Shown in pieces: positions 1-50,076 of a stretch of DNA of 50,076 nt (positions are counted from its first letter, which is position 1; the number at the start of each line of letters is the position of its first letter). The position numbers were made by a program, and so were the translations under genes. Below the pieces are notes generated by a model. It searched no databases. It was given only the letters and a program-made list of their open reading frames with translations, and had not been told where the DNA came from. The DNA is taken from positions 1 to 50,076 of the forward strand of contig JADMKQ010000007.1 of the NCBI GenBank assembly GCA_015478735.1, written 5' to 3'. Source of the stretch: Sphingorhabdus sp. GTDB lineage: Bacteria; Pseudomonadota; Alphaproteobacteria; Sphingomonadales; Sphingomonadaceae.

Positions 1-630
1 AAGCACCGGAGCCTTCTTACCAGCATCAAAAGCGGGAGTTGCCAGAGTTTTCGTCTGTGTAGGCAGGTTTGGAACCTGCTTTGCATCCACCTTGGCATCG
101 GGCTGTTCTGAACCCCGCTTAGGTGAACCTACTATCATCGTGGCTTTGGTCTGCGTTTCGTCAACTGTATTGGCATATTGGCTTGCCAGAGGTTGCAGCG
201 CCGAAACTATCTGTGTGCTGTGCGCTGGAACGGGAACAGGAGATGGCGTAGCTTCAACCTCCACATTCCCGACGGCACCATTTTCAGTGGTTGTTTTTTG
301 TGCTGAAAGCGTCAGCCCGATGGATTTCGCGGGATTGACTTCGCCGAGAGGTGCAAGCGACACATCGTCACTACCGATCAGCTGGTTCAGAAACTGCTCG
401 ACATCGGGCTTGGCGCTGTGATCCTTCAGACCATCTTTCACGCCATCCTTCAACGCACCGCTTTTCAGTGCCGCAGCGGCATTGCCGGACGCGGGGCGCG
501 TCCGGTTTTCACCGGAAAGCAGAAGGGAGCTGAACTCGTTATTGGCGGTGCGTGTTTCCATATCCGCAGGCTTTGCAGAAAGCATGCCAATTATGGAGTG
601 GGAAGCCTCCGACAATATCTTACCAATCAT
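1..630 (-). CDS. fliK: Flagellar hook-length control protein FliK, N-terminal part (runs off window)
   Basis: Minus-strand frame open from ATG at 630 (MIGKILSEASHSIIGMLSAKPADMETRTANNEFSSLLLSGE...) to the window edge; Pro/Ala/Thr-rich, directly after fliJ, as expected for FliK. Assigned mainly by synteny. Confidence 0.7.
   Translation of the reverse strand, partial: MIGKILSEASHSIIGMLSAKPADMETRTANNEFSSLLLSGENRTRPASGNAAAALKSGALKDGVKDGLKDHSAKPDVEQFLNQLIGSDDVSLAPLGEVNPAKSIGLTLSAQKTTTENGAVGNVEVEATPSPVPVPAHSTQIVSALQPLASQYANTVDETQTKATMIVGSPKRGSEQPDAKVDAKQVPNLPTQTKTLATPAFDAGKKAPVL
574..589 (-). promoter_or_regulatory. Sigma54-like element inside the 5' end of fliK
   Basis: Minus strand TGGCATG-CTTT-CTGCA; 180-220 bp downstream (transcriptionally) of the tandem palindromes in fliJ. 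Confidence 0.4.
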
Positions 631-1066
631 CGCGGCAATCCTTCCTTTTATTATTACCTATATTATACAATATGTTATGCCTGATATCCGTCTTGAATAT
701 TTCTGCTCGGCGAGCCTTTTTAAGACTGGAATGGAACAGCTTCTCGGTGCTTTCATAGGTCGTCCGGGCGGCAAGATTTTGCCGCTCTGCATGGGCAAAA
801 TCTTGCCGTGCCGTTTCTATCGATGCCTCTATCGACCGTTCCGCATCGACCAGCCTTCCTGAAAGCTCCATCCGGGCGGACAACATGTCAGCGTCCACCG
901 CCTCGACATTGCTCAAAGTCTCCGTGTGAAGCTTTTTGATCCGGCTTTTGTTATGCTCCAGAACCGCGCAGTGATTATGCGCCTTGGCCAGCGCGAGCTC
1001 CTTCAGCTTCTTTTGCGTGTCCCGCACCTTCAAAATGCGTTGCAGCCCTTTCACCTTGCGTTTCAT
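620..1066 (-). CDS. fliJ: Flagellar export protein FliJ
   Basis: 148 aa coiled-coil protein (MKRKVKGLQRILKVRDTQKKLKELALAKA...) directly downstream of fliI. Confidence 0.82.
   Translation of the reverse strand: MKRKVKGLQRILKVRDTQKKLKELALAKAHNHCAVLEHNKSRIKKLHTETLSNVEAVDADMLSARMELSGRLVDAERSIEASIETARQDFAHAERQNLAARTTYESTEKLFHSSLKKARRAEIFKTDIRHNILYNIGNNKRKDCRDDW
769..808. promoter_or_regulatory. Tandem CGGCAA-N4-TTGCCG palindromes inside fliJ (candidate activator site)
   Basis: CGGCAA-GATT-TTGCCG (769-784) and GGGCAA-AATC-TTGCCG (793-808); together a 15-bp perfect inverted repeat with a 10-nt loop. Confidence 0.5.
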
Positions 1067-2421
1067 GTCTGAAACAGACCGAATAGATCGCTGATGCTTT
1101 GCCGGAAATTGATAAGCTCACGGGGCTTTTGGCGCAGGTAATTTACCATGACCGGCCACTGGGCCAAAGCCTCGTCAATGCTCGGATCGCTCCCCGCCTG
1201 GTAAGCACCCATCAAAACAAGATCGCGGTTTGACTCGTAAATCGACCAAAGCCGCCGGAAATGCGTCTGGGCAGCATGATGATCTTCATCAATAATATCG
1301 ACCGCGACGCGGCTGATCGATTTTCCGACATCAATAGCCGGGAAAATGCCCTGCTCGGCCAGAGAGCGCGACAATATGATATGCCCGTCGGCAATCGCGC
1401 GGGCATTATCGACCACCGGATCGTCAAGATCATCGCCATCCGCAAGCACAGTGTAAATGGCTGTGATCGAACCGCCGGTCTGACTGTCATTCCCTGCTCT
1501 TTCGATCAGGCGCGGAATCAGCGACAAGGCGGAGGGCGGATAGCCCTTCATTGTCGGTGGCTCTCCCGCTGCCAGTCCGATCTCGCGCTGGGCATGGGCG
1601 ACGCGGGTCAGGCTGTCGATCACCAGCACAACCGATTTTCCCTGCGAGCGGAAATATTCTGCAATGGCCGTTGCGCGGTGAGCGGCCTTTAACCGCGAAG
1701 AGGGCGAATGGTCCGCTGGGACAGCAACCGTTATCGTCGGCACGGCATCTTTCTTTGCGTTGCGGCGGTTGACGAAATCATTTACCTCTCGCCCGCGCTC
1801 ACCGATCAGGCCTACGACGACGACATCGGCGACCACGCCGTCGAGTATCTGGTTAATCAGCATGGATTTACCCACCCCGGAACCGGCGATGATCGCAACC
1901 CGCTGCCCCTGACCAAAGGTCAGCAATCCGTTGATTGCCCTGATGCCCATATCAATCGGCTTGGACACGCTGGCGCGGCGCATGACATTGCCTTCCAGTC
2001 CGGATAGCGGCACGGTGTCGGTCGTCAATATCGGGCCTTTGCCGTCAATCGGTTCCCCCATCGGGCCAATGATCCTGCCAAAAAGTGCGTCTCCGACAGC
2101 GGCTTCGTTCGATTTTGCATAAGGCAGCACCGGACTTCCGCTTCTTAGCGGCGCATCCTGCACCATCGGAATCATGAGTGTGCGTGAACCTTTGAAGCCC
2201 ACCACTTCGGCGGTGATCTCCCGCCCGTCGGTGGCAATCACCCGGCCGGAATAACCCAGAGGATAGGGAAAGCCAGTGACCTCCAGCATGCCATTATCAT
2301 GCGCGGAAAGTTTGCCGACATGGCGCGGCTCGTTACTGATATGTTCAATACGCGCCAAAAGACCCTGTATGCCTTTGCCGCTCACAGGGTCGGAGACGAA
2401 ACCATTTGTCGCTTCCGTCAT
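1063..2421 (-). CDS. fliI: Flagellum-specific ATP synthase FliI
   Basis: 452 aa; Walker A region GQRVAIIAGSGVGKSML, GLIGERGREVNDF, SLTRVAHAQREIGLAAGEPP typical of FliI/T3SS ATPases. Confidence 0.97.
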   Translation of the reverse strand: MTEATNGFVSDPVSGKGIQGLLARIEHISNEPRHVGKLSAHDNGMLEVTGFPYPLGYSGRVIATDGREITAEVVGFKGSRTLMIPMVQDAPLRSGSPVLPYAKSNEAAVGDALFGRIIGPMGEPIDGKGPILTTDTVPLSGLEGNVMRRASVSKPIDMGIRAINGLLTFGQGQRVAIIAGSGVGKSMLINQILDGVVADVVVVGLIGERGREVNDFVNRRNAKKDAVPTITVAVPADHSPSSRLKAAHRATAIAEYFRSQGKSVVLVIDSLTRVAHAQREIGLAAGEPPTMKGYPPSALSLIPRLIERAGNDSQTGGSITAIYTVLADGDDLDDPVVDNARAIADGHIILSRSLAEQGIFPAIDVGKSISRVAVDIIDEDHHAAQTHFRRLWSIYESNRDLVLMGAYQAGSDPSIDEALAQWPVMVNYLRQKPRELINFRQSISDLFGLFQT

Positions 2422-3152
2422 GGCTGCTGCCCGGCATCATCGGGTTGCTCGCTGCTGAATTCGTCGATCAGGGCACGCAATTCTTCCAGCACGGTTTCGG
2501 ACCCTCTTTCGATCCAGCCGCCGGCGTGGCTTAGTTTCAGATTGCCGCGAAGCATGGACGGATCGGCGCGCAACGGGACTTTGCACAAATCCCGGTCGAT
2601 CAGTTTCAGATCATCGGGATGCAGGATCAGGCTCGCGCCCTTCTGGTCCTGATCAATCCTGTCGGCCAGTTGCACTGCCCAGGCCTGCAACAAGAGCGGA
2701 TCAGGCATAGCAAGTTCGGAACAGCGGCGGAAAAGCGATTCAATCGCATTGAGGATTAGCGAAAAGCTGCCCGTGGAATAAAGGTCGTTCACATGGCGTA
2801 TAGCATCGGCCAGCACCAACGCGGCCTGACCGTCAGCGGCTCTTTCTTCGGCCAATGCTGCTTGCCCGTCTTCCCAGCCTTTGCGATAAGCCACTTCAAA
2901 AATATCCGGCTCCAGATCGGGCGTTGGCATGGTGGGTTCAGGGGCAGCGGCAGGTTTATCAAAACTTTGGAACTGGTGCCCGGAATGTGAGCCTGCATCC
3001 GCCGACAGATTTCCGAACCATGCGGAAAACTCTTTCTGCTCCACCGGCATACGCCAGAGCGGTGCAACATCGGCATGGGCGCTATCGGCCCTCTCATCCG
3101 GGAACGTCTCGTGAAGATTTTGCTCGATATAGAGGTCAGACATAATCGGCAC
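2418..3152 (-). CDS. fliH: Flagellar assembly protein FliH
   Basis: 244 aa between fliG and fliI; C-terminal FliH-like segment (LILHPDDLKLIDRDL...). An internal start at ~3143 (MSDLYIEQN) is possible. Confidence 0.8.
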   Translation of the reverse strand: MPIMSDLYIEQNLHETFPDERADSAHADVAPLWRMPVEQKEFSAWFGNLSADAGSHSGHQFQSFDKPAAAPEPTMPTPDLEPDIFEVAYRKGWEDGQAALAEERAADGQAALVLADAIRHVNDLYSTGSFSLILNAIESLFRRCSELAMPDPLLLQAWAVQLADRIDQDQKGASLILHPDDLKLIDRDLCKVPLRADPSMLRGNLKLSHAGGWIERGSETVLEELRALIDEFSSEQPDDAGQQP

Positions 3153-4194
3153 CGCCAGTCGTCATGCTGATTTCGCCATTGTCGATCATTATCTTGGCAA
3201 TCTCGATAACGCCTCTTTGTGCGCTGATGACCGCTTCCATGGGCTGCGGCGGAGTTTCGTCCATTTCATCCTGTATAGTTTCGGCAGCGCGCTGAGACAT
3301 GGCAGCGAAGATTTTCGCTTTCAATGCGCTTGGTGCGCCGCGCAAGGCGGGAACCAGTATGGCATTATCAACCTTGCGGACGACGGTGCCGATATCTTTG
3401 CTCGACAGGTTCATCAGGTCGGCGAAGACGAACATTTCATCCTCGATCTGGCGGCCGATCTGCCGGTTGCGCTTGGCCAGTCCTTTGAGGACCATCTGGC
3501 TCATCTGCTTCGGCAGGTTGTTCACGATAGAGGCGCTCTCCATCACACCGCCAATTTCCATGGGCGGGATAATCTCTTCCGCTGACGGTCCGTTATCTTC
3601 GAGCAACGCATGGATCTGGGCCAGCGCGTGGGCGCTCACCGGTGCCAGGGTCGCGACCCGGTAAATCAGCTCTTCCTGCAATTCAGGCCGCACAAGCTGT
3701 AACATCTCTGCCGCCGCTTCCGGTGTCATAAAAGAAATCAGGACGGCAGCAATTTGCGGCGGTTCGTTTTGTACCAGCTCGGCAATATCCCTGGCCGAAA
3801 TCCATTTCAGCAAGCTCGCGATATTGCTTGGCCGTTTGGGCGCAAAGCGGTTCATCATATTTTCCGCTCGTGGGGTGCCAAGCGCTTGCCGGAAAACCCG
3901 CCCTACTTTCTCGTCGGACTTATAAGCCAAAGTCGTCTGGGTTTTGACCAACTGCAAAAAGCGGTTCAGCGACCCTTCAATTTGCACAGCATCGACATCG
4001 GCAACGCTGAACATCGCCTCGCCCAGCATTTCCGCTTCTTCTGGTTCAAGCCGTTCGAGTATTTTCGCGGCTTCTTCATCATCGAATAGCAGCATCAGGA
4101 TCGCGGCGGTTTGCTTGCCGGTCATCAATTCGAGTTGCTGGTCATTTTCGTTGACGTTCTTACCGTCTTTCATCGCCGCCTCAGCCATTAGCAT
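3136..4194 (-). CDS. fliG: Flagellar motor switch protein FliG
   Basis: 352 aa; LMTGKQTAAILMLLFDDEEAAKILERLEPEEAEMLGEAM and EEIIPPMEIGG...VMESASIVNNLPK are FliG-like. Confidence 0.96.
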   Translation of the reverse strand: MLMAEAAMKDGKNVNENDQQLELMTGKQTAAILMLLFDDEEAAKILERLEPEEAEMLGEAMFSVADVDAVQIEGSLNRFLQLVKTQTTLAYKSDEKVGRVFRQALGTPRAENMMNRFAPKRPSNIASLLKWISARDIAELVQNEPPQIAAVLISFMTPEAAAEMLQLVRPELQEELIYRVATLAPVSAHALAQIHALLEDNGPSAEEIIPPMEIGGVMESASIVNNLPKQMSQMVLKGLAKRNRQIGRQIEDEMFVFADLMNLSSKDIGTVVRKVDNAILVPALRGAPSALKAKIFAAMSQRAAETIQDEMDETPPQPMEAVISAQRGVIEIAKIMIDNGEISMTTGGADYV

Positions 4195-5932
4195 CCTCCA
4201 GCGTGTCCGCTTCTTTCAAAAGTTCTTTCACCACCAGCGCAGCATGGTCTGGATTCTGCCTGACAAAATTCTGGGTCAGCAAAGCTCGTTCCTGGTAACT
4301 GGGCGCTGCCTGGATCATGTCGATCGTGACAGGTGCTTCATCCAGCCGCGCCGGTGCAGCAGTGTCATCCTGCCCCTCGCCGTCCTGTGCGCCTTCACCA
4401 AGCAAGCCGCCATTGAGCGATTTCAGCTCTCCGCCGGTCATAAGACTGCCAGCCACCATATCGGTTTTCCGGCTCTTTTCAGCGTTCAGCCACTTTTTCA
4501 GTATCGGCCGGGCGATGACAAAGATGATGAGCAAGGCGACGACAAGCGCGGTCAGATTGCGGCTCACTATTCCGAACCAGGGGGTTTCATACCATGGTTC
4601 TTCGACAGCTTTTTCAGTCACCGGGCGAAATTGCCGTGCCGAAACCGCAATCTGGTCACCGCGTTCTGCGTTAAATCCAACCGAGCCCTTGATAAGATTT
4701 TCGATTTCCTGGATCTCTTTGGGTGACTTGGCGTTTTTCAACACTTTGTCATCAATCGCCACTGCAACCGACAGGCGCGAAACCTGCCCCGTTGCCTGGT
4801 TGATAACCGCTATTTCGCGGGCCAGTTCAAAATTGCGCTTATATTCTTCGCTGGTTTTTGTCGCGTCGGTCTGGACATTTCCTTGTTCTTCAAGCCCTTC
4901 GGCCTGATCCTCAAACTCCGCAGCAGCGGGTGGGCGGTTGGACAAAGCGCCCGGTATTCCGCCCGGTTGCGGACCACCTGCCGGTTCTTCTGAGCGCATA
5001 CCCTGTTCAGAGCGCAGGACCGAACCGTCGGTGGGATAGGTTTCGCTGGTCGCCTGTTTCTCGTCAAAGTTCACATCGGCGGTGACTTCGGCAACAAAAT
5101 TTCCGGCACCGACTATCGGCGTCAACAGGCTTGCCAGAGACTGGCGATAGCGGTCTTCTATAGCCGCTTTAATCTTTAACTGCGTGTCATTGATGCGCGC
5201 GCCATCGTCTTCGCGGCGCGAAAGCAGTCTGCCGTCCTGATCGACGACCGAAATATTCTCGGTGGAGAGGCCGGGCACAGAGCTTGCGACCAGGTTTAAT
5301 ATGGCCTGTGTTTGCTTCTCGTCCAGTTGGGTGGAGCCGGTCAGTTGTAAAATGACAGACGCTGCCGGTTCATTCCGTTCGCGCAGGAAAATGCTGGGCT
5401 GTTCAACGGCGAGATGCACTCTTGCAGACAAGACATTATCCAGCGCCTCGATTGAGCGCGCCAGATCCATTTCGCGTGAAAGCTTCAGTTTTTCCGATTC
5501 AACCGCACGGCTCGCGCCCATTGGCATGCTTGATATTATGCTGTCGCTGCTGGGGGCAGAACGCGGAAGCCCCTGCCCTGCCAGTTCGATCTTGGCGGTG
5601 TGGTAATCCGCTTCCGCGACCATCAGAGTGCCTGTCGAATGATCGACCTCATAAGGGATGTTCGCGCTTTGAAGCGCCTGCATCACTGCTGATTTATCAC
5701 CGTCGGGCAATCCGCGGAACAAGTCACGCTGGTCCGGTTCACGCAGGACCAGCCACGCGGACAGAGCCGCAATGACCACGGCGGAAAGAATGATCAGCGG
5801 CATTGCCCGCGCAATGGCGGGCTGCTGAGTGAAGGATTTGATCGAACCCAATATACCGCCTGCTCCGGGCGCATTTGCACCCGCCCCGGTGAGCGGCACG
5901 AGATTCTGGTTTATGGTTGCTTCCTGGGCCAT
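4181..5932 (-). CDS. fliF: Flagellar MS-ring protein FliF
   Basis: 583 aa; FRGLPDGDKSAVMQALQSANIPYEVD, LSREMDLARSIEALDNVLSARVHLA, C-terminal TM and FliG-binding tail. Confidence 0.97.
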   Translation of the reverse strand: MAQEATINQNLVPLTGAGANAPGAGGILGSIKSFTQQPAIARAMPLIILSAVVIAALSAWLVLREPDQRDLFRGLPDGDKSAVMQALQSANIPYEVDHSTGTLMVAEADYHTAKIELAGQGLPRSAPSSDSIISSMPMGASRAVESEKLKLSREMDLARSIEALDNVLSARVHLAVEQPSIFLRERNEPAASVILQLTGSTQLDEKQTQAILNLVASSVPGLSTENISVVDQDGRLLSRREDDGARINDTQLKIKAAIEDRYRQSLASLLTPIVGAGNFVAEVTADVNFDEKQATSETYPTDGSVLRSEQGMRSEEPAGGPQPGGIPGALSNRPPAAAEFEDQAEGLEEQGNVQTDATKTSEEYKRNFELAREIAVINQATGQVSRLSVAVAIDDKVLKNAKSPKEIQEIENLIKGSVGFNAERGDQIAVSARQFRPVTEKAVEEPWYETPWFGIVSRNLTALVVALLIIFVIARPILKKWLNAEKSRKTDMVAGSLMTGGELKSLNGGLLGEGAQDGEGQDDTAAPARLDEAPVTIDMIQAAPSYQERALLTQNFVRQNPDHAALVVKELLKEADTLEDANG

Positions 5933-5933
5933 A

Positions 5934-6326
5934 TTATACCGGCATGTTCATGATGTCCTTGTAGGCGGACAGAAGCTTGTTCCGTGCCTGCAAGGTGGAT
6001 TCAAAGCCGATCGAGGCTTTATGTTTGGACAGCATGACCGCCGCGACATCATTGGTTTCACCCATCTGATAGGCTGTCATATTGTCTTTCGCTGTGACCT
6101 GAAGCCTGTTCACTTCCTGAATGGCGTCGGTGAGCTGCGCGGCAAATGCCCCGCCGGGAGCGCCAGAACTTTCTACGCCACCTATGCCGGAAGTCTTGCC
6201 GGTTTGCGGCCCCTGACCAATGCCGGACAGATTTGCCGATTTGCTAGCAATATCCTGCAGCGCATTATTCTGGTTCAGGATCGCATTGCGCGCCGCCATC
6301 AGGCTGTTCATATTAACGGAAGACAT
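5934..6326 (-). CDS. fliE: Flagellar hook-basal body complex protein FliE
   Basis: 130 aa; FAAQLTDAIQEVNRLQVTAKDNMTAYQMGETNDVAAVMLSKHKASIGFESTLQARNKLLSAYKDIMNMPV is the FliE C-terminus. Confidence 0.95.
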   Translation of the reverse strand: MSSVNMNSLMAARNAILNQNNALQDIASKSANLSGIGQGPQTGKTSGIGGVESSGAPGGAFAAQLTDAIQEVNRLQVTAKDNMTAYQMGETNDVAAVMLSKHKASIGFESTLQARNKLLSAYKDIMNMPV

Positions 6327-6340
6327 AATCTATCTCCTGC

Positions 6341-7549
6341 TCACGCCGCGAGCGCACGCATATCGGCCATCCGATAGCGTAACGTGCGTTCCGAAATGCC
6401 AAGTTCTTTGGCAGCTTCGCGGCGGTTGCCGTTGGTTTGTTCAAGGGTTTTGGTGATCGCGTCATATTCAACGCTCTTGGAAATGGACTGCAGGTCGCGT
6501 CCGCGCAGGAACCGTGCCGAGCTGCCAGGTTGAACCACATCCTGCTTCGGACCGGAGGACAGGCTTTCGCCAGAGAACATAAGGTCCCTGGCTTCGATAC
6601 GATCGCCATCACACATGACGAGAGCACGCTGGAGCACATTGGCAAGCTCGCGAACGTTACCTGGCCAGTGATGCGCTTTTAACCGCTCGATGCAGCATTG
6701 CGACAAAGAGACAAATTTATCCTGCCCTTTCTGGAAGTCCATCATCATGAAAGCGGAGATGGCGACAATATCGGCGGGGCGGGAAGCAAGTGGCTCCAGC
6801 TCAACCGGCATGACATTCAAACGCCAGTAAAGGTCTTCACGAAATGTGCCGGCTTTGACTTCTTCGGCAAAGTTGCGGTTGGCAGCGCAAATGATGCGAA
6901 CATCGATTTTTTCATGGCGCGTTGCACCGACGGGGAGGATTTCACCTTCTTGCAGCACGCGGAGCAGCTTTGACTGGCTCTCCAGAGGCATCTCGGTAAT
7001 CTCGTCGAGGAATATCGTGCCACCGTCCGCTTCCTTGAACAGGCCAATGGCGCTGGCATAGGCTCCGGTAAAGGCACCTTTCTTGTGACCGAACAGGATA
7101 GATTCAATCATCGTTTCGGTGATCGCCGCACAGTTTACGGTGACAAGCTGTTTATCAGCACGCGCGCTATTCTCGTGAATATAGCGCGCCACGCCTTCCT
7201 TGCCTGTGCCGGTCTGGCCGGTAATCATGACATTGGCGTCGCTACGCGCCACGCGGGCAGCATATTTATAAAGGGCTATGGACTTGGGGTCTGCAAAAGC
7301 AGGCCCCCTGCCCCCACGCATGGATTCGATGATGCACGACAGACCAAATAACTTGTCGGCCTCGCCAAATTCAATGCGCGGGGGTTGGCTGAGGGTAGCC
7401 GGAACAAAACGAAATGGCCCGTCGCGATAGATGACGACGGGGTCTTTTGGCGATGATGCTTCGGAGTGGAGGGGTTCAACACTCGCCAGCATATCAACAA
7501 ACTCTGGGAACCTAGAGACCAGGCTAGATTTTAATGTATTGTTGACCAT
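6341..7549 (-). CDS. Sigma54-dependent flagellar transcriptional activator (FlbD/FleQ-like AAA+ and Fis HTH, no recognisable receiver domain)
   Basis: Walker A GQTGTGKE, sigma54-contact loop GAFTGA, GGTIFLDEITEMP, C-terminal Fis-type HTH NGNRREAAKELGISERTLRYRM; adjacent to fliE and flagellin. Confidence 0.95.
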   Translation of the reverse strand: MVNNTLKSSLVSRFPEFVDMLASVEPLHSEASSPKDPVVIYRDGPFRFVPATLSQPPRIEFGEADKLFGLSCIIESMRGGRGPAFADPKSIALYKYAARVARSDANVMITGQTGTGKEGVARYIHENSARADKQLVTVNCAAITETMIESILFGHKKGAFTGAYASAIGLFKEADGGTIFLDEITEMPLESQSKLLRVLQEGEILPVGATRHEKIDVRIICAANRNFAEEVKAGTFREDLYWRLNVMPVELEPLASRPADIVAISAFMMMDFQKGQDKFVSLSQCCIERLKAHHWPGNVRELANVLQRALVMCDGDRIEARDLMFSGESLSSGPKQDVVQPGSSARFLRGRDLQSISKSVEYDAITKTLEQTNGNRREAAKELGISERTLRYRMADMRALAA

Positions 7550-7617
7550 CTTTTTCCCTCACGTTTCATTCGGAACACGGGATCGATACTCTGCGCTCCC
7601 ACGTCCGTCCGACACAT

Positions 7618-7633
7618 CGCAATCCGCATGCCA
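7618..7633 (-). promoter_or_regulatory. Sigma54-like -24/-12 promoter upstream of the activator-fliE...K operon
   Basis: Minus strand TGGCATG-CGGA-TTGCG, one mismatch to TGGCACG-N4-TTGC; 69 nt upstream of the CDS start at 7549. Confidence 0.7.
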
Positions 7634-7675
7634 GTTTCGCAAACTGGCTGAAACGCGCCATATTTTAACGATGAG

Positions 7676-7743
7676 CTGTCGGTTTCCCGACAGGAATGTC
7701 GGAAACCGGACAGTCATTTTCGGTCCCTGTCGGAGAACCGACA
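7676..7743. promoter_or_regulatory. Array of three TGTCGG-N3/4-CCGACA palindromes between the activator gene and flagellin
   Basis: CTGTCGG-tttc-CCGACAG (7676-7693), TGTCGG-aaa-CCGGACA (7697-7712), TGTCGG-agaa-CCGACA (7728-7743). Confidence 0.65.
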
Positions 7744-7770
7744 TTTTTTTGATTAATTATTTTCAGGCCC

Positions 7771-7778
7771 GCCGTTAA
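7771..7778 (+). promoter_or_regulatory. Possible sigma28 -10 element for flagellin
   Basis: GCCGTTAA versus GCCGATAA consensus; the -35 region (ATTAATTA) is a poor match; about 73 nt upstream of the flagellin ATG. Confidence 0.4.
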
Positions 7779-7851
7779 CTCCAATGAGGCCGCTTCAAGG
7801 GACGAAGTGACCCACTACAAACGACCATGTATTTGTGAAAAGGATGTCACT

Positions 7852-8667
7852 ATGACTGTAATAGGAACTAACGTAACGGCCCTGCGTACCAGCTATGCTT
7901 CTAACCAGGCTGAAATGGGTCTTGCACGTTCGATCGAGCGCCTCTCGACCGGTAGCCGTATCAACTCCGCAGCGGATGATGCCGCCGGTAACGCCATCGC
8001 AACCCGTATGACCTCGGAAGTGCGCGGCCTGAACATGGCGATCCGCAATGCAAATGACGGTATTTCTCTCGCCCAGACCGCAGAAGGCGGCATGAACGAA
8101 ATCACAACCATGTTGCAGCGTATGCGTGAGCTGTCTGTTCAGTCTGCCAACGGCACGCTTTCCGACAGCGACCGGGAAAACCTTCAGACCGAAGTTACCG
8201 CTTTGATCGCCCAGGTTGGTGATGTTGCAACACGGACGACTTTCAACGAAGTGTCATTGCTTGACGGCACCAACGCGACAATCAACATCCAGACCGGCAG
8301 CAGCGCAAACCAGACCGTAGTCATTACACTGGAAGATGTCAGTGCCGCGACACTTGGCGTTGATGCGCTGGATATCAGCACCGAAGCTGGTGCAACAGCT
8401 GCGTTGACTGCTCTGGATACCGCTCTGGATACAGTGACCACGGGTCAGGCAAATCTGGGTGCATCACAGAACCGTTTGGAAGCCACGATCTCCAACCTGT
8501 CCGACCGCGTAGCCAACACCATGGAATCGCGTTCGCGCATCATGGATGTCGATTTCTCGGCTGAAACCACTGAACTGGCGAAAAACCAGATCCTGAGCCA
8601 GGCTTCTACCGCTATGCTCGCGCAGGCTAACCAGTCACAGCAATCGGTGTTGAGCCTGCTCCGCTAA
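7852..8667 (+). CDS. fliC: Flagellin
   Basis: ORF 7807..8667; most likely start is [18 protein letters not shown] at 7852. N-terminal [23 protein letters not shown] and C-terminal [25 protein letters not shown] are classic flagellin. Confidence 0.97.
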
Positions 8668-8690
8668 GACGGGTCATTACCGATATGAAG

Positions 8691-8724
8691 AGCCTCTTCC
8701 CGAAAGGGAGGAGGCTTTTTCTTT
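8691..8724 (+). terminator. Rho-independent terminator of flagellin
   Basis: AGCCTCTTCCC-gaaa-GGGAGGAGGCT then TTTTTCTTT, 24 nt after the flagellin stop. Confidence 0.9.
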
Positions 8725-8746
8725 GGTGAGGATGATGCGTAATAAA

Positions 8747-9469
8747 TTACTGGTTTGATCCCATCGCGGCCTGCAATTTTTCCAGAGCGCGTTTTTTGAT
8801 CTGGCAGATACGCACGGACGATACGTCCAGAACTGCCCCGATTTCATCAAGCTGCATTTCCTCGATAAAATAACAGTTGAGGACAAGCTGTTCCCGTTCG
8901 GTCAGCTTCTTCAGATTTTCCGCGAGCAGCCGGACCATCTCTTTCTTTTCCAGCGTTTCGTGCTGGTCATCCTCTTCATTGGTGAACCAGCTACTGGAAT
9001 CGCAATAGACTTCATCAAGTGAATCAACATGAACATCAATGGCGCGATCGGCATTTTTGCGAAACTCCGCCTGATCCATGCCCATAGCGTTCGCAAGCTC
9101 GACCTCGCTCGGTTCATAGCCGTTTTCCTGAGCCAGTTGTTCGCTAACCCGGCGCAGGTTTTTGTTCCACTCCACCGCGCTTCTGCGCAGGTTGCAGCTT
9201 GAGCGGAGATAGTCGATCATCGCTCCGCGGACGCGGACATATAAATAGGTGCTGAAGCTGTGCCCCTGGTCAATATATTTGGCGGCGGCCTCCACCATCG
9301 TCACAAGGCCGACCTGGATCAGATCCTCAAGCTCAACATGGTCGGGCGAGAATGCCTTAATCTGCCAGGCAATTCTGGTTACCAGACCCTGATGCTCCTT
9401 GACCATATTCGTCTCGTCGACCTGCATCGCACCATAAGCTTGAGAGACTCTGTTTTTCGTTTGTAACAT
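8747..9469 (-). CDS. fliA: RNA polymerase sigma factor for flagellar operon FliA (sigma28)
   Basis: 240 aa; sigma70-family region 2 (DLIQVGLVTMVEAAAKYIDQGHSFSTYLYVRVRGAMIDYLRS) and region 4 (LTEREQLVLNCYFIEEMQLDEIGAVLDVSSVRICQIKKRALEKL). Confidence 0.95.
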   Translation of the reverse strand: MLQTKNRVSQAYGAMQVDETNMVKEHQGLVTRIAWQIKAFSPDHVELEDLIQVGLVTMVEAAAKYIDQGHSFSTYLYVRVRGAMIDYLRSSCNLRRSAVEWNKNLRRVSEQLAQENGYEPSEVELANAMGMDQAEFRKNADRAIDVHVDSLDEVYCDSSSWFTNEEDDQHETLEKKEMVRLLAENLKKLTEREQLVLNCYFIEEMQLDEIGAVLDVSSVRICQIKKRALEKLQAAMGSNQ

Positions 9470-9486
9470 TGGGCCATTCCACTCGA

Positions 9487-11598
9487 TTATAATGTCTGAT
9501 GCGCTTCGACACGCGCTGGCTCGGGCCGCGATTGCGGAACCCCGATTTTTGCCAATACTTCAATAGACTTGTCTTCCGGCAGTTCCTGATAGGAAAGCAC
9601 CGTCAGGTCCGGGAACCGGTTCTTCAGCAATGCGCCCAGCGGACGCCGGACAATGGGGGAAGTGATGAGCGCGATGTTGCGCGATTCCATCGGCAGGTTG
9701 CGCGCGGTTTCATCCACCGCTTCGACCAGCTGCTGCGCCAGTTGCGGCTCAATGGGATAATTGGCATCCTCCCCGATCTTAAGCGCCTTGACGAGCAGGC
9801 TTTCCAGATCGGCATCCAGCGTCACTACGGGTAGCGGAAGGTTGATCGGCACCATTGTCTGGATAATAAGGTTGCCGATTTTCTGACGGATCACGTCCAC
9901 AATCTGTTCGGTTTCGCTATGATGGTTGGAGGCTTCCAGCATCGCCAGACAGATTTTCTGGAAATCCTTGACCGGCACTTTCTCTCCCAGAAGCTCGCGG
10001 CAAATCGCGGTGATCGCAAATAGGGACAGCGGTTGCGGCGTGAGGCTATCGACCAGTTGCGGTGATGTTTCTTTCAGCATGTCGAGCAGTTTTTGCGTTT
10101 CGTCCATGCTGAACAACTGGGCCGCGTTCCGGCGGATCACATCATTGAGATGGGTCGCAACAACAGTAGGCGCATCGACAACCGTGTAGCCTTCGGCAAT
10201 CGCCTGTGATTTCTTGTCGGCACTGATCCAGATCGCATCCATGCCAAAGGTCGGGTCTTTACAGGGCCGCCCCTTGATAACCGCATCGACATGCCCGTCA
10301 TCGAGTGCCAGAAAATCATTGGGCCAGACAGTGTCTTCGCCCAATATCATGCCGCCCATCATGATCCGGTAGCTATTCGGCTCAAGCTCCAGATCATCCT
10401 TGATCCGCACCAATGGAACAACAAAGCCAAGCTCTTTGGAAATCTGACGTCGGATGCCGGTGATCCGTTTCATCAAAGGAGCGCCCTTGCGGTCCTCCAC
10501 CATCGACACCAGACCATAACCAATCTCGATACCAAGCCGCGCTTTTTCGGAAACGTCTTCCCAGTCAATCTGTTCGGGTAGCTTTTCGGGAACAGTCTCA
10601 GCCACTGTTTCCACCGGCTTCGGTTTGCGGATCAGATAGAAAGCCAGGCCGCCAGCGACCGCGGCTGCGGAAAGCACGACCATATGTGGCATACCCGGAA
10701 GTACGCCCAATATGGCAAGGATCACGGCTACCGGAACCCATGCAGCACCGGACCCGAATTGCGATGTAATCTGGTCGGGCAGGTTCTTGCTTGATGTCAC
10801 GCGAGTGACGATGGCCGCCGCTGCGATAGACAGGACCAGCGCCGGGATCTGGGCGACCAGCGCATCACCGATGGCAAGCATGGTATAAGTGCTCGCCGCT
10901 TCGGCAAGCGGAAGGCCATGCACCGCGCTGCCCAGAACGATACCGCCAATCACGTTGACGGCAAGGATCAGGATACCCGCGACCGCATCGCCTTTGACAA
11001 ATTTGGAAGCACCATCCATCGATCCGTAAAAATCGGCTTCGGTGGCGACTTCTGCGCGCCGTTCTTTGGCTTCTTCCGGCGCGATCAGACCGGCATTCAG
11101 GTCGGCATCAATCGCCATCTGCTTACCTGGCAAGGCATCCAGCGTGAAACGGGCGGACACTTCGGAAACCCGGCCCGCGCCCTTGGTAATGACGATCAGG
11201 TTGATAATCATCAAAATCGAGAAAACGAATATACCGACGATATAATTACCGCCAAGCAAAAGGCTGCCGAAGGCTTCGATAATCAAGCCAGCAGAAGCAC
11301 CGCCTTCATGCCCCTGTACCAGCACAACGCGCGTCGATGCGACGTTCAGGCCGAGCCGCAGCAATGTTGCGAACAGCAGCACCGTCGGGAAACTGGAAAA
11401 GTCGAGCGGCTTGTTAGCATTCAATGCCACCATCAGGATGGCCAGCGAGATCATGATGTTGGTGATGAAGCCAATATCCAGCATGATCGTCGGCAATGGC
11501 AAGACCATGAAGATGACGAGCAAAAGCGTCGCCATAGGAAGCAAACCCGATTTCAGGTTCTCAGCCATCCGGCCCATGGAAAAATAATCGCGGTTCAT
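9487..11598 (-). CDS. flhA: Flagellar biosynthesis protein FlhA
   Basis: 703 aa; multi-TM N-terminus, KGAGRVSEVSARFTLDALPGKQMAIDADLNAGLI signature, large cytoplasmic domain. Confidence 0.98.
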   Translation of the reverse strand: MNRDYFSMGRMAENLKSGLLPMATLLLVIFMVLPLPTIMLDIGFITNIMISLAILMVALNANKPLDFSSFPTVLLFATLLRLGLNVASTRVVLVQGHEGGASAGLIIEAFGSLLLGGNYIVGIFVFSILMIINLIVITKGAGRVSEVSARFTLDALPGKQMAIDADLNAGLIAPEEAKERRAEVATEADFYGSMDGASKFVKGDAVAGILILAVNVIGGIVLGSAVHGLPLAEAASTYTMLAIGDALVAQIPALVLSIAAAAIVTRVTSSKNLPDQITSQFGSGAAWVPVAVILAILGVLPGMPHMVVLSAAAVAGGLAFYLIRKPKPVETVAETVPEKLPEQIDWEDVSEKARLGIEIGYGLVSMVEDRKGAPLMKRITGIRRQISKELGFVVPLVRIKDDLELEPNSYRIMMGGMILGEDTVWPNDFLALDDGHVDAVIKGRPCKDPTFGMDAIWISADKKSQAIAEGYTVVDAPTVVATHLNDVIRRNAAQLFSMDETQKLLDMLKETSPQLVDSLTPQPLSLFAITAICRELLGEKVPVKDFQKICLAMLEASNHHSETEQIVDVIRQKIGNLIIQTMVPINLPLPVVTLDADLESLLVKALKIGEDANYPIEPQLAQQLVEAVDETARNLPMESRNIALITSPIVRRPLGALLKNRFPDLTVLSYQELPEDKSIEVLAKIGVPQSRPEPARVEAHQTL

Positions 11599-11604
11599 TA
11601 TAAG

Positions 11605-12492
11605 TTACATTCCCAGGCTGGCGAGCATCAGATAGGCGGCGCGTGCAGGCTCGCTAAATGGCTTCGATATGGAGGATTGATTTTGACTGGCGGAAGGGTC
11701 GCCGGTTTTGTCATTCAGATGCGCCTGCGCTATCCGCAGGTAATCGGCAGGTTGAACCATGCGCGGCGCACCAGCGCCCTGACCGGCATGTTGCGGCAAA
11801 ATATTTCCGCCAGATGGCAAGCCATTGCCGCCAACTATATTCACGGCATTGGCGAGCTTGCTTTCAAAACGGTCACGAATGGCCGCAAAACTTCGCGCAG
11901 CACCGCTGCGGTCATAGAATATATTGTGATTGGCGCGGGCTGCTTGCGGAAAGGATGATGCAGCAGATCCGCCGGGGTTGCTGTTCATATTATTGAGGAA
12001 CTTTGCCGCTCCAGAGGCCCCTAGAAAATGCGCCAGGTAGAGATCAACGGACTCCGGCTTGCGGCCGGTTTGCTGTTCCAGATACGCGCCATTGTCGCGG
12101 GCAAATTCACCAGCCATCGCGGCAGACAGCGCAGGGTCATTGCGAAGCCCCAATATGCTGGATTTCAGAGCTTTATCGGCAACATTAAAGTGCCCGTTGG
12201 GATTTCTGGAAATAGCATTTTGCGCCCAGCCAAGGCCGTATTGATCCCCCTTATCCTTGACCAGTCCAAGCCATGTCTGGTCGATAAACTGGTAAAGCCC
12301 GGTTGCCGAGGACGTGCCCGCCTTGGCATCCGCCCGCATCCCGCTTTCCAGCTGTGCCTGCGCGATCAGATATTGAAAATCAACGCCGGTCCGCTGCGCC
12401 GATTGCGCGATAATGGACGGCAGATCGCGGCGCCCGCCGGTATGAACCCGTGCCGGATCAGGACTGGAATTGGGAATGGACAGATTGGACAT
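11605..12492 (-). CDS. Transglycosylase SLT-domain protein, stand-alone counterpart of the FlgJ C-terminal domain
   Basis: ORF 11605..12528; preferred start MSNLSIPNSSPDPARV at 12492, which fits the sigma54-like promoter at 12524-12539. LIAQAQLESGMRADAKAGTSSATGLYQFIDQTWL is the lytic transglycosylase catalytic region. Confidence 0.85.
   Translation of the reverse strand: MSNLSIPNSSPDPARVHTGGRRDLPSIIAQSAQRTGVDFQYLIAQAQLESGMRADAKAGTSSATGLYQFIDQTWLGLVKDKGDQYGLGWAQNAISRNPNGHFNVADKALKSSILGLRNDPALSAAMAGEFARDNGAYLEQQTGRKPESVDLYLAHFLGASGAAKFLNNMNSNPGGSAASSFPQAARANHNIFYDRSGAARSFAAIRDRFESKLANAVNIVGGNGLPSGGNILPQHAGQGAGAPRMVQPADYLRIAQAHLNDKTGDPSASQNQSSISKPFSEPARAAYLMLASLGM
11794..11830. promoter_or_regulatory. 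Tandem CGGCAA-N4-TTGCCG-like palindromes inside the transglycosylase gene
   Basis: CGGCAA-AATA-TTTCCG (11794-11809) and TGGCAA-GCCA-TTGCCG (11815-11830), one mismatch each, 21 bp apart. Confidence 0.4.
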
Positions 12493-12523
12493 GGTGATAT
12501 CAGAGTCTCCTGTTGAGAGGAGA

Positions 12524-12539
12524 AGCAATAGTCATGCCA
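12524..12539 (-). promoter_or_regulatory. Sigma54-like promoter upstream of transglycosylase-flhA-fliA
   Basis: Minus strand TGGCATG-ACTA-TTGCT; 32 nt upstream of ATG at 12492. Confidence 0.7.
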
Positions 12540-12637
12540 AGTAATTACAGGGGAAAGCGGACCTGTTTGCTCATAGCCCGTCACTCGCGCATGGACAGGA
12601 ATCCATCGACGGCGATGCCAATATTTTTCGAAAGATG

Positions 12638-12672
12638 AAGCTGGATTCCCGCTATCGCGGGAATGACGGGGG
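12638..12672. repeat. Small dispersed palindromic repeat (REP-like)
   Basis: AAGCTGGATTCCCGCTATCGCGGGAATGACGGGGG; a related copy in inverse orientation lies at 26081-26114. Confidence 0.7.
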
Positions 12673-12700
12673 ATTTGGAATAAGAGCTGTGACCAGAGGC

Positions 12701-13012
12701 CTAGCGTCCGCGTGCAGATACGGAATATGTGGCTGTCTGGCTTCCGCTAAATCCGGCCAATATTTGCAGCCGCGTAGCGCTATGGTCACGCAAGAAGCGC
12801 AGGCGATAGATTGCGGCTTGCATCAGTTCGTCCGCTTCGCTGAGCAGCGGTTTCAGGTCATGGTCAATATCCCCGGCCTCAATCGTACCGAGCCTGGTGG
12901 CCGCTTCGCTTAAACCTGTGCTGGCCCGGAAAATAGCGTCGCTATCATGGCCTTCCAGGGCAGAAAACAGCATATCTTGTGCGTTACGGAATGATTCCAC
13001 TATTGCTTTCAT
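12701..13012 (-). CDS. Putative FlgN-like flagellar chaperone
   Basis: 103 aa helical protein directly downstream of the flgM-like gene; assigned by synteny only. Confidence 0.5.
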   Translation of the reverse strand: MKAIVESFRNAQDMLFSALEGHDSDAIFRASTGLSEAATRLGTIEAGDIDHDLKPLLSEADELMQAAIYRLRFLRDHSATRLQILAGFSGSQTATYSVSARGR

Positions 13013-13308
13013 TTATCAGATTCCGTTCCGAACACACCCATATCGAGCATCTTTTTCGCCAGTGCGGCGGTGTCCACATCATATATTCCGGCCGCGATTT
13101 TCTGGCGCACTTCGGCTACTTTATGTGAGTCAAAAGGCGGGGTTTTAGCGGCGAGCAAGGAAGCCGTGGTCATTATTGCAGGCTCCGCTTTCGCATTTTC
13201 TGTATTCTGGTTTGCAACCGGACCGCCGACTTTTCTGGCTGTGCCTTCTTGAACCGACGGGCGATCCAGCCGCGTATTGATGGCCGAGTAGCTTTCAACA
13301 GGTTTCAT
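13009..13308 (-). CDS. flgM: Negative regulator of flagellin synthesis FlgM (anti-sigma28)
   Basis: 99 aa; C-terminal HKVAEVRQKIAAGIYDVDTAALAKKMLDMGVF is FlgM-like; between flgN-like and flgA genes. Confidence 0.85.
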   Translation of the reverse strand: MKPVESYSAINTRLDRPSVQEGTARKVGGPVANQNTENAKAEPAIMTTASLLAAKTPPFDSHKVAEVRQKIAAGIYDVDTAALAKKMLDMGVFGTESDK

Positions 13309-13432
13309 TTCAATGGCTCCTTCACACTTTCAGCCTTCAGTGTTTGTGCTTCTACACTGGCACCGATAATATTCTCGTTCCTAACGATTTACGGCGCGTT
13401 GTGAAAAAATTAATATCTCTTTGAAAAAATAA

Positions 13433-13930
13433 TTACTGGACCAGTTCAACTTCGCCGGAACCGGACACGCGGGCCATTAATTCCTTGGATTCACGGCTGG
13501 AACGGACGGGGATATAATCGCCTATCCGTCCGTTTTTCTGGGCCACCACACCATAGCTTATGGAAAAGCTAGGCCGCCGGACGACAAGTGTCAGGGGCTG
13601 GTTTCGTAAAACTACAAACTCGCCAGAGCGGTCTGCACTGGAAGAATGTCCGGTCGGTCCGCGCCGCACCGGAACAAATATCCGCCAGCCCAGATGCGGG
13701 CAGCTCACCATCACGGCGCTGTTATTAGTAGCCGAAAGCTGCACCTCACCGGGACAGCGCTTCAATCGCAATTTCGTGTCGATCGGTGCCAGCGCCCCGC
13801 CCGCATCACCGATATTTGCATTGAGATGCGTCGCAACCTGCCGATCAAGAGCGGTGCTGTCCTCGAAAGGGGAAGCCGCACCTGTTGCAAGAAGGGCGAA
13901 TATCGGAAGAGTAAGGCGTTTATATAACAT
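13433..13930 (-). CDS. flgA: Flagellar P-ring assembly chaperone FlgA
   Basis: ORF 13433..13984; preferred start MLYKRLTLPIFALLATGAAS (signal peptide) at 13930. SAF-like C-terminus VVLRNQPLTLVVRRPSFSISYGVVAQKNGRIGDYIPVRSSRESKELMARVSGSGEVELV. Confidence 0.88.
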   Translation of the reverse strand: MLYKRLTLPIFALLATGAASPFEDSTALDRQVATHLNANIGDAGGALAPIDTKLRLKRCPGEVQLSATNNSAVMVSCPHLGWRIFVPVRRGPTGHSSSADRSGEFVVLRNQPLTLVVRRPSFSISYGVVAQKNGRIGDYIPVRSSRESKELMARVSGSGEVELVQ

Positions 13931-13989
13931 GTCAGGTTCCTGTGCGTTCTGTCCGGAAAGAATTGCCCGGATAAACTTAGCCAAAACAA

Positions 13990-14005
13990 AGCAGGTTTCG
14001 TGCCA
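13990..14005 (-). promoter_or_regulatory. Sigma54-like promoter upstream of flgA-flgM-flgN
   Basis: Minus strand TGGCACG-AAAC-CTGCT, 60 nt upstream of ATG at 13930. Confidence 0.7.
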
Positions 14006-14024
14006 GTTTACTGCTCACAGTTTT

Positions 14025-14513
14025 TCATTCACTCGAAGCATCGCTTTTCGCTGGCAGGAAGGTCAGCGTTATATTCAGCTTCTCATCGGCTTTAGTAACC
14101 AGTTTTTCGGGGATTTTGAGGATAATCATCTCCCCGTCCTGCCCTGCCTTTTCAAAGGCATCAGCAATAGCGGCAGAACGCGCCGCTACTTTTTCCCATT
14201 GCCGTAGTCTTTGACCGCCCGGTATTTGATCTACTGCGGGCACATATATGGTCAGCAACTGCTTTTCCCGGATGTTCGGAATTCCGGCAATTTCCTCCCG
14301 CGCATGTTCGCTCAGCATCGCGCTGTTATCATCGAAAAAATCAGTGATCTTATATTCAAACACGGCATGGATGCGCTGCTGGGGCGCGGTTTGTTCTGCC
14401 AGTTTTTTGCGGGCATCGGGACCTGCCATATTCACAAAATGAGCATAGGCAAAGACGCTAAGCAGCATCAATGCCAGGTCCAGAAAGGATAAGGTAGTCC
14501 GCCCCGCGATCAT
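14025..14513 (-). CDS. MotB/TolR/ExbD-like protein, 162 aa, N-terminal TM with Asp and degenerate OmpA-like C-terminus
   Basis: MIAGRTTLSFLDLALMLLSVFAYAHFVN has an acidic residue at the start of a single TM; C-terminal AARSAAIADAFEKAGQDGEMIILKIPE is weakly OmpA-like; paired with the MotA/TolQ-like gene upstream. Confidence 0.65.
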   Translation of the reverse strand: MIAGRTTLSFLDLALMLLSVFAYAHFVNMAGPDARKKLAEQTAPQQRIHAVFEYKITDFFDDNSAMLSEHAREEIAGIPNIREKQLLTIYVPAVDQIPGGQRLRQWEKVAARSAAIADAFEKAGQDGEMIILKIPEKLVTKADEKLNITLTFLPAKSDASSE

Positions 14514-14516
14514 TTA

Positions 14517-15230
14517 TCAATGCGCCGCCCGCAGCGGTTTTGCCGGAGAGAAATGAACCGGGGTCAGGATGACAAGTTCGCGCTTTGCTATCGCGATCAA
14601 ATGCTCTGCAACAGCCGCGCGATAGGCGTTCAATATCTCCGCCCGCGCTTTTAGCCGCATGTGAATGGGGAAAGCGATGATGTGCGAAATGAACATGCCA
14701 TAGAGGCTGGTGAGCAAGGTAAAGCTCATCGCCGGACCCATTTTCAGCGGGTCGATGCCGGTCGCAAATAGCTGGATCAGGCCGATAATCGTACCGATCA
14801 AGCCGATGGCCGGCGCAATTTCAGAAGCCGCATTCCAATAGCTTTCCGCCATGTCCTGCTTCTTTTTGGCTATATGACACTGCATTCGTGCCCATTCCTC
14901 GAAAGTCTTGGCGTCCTTGGCATTTACCAGTTCGCCGATCATGCGGGTGATGAAATGATCTTCGCTATGCAACCGCTCCAGCCCGATAAACCCCTGTTCT
15001 CGCAGCACAAAATCGATACGACGGCACATGAAAGTTGCATTTTCCCCGCTTTCGGAAAACGGCTCCCTTCCGCAACGGGGCAGCGCTGCAAAAGCCAGTG
15101 CGAGAGAGGATTTGCCGCTTTGAACCCACGCCAGGATCAGCACGCAGCCAAGCACTAGTCCGAATATCACAGGATCAAATAGCTGCCCGAACTTGCCGAG
15201 CGTATCACTATTGCCGAACATCATATCCAC
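14517..15230 (-). CDS. MotA/TolQ/ExbB proton-channel family protein
   Basis: 237 aa; IAPAIGLIGTIIGLIQLF and MGPAMSFTLLTSLYGMFISHIIAFPIHMRL are typical of the MotA/TolQ/ExbB pore helices. Confidence 0.85.
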   Translation of the reverse strand: MDMMFGNSDTLGKFGQLFDPVIFGLVLGCVLILAWVQSGKSSLALAFAALPRCGREPFSESGENATFMCRRIDFVLREQGFIGLERLHSEDHFITRMIGELVNAKDAKTFEEWARMQCHIAKKKQDMAESYWNAASEIAPAIGLIGTIIGLIQLFATGIDPLKMGPAMSFTLLTSLYGMFISHIIAFPIHMRLKARAEILNAYRAAVAEHLIAIAKRELVILTPVHFSPAKPLRAAH

Positions 15231-15267
15231 CGGCTTACCCTCCCCACGCTCGCAAGTCGGGCAAAAG

Positions 15268-15304
15268 CGGCAAGATTCTTCCGCTCACCGGCAAAAACTT
15301 GCCG
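15268..15304. promoter_or_regulatory. Candidate activator site upstream of flgB
   Basis: CGGCAA-AAAC-TTGCCG perfect at 15289-15304 with a degenerate copy CGGCAA-GATT-CTTCCG at 15268-15283, 21 bp apart; ends 86 bp before the -24 element. Confidence 0.6.
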
Positions 15305-15389
15305 CTCCAGACCATCTGCGAACAGGTTATTAATTTCCTTGGCCATGAAATCCCCAAAAACTGCCATTTCTCACTGCCCGTTAAGAAAC

Positions 15390-15405
15390 TGGCACGTCGT
15401 TTGCG
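15390..15405 (+). promoter_or_regulatory. Sigma54 promoter upstream of flgB operon
   Basis: Plus strand TGGCACG-TCGT-TTGCG, full match to the TGGCACG-N4-TTGC core. Confidence 0.85.
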
Positions 15406-15507
15406 TTGAACTGCTCGAGATTGGCTATCCCGGAACTTCCCGGACTTAGCGTTTCTCAATCAATGTGACGGTCGCGAGGCCGCAATATTAAGACAGGATT
15501 TCGTTCG

Positions 15508-15861
15508 ATGCCGAGTTTGGATCAGATTTTTGCGTTAAACGGCGGAGCGCTACAGTTGCGCTCCCAGCGTTTAAACATGCTGGCTTCTAATATCGCGAAT
15601 GCGTCTACGCCCGGTTACAAGGCGAAGGACCTCGATTTCGATCGCGCGATGCAACAGGCGCAGAGCGGCGGATCGCTGAGCAAAGCAATGAGCGACCACA
15701 CAGGTTTCCGCGTTCCGCTGCAACCCTCGCTCGATGGCAATACTGTCGAGCTGTCCGTCGAACAGACCCTGTTTGCCGAAAACGCCATTCAATATCGGAC
15801 CACCCTCTCCTTTCTTCAGGGCCAGGTGTCCACGATCCAACGCGCCTTGAAAGGGGAATAG
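15508..15861 (+). CDS. flgB: Flagellar basal-body rod protein FlgB
   Basis: 117 aa; LRSQRLNMLASNIANASTPGYKAKDLDFDRAM. Confidence 0.96.
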   Translation: MPSLDQIFALNGGALQLRSQRLNMLASNIANASTPGYKAKDLDFDRAMQQAQSGGSLSKAMSDHTGFRVPLQPSLDGNTVELSVEQTLFAENAIQYRTTLSFLQGQVSTIQRALKGE

Positions 15862-15863
15862 AG

Positions 15864-16259
15864 ATGAGCGGTATGAATGTATTTGATGTTGCCGGCAGAG
15901 CCATGTCCGCGCAGATGGTGCGGCTGAATGCAACGGCATCGAACCTGGCCAATGCCCGCACGGATTATGCATCGAGAGACGAAGCCTACCGCGCCGTGCG
16001 CCCGGTTTTTCGCTCTGTCATGGAAGACAATCTGGCGACCGTCGATGTCGAGCGTATCGTCCAGACCGATCTTGAACCGCAACGGCGTCACGACCCGTCA
16101 AACCCGATTGCCGATGAAGAAGGCTATGTCTGGGAAGCTGCGGTCGATGAGACAGCCGAGATGATCGACATGCTCGAAACTGCTCGAAACTACCAGAATA
16201 ACGTTCAGGTCATGCAGACCGCAAAATCACTCATCCTAGAAACGGTAAGGAACCAGTAA
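15864..16259 (+). CDS. flgC: Flagellar basal-body rod protein FlgC
   Basis: 131 aa; FDVAGRAMSAQMVRLNATASNLANA..., C-terminal EMIDMLETARNYQNNVQVMQTAKSLILETVR. Confidence 0.96.
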   Translation: MSGMNVFDVAGRAMSAQMVRLNATASNLANARTDYASRDEAYRAVRPVFRSVMEDNLATVDVERIVQTDLEPQRRHDPSNPIADEEGYVWEAAVDETAEMIDMLETARNYQNNVQVMQTAKSLILETVRNQ

Positions 16260-16927
16260 TGGATATTAATCCACAGGTTTATGAATTTAAAAGATCAGCT
16301 ACCTCCGACCTGTCTTTCTCTCAGCCCGCCGGTGCAGTCGGCGATAGCAATATGGACCAGGATTCCTTTTTGCGGCTGATGACAACACAGCTTAAGTTTC
16401 AGGATCCGTTTGACCCGATGGACAATCAGGCGATGGTCGCACAGCTTGCCCAGTTTTCAAGCGTTGCGGGCATTTCCGAGATGAACAAGTCACTGTCTGA
16501 AATTGCTTCCATGCTGGGCAACAACCGTTTGTCCGATGCAAAGGAATGGATCGGACAGTCGCTTCTGGTTCCCGGTAACTATGCGGTTGCGAACAAGAGC
16601 GGCGAATATACCGGCGAGTTCGAACTGGACCAGCCGAGCGAAAATATCTCAATCGACCTGCTCAACGAAGCGGGTGAAATCGTTATGTTTGCCGAACTTG
16701 GCCCACAGAAAACAGGGCCAGTCCAGTTTAATTTCGAAAGCAAGAATGCCGCAGGCGAACCGCAGGATCTTGGCCGGTTGAAAGTCCGGGTAAACGGCGG
16801 GGCGGTGTCCAATCTCGCCACATGGGTTCCGGTCGCATCCGTCAAAACATCCGAGGGCAACGGTCCGCCCATTCTCGTAACCCCGATTGGCAATGTCATG
16901 CCATCGGAAGCACTGCGCATCGGATAA
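16259..16927 (+). CDS. flgD: Flagellar hook capping protein FlgD
   Basis: 222 aa; DQDSFLRLMTTQLKFQDPFDPMDNQAMVAQLAQFSSVAGISEMN. Confidence 0.96.
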   Translation: MDINPQVYEFKRSATSDLSFSQPAGAVGDSNMDQDSFLRLMTTQLKFQDPFDPMDNQAMVAQLAQFSSVAGISEMNKSLSEIASMLGNNRLSDAKEWIGQSLLVPGNYAVANKSGEYTGEFELDQPSENISIDLLNEAGEIVMFAELGPQKTGPVQFNFESKNAAGEPQDLGRLKVRVNGGAVSNLATWVPVASVKTSEGNGPPILVTPIGNVMPSEALRIG

Positions 16928-16966
16928 GCGCAGCAATATTCCCAGATTTCAAACAGGAGAAGAATA

Positions 16967-17797
16967 ATGTCTTTCTTTACATCCCTAACCGGCCTGAAAG
17001 CGGCACAGACCGACTTGAATGTCATTTCAAACAACGTCGCCAATACAAGCTCGATCGGCTTCAAAAAAAGCCAGGCGATCTTTGGTGACCTCTTCGCGGC
17101 TGCACCGACCCAGACGACCAAGACCGTCGCCGGTCAAGGTGTCCGGCTGAGCGGTATCACGCAGCAATTTACGCAAGGCACGTTGAAGCCGACCGAAAAG
17201 ACCCTTGATCTGGCGATTGCCGGTGATGGATTTTTCGCAGTCCGCAGCCAGCCGCCACAAGAAAGCCTGACCTTTACCCGTAACGGCGCGTTTATAGTCA
17301 ATGTTGACCATGAAGTCATCGACACAACCGGGTCCAAGGCACAACTTTTGCCCGTCGATGCCGATGGTATCGCTACCTCGACCAATGTTGCCGACATGTA
17401 TGACTTTATCATGCCGGAAAATGATCCGGGCGATCCAAGCGCTTTGCTTGCGAATATTTCTATCAATGGTGAAGGCGTCGTCACCGCCAGCTTTACCAAC
17501 GGCAACCAGATCAAACTCGGTGCTTTGGCTCTGGCCAGCTTTACCGCGATCGAAGGACTTCGCCCGAACGGCGATGCCCATTGGCAGGCAACCGGTGATT
17601 CCGGTCCGCCGCAGATCAATCAGGCCGCAAATGGTCCTTTGGGACAGGTGCGTTCCGGCGCTCTGGAACTGGCCAACGTGGATATTACCGAGGAGCTGGT
17701 TTCGCTTATCTCCGCACAGCGTAATTTCCAGGCCAATGCCCAGGCTATCGAGACTGCCAATACCCTTAGCCAGACGATGATCAACCTGAAGGTCTAA
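16967..17797 (+). CDS. flgE: Flagellar hook protein FlgE (short form)
   Basis: 276 aa; MSFFTSLTGLKAAQTDLNVISNNVANTSSIGFKKSQAIFGDLF and C-terminal LISAQRNFQANAQAIETANTLSQTMINLKV. Confidence 0.93.
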   Translation: MSFFTSLTGLKAAQTDLNVISNNVANTSSIGFKKSQAIFGDLFAAAPTQTTKTVAGQGVRLSGITQQFTQGTLKPTEKTLDLAIAGDGFFAVRSQPPQESLTFTRNGAFIVNVDHEVIDTTGSKAQLLPVDADGIATSTNVADMYDFIMPENDPGDPSALLANISINGEGVVTASFTNGNQIKLGALALASFTAIEGLRPNGDAHWQATGDSGPPQINQAANGPLGQVRSGALELANVDITEELVSLISAQRNFQANAQAIETANTLSQTMINLKV

Positions 17798-17831
17798 ACC
17801 CCTGACGGATAGAATAATCTAGGAAAGTCTA

Positions 17832-18575
17832 ATGGATAAACTTGCATATACCAGCGTCAACGCGATGAAATCGTTGATGAACCGGCAAACCGCTATCGCC
17901 AATAATATGGCGAACGCAAATACGGTTGGTTTCAAGGCCGATATGGTGTCGGCCCATGCCAAATATCTGACCGGTCCCGGCCATGACAGCCGGGCGATGG
18001 CGGTCGAGCGGGATATGCAAGCCAATATGAACGCCGGTGTGATTACACAAACCGGCCGTCCTCTGGACGTTGCACTGGAGGGCGATGCCATGATCGCTGT
18101 TCAGGCAGCCGACGGAGCAGAAGCATATTCCCGGCGCGGTGATTTAAAAATCGCGGCGTCGGGAGCCATGCTCACCGGGGATGGCTTTCCGGTGATGGGA
18201 GCGAATGGCCCTATCACCATGCCACCCGCGGAACGGGTGGATATCGGCGCAGACGGGACCATCTTTTTTGTTCCCAAAGGCGGTGATCCCAATCTGCCGC
18301 AGGAACTGGACCAGATCAAACTGGTCAGCATGACCGGCAGTGCCATTTCCAAGGGAGCCGACACATTATTTCGTGCCGCCGATGACGGTGTCCTGCCGGT
18401 AGATGAAAATGCCCGGCTGGTATCCGGCGCGCTGGAAGAATCCAACGTCAACATGACCACCGCTCTGGTGGATATGATCGAAACAAGCCGTGCCTGGGAA
18501 ACCCAGGCCAAATTGCTGCGGACAGCCCAGGAGCTGGATGAAAGCAGCGCCGCGGTCATGAACATACCGCAATGA
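17832..18575 (+). CDS. flgF: Flagellar basal-body rod protein FlgF
   Basis: 247 aa rod protein located between flgE and flgG. Confidence 0.93.
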   Translation: MDKLAYTSVNAMKSLMNRQTAIANNMANANTVGFKADMVSAHAKYLTGPGHDSRAMAVERDMQANMNAGVITQTGRPLDVALEGDAMIAVQAADGAEAYSRRGDLKIAASGAMLTGDGFPVMGANGPITMPPAERVDIGADGTIFFVPKGGDPNLPQELDQIKLVSMTGSAISKGADTLFRAADDGVLPVDENARLVSGALEESNVNMTTALVDMIETSRAWETQAKLLRTAQELDESSAAVMNIPQ

Positions 18576-18612
18576 TGATTGAATGCGTTAACCGCACGAA
18601 GGAGACGATAAG

Positions 18613-19401
18613 ATGAGCAATGCAGCCCTACAAGTCGCGCGCACCGGACTGGACGCGCAGAATACGAAAATGCGGGTTATCGCTAACAACCTGGCGAACG
18701 TAAACACGACCGCCTTCAAACGCGACCGTGCGGATTTTGAAACACTTGCCTATCAGAATATCGTCACCCCCGGCGCACCTTCTGACGCACAGAACCGCTT
18801 TGCCAGCGGCCTGCAACTCGGCTCTGGCGTAAAACTCTCCGGGATTGGAAAAATCGACACTCAGGGCACATTGCAGAATAGCGAAAATGCACTTGATATG
18901 GCGATTGAAGGCGCCGGCTTTTTTCAGGTGGAAATGCCCGACGGCACCATCGGTTACACCCGTGCCGGTAATTTCAACATGACCGCAGAGGGCAACCTTG
19001 TCACCAGCGATGGCCTCCCCCTCATCCCCGGTATTCAGGTTCCGCAAGATGCTACTTCGCTGACCATCGGTAATAACGGTGTGGTGTCAGCGACGCTGGC
19101 GGGTCAGAACGAGCCCAGTGAACTGGGCCGTATCGAGCTTGCAAGCTTCACCAACCCGGCCGGACTTCTTTCGGTCGGCAACAATATCCTGACCGAAACC
19201 GCAGCCAGCGGCATGCCCTTGGTAGGCGAAGCGGGCGCGGAAGGGCGGGGCCAGATCCGCCAGGGAGCGCTCGAAGGCTCCAACGTCAATATTGTCGAAG
19301 AACTGGTCAACATGATCGAGACGCAGCGCGCCTATGAGGTCAATTCAAAGATGATCTCCGCCACGGATGAAATGCTGCAATTCGTGAATCAGCAAATCTG
19401 A
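18613..19401 (+). CDS. flgG: Flagellar basal-body rod protein FlgG
   Basis: 262 aa; ALQVARTGLDAQNTKMRVIANNLANVNTTAFKRDRADFETL; C-terminal VEELVNMIETQRAYEVNSKMISATDEMLQFVNQQI. Confidence 0.98.
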   Translation: MSNAALQVARTGLDAQNTKMRVIANNLANVNTTAFKRDRADFETLAYQNIVTPGAPSDAQNRFASGLQLGSGVKLSGIGKIDTQGTLQNSENALDMAIEGAGFFQVEMPDGTIGYTRAGNFNMTAEGNLVTSDGLPLIPGIQVPQDATSLTIGNNGVVSATLAGQNEPSELGRIELASFTNPAGLLSVGNNILTETAASGMPLVGEAGAEGRGQIRQGALEGSNVNIVEELVNMIETQRAYEVNSKMISATDEMLQFVNQQI

Positions 19402-19434
19402 TGAACTTTATTTTGAGCGAGAGACTTTAGCATC

Positions 19435-20121
19435 ATGCACATATCACTCCTTTCCAAAATGCCCCTGTCGGTTCTGGCCGCGCCCTTCATGCTTGTGGGC
19501 TGCATGGGCTCTGGCGGCAGCGCACCGGAACATGGCTTTGCCCCTGTGGTGGCGCCTGCCCTTCCCGATGCTGCTCCTGCCCAAGCAAACGGCGCGATAT
19601 TTCAGGCGGCTTCCGGTTACGCAGCTCTGACCAGCGGGATGCGCGCCAGTCAAAAGGGTGATATCATTACGATCCTGCTGGTAGAAAATACCAAAGCCGC
19701 CAAAACCAACAGCGCTTCCAAGGATCGCGGCGGTGGGTTCTCTCTGTCACCACCTACAACCGGGCCTTTCTCGCTATTTTCGCCCAGCGATATAGCAGCC
19801 GGCGGATCGCAGAATTTCAGCGGTAGCGGGAAAGCTGCCCAGTCCAATTCCCTGCAAGGGCGGATCAGCGTGACAGTGGTCGAAAGCTATGCCAACGGCA
19901 CCATGCTGGTGCGCGGGCAGAAGCTGACATCGCTGAACCGCGGCGACGAACATACACAATTTAGCGGCCTCATCCGCGCGATTGACGTTTCATCCGAGAA
20001 CACAATCCCGTCCAACAAGGTCGCCGATGCCCGCATCATTTACGGCGGCACGGGCGAAATCGCTACGGCCAGCAAGCAAGGTTGGCTGCAAAATTTCTTC
20101 TCTATCCTTTCACCCTTTTAG
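19435..20121 (+). CDS. flgH: Flagellar L-ring protein FlgH (lipoprotein)
   Basis: 228 aa; lipobox-like LVGCMG; GDIITILLVENTKAAKTNSAS; GTMLVRGQKLTSLN. Confidence 0.97.
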   Translation: MHISLLSKMPLSVLAAPFMLVGCMGSGGSAPEHGFAPVVAPALPDAAPAQANGAIFQAASGYAALTSGMRASQKGDIITILLVENTKAAKTNSASKDRGGGFSLSPPTTGPFSLFSPSDIAAGGSQNFSGSGKAAQSNSLQGRISVTVVESYANGTMLVRGQKLTSLNRGDEHTQFSGLIRAIDVSSENTIPSNKVADARIIYGGTGEIATASKQGWLQNFFSILSPF

Positions 20122-20142
20122 TCCCCGGACAGGCGAGACAAT

Positions 20143-21267
20143 ATGACCCTATTCCCGAAAACAGCCCGCTTCATTCAGCTCCTGGCCGCTCTGGCAATGA
20201 GCTTTACGCTGGCTATGCAGCCGGCCCAGGCTGAACGGATCAAGGATATCGGGCAGTTTGCCGGACTGCGTACCAACCAGTTGGTGGGCTATGGGATCGT
20301 GGTCGGTCTTGCAGGAACCGGTGATGACAGCCTGGAATATGCAACCTTGGGCGTGAGGGGCATGACCAGCCGCTTTGGCCTGCCGCTGCCTCCCGGCATC
20401 AATCCGGCGACCAAAAATGCAGCGGCCGTCATGGTTACTGCCGAAATGCCAGCCTTCGCCAAACCCGGCCAGCGGCTGGATGTTACTGTCTCTGCATTGG
20501 GTAAAGCAAAATCACTGCGCGGCGGCACGCTGATTTTAATGCCTTTATATGGCGCTGACCAACAGATTTACGCGATGGCACAGGGCAACCTTGCTGTAGG
20601 CGGTCTTGGTATATCGTCCGCGGACGGGTCGAGATTGACGGTCAATATTCCTTCTGTCGGGCGGATTTCCGGCGGTGCTTCTATTGAGCGAACGGTCGCT
20701 ACTGGATTTGAAAGCGAGCCTTTTCTCAGCTTTAACCTGACCGAAGCCGATCTTACCACATCCTTGCGCGTTGCAGACGCAATCAACGAAGCTGTCGGCC
20801 GCGAAATCGCCATTGCAAGCGATGCCGTCACCGTTCGTATAGCCGCCCCTCCCGGCACGCAGGAACGTGTCATGCTGATGGGCAGGATCGAAAATCTGGC
20901 AGTAAAACCTGCCGATGCCCCTGCGCGGATCATCGTCAATGCCCGCACTGGTACAGTCGTCATCAACGGCGCTGTCCGGCTTGGTCCGGCAGCGGTCAGT
21001 CACGGCAAATTAACTGTCCGGGTAGAAGAAAATCCGATGGTGGTTCAGCCCGCTCCGTTTAGCCGCGGTCGCACCGAAACAGAGCAGAATAGCGACATCT
21101 CGGTCGAGGACAATGGCGCACCCGCATTTGAAATCGGCACCCGCGCTTCTTTGTCGGAAATTGTCGAGACTATTAATTCCATCGGTGTTTCACCGTCTGA
21201 TCTAACAGCGATCCTCGAAGGATTGAAACAGGCAGGCGCCCTGAAAGCGGAGTTGATAATCATATGA
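20143..21267 (+). CDS. flgI: Flagellar P-ring protein FlgI
   Basis: 374 aa; [63 protein letters not shown] region. Confidence 0.98.
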   Translation: [374 protein letters not shown]

Positions 21268-21614
21268 CTTTCATTAATCCTAACGGGAATCCGGTAGCCG
21301 CACCGCCAAACCAGGCCTCAGCGAAAGCGGATGCAAAGGCCCAAGTCAAAGCGATGGCCGCGGATTTTGAAGCCATATTCGTCCGCCAGATGCTTAGCTC
21401 TATGCGGACAGCTTCCCTGGGCGAAGGTATTTTCGACGGCCAGGGCATGGAAGAGTTCCGCGATATGCAGGATGCCCAGCTTGCCAAAAGCATGGGCGAA
21501 AAGGGTGTGTTCGGGGTTGCCGACATGTTGAGCCGTCATCTGGATAAAACCGGAGTGACCGGCAACAAAGCCAGTCAATATGCTTCCGCAAGATATGGTG
21601 AGGAGGCACAATAA
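21264..21614 (+). CDS. flgJ: Rod-binding protein, FlgJ N-terminal domain only
   Basis: 116 aa; AKAMAADFEAIFVRQMLSSMRTASLGEGIFDGQGMEEFRDMQDAQLAKSM matches the FlgJ rod-binding domain; no muramidase domain. Confidence 0.9.
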   Translation: MTFINPNGNPVAAPPNQASAKADAKAQVKAMAADFEAIFVRQMLSSMRTASLGEGIFDGQGMEEFRDMQDAQLAKSMGEKGVFGVADMLSRHLDKTGVTGNKASQYASARYGEEAQ

Positions 21615-22945
21615 TGTCTGACATGCTGAACATCGGCCGCTCCGCTTTGCTGGTAAATAGCCGGGCGCTGGAAGTGGTCGGCTCTAACATCGCCAATGCC
21701 GAAAACCCCGATTATGTGCGCCGCTCGCTCAATATCGGGGATACAACGATTCATAGCAGCACCAATCCGCTCTATACCAATTTTACCGGCTCCGGCGGCG
21801 TGGCGATAAAAGGCATTACCCGCGCCAGCGACCAGTTCCTGGAATCCGCCACACGTCAGACCGGCGCTGACCGGGTGCGAAGCGAAATCATGGTTCAATG
21901 GCTGGAACAGGGCGAAATCGCGCTTGCCAATAACAAGTCCGATATCGGTAGCCAGTTGACCAAGCTTTTCGGTAGCGCAGAGCAACTGTCCGCGGTGCCA
22001 TTTGAACCTGCGCTCAGAGGCCAGTTCCTGGCTGATATTGAAGACTCGGTTGCACGTTTCAACCAGACGGCGGCCAATCTGTCGGCAACGCTGAACCTGA
22101 TGGACGGCGCCGCGGCACAAGAGGCTACAGGCCTTAACAGCGCCTTGGCCGAACTGGCCGCGATCAACCAGAAACTACGCCCCACCCAAGAGGGCACATC
22201 GCAGCAAATAGCCCTGCTGGACCAGCGCGATGCAGCACTGGCCGTTGTTACCGAAAAGCTGGACGTCCAGCTTGATTTCGGGGCCAATGGCATGGTCGAT
22301 ATTACACGCAGCGGCACTAGCCTGGTGGATTTCAACACATCCAGCCCTGTGACTTTTGTCGCCAATGCGGGCGGCGCTTTTGACCTGGAAGTGGGCGGAG
22401 CGATCCAGCCACCACCTACCGGCGGAACATTGGGCGGGCTGCACCGCGCGCAATCGAAAATAGCTGGCATGTCCACCGATCTTGATGCTCTTGCGGTGCA
22501 GTTTGCCGCTGAACTAAACGGCTGGCAGGCCAATGGCCGGACCGATGGTGGAGCGCCCGGCGCTGCGGTCGTATCGCATGGAGGCACAGCGGCCAGCCTG
22601 ACGATTACAGGGCTGGCGGGTGATGATCTCGCTCTGGCATCATCCTCCGGCGTTGCTAATGGCAATATACTGGCCTTTGTAGACCTCAGAACCGCAGGCG
22701 GGACTGAGCAGAAATATGAAGGGATGATCGTCAGCCAGGCGCAAAACCTATTGTCCGCTCGCAGCGAAAGCGACGCGGCCATTGCGTTTGACCGGGCCAC
22801 GCGGGAAGCACGCAACCGGGTATCATCCGTCGATCTCGACCGCGAAGCCGCCGATCTTATCCGTTTGCAACAAGCCTATGAAGCCTCCGCCCGTATCATT
22901 CAGGTCGCGCGGGAGACTATTCAATCCGTTCTGGCCATTTTTTAG
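21614..22945 (+). CDS. flgK: Flagellar hook-associated protein FlgK
   Basis: 443 aa; MSDMLNIGRSALLVNSRALEVVGSNIANAENPDYVRRS; C-terminal LQQAYEASARIIQVARETIQSVLAIF. Confidence 0.95.
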   Translation: MSDMLNIGRSALLVNSRALEVVGSNIANAENPDYVRRSLNIGDTTIHSSTNPLYTNFTGSGGVAIKGITRASDQFLESATRQTGADRVRSEIMVQWLEQGEIALANNKSDIGSQLTKLFGSAEQLSAVPFEPALRGQFLADIEDSVARFNQTAANLSATLNLMDGAAAQEATGLNSALAELAAINQKLRPTQEGTSQQIALLDQRDAALAVVTEKLDVQLDFGANGMVDITRSGTSLVDFNTSSPVTFVANAGGAFDLEVGGAIQPPPTGGTLGGLHRAQSKIAGMSTDLDALAVQFAAELNGWQANGRTDGGAPGAAVVSHGGTAASLTITGLAGDDLALASSSGVANGNILAFVDLRTAGGTEQKYEGMIVSQAQNLLSARSESDAAIAFDRATREARNRVSSVDLDREAADLIRLQQAYEASARIIQVARETIQSVLAIF

Positions 22946-22994
22946 CGCCGTTTTTTAATCGGGCGCCAGACCAGGCGCGCCCAAGGGGGAAATA

Positions 22995-23843
22995 ATGCAA
23001 TCGATCAACCGAACAAGACCGCCGGATGCGATACAAAAACAGACCGAGCTATCGAGATTGATTGCCCGGACGGAGGAATCTGTTGCGACAGGGAAAAAAT
23101 TTAACCGTCCGTCAGAAGCACCCTCGGCCTGGCTGGAAATCTCCACCATTAGCAAACAAGCCACTATCGAGGATGGCTGGGCCAGCAATATCGGCCGCGC
23201 GCGCATATTATCGCAACAAGCAGAGTCCACCATCGACACCTTGTCAAACGGCGCTGCGCGTGTCCGCGAGCTGATGATCCTTGCCAATTCCGAAACCCTG
23301 GCACAGCGCGATCGCGACATTATCGCGCTGGAGTTGGAGAGTTTTCGCGACCAGTTCAATAAATTGAGCCTGTCGCAAGACAATTATGGCGGATATCTGT
23401 TCCATCCCGGCGATCCGATCCAGATGCGGATCGACGCTGACGTAATGGTCACCCCTGCCCCGACCCGGCAAGAAGTGTTCGGTGACATTGACCTTGGCGG
23501 CGGCGTGACCGGGGATCTCGATGTCATCATGGCCGATATGATTGATGCAGTCCGCACCGGAAATGCAGCAGACCGATCTGACCAGTTAGGTAATGCCAAG
23601 TCCATAAGCGACCATTTCGCCACCGTGATCGGGCGTCAGGGTGTGCAAGCTAACCGGCTGGATGAGCAGGAATTGCGGCTCCAGGAATCAAAACTTCATA
23701 TAACAGAGCGGCTAACAGCTCTTGAAGGTACGGACGTGACCGAAGCGATAGCCCAGTTCAAATCCCTGTTGGTGAACCTGGAGGCGGCGCAGCAGCTTTA
23801 TGCCCAGACGGGCCGCACCTCTTTAATCAAGCTGATCGGTTAA
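22995..23843 (+). CDS. flgL: Flagellar hook-associated protein FlgL
   Basis: 282 aa flagellin-like protein after flgK; EESVATGKKFNRPSEAPSAW; C-terminal AAQQLYAQTGRTSLIKLIG. Confidence 0.92.
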   Translation: MQSINRTRPPDAIQKQTELSRLIARTEESVATGKKFNRPSEAPSAWLEISTISKQATIEDGWASNIGRARILSQQAESTIDTLSNGAARVRELMILANSETLAQRDRDIIALELESFRDQFNKLSLSQDNYGGYLFHPGDPIQMRIDADVMVTPAPTRQEVFGDIDLGGGVTGDLDVIMADMIDAVRTGNAADRSDQLGNAKSISDHFATVIGRQGVQANRLDEQELRLQESKLHITERLTALEGTDVTEAIAQFKSLLVNLEAAQQLYAQTGRTSLIKLIG

Positions 23844-23897
23844 TCCTGATAGCCGCCTCACGCTCTTAATATCAAGGACCCCCGCCCGTTAACCAAT

Positions 23898-24830
23898 ATG
23901 ATGACCATTTCCTCGCTGGCCGAGGATCTGTCAGATGGAAACGGGCCTGTAAATTGGAATGAGTATATGTTCGCTGGAATTGGTATTGTTGTTCTGCTGG
24001 TCATGGTTTTCGGGATTTTCGCGCTATCTGGCGGTGATCTCGGCGTCGTTCTTCATGCCCTTCCTATCGAGATGGGAATTATCGGCGGCGCGGCTGTCGG
24101 CGCGCTGATTATCGGTAATAACGGCGCGCAGCTAAAAGCTCTGCTCGGAGCAGTGGGCAAGGTTTTCAAAGGCCCGACGTACCACAAACAGGACTTCATG
24201 GACTGCATCTTGCTGGTGTCCCAGTTGAACAAGATCCTGAAAAGCGACGGTCCGGTTGCGCTGGAACCGCATATCGAAGATCCTAAAGCATCCCCGATTT
24301 TCAGTGCTTATCCCAATTTGCTGAAAGACGAAGCCCTGATCCACCTGATCGCTGACAGTTTGCGGCTTGTTGTCGTTTCATCGGGCACATTGGACCCCTA
24401 TGCGGTCGAAGATGTCATGGACCAGTCTATCAAGACCCATCATCATGAAGCCATTGCCCCTGCCAACAACCTTCAAACCCTGGCCGATGCGTTGCCTGCT
24501 CTGGGCATCGTTGCCGCAGTTTTGGGCGTCGTCAAAACTATGGGTGCTATTGATCAGCCGCCTGTAATCCTGGGCGCCATGATTGGCTCTGCACTGGTCG
24601 GGACATTCCTGGGCGTATTATTAGCATATGGCTTTGTCGGCCCGATGGCCGGCCGCGCACGTGCTTTGATCGAAAGCGATGCGACCATTTATCATGTCGC
24701 AAAACAACTCATCATCGCCAATCTTCATGGCCACCCGCAACCGCTGATAATCGAAGCTGCCCGGACCAGTGTGCCGCATGCGAACCAGCCAAGTTTCTCC
24801 GATGTATTTGACGCGGTAAGAGGACGCTGA
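23898..24830 (+). CDS. motA: Flagellar motor stator protein MotA
   Basis: 310 aa; canonical MotA: LPIEMGIIGGAAVGALIIGN, LQTLADALPALGIVAAVLGVVKTMGAIDQPPVILGAMIGSALVGTFLGVLLAYGFVGPMA. Confidence 0.97.
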   Translation: MMTISSLAEDLSDGNGPVNWNEYMFAGIGIVVLLVMVFGIFALSGGDLGVVLHALPIEMGIIGGAAVGALIIGNNGAQLKALLGAVGKVFKGPTYHKQDFMDCILLVSQLNKILKSDGPVALEPHIEDPKASPIFSAYPNLLKDEALIHLIADSLRLVVVSSGTLDPYAVEDVMDQSIKTHHHEAIAPANNLQTLADALPALGIVAAVLGVVKTMGAIDQPPVILGAMIGSALVGTFLGVLLAYGFVGPMAGRARALIESDATIYHVAKQLIIANLHGHPQPLIIEAARTSVPHANQPSFSDVFDAVRGR

Positions 24831-24832
24831 CC

Positions 24833-25699
24833 ATGGCCAAGAAAAAAGCGCCGGAACCGGTTCGGCCGATCATCGTAAGGCGGATCATTGCCAATAGCCA
24901 TGAAACCCATCACGGCGGGGCATGGAAGGTCGCCTATGCCGACTTTGTTACCGCGATGATGGCGTTTTTCCTGCTGATGTGGCTACTTGGCGCGACGGAC
25001 GAGAAACAGCGCAAGGGCATAGCCGACTATTTCGCGCCCACTATCGCCCAGGTGAAGCGTGACAGCGCTGGCGGCACAAAAATGTTTGGCGGTTCATCAG
25101 TCACCGATCCGGACAAATATCCTCACAAGGCAACCCAGATCGGGAATCAGGCCGTAGCCATCACGCCGAAGAATAATCCGCTGCGAGAGAAAAAGAAAAA
25201 TATCGACCGCCGCCGCGATTCCATTCCCAAGTCATTGACCGCCGAGGAATTTGAAAAGCGCGTCAAGCAAGAGCTGATGAAGAATCCCCAAACGGCAAAA
25301 TTGCTGTCCAATGTCCGCTTTACCGACACCAAGGAAGGTTTGCGGATCGACATTATCGACGAAGCGGATTTCAGCATGTTTGCGCTTGCGACCAACAATC
25401 TTCAATCCCGCGCAATCGAGTTGATCGCTCAGGTCGCCAAAATCATTGACACGGTGGATAATGAACTGATTATCCGGGGCCATACGGACAGCCTGCCCTA
25501 TGCCAGCGGGCAGAATATGAATAACTGGCTGCTATCCTCCGCCCGCGCCGAAGCAACAAGGCAAGAGCTTGTCAGGCAAGGTGTCGGACTGAACCGCATG
25601 GCGAGGATCGAAGGCGTCGCGGATACAGAGCCATATAACCCGGCCGAACCGATGGATGACCGGAACAGGCGTATCTCGATCACGATGAAGACCGAGTAG
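24833..25699 (+). CDS. motB: Flagellar motor protein MotB
   Basis: 288 aa; GAWKVAYADFVTAMMAFFLLMWLL (TM Asp) and OmpA-like IRGHTDSLPYASG...NNWLLSSARAEATRQELV. Confidence 0.97.
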   Translation: MAKKKAPEPVRPIIVRRIIANSHETHHGGAWKVAYADFVTAMMAFFLLMWLLGATDEKQRKGIADYFAPTIAQVKRDSAGGTKMFGGSSVTDPDKYPHKATQIGNQAVAITPKNNPLREKKKNIDRRRDSIPKSLTAEEFEKRVKQELMKNPQTAKLLSNVRFTDTKEGLRIDIIDEADFSMFALATNNLQSRAIELIAQVAKIIDTVDNELIIRGHTDSLPYASGQNMNNWLLSSARAEATRQELVRQGVGLNRMARIEGVADTEPYNPAEPMDDRNRRISITMKTE

Positions 25700-26080
25700 A
25701 TGTAGAGGTAATGATGGGCTGGAAAGCCTGTCGCCTTGGCAAATAACACACTGCCTTAAGCTATCAAGGGCTTCCCAAGCACACGCAAAGCAATGCGAGG
25801 TCTTGATCACCCCATCCAATTTATAACCATTATGGACTTAATAGGTGCCGATGGACCCAAGTTGGGCTGAAAACCGGTTGATATTTTTTCATCCGATTCG
25901 GATACAAGCGCTGAAGGTTTAACCTTTCGATCAAGGTCATTTATCAACCCCCGCAGGTTGAGACTTTGGTGAACGTAGCGCACCTGGTATGCGTTATATA
26001 TTGGGTAGAGTGGCTCACCCCGCTCTACCCAAGCGTGTTTCTGGGCCAAGCAATAGCGCTAGGAACGCCAAAGGCGAACT

Positions 26081-26114
26081 CCCGTCATTCCCGCGCAGGC
26101 GGAAATCCAGCTTT
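26081..26114. repeat. Small dispersed palindromic repeat (REP-like), second copy
   Basis: CCCGTCATTCCCGCGCAGGCGGAAATCCAGCTT corresponds to the reverse complement of 12638-12672 with a few differences. Confidence 0.7.
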
Positions 26115-26186
26115 ATTTGAAATACAGTTGCCCGCCGAAGCTCGCGAATAATGGTCTATTCTAATCCAAGGGATGTAACGCCCAAA

Positions 26187-27278
26187 TCACAGATTACTGG
26201 AATATTTCAGCACACTGTTACGCCCTTTGGACTTCGCTTCGTAAAGCGCCAGATCAGCTTTCCGCAGGATTGAGCGCTTTGTGTCCGACTTCAGACATTT
26301 GGCTACACCGGCGGAAAAAGTAACTTTCCCAAGCGGGCGACCGGATTCCAGATCAATCAGTTGACGACGGGATAAGTTTTCCCGGCATTTATCCACTTTT
26401 TTGACGACTTTGTTAATGTCGCTATCTTCAAAAATTATCGCAAATTCTTCGCCGCCATAGCGGGACGTGTGGCATTTGCTGTTCGACATGGATGACAGCT
26501 CATCAGCGATCAGCCTTAATACCCGGTCTCCACAATCGTGGCCAAATTCGTCATTTATCGCCTTGAAGTGATCAATGTCGATAAAGACCAGAACCAGTGC
26601 CCGCTCATCGCCAATGAGTTTTTCCAACACCTCATCCAGCGTCCGTTCAAATTTCCGCCGGTTCGGCAGCTTGGTCAGCTGATCAAAATCGGCATCATTT
26701 CTGGCTTGCTCCAATTCGGCATGCAAAATTTCGAGCTTCTTGTTGGTCGCAGAGATTTGCGCACGGTTTTCCCTGGTCGTTTCAATCATCAGCTCCGATA
26801 GGCTCAGCAGTTTCTGAACGGTCGCATCCAAGTCAAGATCGCCTGTGCGCGCCCGGATATGACCGGCCTGTTCGATTAGACTGTCTTCCCATTCCAGCGT
26901 TGCTTTTTCGCCATGATCGATCGATTTCGTAGTCGTGCGAATGTGGGCAATCGCTTCGGTTAAAATCTTGTCGATTTGCATGCCGATGTCGGAGCGCAGA
27001 TATTTGTCATGCAGTTCCCGCGCCGCCACATTATCAAGCCGGCCGGCGCAGGACAGGCCGCGTATCTCGCTTTTCAGGGCAGCCTTACCGCCGCAAATAT
27101 ATTCCCATGCCAATTCAAGATTGGCCGAAGACAATATAAGTCCGTGCTGCCGGATGAAACCGGCAATATCGAAAAGCGGCGAACGCTCACCATCTGTTTT
27201 GATACAAACCGGGCACGCATCATCGCCATTTTTGTCGCTGAAATAAGTTTCCAGTATATTTTTGATATCGAGTTTCAC
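26187..27278 (-). CDS. GGDEF-domain diguanylate cyclase
   Basis: 363 aa; DQLTKLPNRRKFERTLDEVL, FIDIDHFKAINDEFGHDCGDRVLR, SRYGGEEFAIIF. Confidence 0.94.
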   Translation of the reverse strand: MKLDIKNILETYFSDKNGDDACPVCIKTDGERSPLFDIAGFIRQHGLILSSANLELAWEYICGGKAALKSEIRGLSCAGRLDNVAARELHDKYLRSDIGMQIDKILTEAIAHIRTTTKSIDHGEKATLEWEDSLIEQAGHIRARTGDLDLDATVQKLLSLSELMIETTRENRAQISATNKKLEILHAELEQARNDADFDQLTKLPNRRKFERTLDEVLEKLIGDERALVLVFIDIDHFKAINDEFGHDCGDRVLRLIADELSSMSNSKCHTSRYGGEEFAIIFEDSDINKVVKKVDKCRENLSRRQLIDLESGRPLGKVTFSAGVAKCLKSDTKRSILRKADLALYEAKSKGRNSVLKYSSNL

Positions 27279-27653
27279 TTCATATCCTCAATCTGGCGCA
27301 ATATGTCAGATGCGTCATCCGGTTAGGGATTGTCCTCGTCCCGCAATGGTTAACGGCAGATCAGGGAAGCGATTAAGTGCCTGTCCCCAGCATTCTTCGA
27401 GGGTGCAAGTATTTGCTCAAATCACAAAACAGTTCGGCGCCAAGACAAGTAAGTCATCCAAGCCTGATACTTATGATATAATATTTTACATTTGGCAGTC
27501 TGTATTATTGTTGAAGGCTGAACTATCCTCAATTATGCGGCTTCAACTATGCGAGTAGTCCCCCGATAAAAGCAAGTTTCTGTTTCAGATTTTCGTTTGC
27601 AACCGCGGCATAGGCCAAAAGCCAGTCATGCTGCCGAGAAAAGGCATTAGATA

Positions 27654-27842
27654 ATGATGTGTGAGGTGCAAGAAACGAACAGGGATTCCAGTATTCCCGC
27701 GCTGATAGCGAAGCTTGAAATGATTTTATTGCTATTGGATCAAAGTGGTCACCGGATCTCCGCGATCAAGGTGGAAGAAGCTATTTGCGCTCTAAAAGAT
27801 GACCAGCAAAAATTGGCGACCAAAGTCAGCCCTATATACTAA
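27654..27842 (+). CDS. Small hypothetical protein (62 aa)
   Basis: MMCEVQETNRDSSIPALIAKLEMILLLLDQSGHRISAIKVEEAICALKDDQQKLATKVSPIY; only ORF in an otherwise empty gap, followed by terminator-like hairpins; no clear Shine-Dalgarno. Confidence 0.45.
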   Translation: MMCEVQETNRDSSIPALIAKLEMILLLLDQSGHRISAIKVEEAICALKDDQQKLATKVSPIY

Positions 27843-27862
27843 CACCTTAATCGGGATCAGAA

Positions 27863-27890
27863 AAAGCCGTATATCTAGTCAGACGGCTTT
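27863..27890. terminator. Terminator-like hairpin after the 62-aa ORF
   Basis: AAAGCCGT (27863-27870) pairs with ACGGCTTT (27883-27890). Confidence 0.55.
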
Positions 27891-27958
27891 GGCTGTCCGG
27901 ATTTGTTGACCTTCCGCGGTAATCATCCCCATAATGGGCGGCCGGTTAAACAATTTGG

Positions 27959-28008
27959 GAGGGCGGTTTCTGTTGGTTGGTCCTTGCAGAAACTGCCCTC
28001 TTTATTTT
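27959..28008 (+). terminator. Hairpin plus T-rich tract between the 62-aa ORF and dnaJ
   Basis: GAGGGCGGTTTCTG ... CAGAAACTGCCCTC (one mismatch) followed by TTTATTTT. Confidence 0.6.
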
Positions 28009-28029
28009 CCCATCTTATTCTTCTGAAAC

Positions 28030-29178
28030 CTAATCGGCCAGGCCGCCAAAGGCTTCCTTGATTTTCGAGAAAAAGCCCGTGCTGTTCGGACATTCGTCGC
28101 CGGTTTCGGTTTCCTGAAACTCGCGCAGCAATTCTTTTTGCCGGGACGATAGCTTGGTGGGGGTTTCGACTTCGATCTGCACGACCATGTCACCATTCCC
28201 CCGCCCGCGCAAAACCGGCATACCAGCACCGCGTTGACGGATTTGTTTGCCGGACTGGATACCGGCGGGAATACGGATTTCATGCTTTGCGCCATCAAGG
28301 CCGGGAATGACAATCTCTCCGCCCAGCGCAGCAGTCGTAAAGCTGATCGGCGCGCGCGTGAACAGGGTCGTCCCTTCACGTTCGAACAGATCATGGCGTG
28401 ACAGGTGGATGAAAATATAAAGATCGCCGGGGGGAGCGCCATAAGCGCCCGCCTCTCCTTTGCCGGACAAGCGGATGCGTGTGCCGGTGTCGACGCCAGC
28501 CGGTATTTCGATTTCGAGCGTTTGGGGCCGGTCAACCCGCCCTTCCCCGCGGCAGACATGGCACGGGCTTTCGATCACTTCGCCGCGTCCCTGACAGCTT
28601 GTGCAGGTGCGCTCGACTACAAAAAATCCTTGCTGTGTCCGGACTTTGCCGTGACCGTGACAGGTAGGGCAGGTCTTTACACCAGTGCCCGCTTCTGCGC
28701 CGGAACCGTCACATTCCTCGCAGCCAACGGAGACATCAATTTCAATTTCGGTTTGCTTGCCATGGAACGCATCTTCCAGCGAGATTTCCATGTCATAGCG
28801 CAGGTCAGCACCCCGCGCAGGGCCACGATGTTGTTGCTGGCCGCCAAATCCGCCAGCGCCGCCGCCAAAAATCGTTTCGAATATATCGCCAATATCATTA
28901 AAGGCCGCGCCGCCAAATCCACCGCGCCCGGCATTATTGCCGCCACCATTGGTAAAGGCCGCATGGCCATATTGATCATAGGCCGCCCGTTTTTGCGGGT
29001 CTTTCAAGACATCATAGGCTTCGTTGATATTCTTGAACTTCGCTTCCGCATCCGCGTTGCCGGGGTTTTTGTCCGGATGGTATTTCATCGCCAGTTTGCG
29101 ATAGGATGATTTCAGCGTTGCGCCATCGCAGCCGCGTTCAACCTGAAGCTCTTGATAATAGTCCATTTCGGTTGCCAT
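28030..29178 (-). CDS. dnaJ: Molecular chaperone DnaJ
   Basis: 382 aa; J domain with HPD, G/F region, CxxCxGxG repeats (CEECDGSGAEAG, CPTCHGHGKV, CTSCQGRGEV, CHVCRGEGRV). Confidence 0.99.
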   Translation of the reverse strand: MATEMDYYQELQVERGCDGATLKSSYRKLAMKYHPDKNPGNADAEAKFKNINEAYDVLKDPQKRAAYDQYGHAAFTNGGGNNAGRGGFGGAAFNDIGDIFETIFGGGAGGFGGQQQHRGPARGADLRYDMEISLEDAFHGKQTEIEIDVSVGCEECDGSGAEAGTGVKTCPTCHGHGKVRTQQGFFVVERTCTSCQGRGEVIESPCHVCRGEGRVDRPQTLEIEIPAGVDTGTRIRLSGKGEAGAYGAPPGDLYIFIHLSRHDLFEREGTTLFTRAPISFTTAALGGEIVIPGLDGAKHEIRIPAGIQSGKQIRQRGAGMPVLRGRGNGDMVVQIEVETPTKLSSRQKELLREFQETETGDECPNSTGFFSKIKEAFGGLAD

Positions 29179-29303
29179 TAATTACTACCCAGCCCTGTCC
29201 GAAAGCCAAAAATCCAAAATAAAACAGGTTACCGGGCCTGCCGCATATCCCTTTGACAGAACATGATTTCCGACAGGCCCCGCAACCTTAATCATTGTTG
29301 CCG

Positions 29304-31244
29304 TTACTCAGCGGCTTTTTCTTTGGAGTCCGTGTCGTCGCTGTCATCGACTTCGGAAAATTCCGCGTCGACCACATCGTCATCTGCACTCGCGGCGGCA
29401 TCGGCTGCCGCTGCATCCGCAGCATCACCGCCCGCGGCCTGTTCGGCTTCGTAGATTTTTTGACCCATTTGCATAGAAACCTGAGCCAGAGCTTCGGACT
29501 TGGTTTTCATAGCTTCCGGATCGCCGCCTTCAATCGCTTCCTTGGTTTCCGCGATTGCTGCTTCAATCTGACCTTTCAGATCGGCGTCAATCTTGTCACC
29601 ATGCTCGGACAATTGCTTCTCGGTCGTGTGAACCAGACTTTCGGCGTTGTTTTTGGCTTCAGCCTCTGCACGACGCTTCTTGTCTTCTTCGGCAAATTTC
29701 TCGGCATCCTGAACCATCTGGTCGATATCGCTATCGGACAGTCCACCAGAAGCCTGGATCTTGATCTGCTGTTCCTTGCCGGTGCCTTTGTCCTTGGCCG
29801 ACACGTTGACGATACCGTTCGCGTCAATGTCAAACGTCACGTCAATCTGCGGAACACCGCGCGGTGCTGGCGGAATACCGACCAGATCAAACTGGCCTAG
29901 CATCTTGTTATCCGCTGCCATTTCACGCTCGCCCTGGAACACGCGGATCGTCACAGCGCCCTGATTGTCATCGGCGGTTGAATAGACCTGCGATTTCTTT
30001 GTCGGGATCGTCGTGTTGCGGTCGATCATGCGGGTAAAGACACCGCCAAGCGTTTCGATACCGAGTGACAATGGCGTCACGTCGAGCAGCAATACGTCTT
30101 TGACATCACCCTGCAAAACACCAGCCTGAATAGCCGCGCCCATGGCAACGACTTCGTCAGGGTTCACACCGACATGCGGTTCTTTACCAAAAAATTCCTG
30201 AACGGTTTCACGAACCTTTGGCATGCGGGTCATGCCGCCAACCATGACGACTTCGCCAATTTCCGATGCGTTGATGCCAGCATCTTTCAGCGCCTTTTTG
30301 CAAGGCTCCAGCGTACGGCGGATCAGATCACCGACAAGCTTTTCAAGATCGGAGCGCGTGATGGTTTTCACCAAGTGCTTCGGGCCATTTTGGTCAGCGG
30401 TAATGAACGGCAGGTTGACTTCCGTGGTTTGTGCCGAAGACAATTCGATCTTCGCTTTTTCCGCGGCTTCTTTCAAACGTTGCAGCGCCAGCTTGTCCTT
30501 GGTGAGGTCAATGCTTTCCGCTTTTTTGAAATCTTCGGCCAGATATTCAACAATCTTCGCGTCAAAGTCTTCACCGCCAAGGAACGTGTCGCCGTTGGTC
30601 GATTTCACTTCGAAAACGCCGTCGCCAATTTCCAGGATGGAAATATCGAACGTACCACCACCAAGGTCATAAACAGCGATGATGTTACCTTCGCTTTTTT
30701 CAAGCCCGTAAGCCAGAGCCGCAGCCGTCGGTTCGTTGATGATACGCAGAACTTCCAGACCGGCAATCTTACCGGCATCTTTGGTTGCCTGACGCTGGGC
30801 ATCGTTAAAATAGGCCGGAACCGTGATAACTGCCTGCTGCACTGTTTCGCCAAGATAGCTTTCGGCCGTTTCTTTCATCTTTTGCAGCGTGAAAGCCGAA
30901 ATCTGTGCAGGTGAATATTCTTCACCGCCAGCTTTCACCCATGCGTCACCGTTGGAACCTTTGACGATGTTATAAGGCACCAGTTCCATATCTTTTTTCG
31001 TCATCGGATCATCGAACCGGCGACCGATGAGACGCTTTACGGCAAAAATGGTGTTTTCCGGATTGGTAACAGCCTGACGTTTGGCTGGCTGACCGATCAA
31101 ACGCTCACCATCTTTGGCAAAAGCGACAACCGACGGAGTTGTCCGTGCGCCTTCTGAATTTTCAATTACCTTCGGCTTTCCGCCGTCCATAACCGCAACG
31201 CAGCTGTTGGTGGTGCCCAGATCAATACCGATTACTTTAGCCAT
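29304..31244 (-). CDS. dnaK: Molecular chaperone DnaK (Hsp70)
   Basis: 646 aa; [61 protein letters not shown]. Confidence 0.99.
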
Positions 31245-31444
31245 TTTTCCCTCAATTCACTTTCAAATATTTTCTAAAACTAGCAAAATAGCCGCCCGGC
31301 CCTTTTAGTTTGGCACCGTTACAGCTTCGAGAAGGGATATAGGTGGCATTTTCTTTGGCACAAGACTTGGCAGCGCCATGTCGAGCCTGTAGAACCAAAA
31401 AAACGCTTTTCCAGTCCGTAAGATCAGGAGTTTCGGGGGCCGCC

Positions 31445-31921
31445 ATGACAAAATTATTTTCCATATTCTCTGCTACAATCGCTGCACTTTTCCTGACTGC
31501 ATGTGGTCAGGGCGATGTGCTTTTGGTCGAGAAAGCGGTGGTTAACCTCTCACCTGTAGATGGCAATCCGTCCGCCGGTTATTTTACCGTTCGTGGCGGT
31601 CCGGAAGATGTGACATTGGTGGCTGTCACAGCCGATGACTCGATGCGCCTTGAAATGCATGAAACCGTTGAAGAAGACGGCGTATCTAAAATGCAGGCCG
31701 TGGAAAAAGTAGCTATCCCGGCTGGTGGAACCGTAAAATTTGAACCCGGCGGAAAGCATCTGATGATCTGGGGCGTTGGCAACAGCTCTATCCAGCGCGG
31801 CACGTTGCGGATGATCTTCATCTTTTCGAATGACGACCGGATACAGTTCGATGCCGTTATAAATAAAGTCGGCGGTGCCAAAACGGATGACGCGGCAGAC
31901 GCAGACGCCCAAGATGGGTAA
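31445..31921 (+). CDS. PCuAC-family copper chaperone lipoprotein
   Basis: ORF 31343..31921; likely start MTKLFSIFSATIAALFLTACGQ (lipobox) at 31445. LEMHET...M...HLMIWG is the Met/His pattern of PCuAC/DUF461 proteins. Confidence 0.85.
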   Translation: MTKLFSIFSATIAALFLTACGQGDVLLVEKAVVNLSPVDGNPSAGYFTVRGGPEDVTLVAVTADDSMRLEMHETVEEDGVSKMQAVEKVAIPAGGTVKFEPGGKHLMIWGVGNSSIQRGTLRMIFIFSNDDRIQFDAVINKVGGAKTDDAADADAQDG

Positions 31922-31939
31922 GCCCATAACGCTGAATAA

Positions 31940-32473
31940 TTGGCAAATCTGCAAGAAACCGGAACAGGCGAGTTGGGAATGCGCGGAACAGCTCGCTCTT
32001 TAACTGATGCAGAAAAAGCCATGTGCCGCTCCGTTTTCGGTGATGCCGTCGACTATCAAAACGTGCGAATATTCAACCGCAAATGGTGGCCCTTTCACCC
32101 GCGCCGCGTCACCATGGCCCCCGACGGCAATATATGGTTTCACCCCCACAGCGGATTGTTCCGCGATGATTATGGCGATGCGGACATAAATTTGCAGGGA
32201 CTGTTCATCCATGAAATGGTGCATGTCTGGCAGCATCAGAGCGGCGTTTTTCTGCCCCTCGCCCGGCATCCGTTCTGCCGCTATGATTATAAGCTGGTTC
32301 CCGGTAAACTCTTTGCGGACTATGGCATTGAGCAACAGGCAGAGATTGTCCGGCACGACTTTCTATTAAAGCACGGCGCAAAGTTGAAAAACGGATTTCA
32401 ACCCGCCCAGTTTACCGGACTGGTGCCTTTTTCCCCGCTTGGTGATTATACGCCGGATAACCGGTTGGCTTGA
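31940..32473 (+). CDS. Hypothetical protein with HExxH motif
   Basis: 177 aa; LFIHEMVHVWQHQSGVFL contains HEMVH. Start could be at MRGTARSLTD (~31979). Confidence 0.7.
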   Translation: MANLQETGTGELGMRGTARSLTDAEKAMCRSVFGDAVDYQNVRIFNRKWWPFHPRRVTMAPDGNIWFHPHSGLFRDDYGDADINLQGLFIHEMVHVWQHQSGVFLPLARHPFCRYDYKLVPGKLFADYGIEQQAEIVRHDFLLKHGAKLKNGFQPAQFTGLVPFSPLGDYTPDNRLA

Positions 32474-32489
32474 AAAAGAAGATTTGCGA

Positions 32490-33914
32490 CTAACGGGTCT
32501 GGGGCAGCAATCCCAGTTTTTCGCGCATCGTCCACCGCGACAACATCAACAGTGCGACAATGGCTAGTCCGGTTGCTAGTCCGGTCCACACGCCAATGCC
32601 TTCCCAGCCCCGCCAGAAGGCAAGACCTGCACCAACGCCAATGCCGATAAACCAATAGCCCATCAGCGCGAAAACCATCGGCACGGTTGTGTCGTGCAAT
32701 CCGCGCAGCATCCCTGCTGCGACAACTTGCGCGCCATCGGCAATCTGGAATATCGCGGCGATTGCCAGAAAGCTGACTGCCAGAGCCGCGACTTCTTCGC
32801 TGCCTGGTGCCTCCGCATCAATGAAAATCGAAATCAGCACTTCGGGGGCCAGCACCAGCACGACCGCCATCGCCGCCATGAAAGATGTGCCCAAAATGAA
32901 GCTGACCCAACCCGCGCGCTTGATGCCGGCATGGTCGCGCCGTCCATATTGTATGCCAACGCGAACCGTTGCTGCCTGCGCGATACCCATTGGCACCATG
33001 AAAGTCAGCGATGCCAGTTGCAGTGCAATCGCATGAGCCGCCACGGATTCTGCATTGATAAGCCCCATCAGCAAAGCCGCTATTCCAAAGACAGAGCCTT
33101 CCAGTCCCATGGTCACGGCAATAGGCAGGCCAAGCTTCCAAATCATGCGGTAACGCGGCCAATCGCTATAGGAAAAGCGCCCGAACAGGTGATAACGGCG
33201 AAAACGCTTGTGCAACAGAACGACCAGAACCATACCGCCGAACATCAGCACATTGGTCATAACGCTGCCAATGCCTGCGCCAATCACGCCGAAAGCGGGC
33301 ACGCCGAATTTCCCGAAGATCAAAGCATAATTGAACAGGAAATTGGCCAACACCCCGACCACACTGATGACCAGCGCCCAGATCGGCTCTTCAAGCGCAG
33401 ACACAAAATTGCGTAAGATGATGAAGCATAAAAATGGCAGGATCGACCACATATAGGCCGAAATATATAGACCGGCATTGCGCGCCAGATCAGCTTCCTG
33501 GCCGAATGCCAGCAACAGGCTTTCCGTGTTCCACAGCAATAGCCAGAACGGGATGATAACGGTGATCGCTGCCCATATCGCCTGACGGAAAGTCCGGCGA
33601 ACATCGCGCACACTATGGCCCATGCGGCCAATCTCGCTGGCCATCAAAGGCGCGGATGCGGTTATCAGCCCCATGCAGAAAATAGCGCAGCTCATCGCAA
33701 GGTTAAACCCAAGCGTAGCCGCCGCCAGCTCGCGCGGGCCAAGCCAGCCGATCATCATCACATCGGTCGCACCGATCAGCGCCATGGTGAGGTTGGACAG
33801 GATCAACGGCCACGCAAGACGCATCGTCGCGCCGGCTTCAAGGCGCCACGGGTTTGGTGTTGTAACGAGGTGCGCTGCGCTAACCATAGCGCCCGTTAGC
33901 CGAGCCTGAAGCAA
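32490..33914 (-). CDS. MATE-family efflux transporter (NorM-like)
   Basis: 474 aa, 12 TM; WPLILSNLTMALIGATDVMMIGWLGPRELAAATLG; VPMGIAQAATVRVGIQYGRRD. Confidence 0.95.
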   Translation of the reverse strand: MLQARLTGAMVSAAHLVTTPNPWRLEAGATMRLAWPLILSNLTMALIGATDVMMIGWLGPRELAAATLGFNLAMSCAIFCMGLITASAPLMASEIGRMGHSVRDVRRTFRQAIWAAITVIIPFWLLLWNTESLLLAFGQEADLARNAGLYISAYMWSILPFLCFIILRNFVSALEEPIWALVISVVGVLANFLFNYALIFGKFGVPAFGVIGAGIGSVMTNVLMFGGMVLVVLLHKRFRRYHLFGRFSYSDWPRYRMIWKLGLPIAVTMGLEGSVFGIAALLMGLINAESVAAHAIALQLASLTFMVPMGIAQAATVRVGIQYGRRDHAGIKRAGWVSFILGTSFMAAMAVVLVLAPEVLISIFIDAEAPGSEEVAALAVSFLAIAAIFQIADGAQVVAAGMLRGLHDTTVPMVFALMGYWFIGIGVGAGLAFWRGWEGIGVWTGLATGLAIVALLMLSRWTMREKLGLLPQTR

Positions 33915-33978
33915 CGCGCTAGTGAAAGCTGGTTATTACCTGTTGAAACGTGTTTTTCTGTATACCGTCTTCAAGACA

Positions 33979-34016
33979 GCCAACTCCCTCTCCCATTTAA
34001 GGGAGAGGGAGTTGGC
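33979..34016. terminator. Strong 16-bp perfect hairpin downstream of the glycine-zipper gene
   Basis: GCCAACTCCCTCTCCC-atttaa-GGGAGAGGGAGTTGGC, between the minus-strand gene at 34038 and the MATE gene. Confidence 0.6.
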
Positions 34017-34037
34017 CTTAGAAAATCAGGCGTTCAA

Positions 34038-34352
34038 TTAACGCGGATAGCCCGGCAAACCGCGGCAATCTTCATCCAGACGGCCTCTGTCATCATAGCC
34101 GTCACAGCGGTCATCCTTGTCCACGAAATAGCCCGCGGCTGCACCAGCCGCTGCGCCAATAGCAGCACCCGTCAGGGCATCATCGCCGTCACCGGTAACC
34201 GCGCCAATAACACCGCCTGCGGCAGCACCGGCCGCTGCGCCCTCGGCAGCATAATTGCTCGCACAGGCAGTCAGGGACACAGCCGAAAGGGCTGTAACCG
34301 ACAGGATTGAAATCTTTTTCGCTAATGTGTGTCCGATGGGTCGCATAACCAT
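34038..34352 (-). CDS. Glycine-zipper outer-membrane/lipoprotein-like protein
   Basis: 104 aa; lipobox LTAC, GAAAGAAAGGVIGAVTGDGDDALTGAAIGAAAGAAAGYFVD glycine zipper. Confidence 0.85.
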   Translation of the reverse strand: MVMRPIGHTLAKKISILSVTALSAVSLTACASNYAAEGAAAGAAAGGVIGAVTGDGDDALTGAAIGAAAGAAAGYFVDKDDRCDGYDDRGRLDEDCRGLPGYPR

Positions 34353-34622
34353 TCTCCTGAAATTAACCTGCCCCCGCTCAAGCCATTATAACGCACCAGA
34401 CCCGATCTGGTTCATGAACAAACAGAATTTATCAGATGAACGGCGCCCCTGCTGCGATGACTGATATTATGCAGAATAAGCTGATTCCACCAAAAGCGGC
34501 TCTTTAGCTTGCCGGACCTTTCGCTTTAATATTGAACGATCAAATCAAACCCCCGTCAAAATTGATCCTTGCGGCGCGCCGCTTTGCTCTGCCAATAGGC
34601 GTTCAGGAAAAAGGGGACCAGA

Positions 34623-35978
34623 ATGATATCGACAATCGGACTCATCGGCGGACTGGCGCTGCTCATTTATATGACCGTGAAGGGTGTGAATATCCTGATC
34701 GCCGGGCCGGTTGCCGCCGCGATTGTGGCCGCGACCAGCGGGCTGGCTTGGTTGCCGCCGCTCGCTGCAGAAGGTGCCCCCGATTTCGCCACCGCCTATC
34801 TGGACGGATTTGTAGGCTTTTTCAAAAGCTGGTTTTTCATGTTCCTGCTTGGCGCGATATTCGGTGAAATCATGGGCGCTTCGGGCGCAGCGGCCAGCGT
34901 CGCTCACTGGATTGTCGAGAAAATCGGTATCAAGCATGCGGTGCTTGCCGTGGTCGCAGCCTGTGCGGTTCTGACCTATGGCGGGGTAAGCGTGTTTATC
35001 GTGGCATTCTCTGTCTATTCGCTGGCAGTCCACTTGTTCCGTGAAGCCAATTTGCCGCGCCGTTTCATTCCTGCAGCTCTGGCTTTCGGGTCTGTGACCT
35101 TCACCATGACATCGGCGGGTAGCCCGGAAATCCAGAACCTTATCCCGATGGAGTTTCTTGGAACCACGGCCTATGCCGGTTGGGAGGCCAGTCTTTTTGT
35201 TGCAATTATCATGGCCGTTTCCGGTCATTTCTGGCTGAACTGGATGGTCAAGCGCGCCGTCGCCAACGGGGAAACATTTGTTGGCCGCGAAACCGATGAC
35301 GACAATCAGGACTATGGCCGCCTGCCAGCCCCGATACTATGTTTGCTGCCTCTGGTTACCGTGCTCGGAATCTTCCTGATTTTCCAATATCCGCAGGCGA
35401 TGGGGCCGCTCTCAGCCATTCTTCCCGGTGAATCGCTCGAACAATGGGCGCTTGTAGCTGCCCTGGGTTCCGGAGCCATTGTCGCGCTGGTTGTGGGTTA
35501 TCGGAAGCTGAAAACCATGCCAGAAGCCTTTTCCCGCGGGGCAACCAGCGCGGTGGTGGCCATTACCAATACCTGCGCCGTAGTCGGATTTGGCGCGGTT
35601 GCCCAGCTTTCCCCCGCTTTTCAGGCAGCTTTGGAAATGGTCCAGAACCTGCCCGGTAGTCCGCTCATCGGCGCGGCCATCGCTGTCACCGTTATTGCTG
35701 GCCTGACCGGATCGGCATCGGGCGGACAAACCATCGCCCTGCCCCTGCTCGCACCGCATTATCTTGATATAGGCGCACAGCCGGACGAGCTGCACCGCGT
35801 CGTCGCCATATCTTCTGGCGCGCTCGATAGCTTGCCGCATAATGGCTATGTCGTCACCACCATCCGCGCCGTCTGCGGAGAGACCCATAAGGACGCTTAT
35901 GGTGCCGTCGGCGCGCTGACCGTTATCATACCAACCCTAGGCACTATATTAGTGCTAGGGTTGTTCATGATTTTTTAG
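34623..35978 (+). CDS. GntP-family permease
   Basis: 451 aa; multi-TM, FMFLLGAIFGEIMGASGAAASVAHWIVEKIG and GLTGSASGGQTIALPLLAPHYLD...AISSGALDSLPHNGYVVTTIR typical of GntP/IT-superfamily permeases. Confidence 0.85.
   Translation: MISTIGLIGGLALLIYMTVKGVNILIAGPVAAAIVAATSGLAWLPPLAAEGAPDFATAYLDGFVGFFKSWFFMFLLGAIFGEIMGASGAAASVAHWIVEKIGIKHAVLAVVAACAVLTYGGVSVFIVAFSVYSLAVHLFREANLPRRFIPAALAFGSVTFTMTSAGSPEIQNLIPMEFLGTTAYAGWEASLFVAIIMAVSGHFWLNWMVKRAVANGETFVGRETDDDNQDYGRLPAPILCLLPLVTVLGIFLIFQYPQAMGPLSAILPGESLEQWALVAALGSGAIVALVVGYRKLKTMPEAFSRGATSAVVAITNTCAVVGFGAVAQLSPAFQAALEMVQNLPGSPLIGAAIAVTVIAGLTGSASGGQTIALPLLAPHYLDIGAQPDELHRVVAISSGALDSLPHNGYVVTTIRAVCGETHKDAYGAVGALTVIIPTLGTILVLGLFMIF
35932..35976 (+). 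terminator. Intrinsic-terminator-like hairpin overlapping the 3' end of the GntP-type permease CDS
   Basis: CAACCCTAGGCACTA-tat-TAGTGCTAGGGTTG (one bulge), then TTCATGATTTTTT. Confidence 0.65.
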
Positions 35979-35990
35979 GATTATGGAGCG

Positions 35991-36596
35991 TTAGTCCGGC
36001 TTTTTAGCCACGCCAACCAGCGCCGGGCGCAATAGCCGGTCTTTGATCACATAACCGGCCTGCATTTCCTGAACAACTGTGCCGGGTTCTTCCGCATCGG
36101 TTGGCACTTCGATCATGGCCTGGTGGTGGTTCGGATCAAGCGGCAAGCCCATAGCAGGAACGCGTTTGATACCGTTTTTTTCGAACACCGTTTCCAGTTC
36201 GCGACCCGTGGCTTCGATACCGCCGATCAGGCCTTGCCACTTTTCTTCATTCTTGATCTCTGTCGGAATGGCAGCCAGCGCCCGTTGCAGATTGTCCGAT
36301 ACGCTCAGCATATCGCGCGCAAATCCGGTCGCGGCATAGGCTCTTGCATCCTGCGCATCTTTCTCAAGTCGGCGGCGGACGTTCTGGGTTTCGGCCTGGG
36401 CATAAAGCACTTGCTGCTTTGCTTCGGCCAATTCGTTTTCAAGGGCTGCGATGCGCTCGTCCTGGGAAGCTTCTCCAGAAGCAGCATCATTGTCCCGTCC
36501 ACCATCTTTAAATGCGTCCGGCACACCTTCCAGCTCCGCTGCTGCGGCTTCGTCCAGCTTGTCATTCTTATTGGTATGGGGCTTTGTATCACTCAT
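35991..36596 (-). CDS. grpE: Nucleotide exchange factor GrpE
   Basis: 201 aa; AQAETQNVRRRLEKDAQDARAYAATGFARDMLSVSDNLQRAL; GLPLDPNHHQAMIEVPTD...GTVVQEMQAGYVIKDRLLRPALVGVAK. Confidence 0.98.
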   Translation of the reverse strand: MSDTKPHTNKNDKLDEAAAAELEGVPDAFKDGGRDNDAASGEASQDERIAALENELAEAKQQVLYAQAETQNVRRRLEKDAQDARAYAATGFARDMLSVSDNLQRALAAIPTEIKNEEKWQGLIGGIEATGRELETVFEKNGIKRVPAMGLPLDPNHHQAMIEVPTDAEEPGTVVQEMQAGYVIKDRLLRPALVGVAKKPD

Positions 36597-36616
36597 TATT
36601 CTTCACTCGTTTTTCA

Positions 36617-37663
36617 TTATTTGATCAATAGTTTAGATATAGTCTGTGCTGTGAAATCTACCATGGGTACGACTCGAGCATAATTCAAGCGGGTTGGCCC
36701 TATCACACCAACCACACCGACTACCTTTCCATCGCCATCTTTATAAGGAGCCGCTATCACAGATGAGCCGGAAAGGGAGAATAATTTATTCTCCGCTCCG
36801 ATAAAGATTTTCGCCGCATCGGCATCTCTGGCATTATCCAGCAAGCGCGCAATTTCCTGCTTGCCTTCCAGTTCGTCAAGCAACTGCCTTATCCTGTCAA
36901 TGTCGGCAAGCGCGCTATCTTCCAGCAGATTTGCCTGACCGCGCACGATGAGCACCGGCCGTGCGGCGTTATCCTTTGACCAGATAGCAAGGCCGCGCTG
37001 CACCAGATCTTCAGACGCCTTGTCAATCGCCATCCGCCCTGCCTGAACATCCCCGTCAAGCCGCGATAACGCATCGGCCAGCGTCATTCCGCCAAATTGG
37101 GCGGTAAGATAGTTCCCGGCTTCAATCAGCGCGGATTCCGATATACCGAAAGGTAGCTCCAGCACCCGGTTTTCAACAGCGCCATCTTGCCCGACAAGGA
37201 TCGCTAGCCCCTGTCCTTCTGACAGTTTCACAAAACTGAACTGTTTCAGCAAAGGCTCACGCTTAGGCACCATCACCAGCCCGGCACAAGCCGAGAGTCC
37301 GGACAATATGGCCGTGGTTGCGGACAGTGCTTCTTCTATAGGGCCTTGGTCCCTGATCTGCGATTCAATCGCCTCACGCTCTTTTTTCGATGGCTGAGCC
37401 GTTTGCATCATACCATCGACAAACAATCGCAATCCTCGCTCCGTAGGAATCCTGCCCGCACTGGTATGCGGGGCAGCGAGCAAACCGAATTCTTCAAGAT
37501 CCTGCATGACATTGCGGATAGAGGCAGGCGAAAGCTCCAGCCCCGGCGCTTTTGAAATGGTCCGCGATCCGACAGGCGCGCCATTGTCGAGATAGGATTC
37601 CACCACGATCCGGAAAATATCCTGCGCTCGGGTTGTCATTTCGGTGATCGCTGTGGTTGTCAT
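36617..37663 (-). CDS. hrcA: Heat-inducible transcriptional repressor HrcA
   Basis: ORF 36617..38098; the 5' extension overlaps rph, so the likely start is MTTTAITEMTTRAQDIFRIVVESYLDNGAPVGSRTISK at ~37663. SPASIRNVMQDLEEFGLLAAPHTSAGRIPTERGLRLFVD. Confidence 0.96.
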   Translation of the reverse strand: MTTTAITEMTTRAQDIFRIVVESYLDNGAPVGSRTISKAPGLELSPASIRNVMQDLEEFGLLAAPHTSAGRIPTERGLRLFVDGMMQTAQPSKKEREAIESQIRDQGPIEEALSATTAILSGLSACAGLVMVPKREPLLKQFSFVKLSEGQGLAILVGQDGAVENRVLELPFGISESALIEAGNYLTAQFGGMTLADALSRLDGDVQAGRMAIDKASEDLVQRGLAIWSKDNAARPVLIVRGQANLLEDSALADIDRIRQLLDELEGKQEIARLLDNARDADAAKIFIGAENKLFSLSGSSVIAAPYKDGDGKVVGVVGVIGPTRLNYARVVPMVDFTAQTISKLLIK

Positions 37664-37760
37664 GATAGCTAGATAGGCACACTTCTCATTTGATTCCAGC
37701 CTTGCAGAATTAACTGCCTGTTCTAAGACGTAGCGCAAGCCATCCACAGGAGAATCACTT

Positions 37761-38474
37761 ATGCGCCCATCAGGACGTGCGCCAGACGAAATGCGTGCCA
37801 TTACTATTGAAACCGGATTTACAAAGCATGCAGAAGGGTCTTGCCTGATAAGCTTTGGTGACACACGCGTATTATGCACGGCCAGCATTGAAGAACGCAT
37901 TCCGCCATGGCTGCGCGGCAAGGGCGAAGGCTGGGTTACCGGCGAATATTCAATGCTGCCCCGCGCCACCCACACCCGCGGTTCACGCGAAGCCGCGCGC
38001 GGCAAGCAATCCGGCAGAACGCAGGAAATCCAGCGTTTAATTGGTCGTTCTTTGCGCTCCGTCGTTGATCTGAAAAAGCTTGGCGAGCACCAGATCACAC
38101 TGGACTGTGACGTGCTTCAGGCCGATGGCGGTACACGGACAGCGTCGATCAGTGGCGCATGGGTTGCGCTGCGTCTGGCGGTCAATTCTATGTTGGATCA
38201 AAAACTGATCAGCGAAGACCCGATAGAGCAGAAAATTGCAGCGGTTAGTTGCGGTATTTTTGACGGCACGCCGGTGCTCGATCTCGATTATGATGAAGAC
38301 AGCAACGCCGGTGCCGACGCGAATTTCGTATTGACCAGTGACGGCAACATTGCAGAAGCGCAGGCAACAGCCGAAGGTCAGACATTTGATGATGAAGGCC
38401 TGATGCGTCTGATGCGGCTTGCCAAAATCGGTTGCGCCCAGATTTTTGAGGCGCAGGAAAAGGCAGTTTCGTAA
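37761..38474 (+). CDS. rph: Ribonuclease PH
   Basis: 237 aa; [70 protein letters not shown]. Confidence 0.98.
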
Positions 38475-38483
38475 GCAGAAAAA

Positions 38484-39116
38484 ATGACCCAGCACCGCAA
38501 ACTCTCTCCCGGCAAGCTTGTCATTGCCAGCCATAACCAGGGCAAGGTGCGCGAAATCCGCGCCTTGCTCGCTCCTTTTGGTATCGAGCCTGTTTCAGCC
38601 GGAGAACTGGGCCTGCCCGAACCGGAAGAAACCGGAACAAGCTTTGCGGAAAATGCGCTGCTCAAAGCACATGCCAGTGCGCAAGGCGCCGATTGCGTGG
38701 CTCTGGCGGATGATAGCGGGCTGTGCGTGACTGCTCTGAACGGTGCGCCGGGGGTCTATACTGCCGACTGGGCAGAGGCGGACATATTCGAAGGCGGGCC
38801 GGGCCGTGACTGGTATATGGCCATGGGCAAGGTTGAAGGAAAGCTGGCGGAGCTGGGACCGGATACTGACCGCAGCGCCCATTTTATTTGCACACTCGCA
38901 CTCGCATGGCCCGATGGCCATACGGAAGTATTTGAGGGACGCGCCAATGGCAATCTGGTATGGCCGCCGCGTGGCACATTGGGCTTTGGCTATGATCCGG
39001 TGTTTCAGCCGGAAGGATTTGAGCAAACTTTCGCGGAACTGGACCCACAGCACAAGCACGAGATGAGCCACCGCGCCGATGCGTTCAACAAACTGGTAAA
39101 AGCCTGTTTTGATTAA
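38484..39116 (+). CDS. rdgB: RdgB/HAM1 family non-canonical purine NTP pyrophosphatase
   Basis: 210 aa; [75 protein letters not shown]. Confidence 0.98.
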
Positions 39117-39131
39117 ACCGGACCGTTCATA

Positions 39132-40325
39132 ATGACGCTTCACGCCCCCTCCTCTACAATATCCGCAAAGACTGCGGATGGGCAAGGGCTTGCGCTTTAT
39201 ATCCATTGGCCCTTTTGCATATCCAAATGTCCCTATTGTGACTTTAACAGTCATGTGCGCGAACAGATTGACCATGATGCGTGGCAAGCGGCGCTTCTGG
39301 CAGACATGCGGTATGAGCATCAGGTCTCTCAAAACAGGCGGATAAGCTCGATATTTTTTGGCGGCGGAACACCCTCGCTCATGCCGCCCCGGCTTGTCGC
39401 CAAATTGATAGAGGAAGCCGATGCCCTGTGGGGCCTGGAAGAAAGATGCGAGATCACTCTGGAAGCGAACCCGTCTTCGGTTGAGGCGAGCCGGTTTTCC
39501 GATCTGGCAAGCGCTGGGGTGAACCGTGTTTCATTGGGATTGCAGTCTCTTGATGATCAGACTTTGGATTTTCTGGGCCGGGCGCATGATGTGACAGAAG
39601 GCCTTGCCGCCCTGGACACAGCACAGAAAAACTTTGGCCGCGTCAGCTTTGATCTGATCTATGCCCGCCCCGGCCAATCCCTTGTTGACTGGCAGACGGA
39701 ACTGGGAACTGCGCTGGGCTTTGGCACAACGCACCTATCGCTCTATCAACTGACCATTGAGCCGGGTACACGCTTTGAAACATTGGTGCGCACGGGCGCT
39801 TTGGTTCCTGCCGATGACGATCATTGCGCCGACCTGTTCGAACTGACGCAGCAACTCACCTGCGCCGCCGGTTTGCCCGCGTATGAGATCAGCAATCACG
39901 CCAGGCCCGGTCAGGAAAGTCGCCATAATCTCAGCTATTGGCGCTATGACGATTATATCGGCATTGGCCCCGGCGCGCATGGCAGACGGCTGAACAGCGC
40001 AACCGAGCGGCACAAAAAGCCGGAGAATTTTCTCTCCGCTGTCGAACGCAACGGCAACGGGTTGAAAATCGAGCAAGCCCTGTCCCCGCAAACACGGGCG
40101 ATGGAAGCATTGATGATGGGACTGCGGTTGGCGGAGGGCGTTGATCTTGCGGTTCTGGAGAATAAAACCGGACTGACGTCCACGGACATTATCGATATGC
40201 ACGAGGTTGAAAAACTGTCCAGTGCAGGGTTTATGGAGGCTAGTGCCGCCCGGCTGATGGTTACTATGAAAGGCATGCCGCTGCTCGATGCGATATTGCC
40301 CAAGATAATATCCGACAACCTCTGA
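39132..40325 (+). CDS. hemW: Radical SAM family heme chaperone HemW
   Basis: 397 aa; LYIHWPFCISKCPYCDFNSHV (CxxxCxxC), FFGGGTPSLM, GVNRVSLGLQSLDDQTLDFLGRAH. Confidence 0.97.
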   Translation: MTLHAPSSTISAKTADGQGLALYIHWPFCISKCPYCDFNSHVREQIDHDAWQAALLADMRYEHQVSQNRRISSIFFGGGTPSLMPPRLVAKLIEEADALWGLEERCEITLEANPSSVEASRFSDLASAGVNRVSLGLQSLDDQTLDFLGRAHDVTEGLAALDTAQKNFGRVSFDLIYARPGQSLVDWQTELGTALGFGTTHLSLYQLTIEPGTRFETLVRTGALVPADDDHCADLFELTQQLTCAAGLPAYEISNHARPGQESRHNLSYWRYDDYIGIGPGAHGRRLNSATERHKKPENFLSAVERNGNGLKIEQALSPQTRAMEALMMGLRLAEGVDLAVLENKTGLTSTDIIDMHEVEKLSSAGFMEASAARLMVTMKGMPLLDAILPKIISDNL

Positions 40326-40373
40326 CCATCAGATATTTGGACTTTATCCACAGGCGCTGCTAGATTCTGTGTG

Positions 40374-41279
40374 ATGGAAAGCACCACTGCGCTCATTCAG
40401 GATTTTTCCCGCCATTTGCGCGAAGGACGGCGGCGTTCGCAGCATACGGTGCGGGCCTATATCACCACGGCAGAGCGGTTTTGTGCATTCTTGACGGAGC
40501 ATTTAGGCGGCACTGTCGATAGCGCGCAAATTAAAGCTCTTACGCAAGCCGACATCCGGTCTTATCTCGCCTTTCGCCGCGCGGATGATCTGTCCAATAA
40601 CAGCGCGGCACGGGAATTGTCCGCGATCCGTGCCTTTCTGAAATTTATCAGCGCAGATGACAGCCAGATACCGAAAATCAAGGGACCGAAAGTCACTCGC
40701 GGTGTTCCTCGTCCTGCTGCACCGGACGACATAATCGCGATGGCAAAGGATATATCCCAAGGTGCCAGCGAAGACTGGATTGGCGCGCGCGACTGGGCGG
40801 TTTTAATGCTTCTTTACGGCTCTGGTCTGCGGATCAGCGAAGCGCTGGATCTGACCGCCGATGCGCTGCCCCTGTCTGATACCCTCCGCATAACCGGCAA
40901 GCGCGGCAAGACGCGGATCGTGCCCCTGCTTGCCGAGGTGCGTGAAGCGATTGAGCATTATATCGATCTCTGTCCGCATGTAATGGTGCCGGGAGAATCG
41001 ATATTCCGGGGCAAGCGTGGTGGCCCGTTATCGCCCAACCTGATCAGGCGGGTGGTGCAACAGGCACGAACTAACCTTGGCCTTTCGGACAAGACCACAC
41101 CCCATGCCCTGCGCCACAGCTTTGCCACCCACTTGCTCGCTGGCGGTGCGGATTTGCGCAGTCTTCAGGAATTGCTCGGCCACGCGAGTTTGAGCAGCAC
41201 GCAAGTCTATACAGCCGTCGATGCCGCGCACCTGCTGGATGTTTACCAGAACGCCCATCCGCGCGCGTCAAACTCTTAA
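40374..41279 (+). CDS. XerC/XerD-type tyrosine recombinase
   Basis: ~301 aa; YGSGLRISEALDL, HALRHSFATHLLAGGADLRSLQELLGHASLSSTQVYTAVD contains the R-H-R-H-Y catalytic set. Confidence 0.95.
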   Translation: MESTTALIQDFSRHLREGRRRSQHTVRAYITTAERFCAFLTEHLGGTVDSAQIKALTQADIRSYLAFRRADDLSNNSAARELSAIRAFLKFISADDSQIPKIKGPKVTRGVPRPAAPDDIIAMAKDISQGASEDWIGARDWAVLMLLYGSGLRISEALDLTADALPLSDTLRITGKRGKTRIVPLLAEVREAIEHYIDLCPHVMVPGESIFRGKRGGPLSPNLIRRVVQQARTNLGLSDKTTPHALRHSFATHLLAGGADLRSLQELLGHASLSSTQVYTAVDAAHLLDVYQNAHPRASNS

Positions 41280-41896
41280 TCTTGCTCTTCTTCCTTCGGT
41301 CGCCAGAAAATCACGCGCCAGATATAGATGACGATGGCTATCACGATAACGCCCAGCGACACCGGCCCGACATATTTTTCGATCTCGTCTACATTCTGTT
41401 GCAGTTGATAGCCGGCAAAGACCAGCGCGCTATTCCATACGGATGCACCGGCCAGGGTCGCCAATATGAAACGCTTGTGCGACATCCCGAACAGTCCTGC
41501 CGGAACCGAAATAAGGGTGCGAATATTGGGTACGCAGCGCGCAAAAAAGACGACCCATTCGCCATGATTGTCGAATATCTCGTCAATCCGGTTCACGCTC
41601 TTCACGTCAAGCGTCAGCCAGCGGCCGTGCTTTCGAACAAAGTTGCGAACGTCCTCCTCATCCCATCGGCGCCCGATCATGAACCAGAAATAATTACCGG
41701 CAAGGGAACCGAGCGAACCAACTAGCACCAGAAGCGGCGCAGAAAATCTGCCCTCCCCGACGCTCACACCGCTCAATCCCATGATCAGCTCGGAAGGTAT
41801 CGGAGGAAAGATATTCTCTACAGCCATGAGCAAAGCTATCGCCAGATAGCCACCTTGCTCGATAAAATCAGGAATCCAGTCACTCATGGGGAACAA
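41276..41896 (-). CDS. DedA-family membrane protein
   Basis: 206 aa; LLMAVENIFPPIPSELIMGLSG, GNYFWFMIGRRW, FARCVPNIRTLISVPAGLFGM. Confidence 0.94.
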   Translation of the reverse strand: MFPMSDWIPDFIEQGGYLAIALLMAVENIFPPIPSELIMGLSGVSVGEGRFSAPLLVLVGSLGSLAGNYFWFMIGRRWDEEDVRNFVRKHGRWLTLDVKSVNRIDEIFDNHGEWVVFFARCVPNIRTLISVPAGLFGMSHKRFILATLAGASVWNSALVFAGYQLQQNVDEIEKYVGPVSLGVIVIAIVIYIWRVIFWRPKEEEQD

Positions 41897-41931
41897 ACCA
41901 TTTACTTGTGATCGGGTTCACATATTTATTT

Positions 41932-42888
41932 TTATGCAAGCTTTCTGACCCGCTCTTCTATCGCGTCCCAGATCATGCCTGATGTATCGGTGCCGTTAAA
42001 CTTGTCGATCGCCACAATGCCGGTTGGCGATGTCACGTTGATTTCGGTCAGCCATTTCCCGCCGATTACATCAATGCCCACGAAAAGCAGGCCCAGCCGT
42101 TTAAGGTCTGGCCCCATCGCCGCGCAGATTTCCTCTTCGCGCTCGGTCAGCACCGCCGCTTCGGCATAGCCGCCTTGCGCCAGGTTGGAACGGAACTCCC
42201 CTTTCCCCGGCTTGCGGTTGATCGCACCGGCAACCACTCCGTCAACCAACACGATGCGCTTGTCACCGTCCTGCACTTCGGGAAGGAACGGCTGGATCAT
42301 GTGCGGCTCTGGCCATGTCTGGTTAAATAGCTCGATTAAGGCGCTCAAATTGCTGCCATCTTCGGAGACAAGGAAAATAGCCTTGCCGCCATTGCCGTGC
42401 AGCGGCTTCACCACAATCGCGCCATGCTCTGCCTGAAAGTCACGGATTTCATCAATGTTCCGTGTAACCAAAGTCGGCGGCATGAATTGCGCGTAATCCA
42501 GCACATAGACTTTCTCTGGAGCGTTGCGAACCGATGCCGGATTGTTGACGACCAAAGTTTCGTGCTCGATACGTTCAAGCAAATGCGTCGCGGTGATATA
42601 ACCGACATCGAACGGCGGGTCCTGACGCATGAGAACAACATCAATATCGCTGCCCAGATCGATCCGGACCAGCTCGCCAAATTCAAAATGATCCCCCTCG
42701 ACCTGCTGCACTTCGACCGGATGAGCAAGGGTGATGAGGCGGCCACCAACATACGTGAGGTCTTTTACATCATAATGATAAAGCCGGTGCCCGCGCTTCT
42801 GCGCCGCAATCATCAAGGCAAAACTGCTGTCCCCTGCGATCTTCACAGTTTCCATCGGGTCCATTTGCACGGCGATTCTCAAACTCAT
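41932..42888 (-). CDS. gshB: Glutathione synthetase
   Basis: 318 aa; VQMDPMETVKIAGDSSFALMIAAQKRGH, VVKPLHGNGGKAIF, RIVLVDGVVAGAINRKPGKGEFRSNLAQGG, EINVTSPTGI. Confidence 0.98.
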   Translation of the reverse strand: MSLRIAVQMDPMETVKIAGDSSFALMIAAQKRGHRLYHYDVKDLTYVGGRLITLAHPVEVQQVEGDHFEFGELVRIDLGSDIDVVLMRQDPPFDVGYITATHLLERIEHETLVVNNPASVRNAPEKVYVLDYAQFMPPTLVTRNIDEIRDFQAEHGAIVVKPLHGNGGKAIFLVSEDGSNLSALIELFNQTWPEPHMIQPFLPEVQDGDKRIVLVDGVVAGAINRKPGKGEFRSNLAQGGYAEAAVLTEREEEICAAMGPDLKRLGLLFVGIDVIGGKWLTEINVTSPTGIVAIDKFNGTDTSGMIWDAIEERVRKLA

Positions 42889-42967
42889 AACCTATCATCC
42901 CTTGAATATGGCGGTCACATACCCGTTAGTGTTTCCACGCCAGGAGCTAACGGATTGATTGGCAGGG

Positions 42968-43321
42968 TTAAAACCCGTGCCAGACATTGGTTAAATGGGT
43001 CGGCAAGCGGCGCGGTGCAACCAAAATCACATCGATCCGGGCATCTTCCCCATTCTTGCAATATTCCGGATAGAGGATTTCCACCGCCGCCGCGACCCGT
43101 TTCAGCCGGTGCTGATCTATAGCCAGTTCCAGATCCTCTATCTTCGTTCGTGCTTTTACCTCTACAAAAGCAACCAGTCCGCCCCGTTTCGCGATCAAAT
43201 CCACCTCGCCTCGCGGAGTGCGGACACGTTGGGCCAAAATGCTCCAGCCATGCAAACGAAGCCAACCCGCAGCAATACTTTCTGCGCGCCTGCCCTGTTG
43301 TTCAGCACGCGCTCGCTTCAT
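42968..43321 (-). CDS. YraN/UPF0102-family endonuclease-like protein
   Basis: 117 aa; GRRAESIAAGWLRLHGWSILAQRVRTPRGEVDLIAKRGGLVAFVEVKART; next to rsmI. Confidence 0.93.
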   Translation of the reverse strand: MKRARAEQQGRRAESIAAGWLRLHGWSILAQRVRTPRGEVDLIAKRGGLVAFVEVKARTKIEDLELAIDQHRLKRVAAAVEILYPEYCKNGEDARIDVILVAPRRLPTHLTNVWHGF

Positions 43322-44175
43322 TAGTGGCCTTCCGTTTTCCAGCGGTTTGCCAGCTCGTAGAGCGCCTTCCTGTCGGCACCATATATGCGCGAAACCTCCC
43401 CGGCAGCTTTGGCCGCCGGAAGCCGCTGCAACGCTTCGCGAAGCGCTTCCTCTATATCTGTCTCACTTGTCGGTTCTGCTGCACCGGGCGGGCCAACCAC
43501 GACGACAATCTCCCCCTTCGGCTTTTCATCGGCATAGCGGTCGGCCAGCTCTTTCAGGCTGCCGGTGACCGTTTCTTCAAATTTCTTGGTGATCTCGCGG
43601 ATCACGGCCGCAGGACGATCTCCCAACTGGTCCAGCGCGTCCGCCAGCATCGCGCCTAGACGGGAACCATTTTCATAGAAAATCAGCGTTGCCTTGATCG
43701 GCTTCAACTCGGCCAAAGCCTCTCCCCGCGCTTTGCTTTTGCTCGGCAAGAACCCTTCGAACAAAAACCGGTCGCTGGGCAATCCGGATAAGGTCATCGC
43801 GGCAATGACAGCGCTTGGACCCGGCACGGTTGTGACATAAGCCCCCTGTGCCCGTGCGTCCCGAACCAGCTTGTAACCGGGGTCAGAGATGAGCGGTGTC
43901 CCCGCGTCGCTGACCAGTGCGACAATTTTGCATCTTAATGACGCTAAAATCTCTTGCCGTTCCTGCTCCCCCTTATGGTCATTATAGACGACCATCTTGC
44001 CCTTTTTACCGATATGATTCAGAAGCTTGCCGGTAACTCTTGAATCTTCCACTAAAATAATATCCGCAATGCCAAGGATTTCTATGGCCCGGCGGGATAA
44101 ATCTCCGAGGTTGCCGATTGGCGTAGCCACGATATACAGACCATGTTCAATGGGAGCAGACATAATGAATGCCAT
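43321..44175 (-). CDS. rsmI: 16S rRNA (cytidine(1402)-2'-O)-methyltransferase RsmI
   Basis: 284 aa; LYIVATPIGNLGDLSRRAIEIL, LVSDAGTPLISDPGYKLVRDA, PGPSAVIAAMTLSGLPSDRFLFEGFLP. Alternative start at 44163. Confidence 0.97.
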   Translation of the reverse strand: MAFIMSAPIEHGLYIVATPIGNLGDLSRRAIEILGIADIILVEDSRVTGKLLNHIGKKGKMVVYNDHKGEQERQEILASLRCKIVALVSDAGTPLISDPGYKLVRDARAQGAYVTTVPGPSAVIAAMTLSGLPSDRFLFEGFLPSKSKARGEALAELKPIKATLIFYENGSRLGAMLADALDQLGDRPAAVIREITKKFEETVTGSLKELADRYADEKPKGEIVVVVGPPGAAEPTSETDIEEALREALQRLPAAKAAGEVSRIYGADRKALYELANRWKTEGH

Positions 44176-45406
44176 GACAGATAAATCGCATGTAGGACAG
44201 GATGAAAAATCATTCCTTCAGGCAAGTTTTGCACCCCCGCAAAACGCCGCAGCAAATGGCCGCCGTAGCTTGTTGAAATATGCCGGCCTCGCTTCCGTCA
44301 TATTTCTGGCGGGTTGCGGAACAATCATGCCGCGCGGAACAGAGCCGCCGCCTGCGCCAACACCTGCGCCGCCGCCGGTAACAGGTGACCTGCCCAGCGA
44401 TGAAAATCATCACCGGATTGCCTTGCTGGTCCCCCTGTCCGGTAAAAATGCCGGAATCGGCCAGTCTCTGGCTAATGCTACCACGATGGCGCTGCTCGAT
44501 ACCAAGGCCCAGAACATCCGTATGACCAGCTATGATACTTCCAAAGGTATTACTGCGGCTGCAACCAAAGCGATTGCGGATGGCAATAAGCTTATCATCG
44601 GCCCCCTGCTCAGCGACAATGTCGTTGCGACAGCGAATATCGCCCGGCCAGCCGGTGTGCCGATCCTTAGCTTTTCCAACGACGCCGGTGTTGCCGGAAA
44701 TAATGTCTTTCTGCTCGGCCATATCCCCGCCCAATCAATCGAACGTGTAGTCACCTATGCCAAATCAAAAGGCATGAAGCGTTTTGCGGCTCTGGTGCCC
44801 AATGGCGTTTATGGTCAGCGCGCATCCTCTACCTTACTGAGTTCGGTAAAGGATGGCGGTGGTACTGTTGTTTCGATTCAGACATTCAACCGCGATTCCG
44901 CATCCGTCGAAGCGGCTACGAAGAAACTTTCCCAAAACGGTGACTTTGACGCTGTGTTGCTGGCAGATAATGGCACGATGGCGATCCAGGCCGCACCTTA
45001 TATCCGCCAAAATGCCAGCGATACTGCCAAGATATTGGGAACTGACCTCTGGAACACCAGCAGCGAACTTGCCGGAGCACCGGCCTTGCGCGGTGCATGG
45101 TTTGCCAGTGTTTCAGACGGCCTATACGGGCAATATGCCACCAAATATCGCGCTCGTTATGGCCGTGCGCCTTTCCGGCTTTCCAGCCTGGGATATGATT
45201 CGGTTCTGCTGACCGTCAAAGTGGCGCAAAACTGGAAAGTGGGCACAGCGTTTCCGATCAATCAACTAACTGATCCCGGCGGATTTATCGGCCTGGACGG
45301 CGTATTCCGTTTCCGCCGCGACGGCATCTCTGAACGGGCGCTGGAAGTGCAGGAAATCAAGAATGGCAGCTTTAGCGTTATAGACCCTGCGCCCAAGGGT
45401 TTCTAA
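44165..45406 (+). CDS. Penicillin-binding protein activator (LpoA/LppC-like, periplasmic ligand-binding fold)
   Basis: ORF 44027..45406; likely start ~44165 or 44174; lipobox VIFLAGCGT; IALLVPLSGKNAGIGQSLANATTMALLD; head-to-head with rsmI. Confidence 0.9.
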   Translation: MNAMTDKSHVGQDEKSFLQASFAPPQNAAANGRRSLLKYAGLASVIFLAGCGTIMPRGTEPPPAPTPAPPPVTGDLPSDENHHRIALLVPLSGKNAGIGQSLANATTMALLDTKAQNIRMTSYDTSKGITAAATKAIADGNKLIIGPLLSDNVVATANIARPAGVPILSFSNDAGVAGNNVFLLGHIPAQSIERVVTYAKSKGMKRFAALVPNGVYGQRASSTLLSSVKDGGGTVVSIQTFNRDSASVEAATKKLSQNGDFDAVLLADNGTMAIQAAPYIRQNASDTAKILGTDLWNTSSELAGAPALRGAWFASVSDGLYGQYATKYRARYGRAPFRLSSLGYDSVLLTVKVAQNWKVGTAFPINQLTDPGGFIGLDGVFRFRRDGISERALEVQEIKNGSFSVIDPAPKGF

Positions 45407-45422
45407 CGGTTTGAACTTCATC

Positions 45423-45459
45423 GTCATCCCGGCTTTGACTCGATTTCAGCCGGGATGAC
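45423..45459. terminator. Bidirectional terminator/REP-like hairpin between convergent genes
   Basis: GTCATCCCGGCT-13 nt-AGCCGGGATGAC perfect 12-bp arms, between CDS ends at 45406 (+) and 45486 (-). Confidence 0.7.
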
Positions 45460-45485
45460 CATGAATATAAATTGGCGATTATAGA

Positions 45486-46139
45486 TTAGCCGATCTGTTG
45501 GCCGGTATCTTTCCAGTCGGCCAAAAAGCCTTCAATGCCTTTGTCGGTCAGAACATGCTTGAACAGTCCGCGAATAACATTTGGCGGCATGGTAGCCACA
45601 TCAGCGCCGATACGAGCGGATTCCAGAACGTGGATCGGGTGGCGGATGGAAGCGACCAGAATTTCCGTATCGTAGGCATAATTGTCGTAAATCAGACGAA
45701 TATCATCAATCAGCTTCATTCCGTCAAAGCCATTATCGTCATGGCGACCGACAAAGGGTGATATGAAACTTGCGCCCGCTTTGGCGGCCAATAATGCCTG
45801 GTTGGCAGAAAAACAAAGTGTCACGTTGACCATCGTGCCTTCGCTGGTCAGCGCCTTGCAGGTTTTCAGGCCATCAATGGTGAGCGGCACTTTGATGCAG
45901 ACGTTATCCGCGATTTTGCGAAGCACTTCTGCTTCTTTCATCATTGTTTCATGGTCCAGCGCAACCACTTCCGCGGAAACAGGGCCATCGGTCAGACCGC
46001 AGATTTCTTTGGTCACTTCCATAATATCCCGGCCAGATTTTTTAATCAGTGACGGGTTGGTGGTGACGCCATCAACCATTCCGGTTGCGGCCAGATCAGC
46101 GATTTCGGCGGTGTCAGCGGTATCAACAAAAAATTTCAT
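45486..46139 (-). CDS. Fructose-6-phosphate aldolase/transaldolase (short TalC/FSA type)
   Basis: 217 aa; [69 protein letters not shown]. Confidence 0.95.
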
Positions 46140-46281
46140 GGGGTTTCTACTCCGGATGCAGGTGCGTTAAATATGCTTATGGCCCGCTTACCGGTTTTTA
46201 TGGCCGGGCGAAACAGAGCATATCGAATAAATGTGCATAAAGCTGTGGATAGCTTGCGGGTTGTCCGGTGGATAAAACTGG

Positions 46282-46965
46282 TCAGCTCAAGCCAAAGACA
46301 CTGATTAAGAGCGGATCGCCCGTGGCGGACGGGTTGGCCCGGATTCTGGCTTCCTGCGCGCCGATGGAGCGGTAAATGGCCTCGCTGGTCTTGATCGTAA
46401 CGTCCTCGCTGATGTCGGCAAAATCTATATCGCTGATCTGTGACAGGGCCAGGTTGATGATTTCGTTATCGAACAAATTCAATCCCTTGCTGATCCCCGG
46501 CAACATATGCGTGACCAATGACGAGCCAAGCTCGCGCTGCAAAAGATTGGTGGCGGCGCGGTCCCCGCCTTTGATGATCGCCGCCGCATCGGCAATGCTC
46601 ATATTTCTTATGGTTTCCGCAACAATCGGCGCGGCCAATTCCGCCCCTGTTTCAGCAGCGCGGTTCACTTGTTTGAGCAAACGCTTCTGAATCGCCTCCG
46701 AGCGCAGCAGAGCCGTCGCAATATTCGTCACACGCGCACCGCCCAACCTGTCTGGAACCGCTATACGCGCTATCTGGCTGTCAAAAAACCCGTTGGCCTG
46801 CATCAATTCGGCAAAGGCATTTTGCGACGAAATAGTCAGCAGCCGCCTGACCGCTTCTGTCAAGCTAAGCTGCGGCAGGCTGGTACAGCCCGGTAATACA
46901 AATATAGCAGTTGCGACTCCAATGACTCCATTCGACAGAAAATTCCGGCGATCAATATTCTGCAT
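46282..46965 (-). CDS. DUF4197-type lipoprotein-like protein
   Basis: ORF 46282..47070 overlaps priA; likely start MQNIDRRNFLSNGVIGVATAIFVLPGCTS at 46965; LTEAVRRLLTISSQNAFAELMQANGFFDSQIARIAVPDRL resembles DUF4197. Confidence 0.8.
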   Translation of the reverse strand: MQNIDRRNFLSNGVIGVATAIFVLPGCTSLPQLSLTEAVRRLLTISSQNAFAELMQANGFFDSQIARIAVPDRLGGARVTNIATALLRSEAIQKRLLKQVNRAAETGAELAAPIVAETIRNMSIADAAAIIKGGDRAATNLLQRELGSSLVTHMLPGISKGLNLFDNEIINLALSQISDIDFADISEDVTIKTSEAIYRSIGAQEARIRANPSATGDPLLISVFGLS

Positions 46966-47054
46966 TATCCTGTTCCCAAGACCTGAAAAGCCAACTTCGA
47001 ATAGTTTGCATAGCAGTTGATGACGCAATCCCAAACCATGCTTATACGGGCGAT

Positions 47055-49232
47055 ATGAATCGTGCCACAAATCGAGTGAGAGTGCTATTACTCAATGCAG
47101 CCTTGGGGCCGCTCGATTACCGCGTGCCCGAAGGAATGAATGCAGAACTGGGTTCAATAGTAATGGCACCGCTGGGACCGCGCAAAGTCCCCGGCGTCAT
47201 TTGGGAAGCAGAAAGCTTCCCTGTGGATGAAATTGATCCCAAAAAACTCCGCAAATTACTGGAAGTACGCGACGTCCCACCACTTTCCGCACCGTTAAGA
47301 CGTTTGATAGAATGGACAGCCCATTATTATTTTGCTTCCCCCGCATCCGTCCTGCGTATGGTCCTTTCGAGCGGCGCGGCCTTTGCCGATAACCGTCCGA
47401 TCGTCGAGTATCAGTTAAATGGCAATATCCCGGACCGGATGACTCCTCAAAGGGAACAGGCGCTTGAGAAGCTTGCAGGCATCCAAGGCACGATTAGCGA
47501 ATTAGCAAATAAGGCCGATGTATCTATCGCTGTCATTAGAGGGCTAGAGAAAGCCGGAGCTCTGGATCGAAGTGAAGTTCCTTTGTTCGCGGATGCCGAT
47601 CATCCTGATCCCGACTTCGCAAAGGTTGATTTGAGCGAAGATCAAATACGGATCAGCCATGAATTAATTGGCGCCGTTCAGACTGCTTTATTCCAGCCCT
47701 ATTTATTGGATGGCGTGACGGGATCGGGTAAGACCGAGGTTTATTTTGAAGCGGTGGCAGAAGCGCTTCGTCAAAATAAACAGACATTGGTACTGCTCCC
47801 CGAAATAGCTTTGACAGAACCGTTTCTGGACCGTTTCAAGGCGCGGTTTGGCACTGAACCGGTGGCATGGCATAGCGGGCTTAAGCAATCGGATCGCAAG
47901 AAAAACTGGCGCGCACTGGCTGATGGCGATGCAAAAGTGGTCGTTGGGGCGCGTTCGGCTTTGTTTTTGCCCTATAAAAATCTTGGTTTGATCATTGTTG
48001 ATGAAGCGCATGAAGTGAGTTTCAAGCAGGAAGATGGTGTGCGCTATCATGCACGCGATGTTGCGGTGATGCGGGCATTGCATGAGAAAATACCAGTAAT
48101 TCTCGCTTCTGCGACGCCAGCGATTGAAAGTCTGCATCAGGTTGAACAAGGCAATTATAAGCTGCTCGAATTACCCGCTCGCTTTGGTGCTGCAACTTTG
48201 CCAACGATCGAAGCGCTCGACCTGACGCAGGATATTCCGGCGCGAGGGTCGTGGCTTGCGCCGACGTTGATTAATGCACTGGAGGAGAATCTGGATAAGG
48301 GGGAGCAATCATTGCTTTTCCTGAATCGGCGGGGTTTTGCCCCGCTTACTTTGTGCCGGACGTGCGGCCACCGGATCAATTGCCCTAACTGTACTGCATG
48401 GATGGTCGAACATCGTCTGACAAAACGTCTCGCCTGTCATCATTGCGGGCATGTCATGCCGCAGCCGGATAAATGTCCCGAATGCGGTGACGAGGATTCG
48501 CTTGTGGCTTGCGGGCCGGGGGTTGAGCGGATTTGTGATGAAGTCAAAATGCTTTTTCCCCAGGCGCGAACTGCTATTGTCACTTCAGATACGATCTGGT
48601 CGCCTGCCAAAGCGGGTGAGTTTGTGGAGCAGATGGAGTCAGGAATCATAGATATCGTAATTGGCACGCAGCTGGTTACCAAGGGCTATCACTTTCCCAA
48701 CCTGACTCTGGTGGGTGTTGTCGATGCCGATATTGGCCTGGAAGGCGGGGATTTGCGGGCAGCAGAGCGGAGTTTCCAACAAATTGCCCAGGTCGCTGGC
48801 CGGGCCGGGAGAGCCGAGAAGCCGGGCCATGTTTATGTGCAAACCCGCATGCCGGAAGCGCCGGTAATTCAAGCACTTATCAAGGGCGACCGTGACGGTT
48901 TTTATGCTGCCGAGACTGAAGCCCGCCGCGCGGCAGCTGCTCCGCCATTCTCAAGGCTTGCCGCGATTATCATATCGTCGGAGGATAATTCGGAAGCGAT
49001 GGAAACGGCCCGCCTGATCGGGCAGACCGCGCCAAAGGTTGAGGGCTTTGCGGTATATGGCCCTGCCCCCGCCCCTCTTGCCATGCTGCGCGGCCGCTAT
49101 CGCCACCGCTTGCTGATTCATGCGCACCGGTCAGTTGATTTACAGGATATTACGCGCGCCTGGCTGGAAAAGCTGGAATGGCCAAGAGCCGTGCGTGTCG
49201 GCGTCGATGTCGATCCCTACAGCTTTGTCTGA
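47055..49232 (+). CDS. priA: Primosomal protein N' (PriA helicase)
   Basis: 725 aa; LDGVTGSGKTEVYFEA, IIVDEAHEVSFKQEDGVRYHARDVA, zinc-binding cysteines CRTCGHRINCPNCTAW...CHHCGH...CPECG. Confidence 0.98.
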   Translation: MNRATNRVRVLLLNAALGPLDYRVPEGMNAELGSIVMAPLGPRKVPGVIWEAESFPVDEIDPKKLRKLLEVRDVPPLSAPLRRLIEWTAHYYFASPASVLRMVLSSGAAFADNRPIVEYQLNGNIPDRMTPQREQALEKLAGIQGTISELANKADVSIAVIRGLEKAGALDRSEVPLFADADHPDPDFAKVDLSEDQIRISHELIGAVQTALFQPYLLDGVTGSGKTEVYFEAVAEALRQNKQTLVLLPEIALTEPFLDRFKARFGTEPVAWHSGLKQSDRKKNWRALADGDAKVVVGARSALFLPYKNLGLIIVDEAHEVSFKQEDGVRYHARDVAVMRALHEKIPVILASATPAIESLHQVEQGNYKLLELPARFGAATLPTIEALDLTQDIPARGSWLAPTLINALEENLDKGEQSLLFLNRRGFAPLTLCRTCGHRINCPNCTAWMVEHRLTKRLACHHCGHVMPQPDKCPECGDEDSLVACGPGVERICDEVKMLFPQARTAIVTSDTIWSPAKAGEFVEQMESGIIDIVIGTQLVTKGYHFPNLTLVGVVDADIGLEGGDLRAAERSFQQIAQVAGRAGRAEKPGHVYVQTRMPEAPVIQALIKGDRDGFYAAETEARRAAAAPPFSRLAAIIISSEDNSEAMETARLIGQTAPKVEGFAVYGPAPAPLAMLRGRYRHRLLIHAHRSVDLQDITRAWLEKLEWPRAVRVGVDVDPYSFV

Positions 49233-49347
49233 TCGATGAAAAACAGAGGCCCATGCGCTCCACGCTTGATAGTGAGTGGAATCTAATGGTAGCTCTCCCC
49301 CGAGGCTTCGTATCTTGTGCGAAGCGTGTAATATTGAAGGCTCACGA

Positions 49348-50076
49348 ATGAACCGCATCCTTGCTATTCTTGTTCTCGCCGCCACCGCCCTTTTAGCAGG
49401 TCCGGCACAGGCAGATCCGGCCGATATTTCCGCCGCCAGCCGTTCGGTTGTCCGCGTGGTTCTGGCCGCGACAGATGGCGATCAGGTCGCTTTTGTCGGC
49501 CATGGCAGCGGTTTTGCGGTTGCGCCTGACAAGATTGTAACCAACGCCCATGTCGTTGAAATCGCGCGGCAGGAAAAAACGGTTGTTATTGGCATTGTGC
49601 CCTCTCAAGGCTCAACCAGCTATGGCGGACGGATCATTGCTTATTCGCCGGGCAATGATCTGGCGCTGATCCAGATCGAGGATGGCGGGCGATTGCCGCC
49701 CATGACGGTTTTCAGCGGGCCGATAGAAGATGGCGCGGAAGTTCTGGCAGTTGGCTATCCCGGCTCTGTTGACCGCGCGCAGGGACTTAACCTTGACGAT
49801 CTCATCACCCCGATGTCACCTGTGAAAACACGCGGCTCTGTATCGGGCGGGCGCTCCACTAAACAGTTTGATACGATATTGCACACCGCGCCCATTGCCA
49901 CCGGAAATAGCGGCGGTCCGCTAATCGACAATTGCGGCCGGATATTGGGTGCGAACAGCTTTGGGTCCATTTCGGATGGCAATGATGCAGAGTTCGGCTT
50001 TGCTGTATCCAGCCGCGAGATACTGTCTTTCCTTCGCAAAGCAGGGGTCAAACCATCATTAACCGCCACCCCTTGC
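49348..50076 (+). CDS. Trypsin-like serine protease, partial (runs off window)
   Basis: MNRILAILVLAATALLAGPAQA signal peptide at 49348; GHGSGFAVAPDKIVTNAHVV (His), NDLALIQIE (Asp), IATGNSGGPLID (Ser). Confidence 0.88.
   Translation, partial: MNRILAILVLAATALLAGPAQADPADISAASRSVVRVVLAATDGDQVAFVGHGSGFAVAPDKIVTNAHVVEIARQEKTVVIGIVPSQGSTSYGGRIIAYSPGNDLALIQIEDGGRLPPMTVFSGPIEDGAEVLAVGYPGSVDRAQGLNLDDLITPMSPVKTRGSVSGGRSTKQFDTILHTAPIATGNSGGPLIDNCGRILGANSFGSISDGNDAEFGFAVSSREILSFLRKAGVKPSLTATPC

Follow-up and report, generated by a model that had tools for sequence, protein, structure and literature searches.

The 302 bp intergenic region between a flagellar activator gene on the minus strand and a flagellin gene on the plus strand contains palindromes of the type TGTCGG-N4-CCGACA, and the question was which regulator might read them and which of the two genes it might serve. 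The region is part of a stretch of 50,076 nucleotides of Sphingorhabdus sp. (contig G000:C7), which is called the window below. The original prediction had described three inverted repeats, two perfect and one imperfect, with starts at 7677, 7697 and 7728 and spacings of 20 and 31, upstream of a sigma54 element at 7633-7618 on the minus strand. The repeats were confirmed in the sequence, and also their position, about 44-110 bp upstream of the element. The features of the region are the following:

7677..7692, no strand: palindrome site 1, TGTCGGTTTCCCGACA, perfect
7697..7712, no strand: palindrome site 2, TGTCGGAAACCGGACA, one mismatch, reads GTC-N8-GAC
7728..7743, no strand: palindrome site 3, TGTCGGAGAACCGACA, perfect, the best conserved of the three
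7618..7633, minus strand: sigma54 promoter element TGGCATGCGGATTGCG of the activator operon, conserved across the genus
6341..7549, minus strand: activator gene, encoding a FlbD-like sigma54 enhancer-binding protein (EBP) of 402 aa without receiver domain (Pfam Sigma54_activat and HTH_8)
1063..6326, minus strand: fliE, fliF, fliG, fliH and fliI, downstream of the activator (FliE and FliF by Pfam, the rest by ORF content and order)
620-1066: fliJ, after fliE-fliI (by ORF content and order)
7753..7778, plus strand: FliA-like flagellin promoter TTAA-N14-GCCGTTAA (by pattern match and conservation only)
7852..8667, plus strand: divergent flagellin gene (Flagellin_N and Flagellin_C)
8747..9469, minus strand: fliA (sigma28), a later step of the cascade (TIGR02479, above its cut-off)

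The activator has a Fis-type HTH, and its best NCBIfam match was FlbD, with 317.6 bits against a cut-off of 750 and thus below the cut-off. The activator gene and fliEFGHIJ presumably form one operon. Upstream activating sequences of sigma54 promoters are palindromes located about 50-150 bp upstream of the -24/-12 promoter, and the centres of the three sites lie within this range, at 51.5, 71.5 and 102.5 bp upstream of the TGG of the sigma54 element. A scan of the 2.67 Mb draft assembly, which had been proposed together with the original prediction, revealed the exact motif TGTCGG-N4-CCGACA at only two places, both of them in the array. When up to one mismatch was allowed, 15 places were found in the genome, three of them in the array, and the 12 others compare with nine for a reversed control pattern. 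In simulations with the same length and dinucleotide make-up, three 6-N4-6 palindromes sharing one motif, whatever its sequence, occurred once in 3000 rounds. The array is not a product of chance. All three sites contain the GTC-N8-GAC frame, a 14 bp inverted repeat, of the FleQ-type box; its AT-rich interior, GTCAAT-N2-ATTGAC, is replaced by GG-N4-CC.

For the alignment across relatives that had likewise been proposed, 20 genomes of the same genus with a close activator orthologue were used, including G000 itself; a named relative within the genus is Sphingorhabdus sp. EL138. The three sites at spacings of 20 and 31 were present in all 20 genomes, and in all of them the sigma54 element and the flagellin promoter were kept beside the array. 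Mean column identities of the half-sites were 0.90 for site 1, 0.91 for site 2 and 99.6% for site 3, versus mean identities of 0.54-0.71 for the linkers and the stretch from site 1 to the sigma54 element. A more distant member of the genus (G014), whose activator is 56% identical, has two such sites.

The cluster contains a second type of palindrome, CGGCAA-N4-TTGCCG, which is exemplified in the window by a tandem pair upstream of flgB:

15268-15283 and 15289-15304, no strand: tandem CGGCAA-type sites from the motif scan, the first with two mismatches, the second perfect
15390..15405, plus strand: sigma54 element upstream of flgB, read as served by the CGGCAA sites

Relative to the flgB sigma54 element, the two sites are located 93.5 and 114.5 bp upstream. 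It had been claimed that the motif of the array is unlike these palindromes, and this held for the sequence as well as for the phyletic pattern. CGGCAA-N4-TTGCCG, often in tandem, occurs in flagellar clusters with and without a FleQ-like EBP (G129, G280, G272, G252, G089), and it is best read as the predicted site of the activator itself, by analogy with FlbD and the ftr elements in Caulobacter. The possibility that TGTCGG and CGGCAA form one degenerate motif was scanned for and rejected, because the two track different proteins. At 769-784, the coding region of fliJ contains a further perfect CGGCAA-N4-TTGCCG. Such a palindrome is present at a similar distance from the activator in several relatives, and it may therefore act as an internal enhancer of the genes downstream.

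A search for sigma54 activators revealed a second EBP without receiver domain in the array-bearing genomes:

G000:C146:8141-9202, minus strand: FleQ-like EBP of 354 aa (Pfam domains)

It follows genes that read as fliK, fliL, fliM, fliN, fliP, fliR, flhB, fliD and fliS (FliS and the EBP identified by Pfam, the other genes by ORF content and order). In complete relatives it is encoded about 16 kb from the activator; in the draft G000 this distance and the adjacency are deduced from these relatives, because the EBP is on contig C146 and the activator on C7. The first 163 bp of the window (1-163) overlap the start of C146 (L269 3-165) in the fliK region with about ten differences; an exact join of C7 and C146 was not found, and the imperfect overlap suggests a strain mixture or a repeat at the assembly break.

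The FleQ-like EBP was present in all 20 array-bearing genomes of the genus and in four additional genomes without the activator. Its best solved relative is FleQ of P. aeruginosa (8p53, 8e-82), with an alignment that spans the AAA+ domain and the HTH (GVVSKAARSINIKRTTFIDKMRKH against GVVARAAERLRIRRTTLVEKMRKY), and it has both the AAA+ sigma54 interaction domain and the FleQ-type HTH that mark the FleQ/FlrA family. The 354 aa protein begins at the AAA+ domain, a Pfam match to the N-terminal FleQ domain was absent, and two arginines of the c-di-GMP pocket are missing (FleQ R144 and R185 align with S12 and D53). We infer that it works like FleQ, yet it was not classed as FleQ. The FleQ consensus is GTCaNTAAAtTGAC, and arginines of the HTH helix have been proposed to read the GxC ends of the site (PMC6120874; PMC10723142). 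According to a ChIP-seq study, this consensus explains the in vivo binding of FleQ only in part (PMC6120874), and a match to GTC-N8-GAC alone is therefore weak evidence.

Co-occurrence across the family was analysed in two sets of genomes. Set 1 comprised 26 other genomes of the family with the activator, in which the region upstream of the activator was scanned for sigma54 elements before the EBP was searched for. A sigma54 promoter preceded the activator gene in 14 of 14 EBP-positive and in none of 12 EBP-negative genomes; one genome of this set, G134, had one weaker EBP match without FleQ-type HTH. The same picture was obtained with the 40 genomes of set 2, in which an element with a score of at least 10/11 was found in 14/14 EBP-positive versus 0/26 EBP-negative genomes. 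Taken together, the 66 genomes contained no exception (28/28 versus 0/38). Related genomes within a genus make such counts overstate independence, and thus the split at the genus level, 11 EBP-positive versus 15 EBP-negative genera, is the fairer number. Absence of the EBP was defined as no match better than 1e-72 (set 1) or 1e-77 (set 2), and the assemblies were mostly more than 90% complete. Of the 28 EBP-positive genomes, 20 had GTC-N8-GAC at a distance of 30-150 bp upstream of the sigma54 element, compared with a mean of 0.8 and a maximum of 6 in 2000 rounds of shuffling; in the other eight the strict form was missing at the expected place. The sites in other genera range from CGTCAATAAAATGACG, which is AT-rich, near the Pseudomonas consensus and situated at the same place, to CGTCGGCTTTCCGACG and TGTCGGATTCCCGACG. 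The outer bases vary, with CGTC...GACG at homologous sites in relatives and other genera, while GTC...GAC is invariant. CtrA sites were considered as an alternative wiring of the EBP-negative genomes and were not supported: CtrA-like patterns were present in one of the 28 EBP-positive and in one of the 38 EBP-negative genomes.

Natural deletions are provided by four relatives (G003, G025, G017 and G011) that have lost the flagellar cluster around the activator. In the remnants, the C-terminal part of flhA and fliA are followed by a palindrome pair, then by the sigma54 promoter and a decayed activator start, and finally by a FliS-like gene and the FleQ-like gene. In G003, G025 and G017 the two palindromes are spaced by 30-31, at about 71 and 101 bp from the sigma54 element; a counterpart of site 2 is kept in these three genomes, and G003 retains the 20/31 triple. 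In G011 bases have changed, with GTC-N8-GAC intact at both sites. Therefore, the presence of the sites follows that of the FleQ-like gene and of the sigma54 promoter rather than that of flagellin or the activator protein.

At the remnant loci (L265 6445-9687, L266 4332-8899, L267 3453-8085 and L268 6326-11065), the four relatives keep open genes for the FleQ-like EBP, FliA, the FliS-like protein and a C-terminal FlhA piece (FHIPEP about 255-655), and fliF is absent in three of the four. This gene set may have another use.

The comparative evidence thus supported the original proposal that the activator gene answers to a second regulator, distinct from the one at the CGGCAA sites, and it pointed to the FleQ-like EBP. 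Very probably, the array serves as upstream activating sequence for the sigma54 promoter of activator-fliEFGHIJ and is bound by the 354 aa protein encoded on C146, at the far end of this flagellar cluster; the protein would head a cascade of four classes.

Three other explanations were considered. In the first, the activator would bind the array upstream of its gene and thereby amplify its own sigma54 promoter. The activator belongs to the EBPs and has a Fis-type HTH, its gene adjoins the array, and activator and array co-occur in the genus. However, both the sigma54 promoter and the sites are missing at its orthologues in the 38 EBP-negative genomes of the family, the sites survive where the activator gene has decayed, and the motif that accompanies the activator everywhere is the other one, CGGCAA-N4-TTGCCG, which sits at the flgB sigma54 promoter. 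Such an autoregulation is thus very unlikely.

Slightly less probable still is a different binder, either another EBP, e.g., the paralogue at C12:3964-4980 or a NifA-type protein, or a factor that is not an EBP. The HTH of the paralogue (RRTTFVEKM) is similar, but complete genomes with the array, among them G007, G013, G029 and G010, yielded no such paralogue, and other groups of EBPs are also present in genomes without flagella or without the array. TGT-N10-ACA is the consensus frame of NifA. The perfect sites fit it, but T and A at the outer positions vary in other genera, in contrast to GTC...GAC. An invariant TGT-N10-ACA of a NifA upstream activating sequence, which would fit the three sites of the window, was therefore rejected on the homologous CGTC...GACG sites.

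The least likely explanation is that a regulator bound to the array mainly controls flagellin by activating or repressing the abutting FliA-type promoter: the end of site 3, the best conserved one, is indeed some 10 bp away from the probable -35 element (7753), and the distance of this site to the flagellin promoter is nearly fixed, but divergent flagellin genes also adjoin activators without an array (L223-L226, L229, L231, L233, L234), the array persists where flagellin is gone, and in the flagellin-less remnants the sites hold their fixed distance to the sigma54 element. The claim that the array also serves flagellin could thus not be upheld as a main role; a secondary effect on the abutting promoter may exist.

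The comparisons show the conservation, geometry, co-occurrence and genomic rarity of the sites; a model of binding, oligomer formation, DNA looping and regulatory direction can be proposed with the FleQ-like EBP as the probable binder. The protein would occupy the GTC-N8-GAC palindromes as dimers, through its Fis-type HTH. With two or three dimers on the same side of the helix, oligomer assembly would be favoured, and looping of the DNA would bring this oligomer to sigma54-RNA polymerase at 7618-7633. The FleQ-like EBP would represent class I, and the operon of the activator plus the export and basal-body genes (fliEFGHIJ) would be class II. Promoters with CGGCAA-N4-TTGCCG, putatively bound by the activator, would form class III, and FliA genes such as flagellin class IV.

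The circuit is of a known kind, with a shortened FleQ and a GC-rich site. It shares with P. aeruginosa the GTC-N8-GAC frame, which is common to the array and GTCaNTAAAtTGAC, and FleQ as class I regulator drives early flagellar operons through sigma54, as is proposed here for the EBP on C146. In contrast to FleQ, this EBP has neither the N-terminal FleQ domain nor the pocket arginines R144 and R185, the interior of its putative sites is GG-N4-CC instead of AT-rich, and it apparently has one target promoter in the genome. In the Fla1 system of Rhodobacter sphaeroides, a FleQ-type EBP and sigma54 act on the operon of a second EBP gene (fleT) followed by fliEFGHIJ (PMC7277832), which is similar to the layout proposed here. 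However, FleT forms complexes with FleQ on class III promoters, while the activator of the window carries an HTH itself and apparently reads a motif of its own, CGGCAA-N4-TTGCCG. Two successive EBPs are also found in Vibrio, where FlrA and then FlrBC act with sigma54 on early and then middle flagellar genes (PMC3930126), but FlrC works as a response regulator together with a kinase and the activator described here has no receiver domain. The latter also distinguishes it from FlbD, its best NCBIfam match, which acts on the ftr elements of middle flagellar genes in Caulobacter (PMC3930126); the role of ftr fits the CGGCAA sites, whereas the TGTCGG array is not the motif of the activator.

The accounts of flagellar control in sphingomonads that were found lean on the Caulobacter scheme; in Sphingomonas sp. 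WG it has been described with CtrA, FlbD and FliX (PMC8921679). A literature search with little reach into subscription journals yielded no study of FleQ in sphingomonads. The sequence comparisons indicate that a large part of the family would instead use a FleQ-like class I regulator with its own predicted binding site. A candidate protein, its site and its target are named, and therefore the hierarchy is directly testable. The clean split into EBP-positive and EBP-negative genomes also provides a natural series in which to follow how one master regulator replaces another while the gene cluster itself stays conserved. It is tempting to speculate, with more doubt than confidence, that sphingomonads rely on a FleQ-like master regulator in shortened form, which lacks the N-terminal domain and two of the c-di-GMP pocket arginines and is dedicated to a single promoter, that lineages swap wirings by joint gain or loss of regulator, sigma54 promoter and sites, and that lineages without flagellum keep the regulator and its sites, perhaps repurposed.

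Several additional observations were made. The second FleQ-like paralogue of G000 (G000:C12:3964-4980, L275) has an identity of 50% and RRTTFVEKM in its HTH. Contig G000:C116 (L276) carries a second fliF and also a CGGCAA palindrome (C116:15186), and paralogue and second fliF probably belong to a second flagellar system. The 5' leader of the flagellin gene (7780-7851) is strongly conserved in the genus, with a mean column identity of 0.885, and GAGGCCGCTTC within it is retained even in the distant G014; the leader is possibly an element of post-transcriptional control. The only other match to the FliA-like promoter pattern in the window besides the flagellin promoter was found at 27376 (TTAA...TGCCGTTAA), at a GGDEF-like gene on the minus strand (26187-27278), which perhaps encodes a diguanylate cyclase of the late class.
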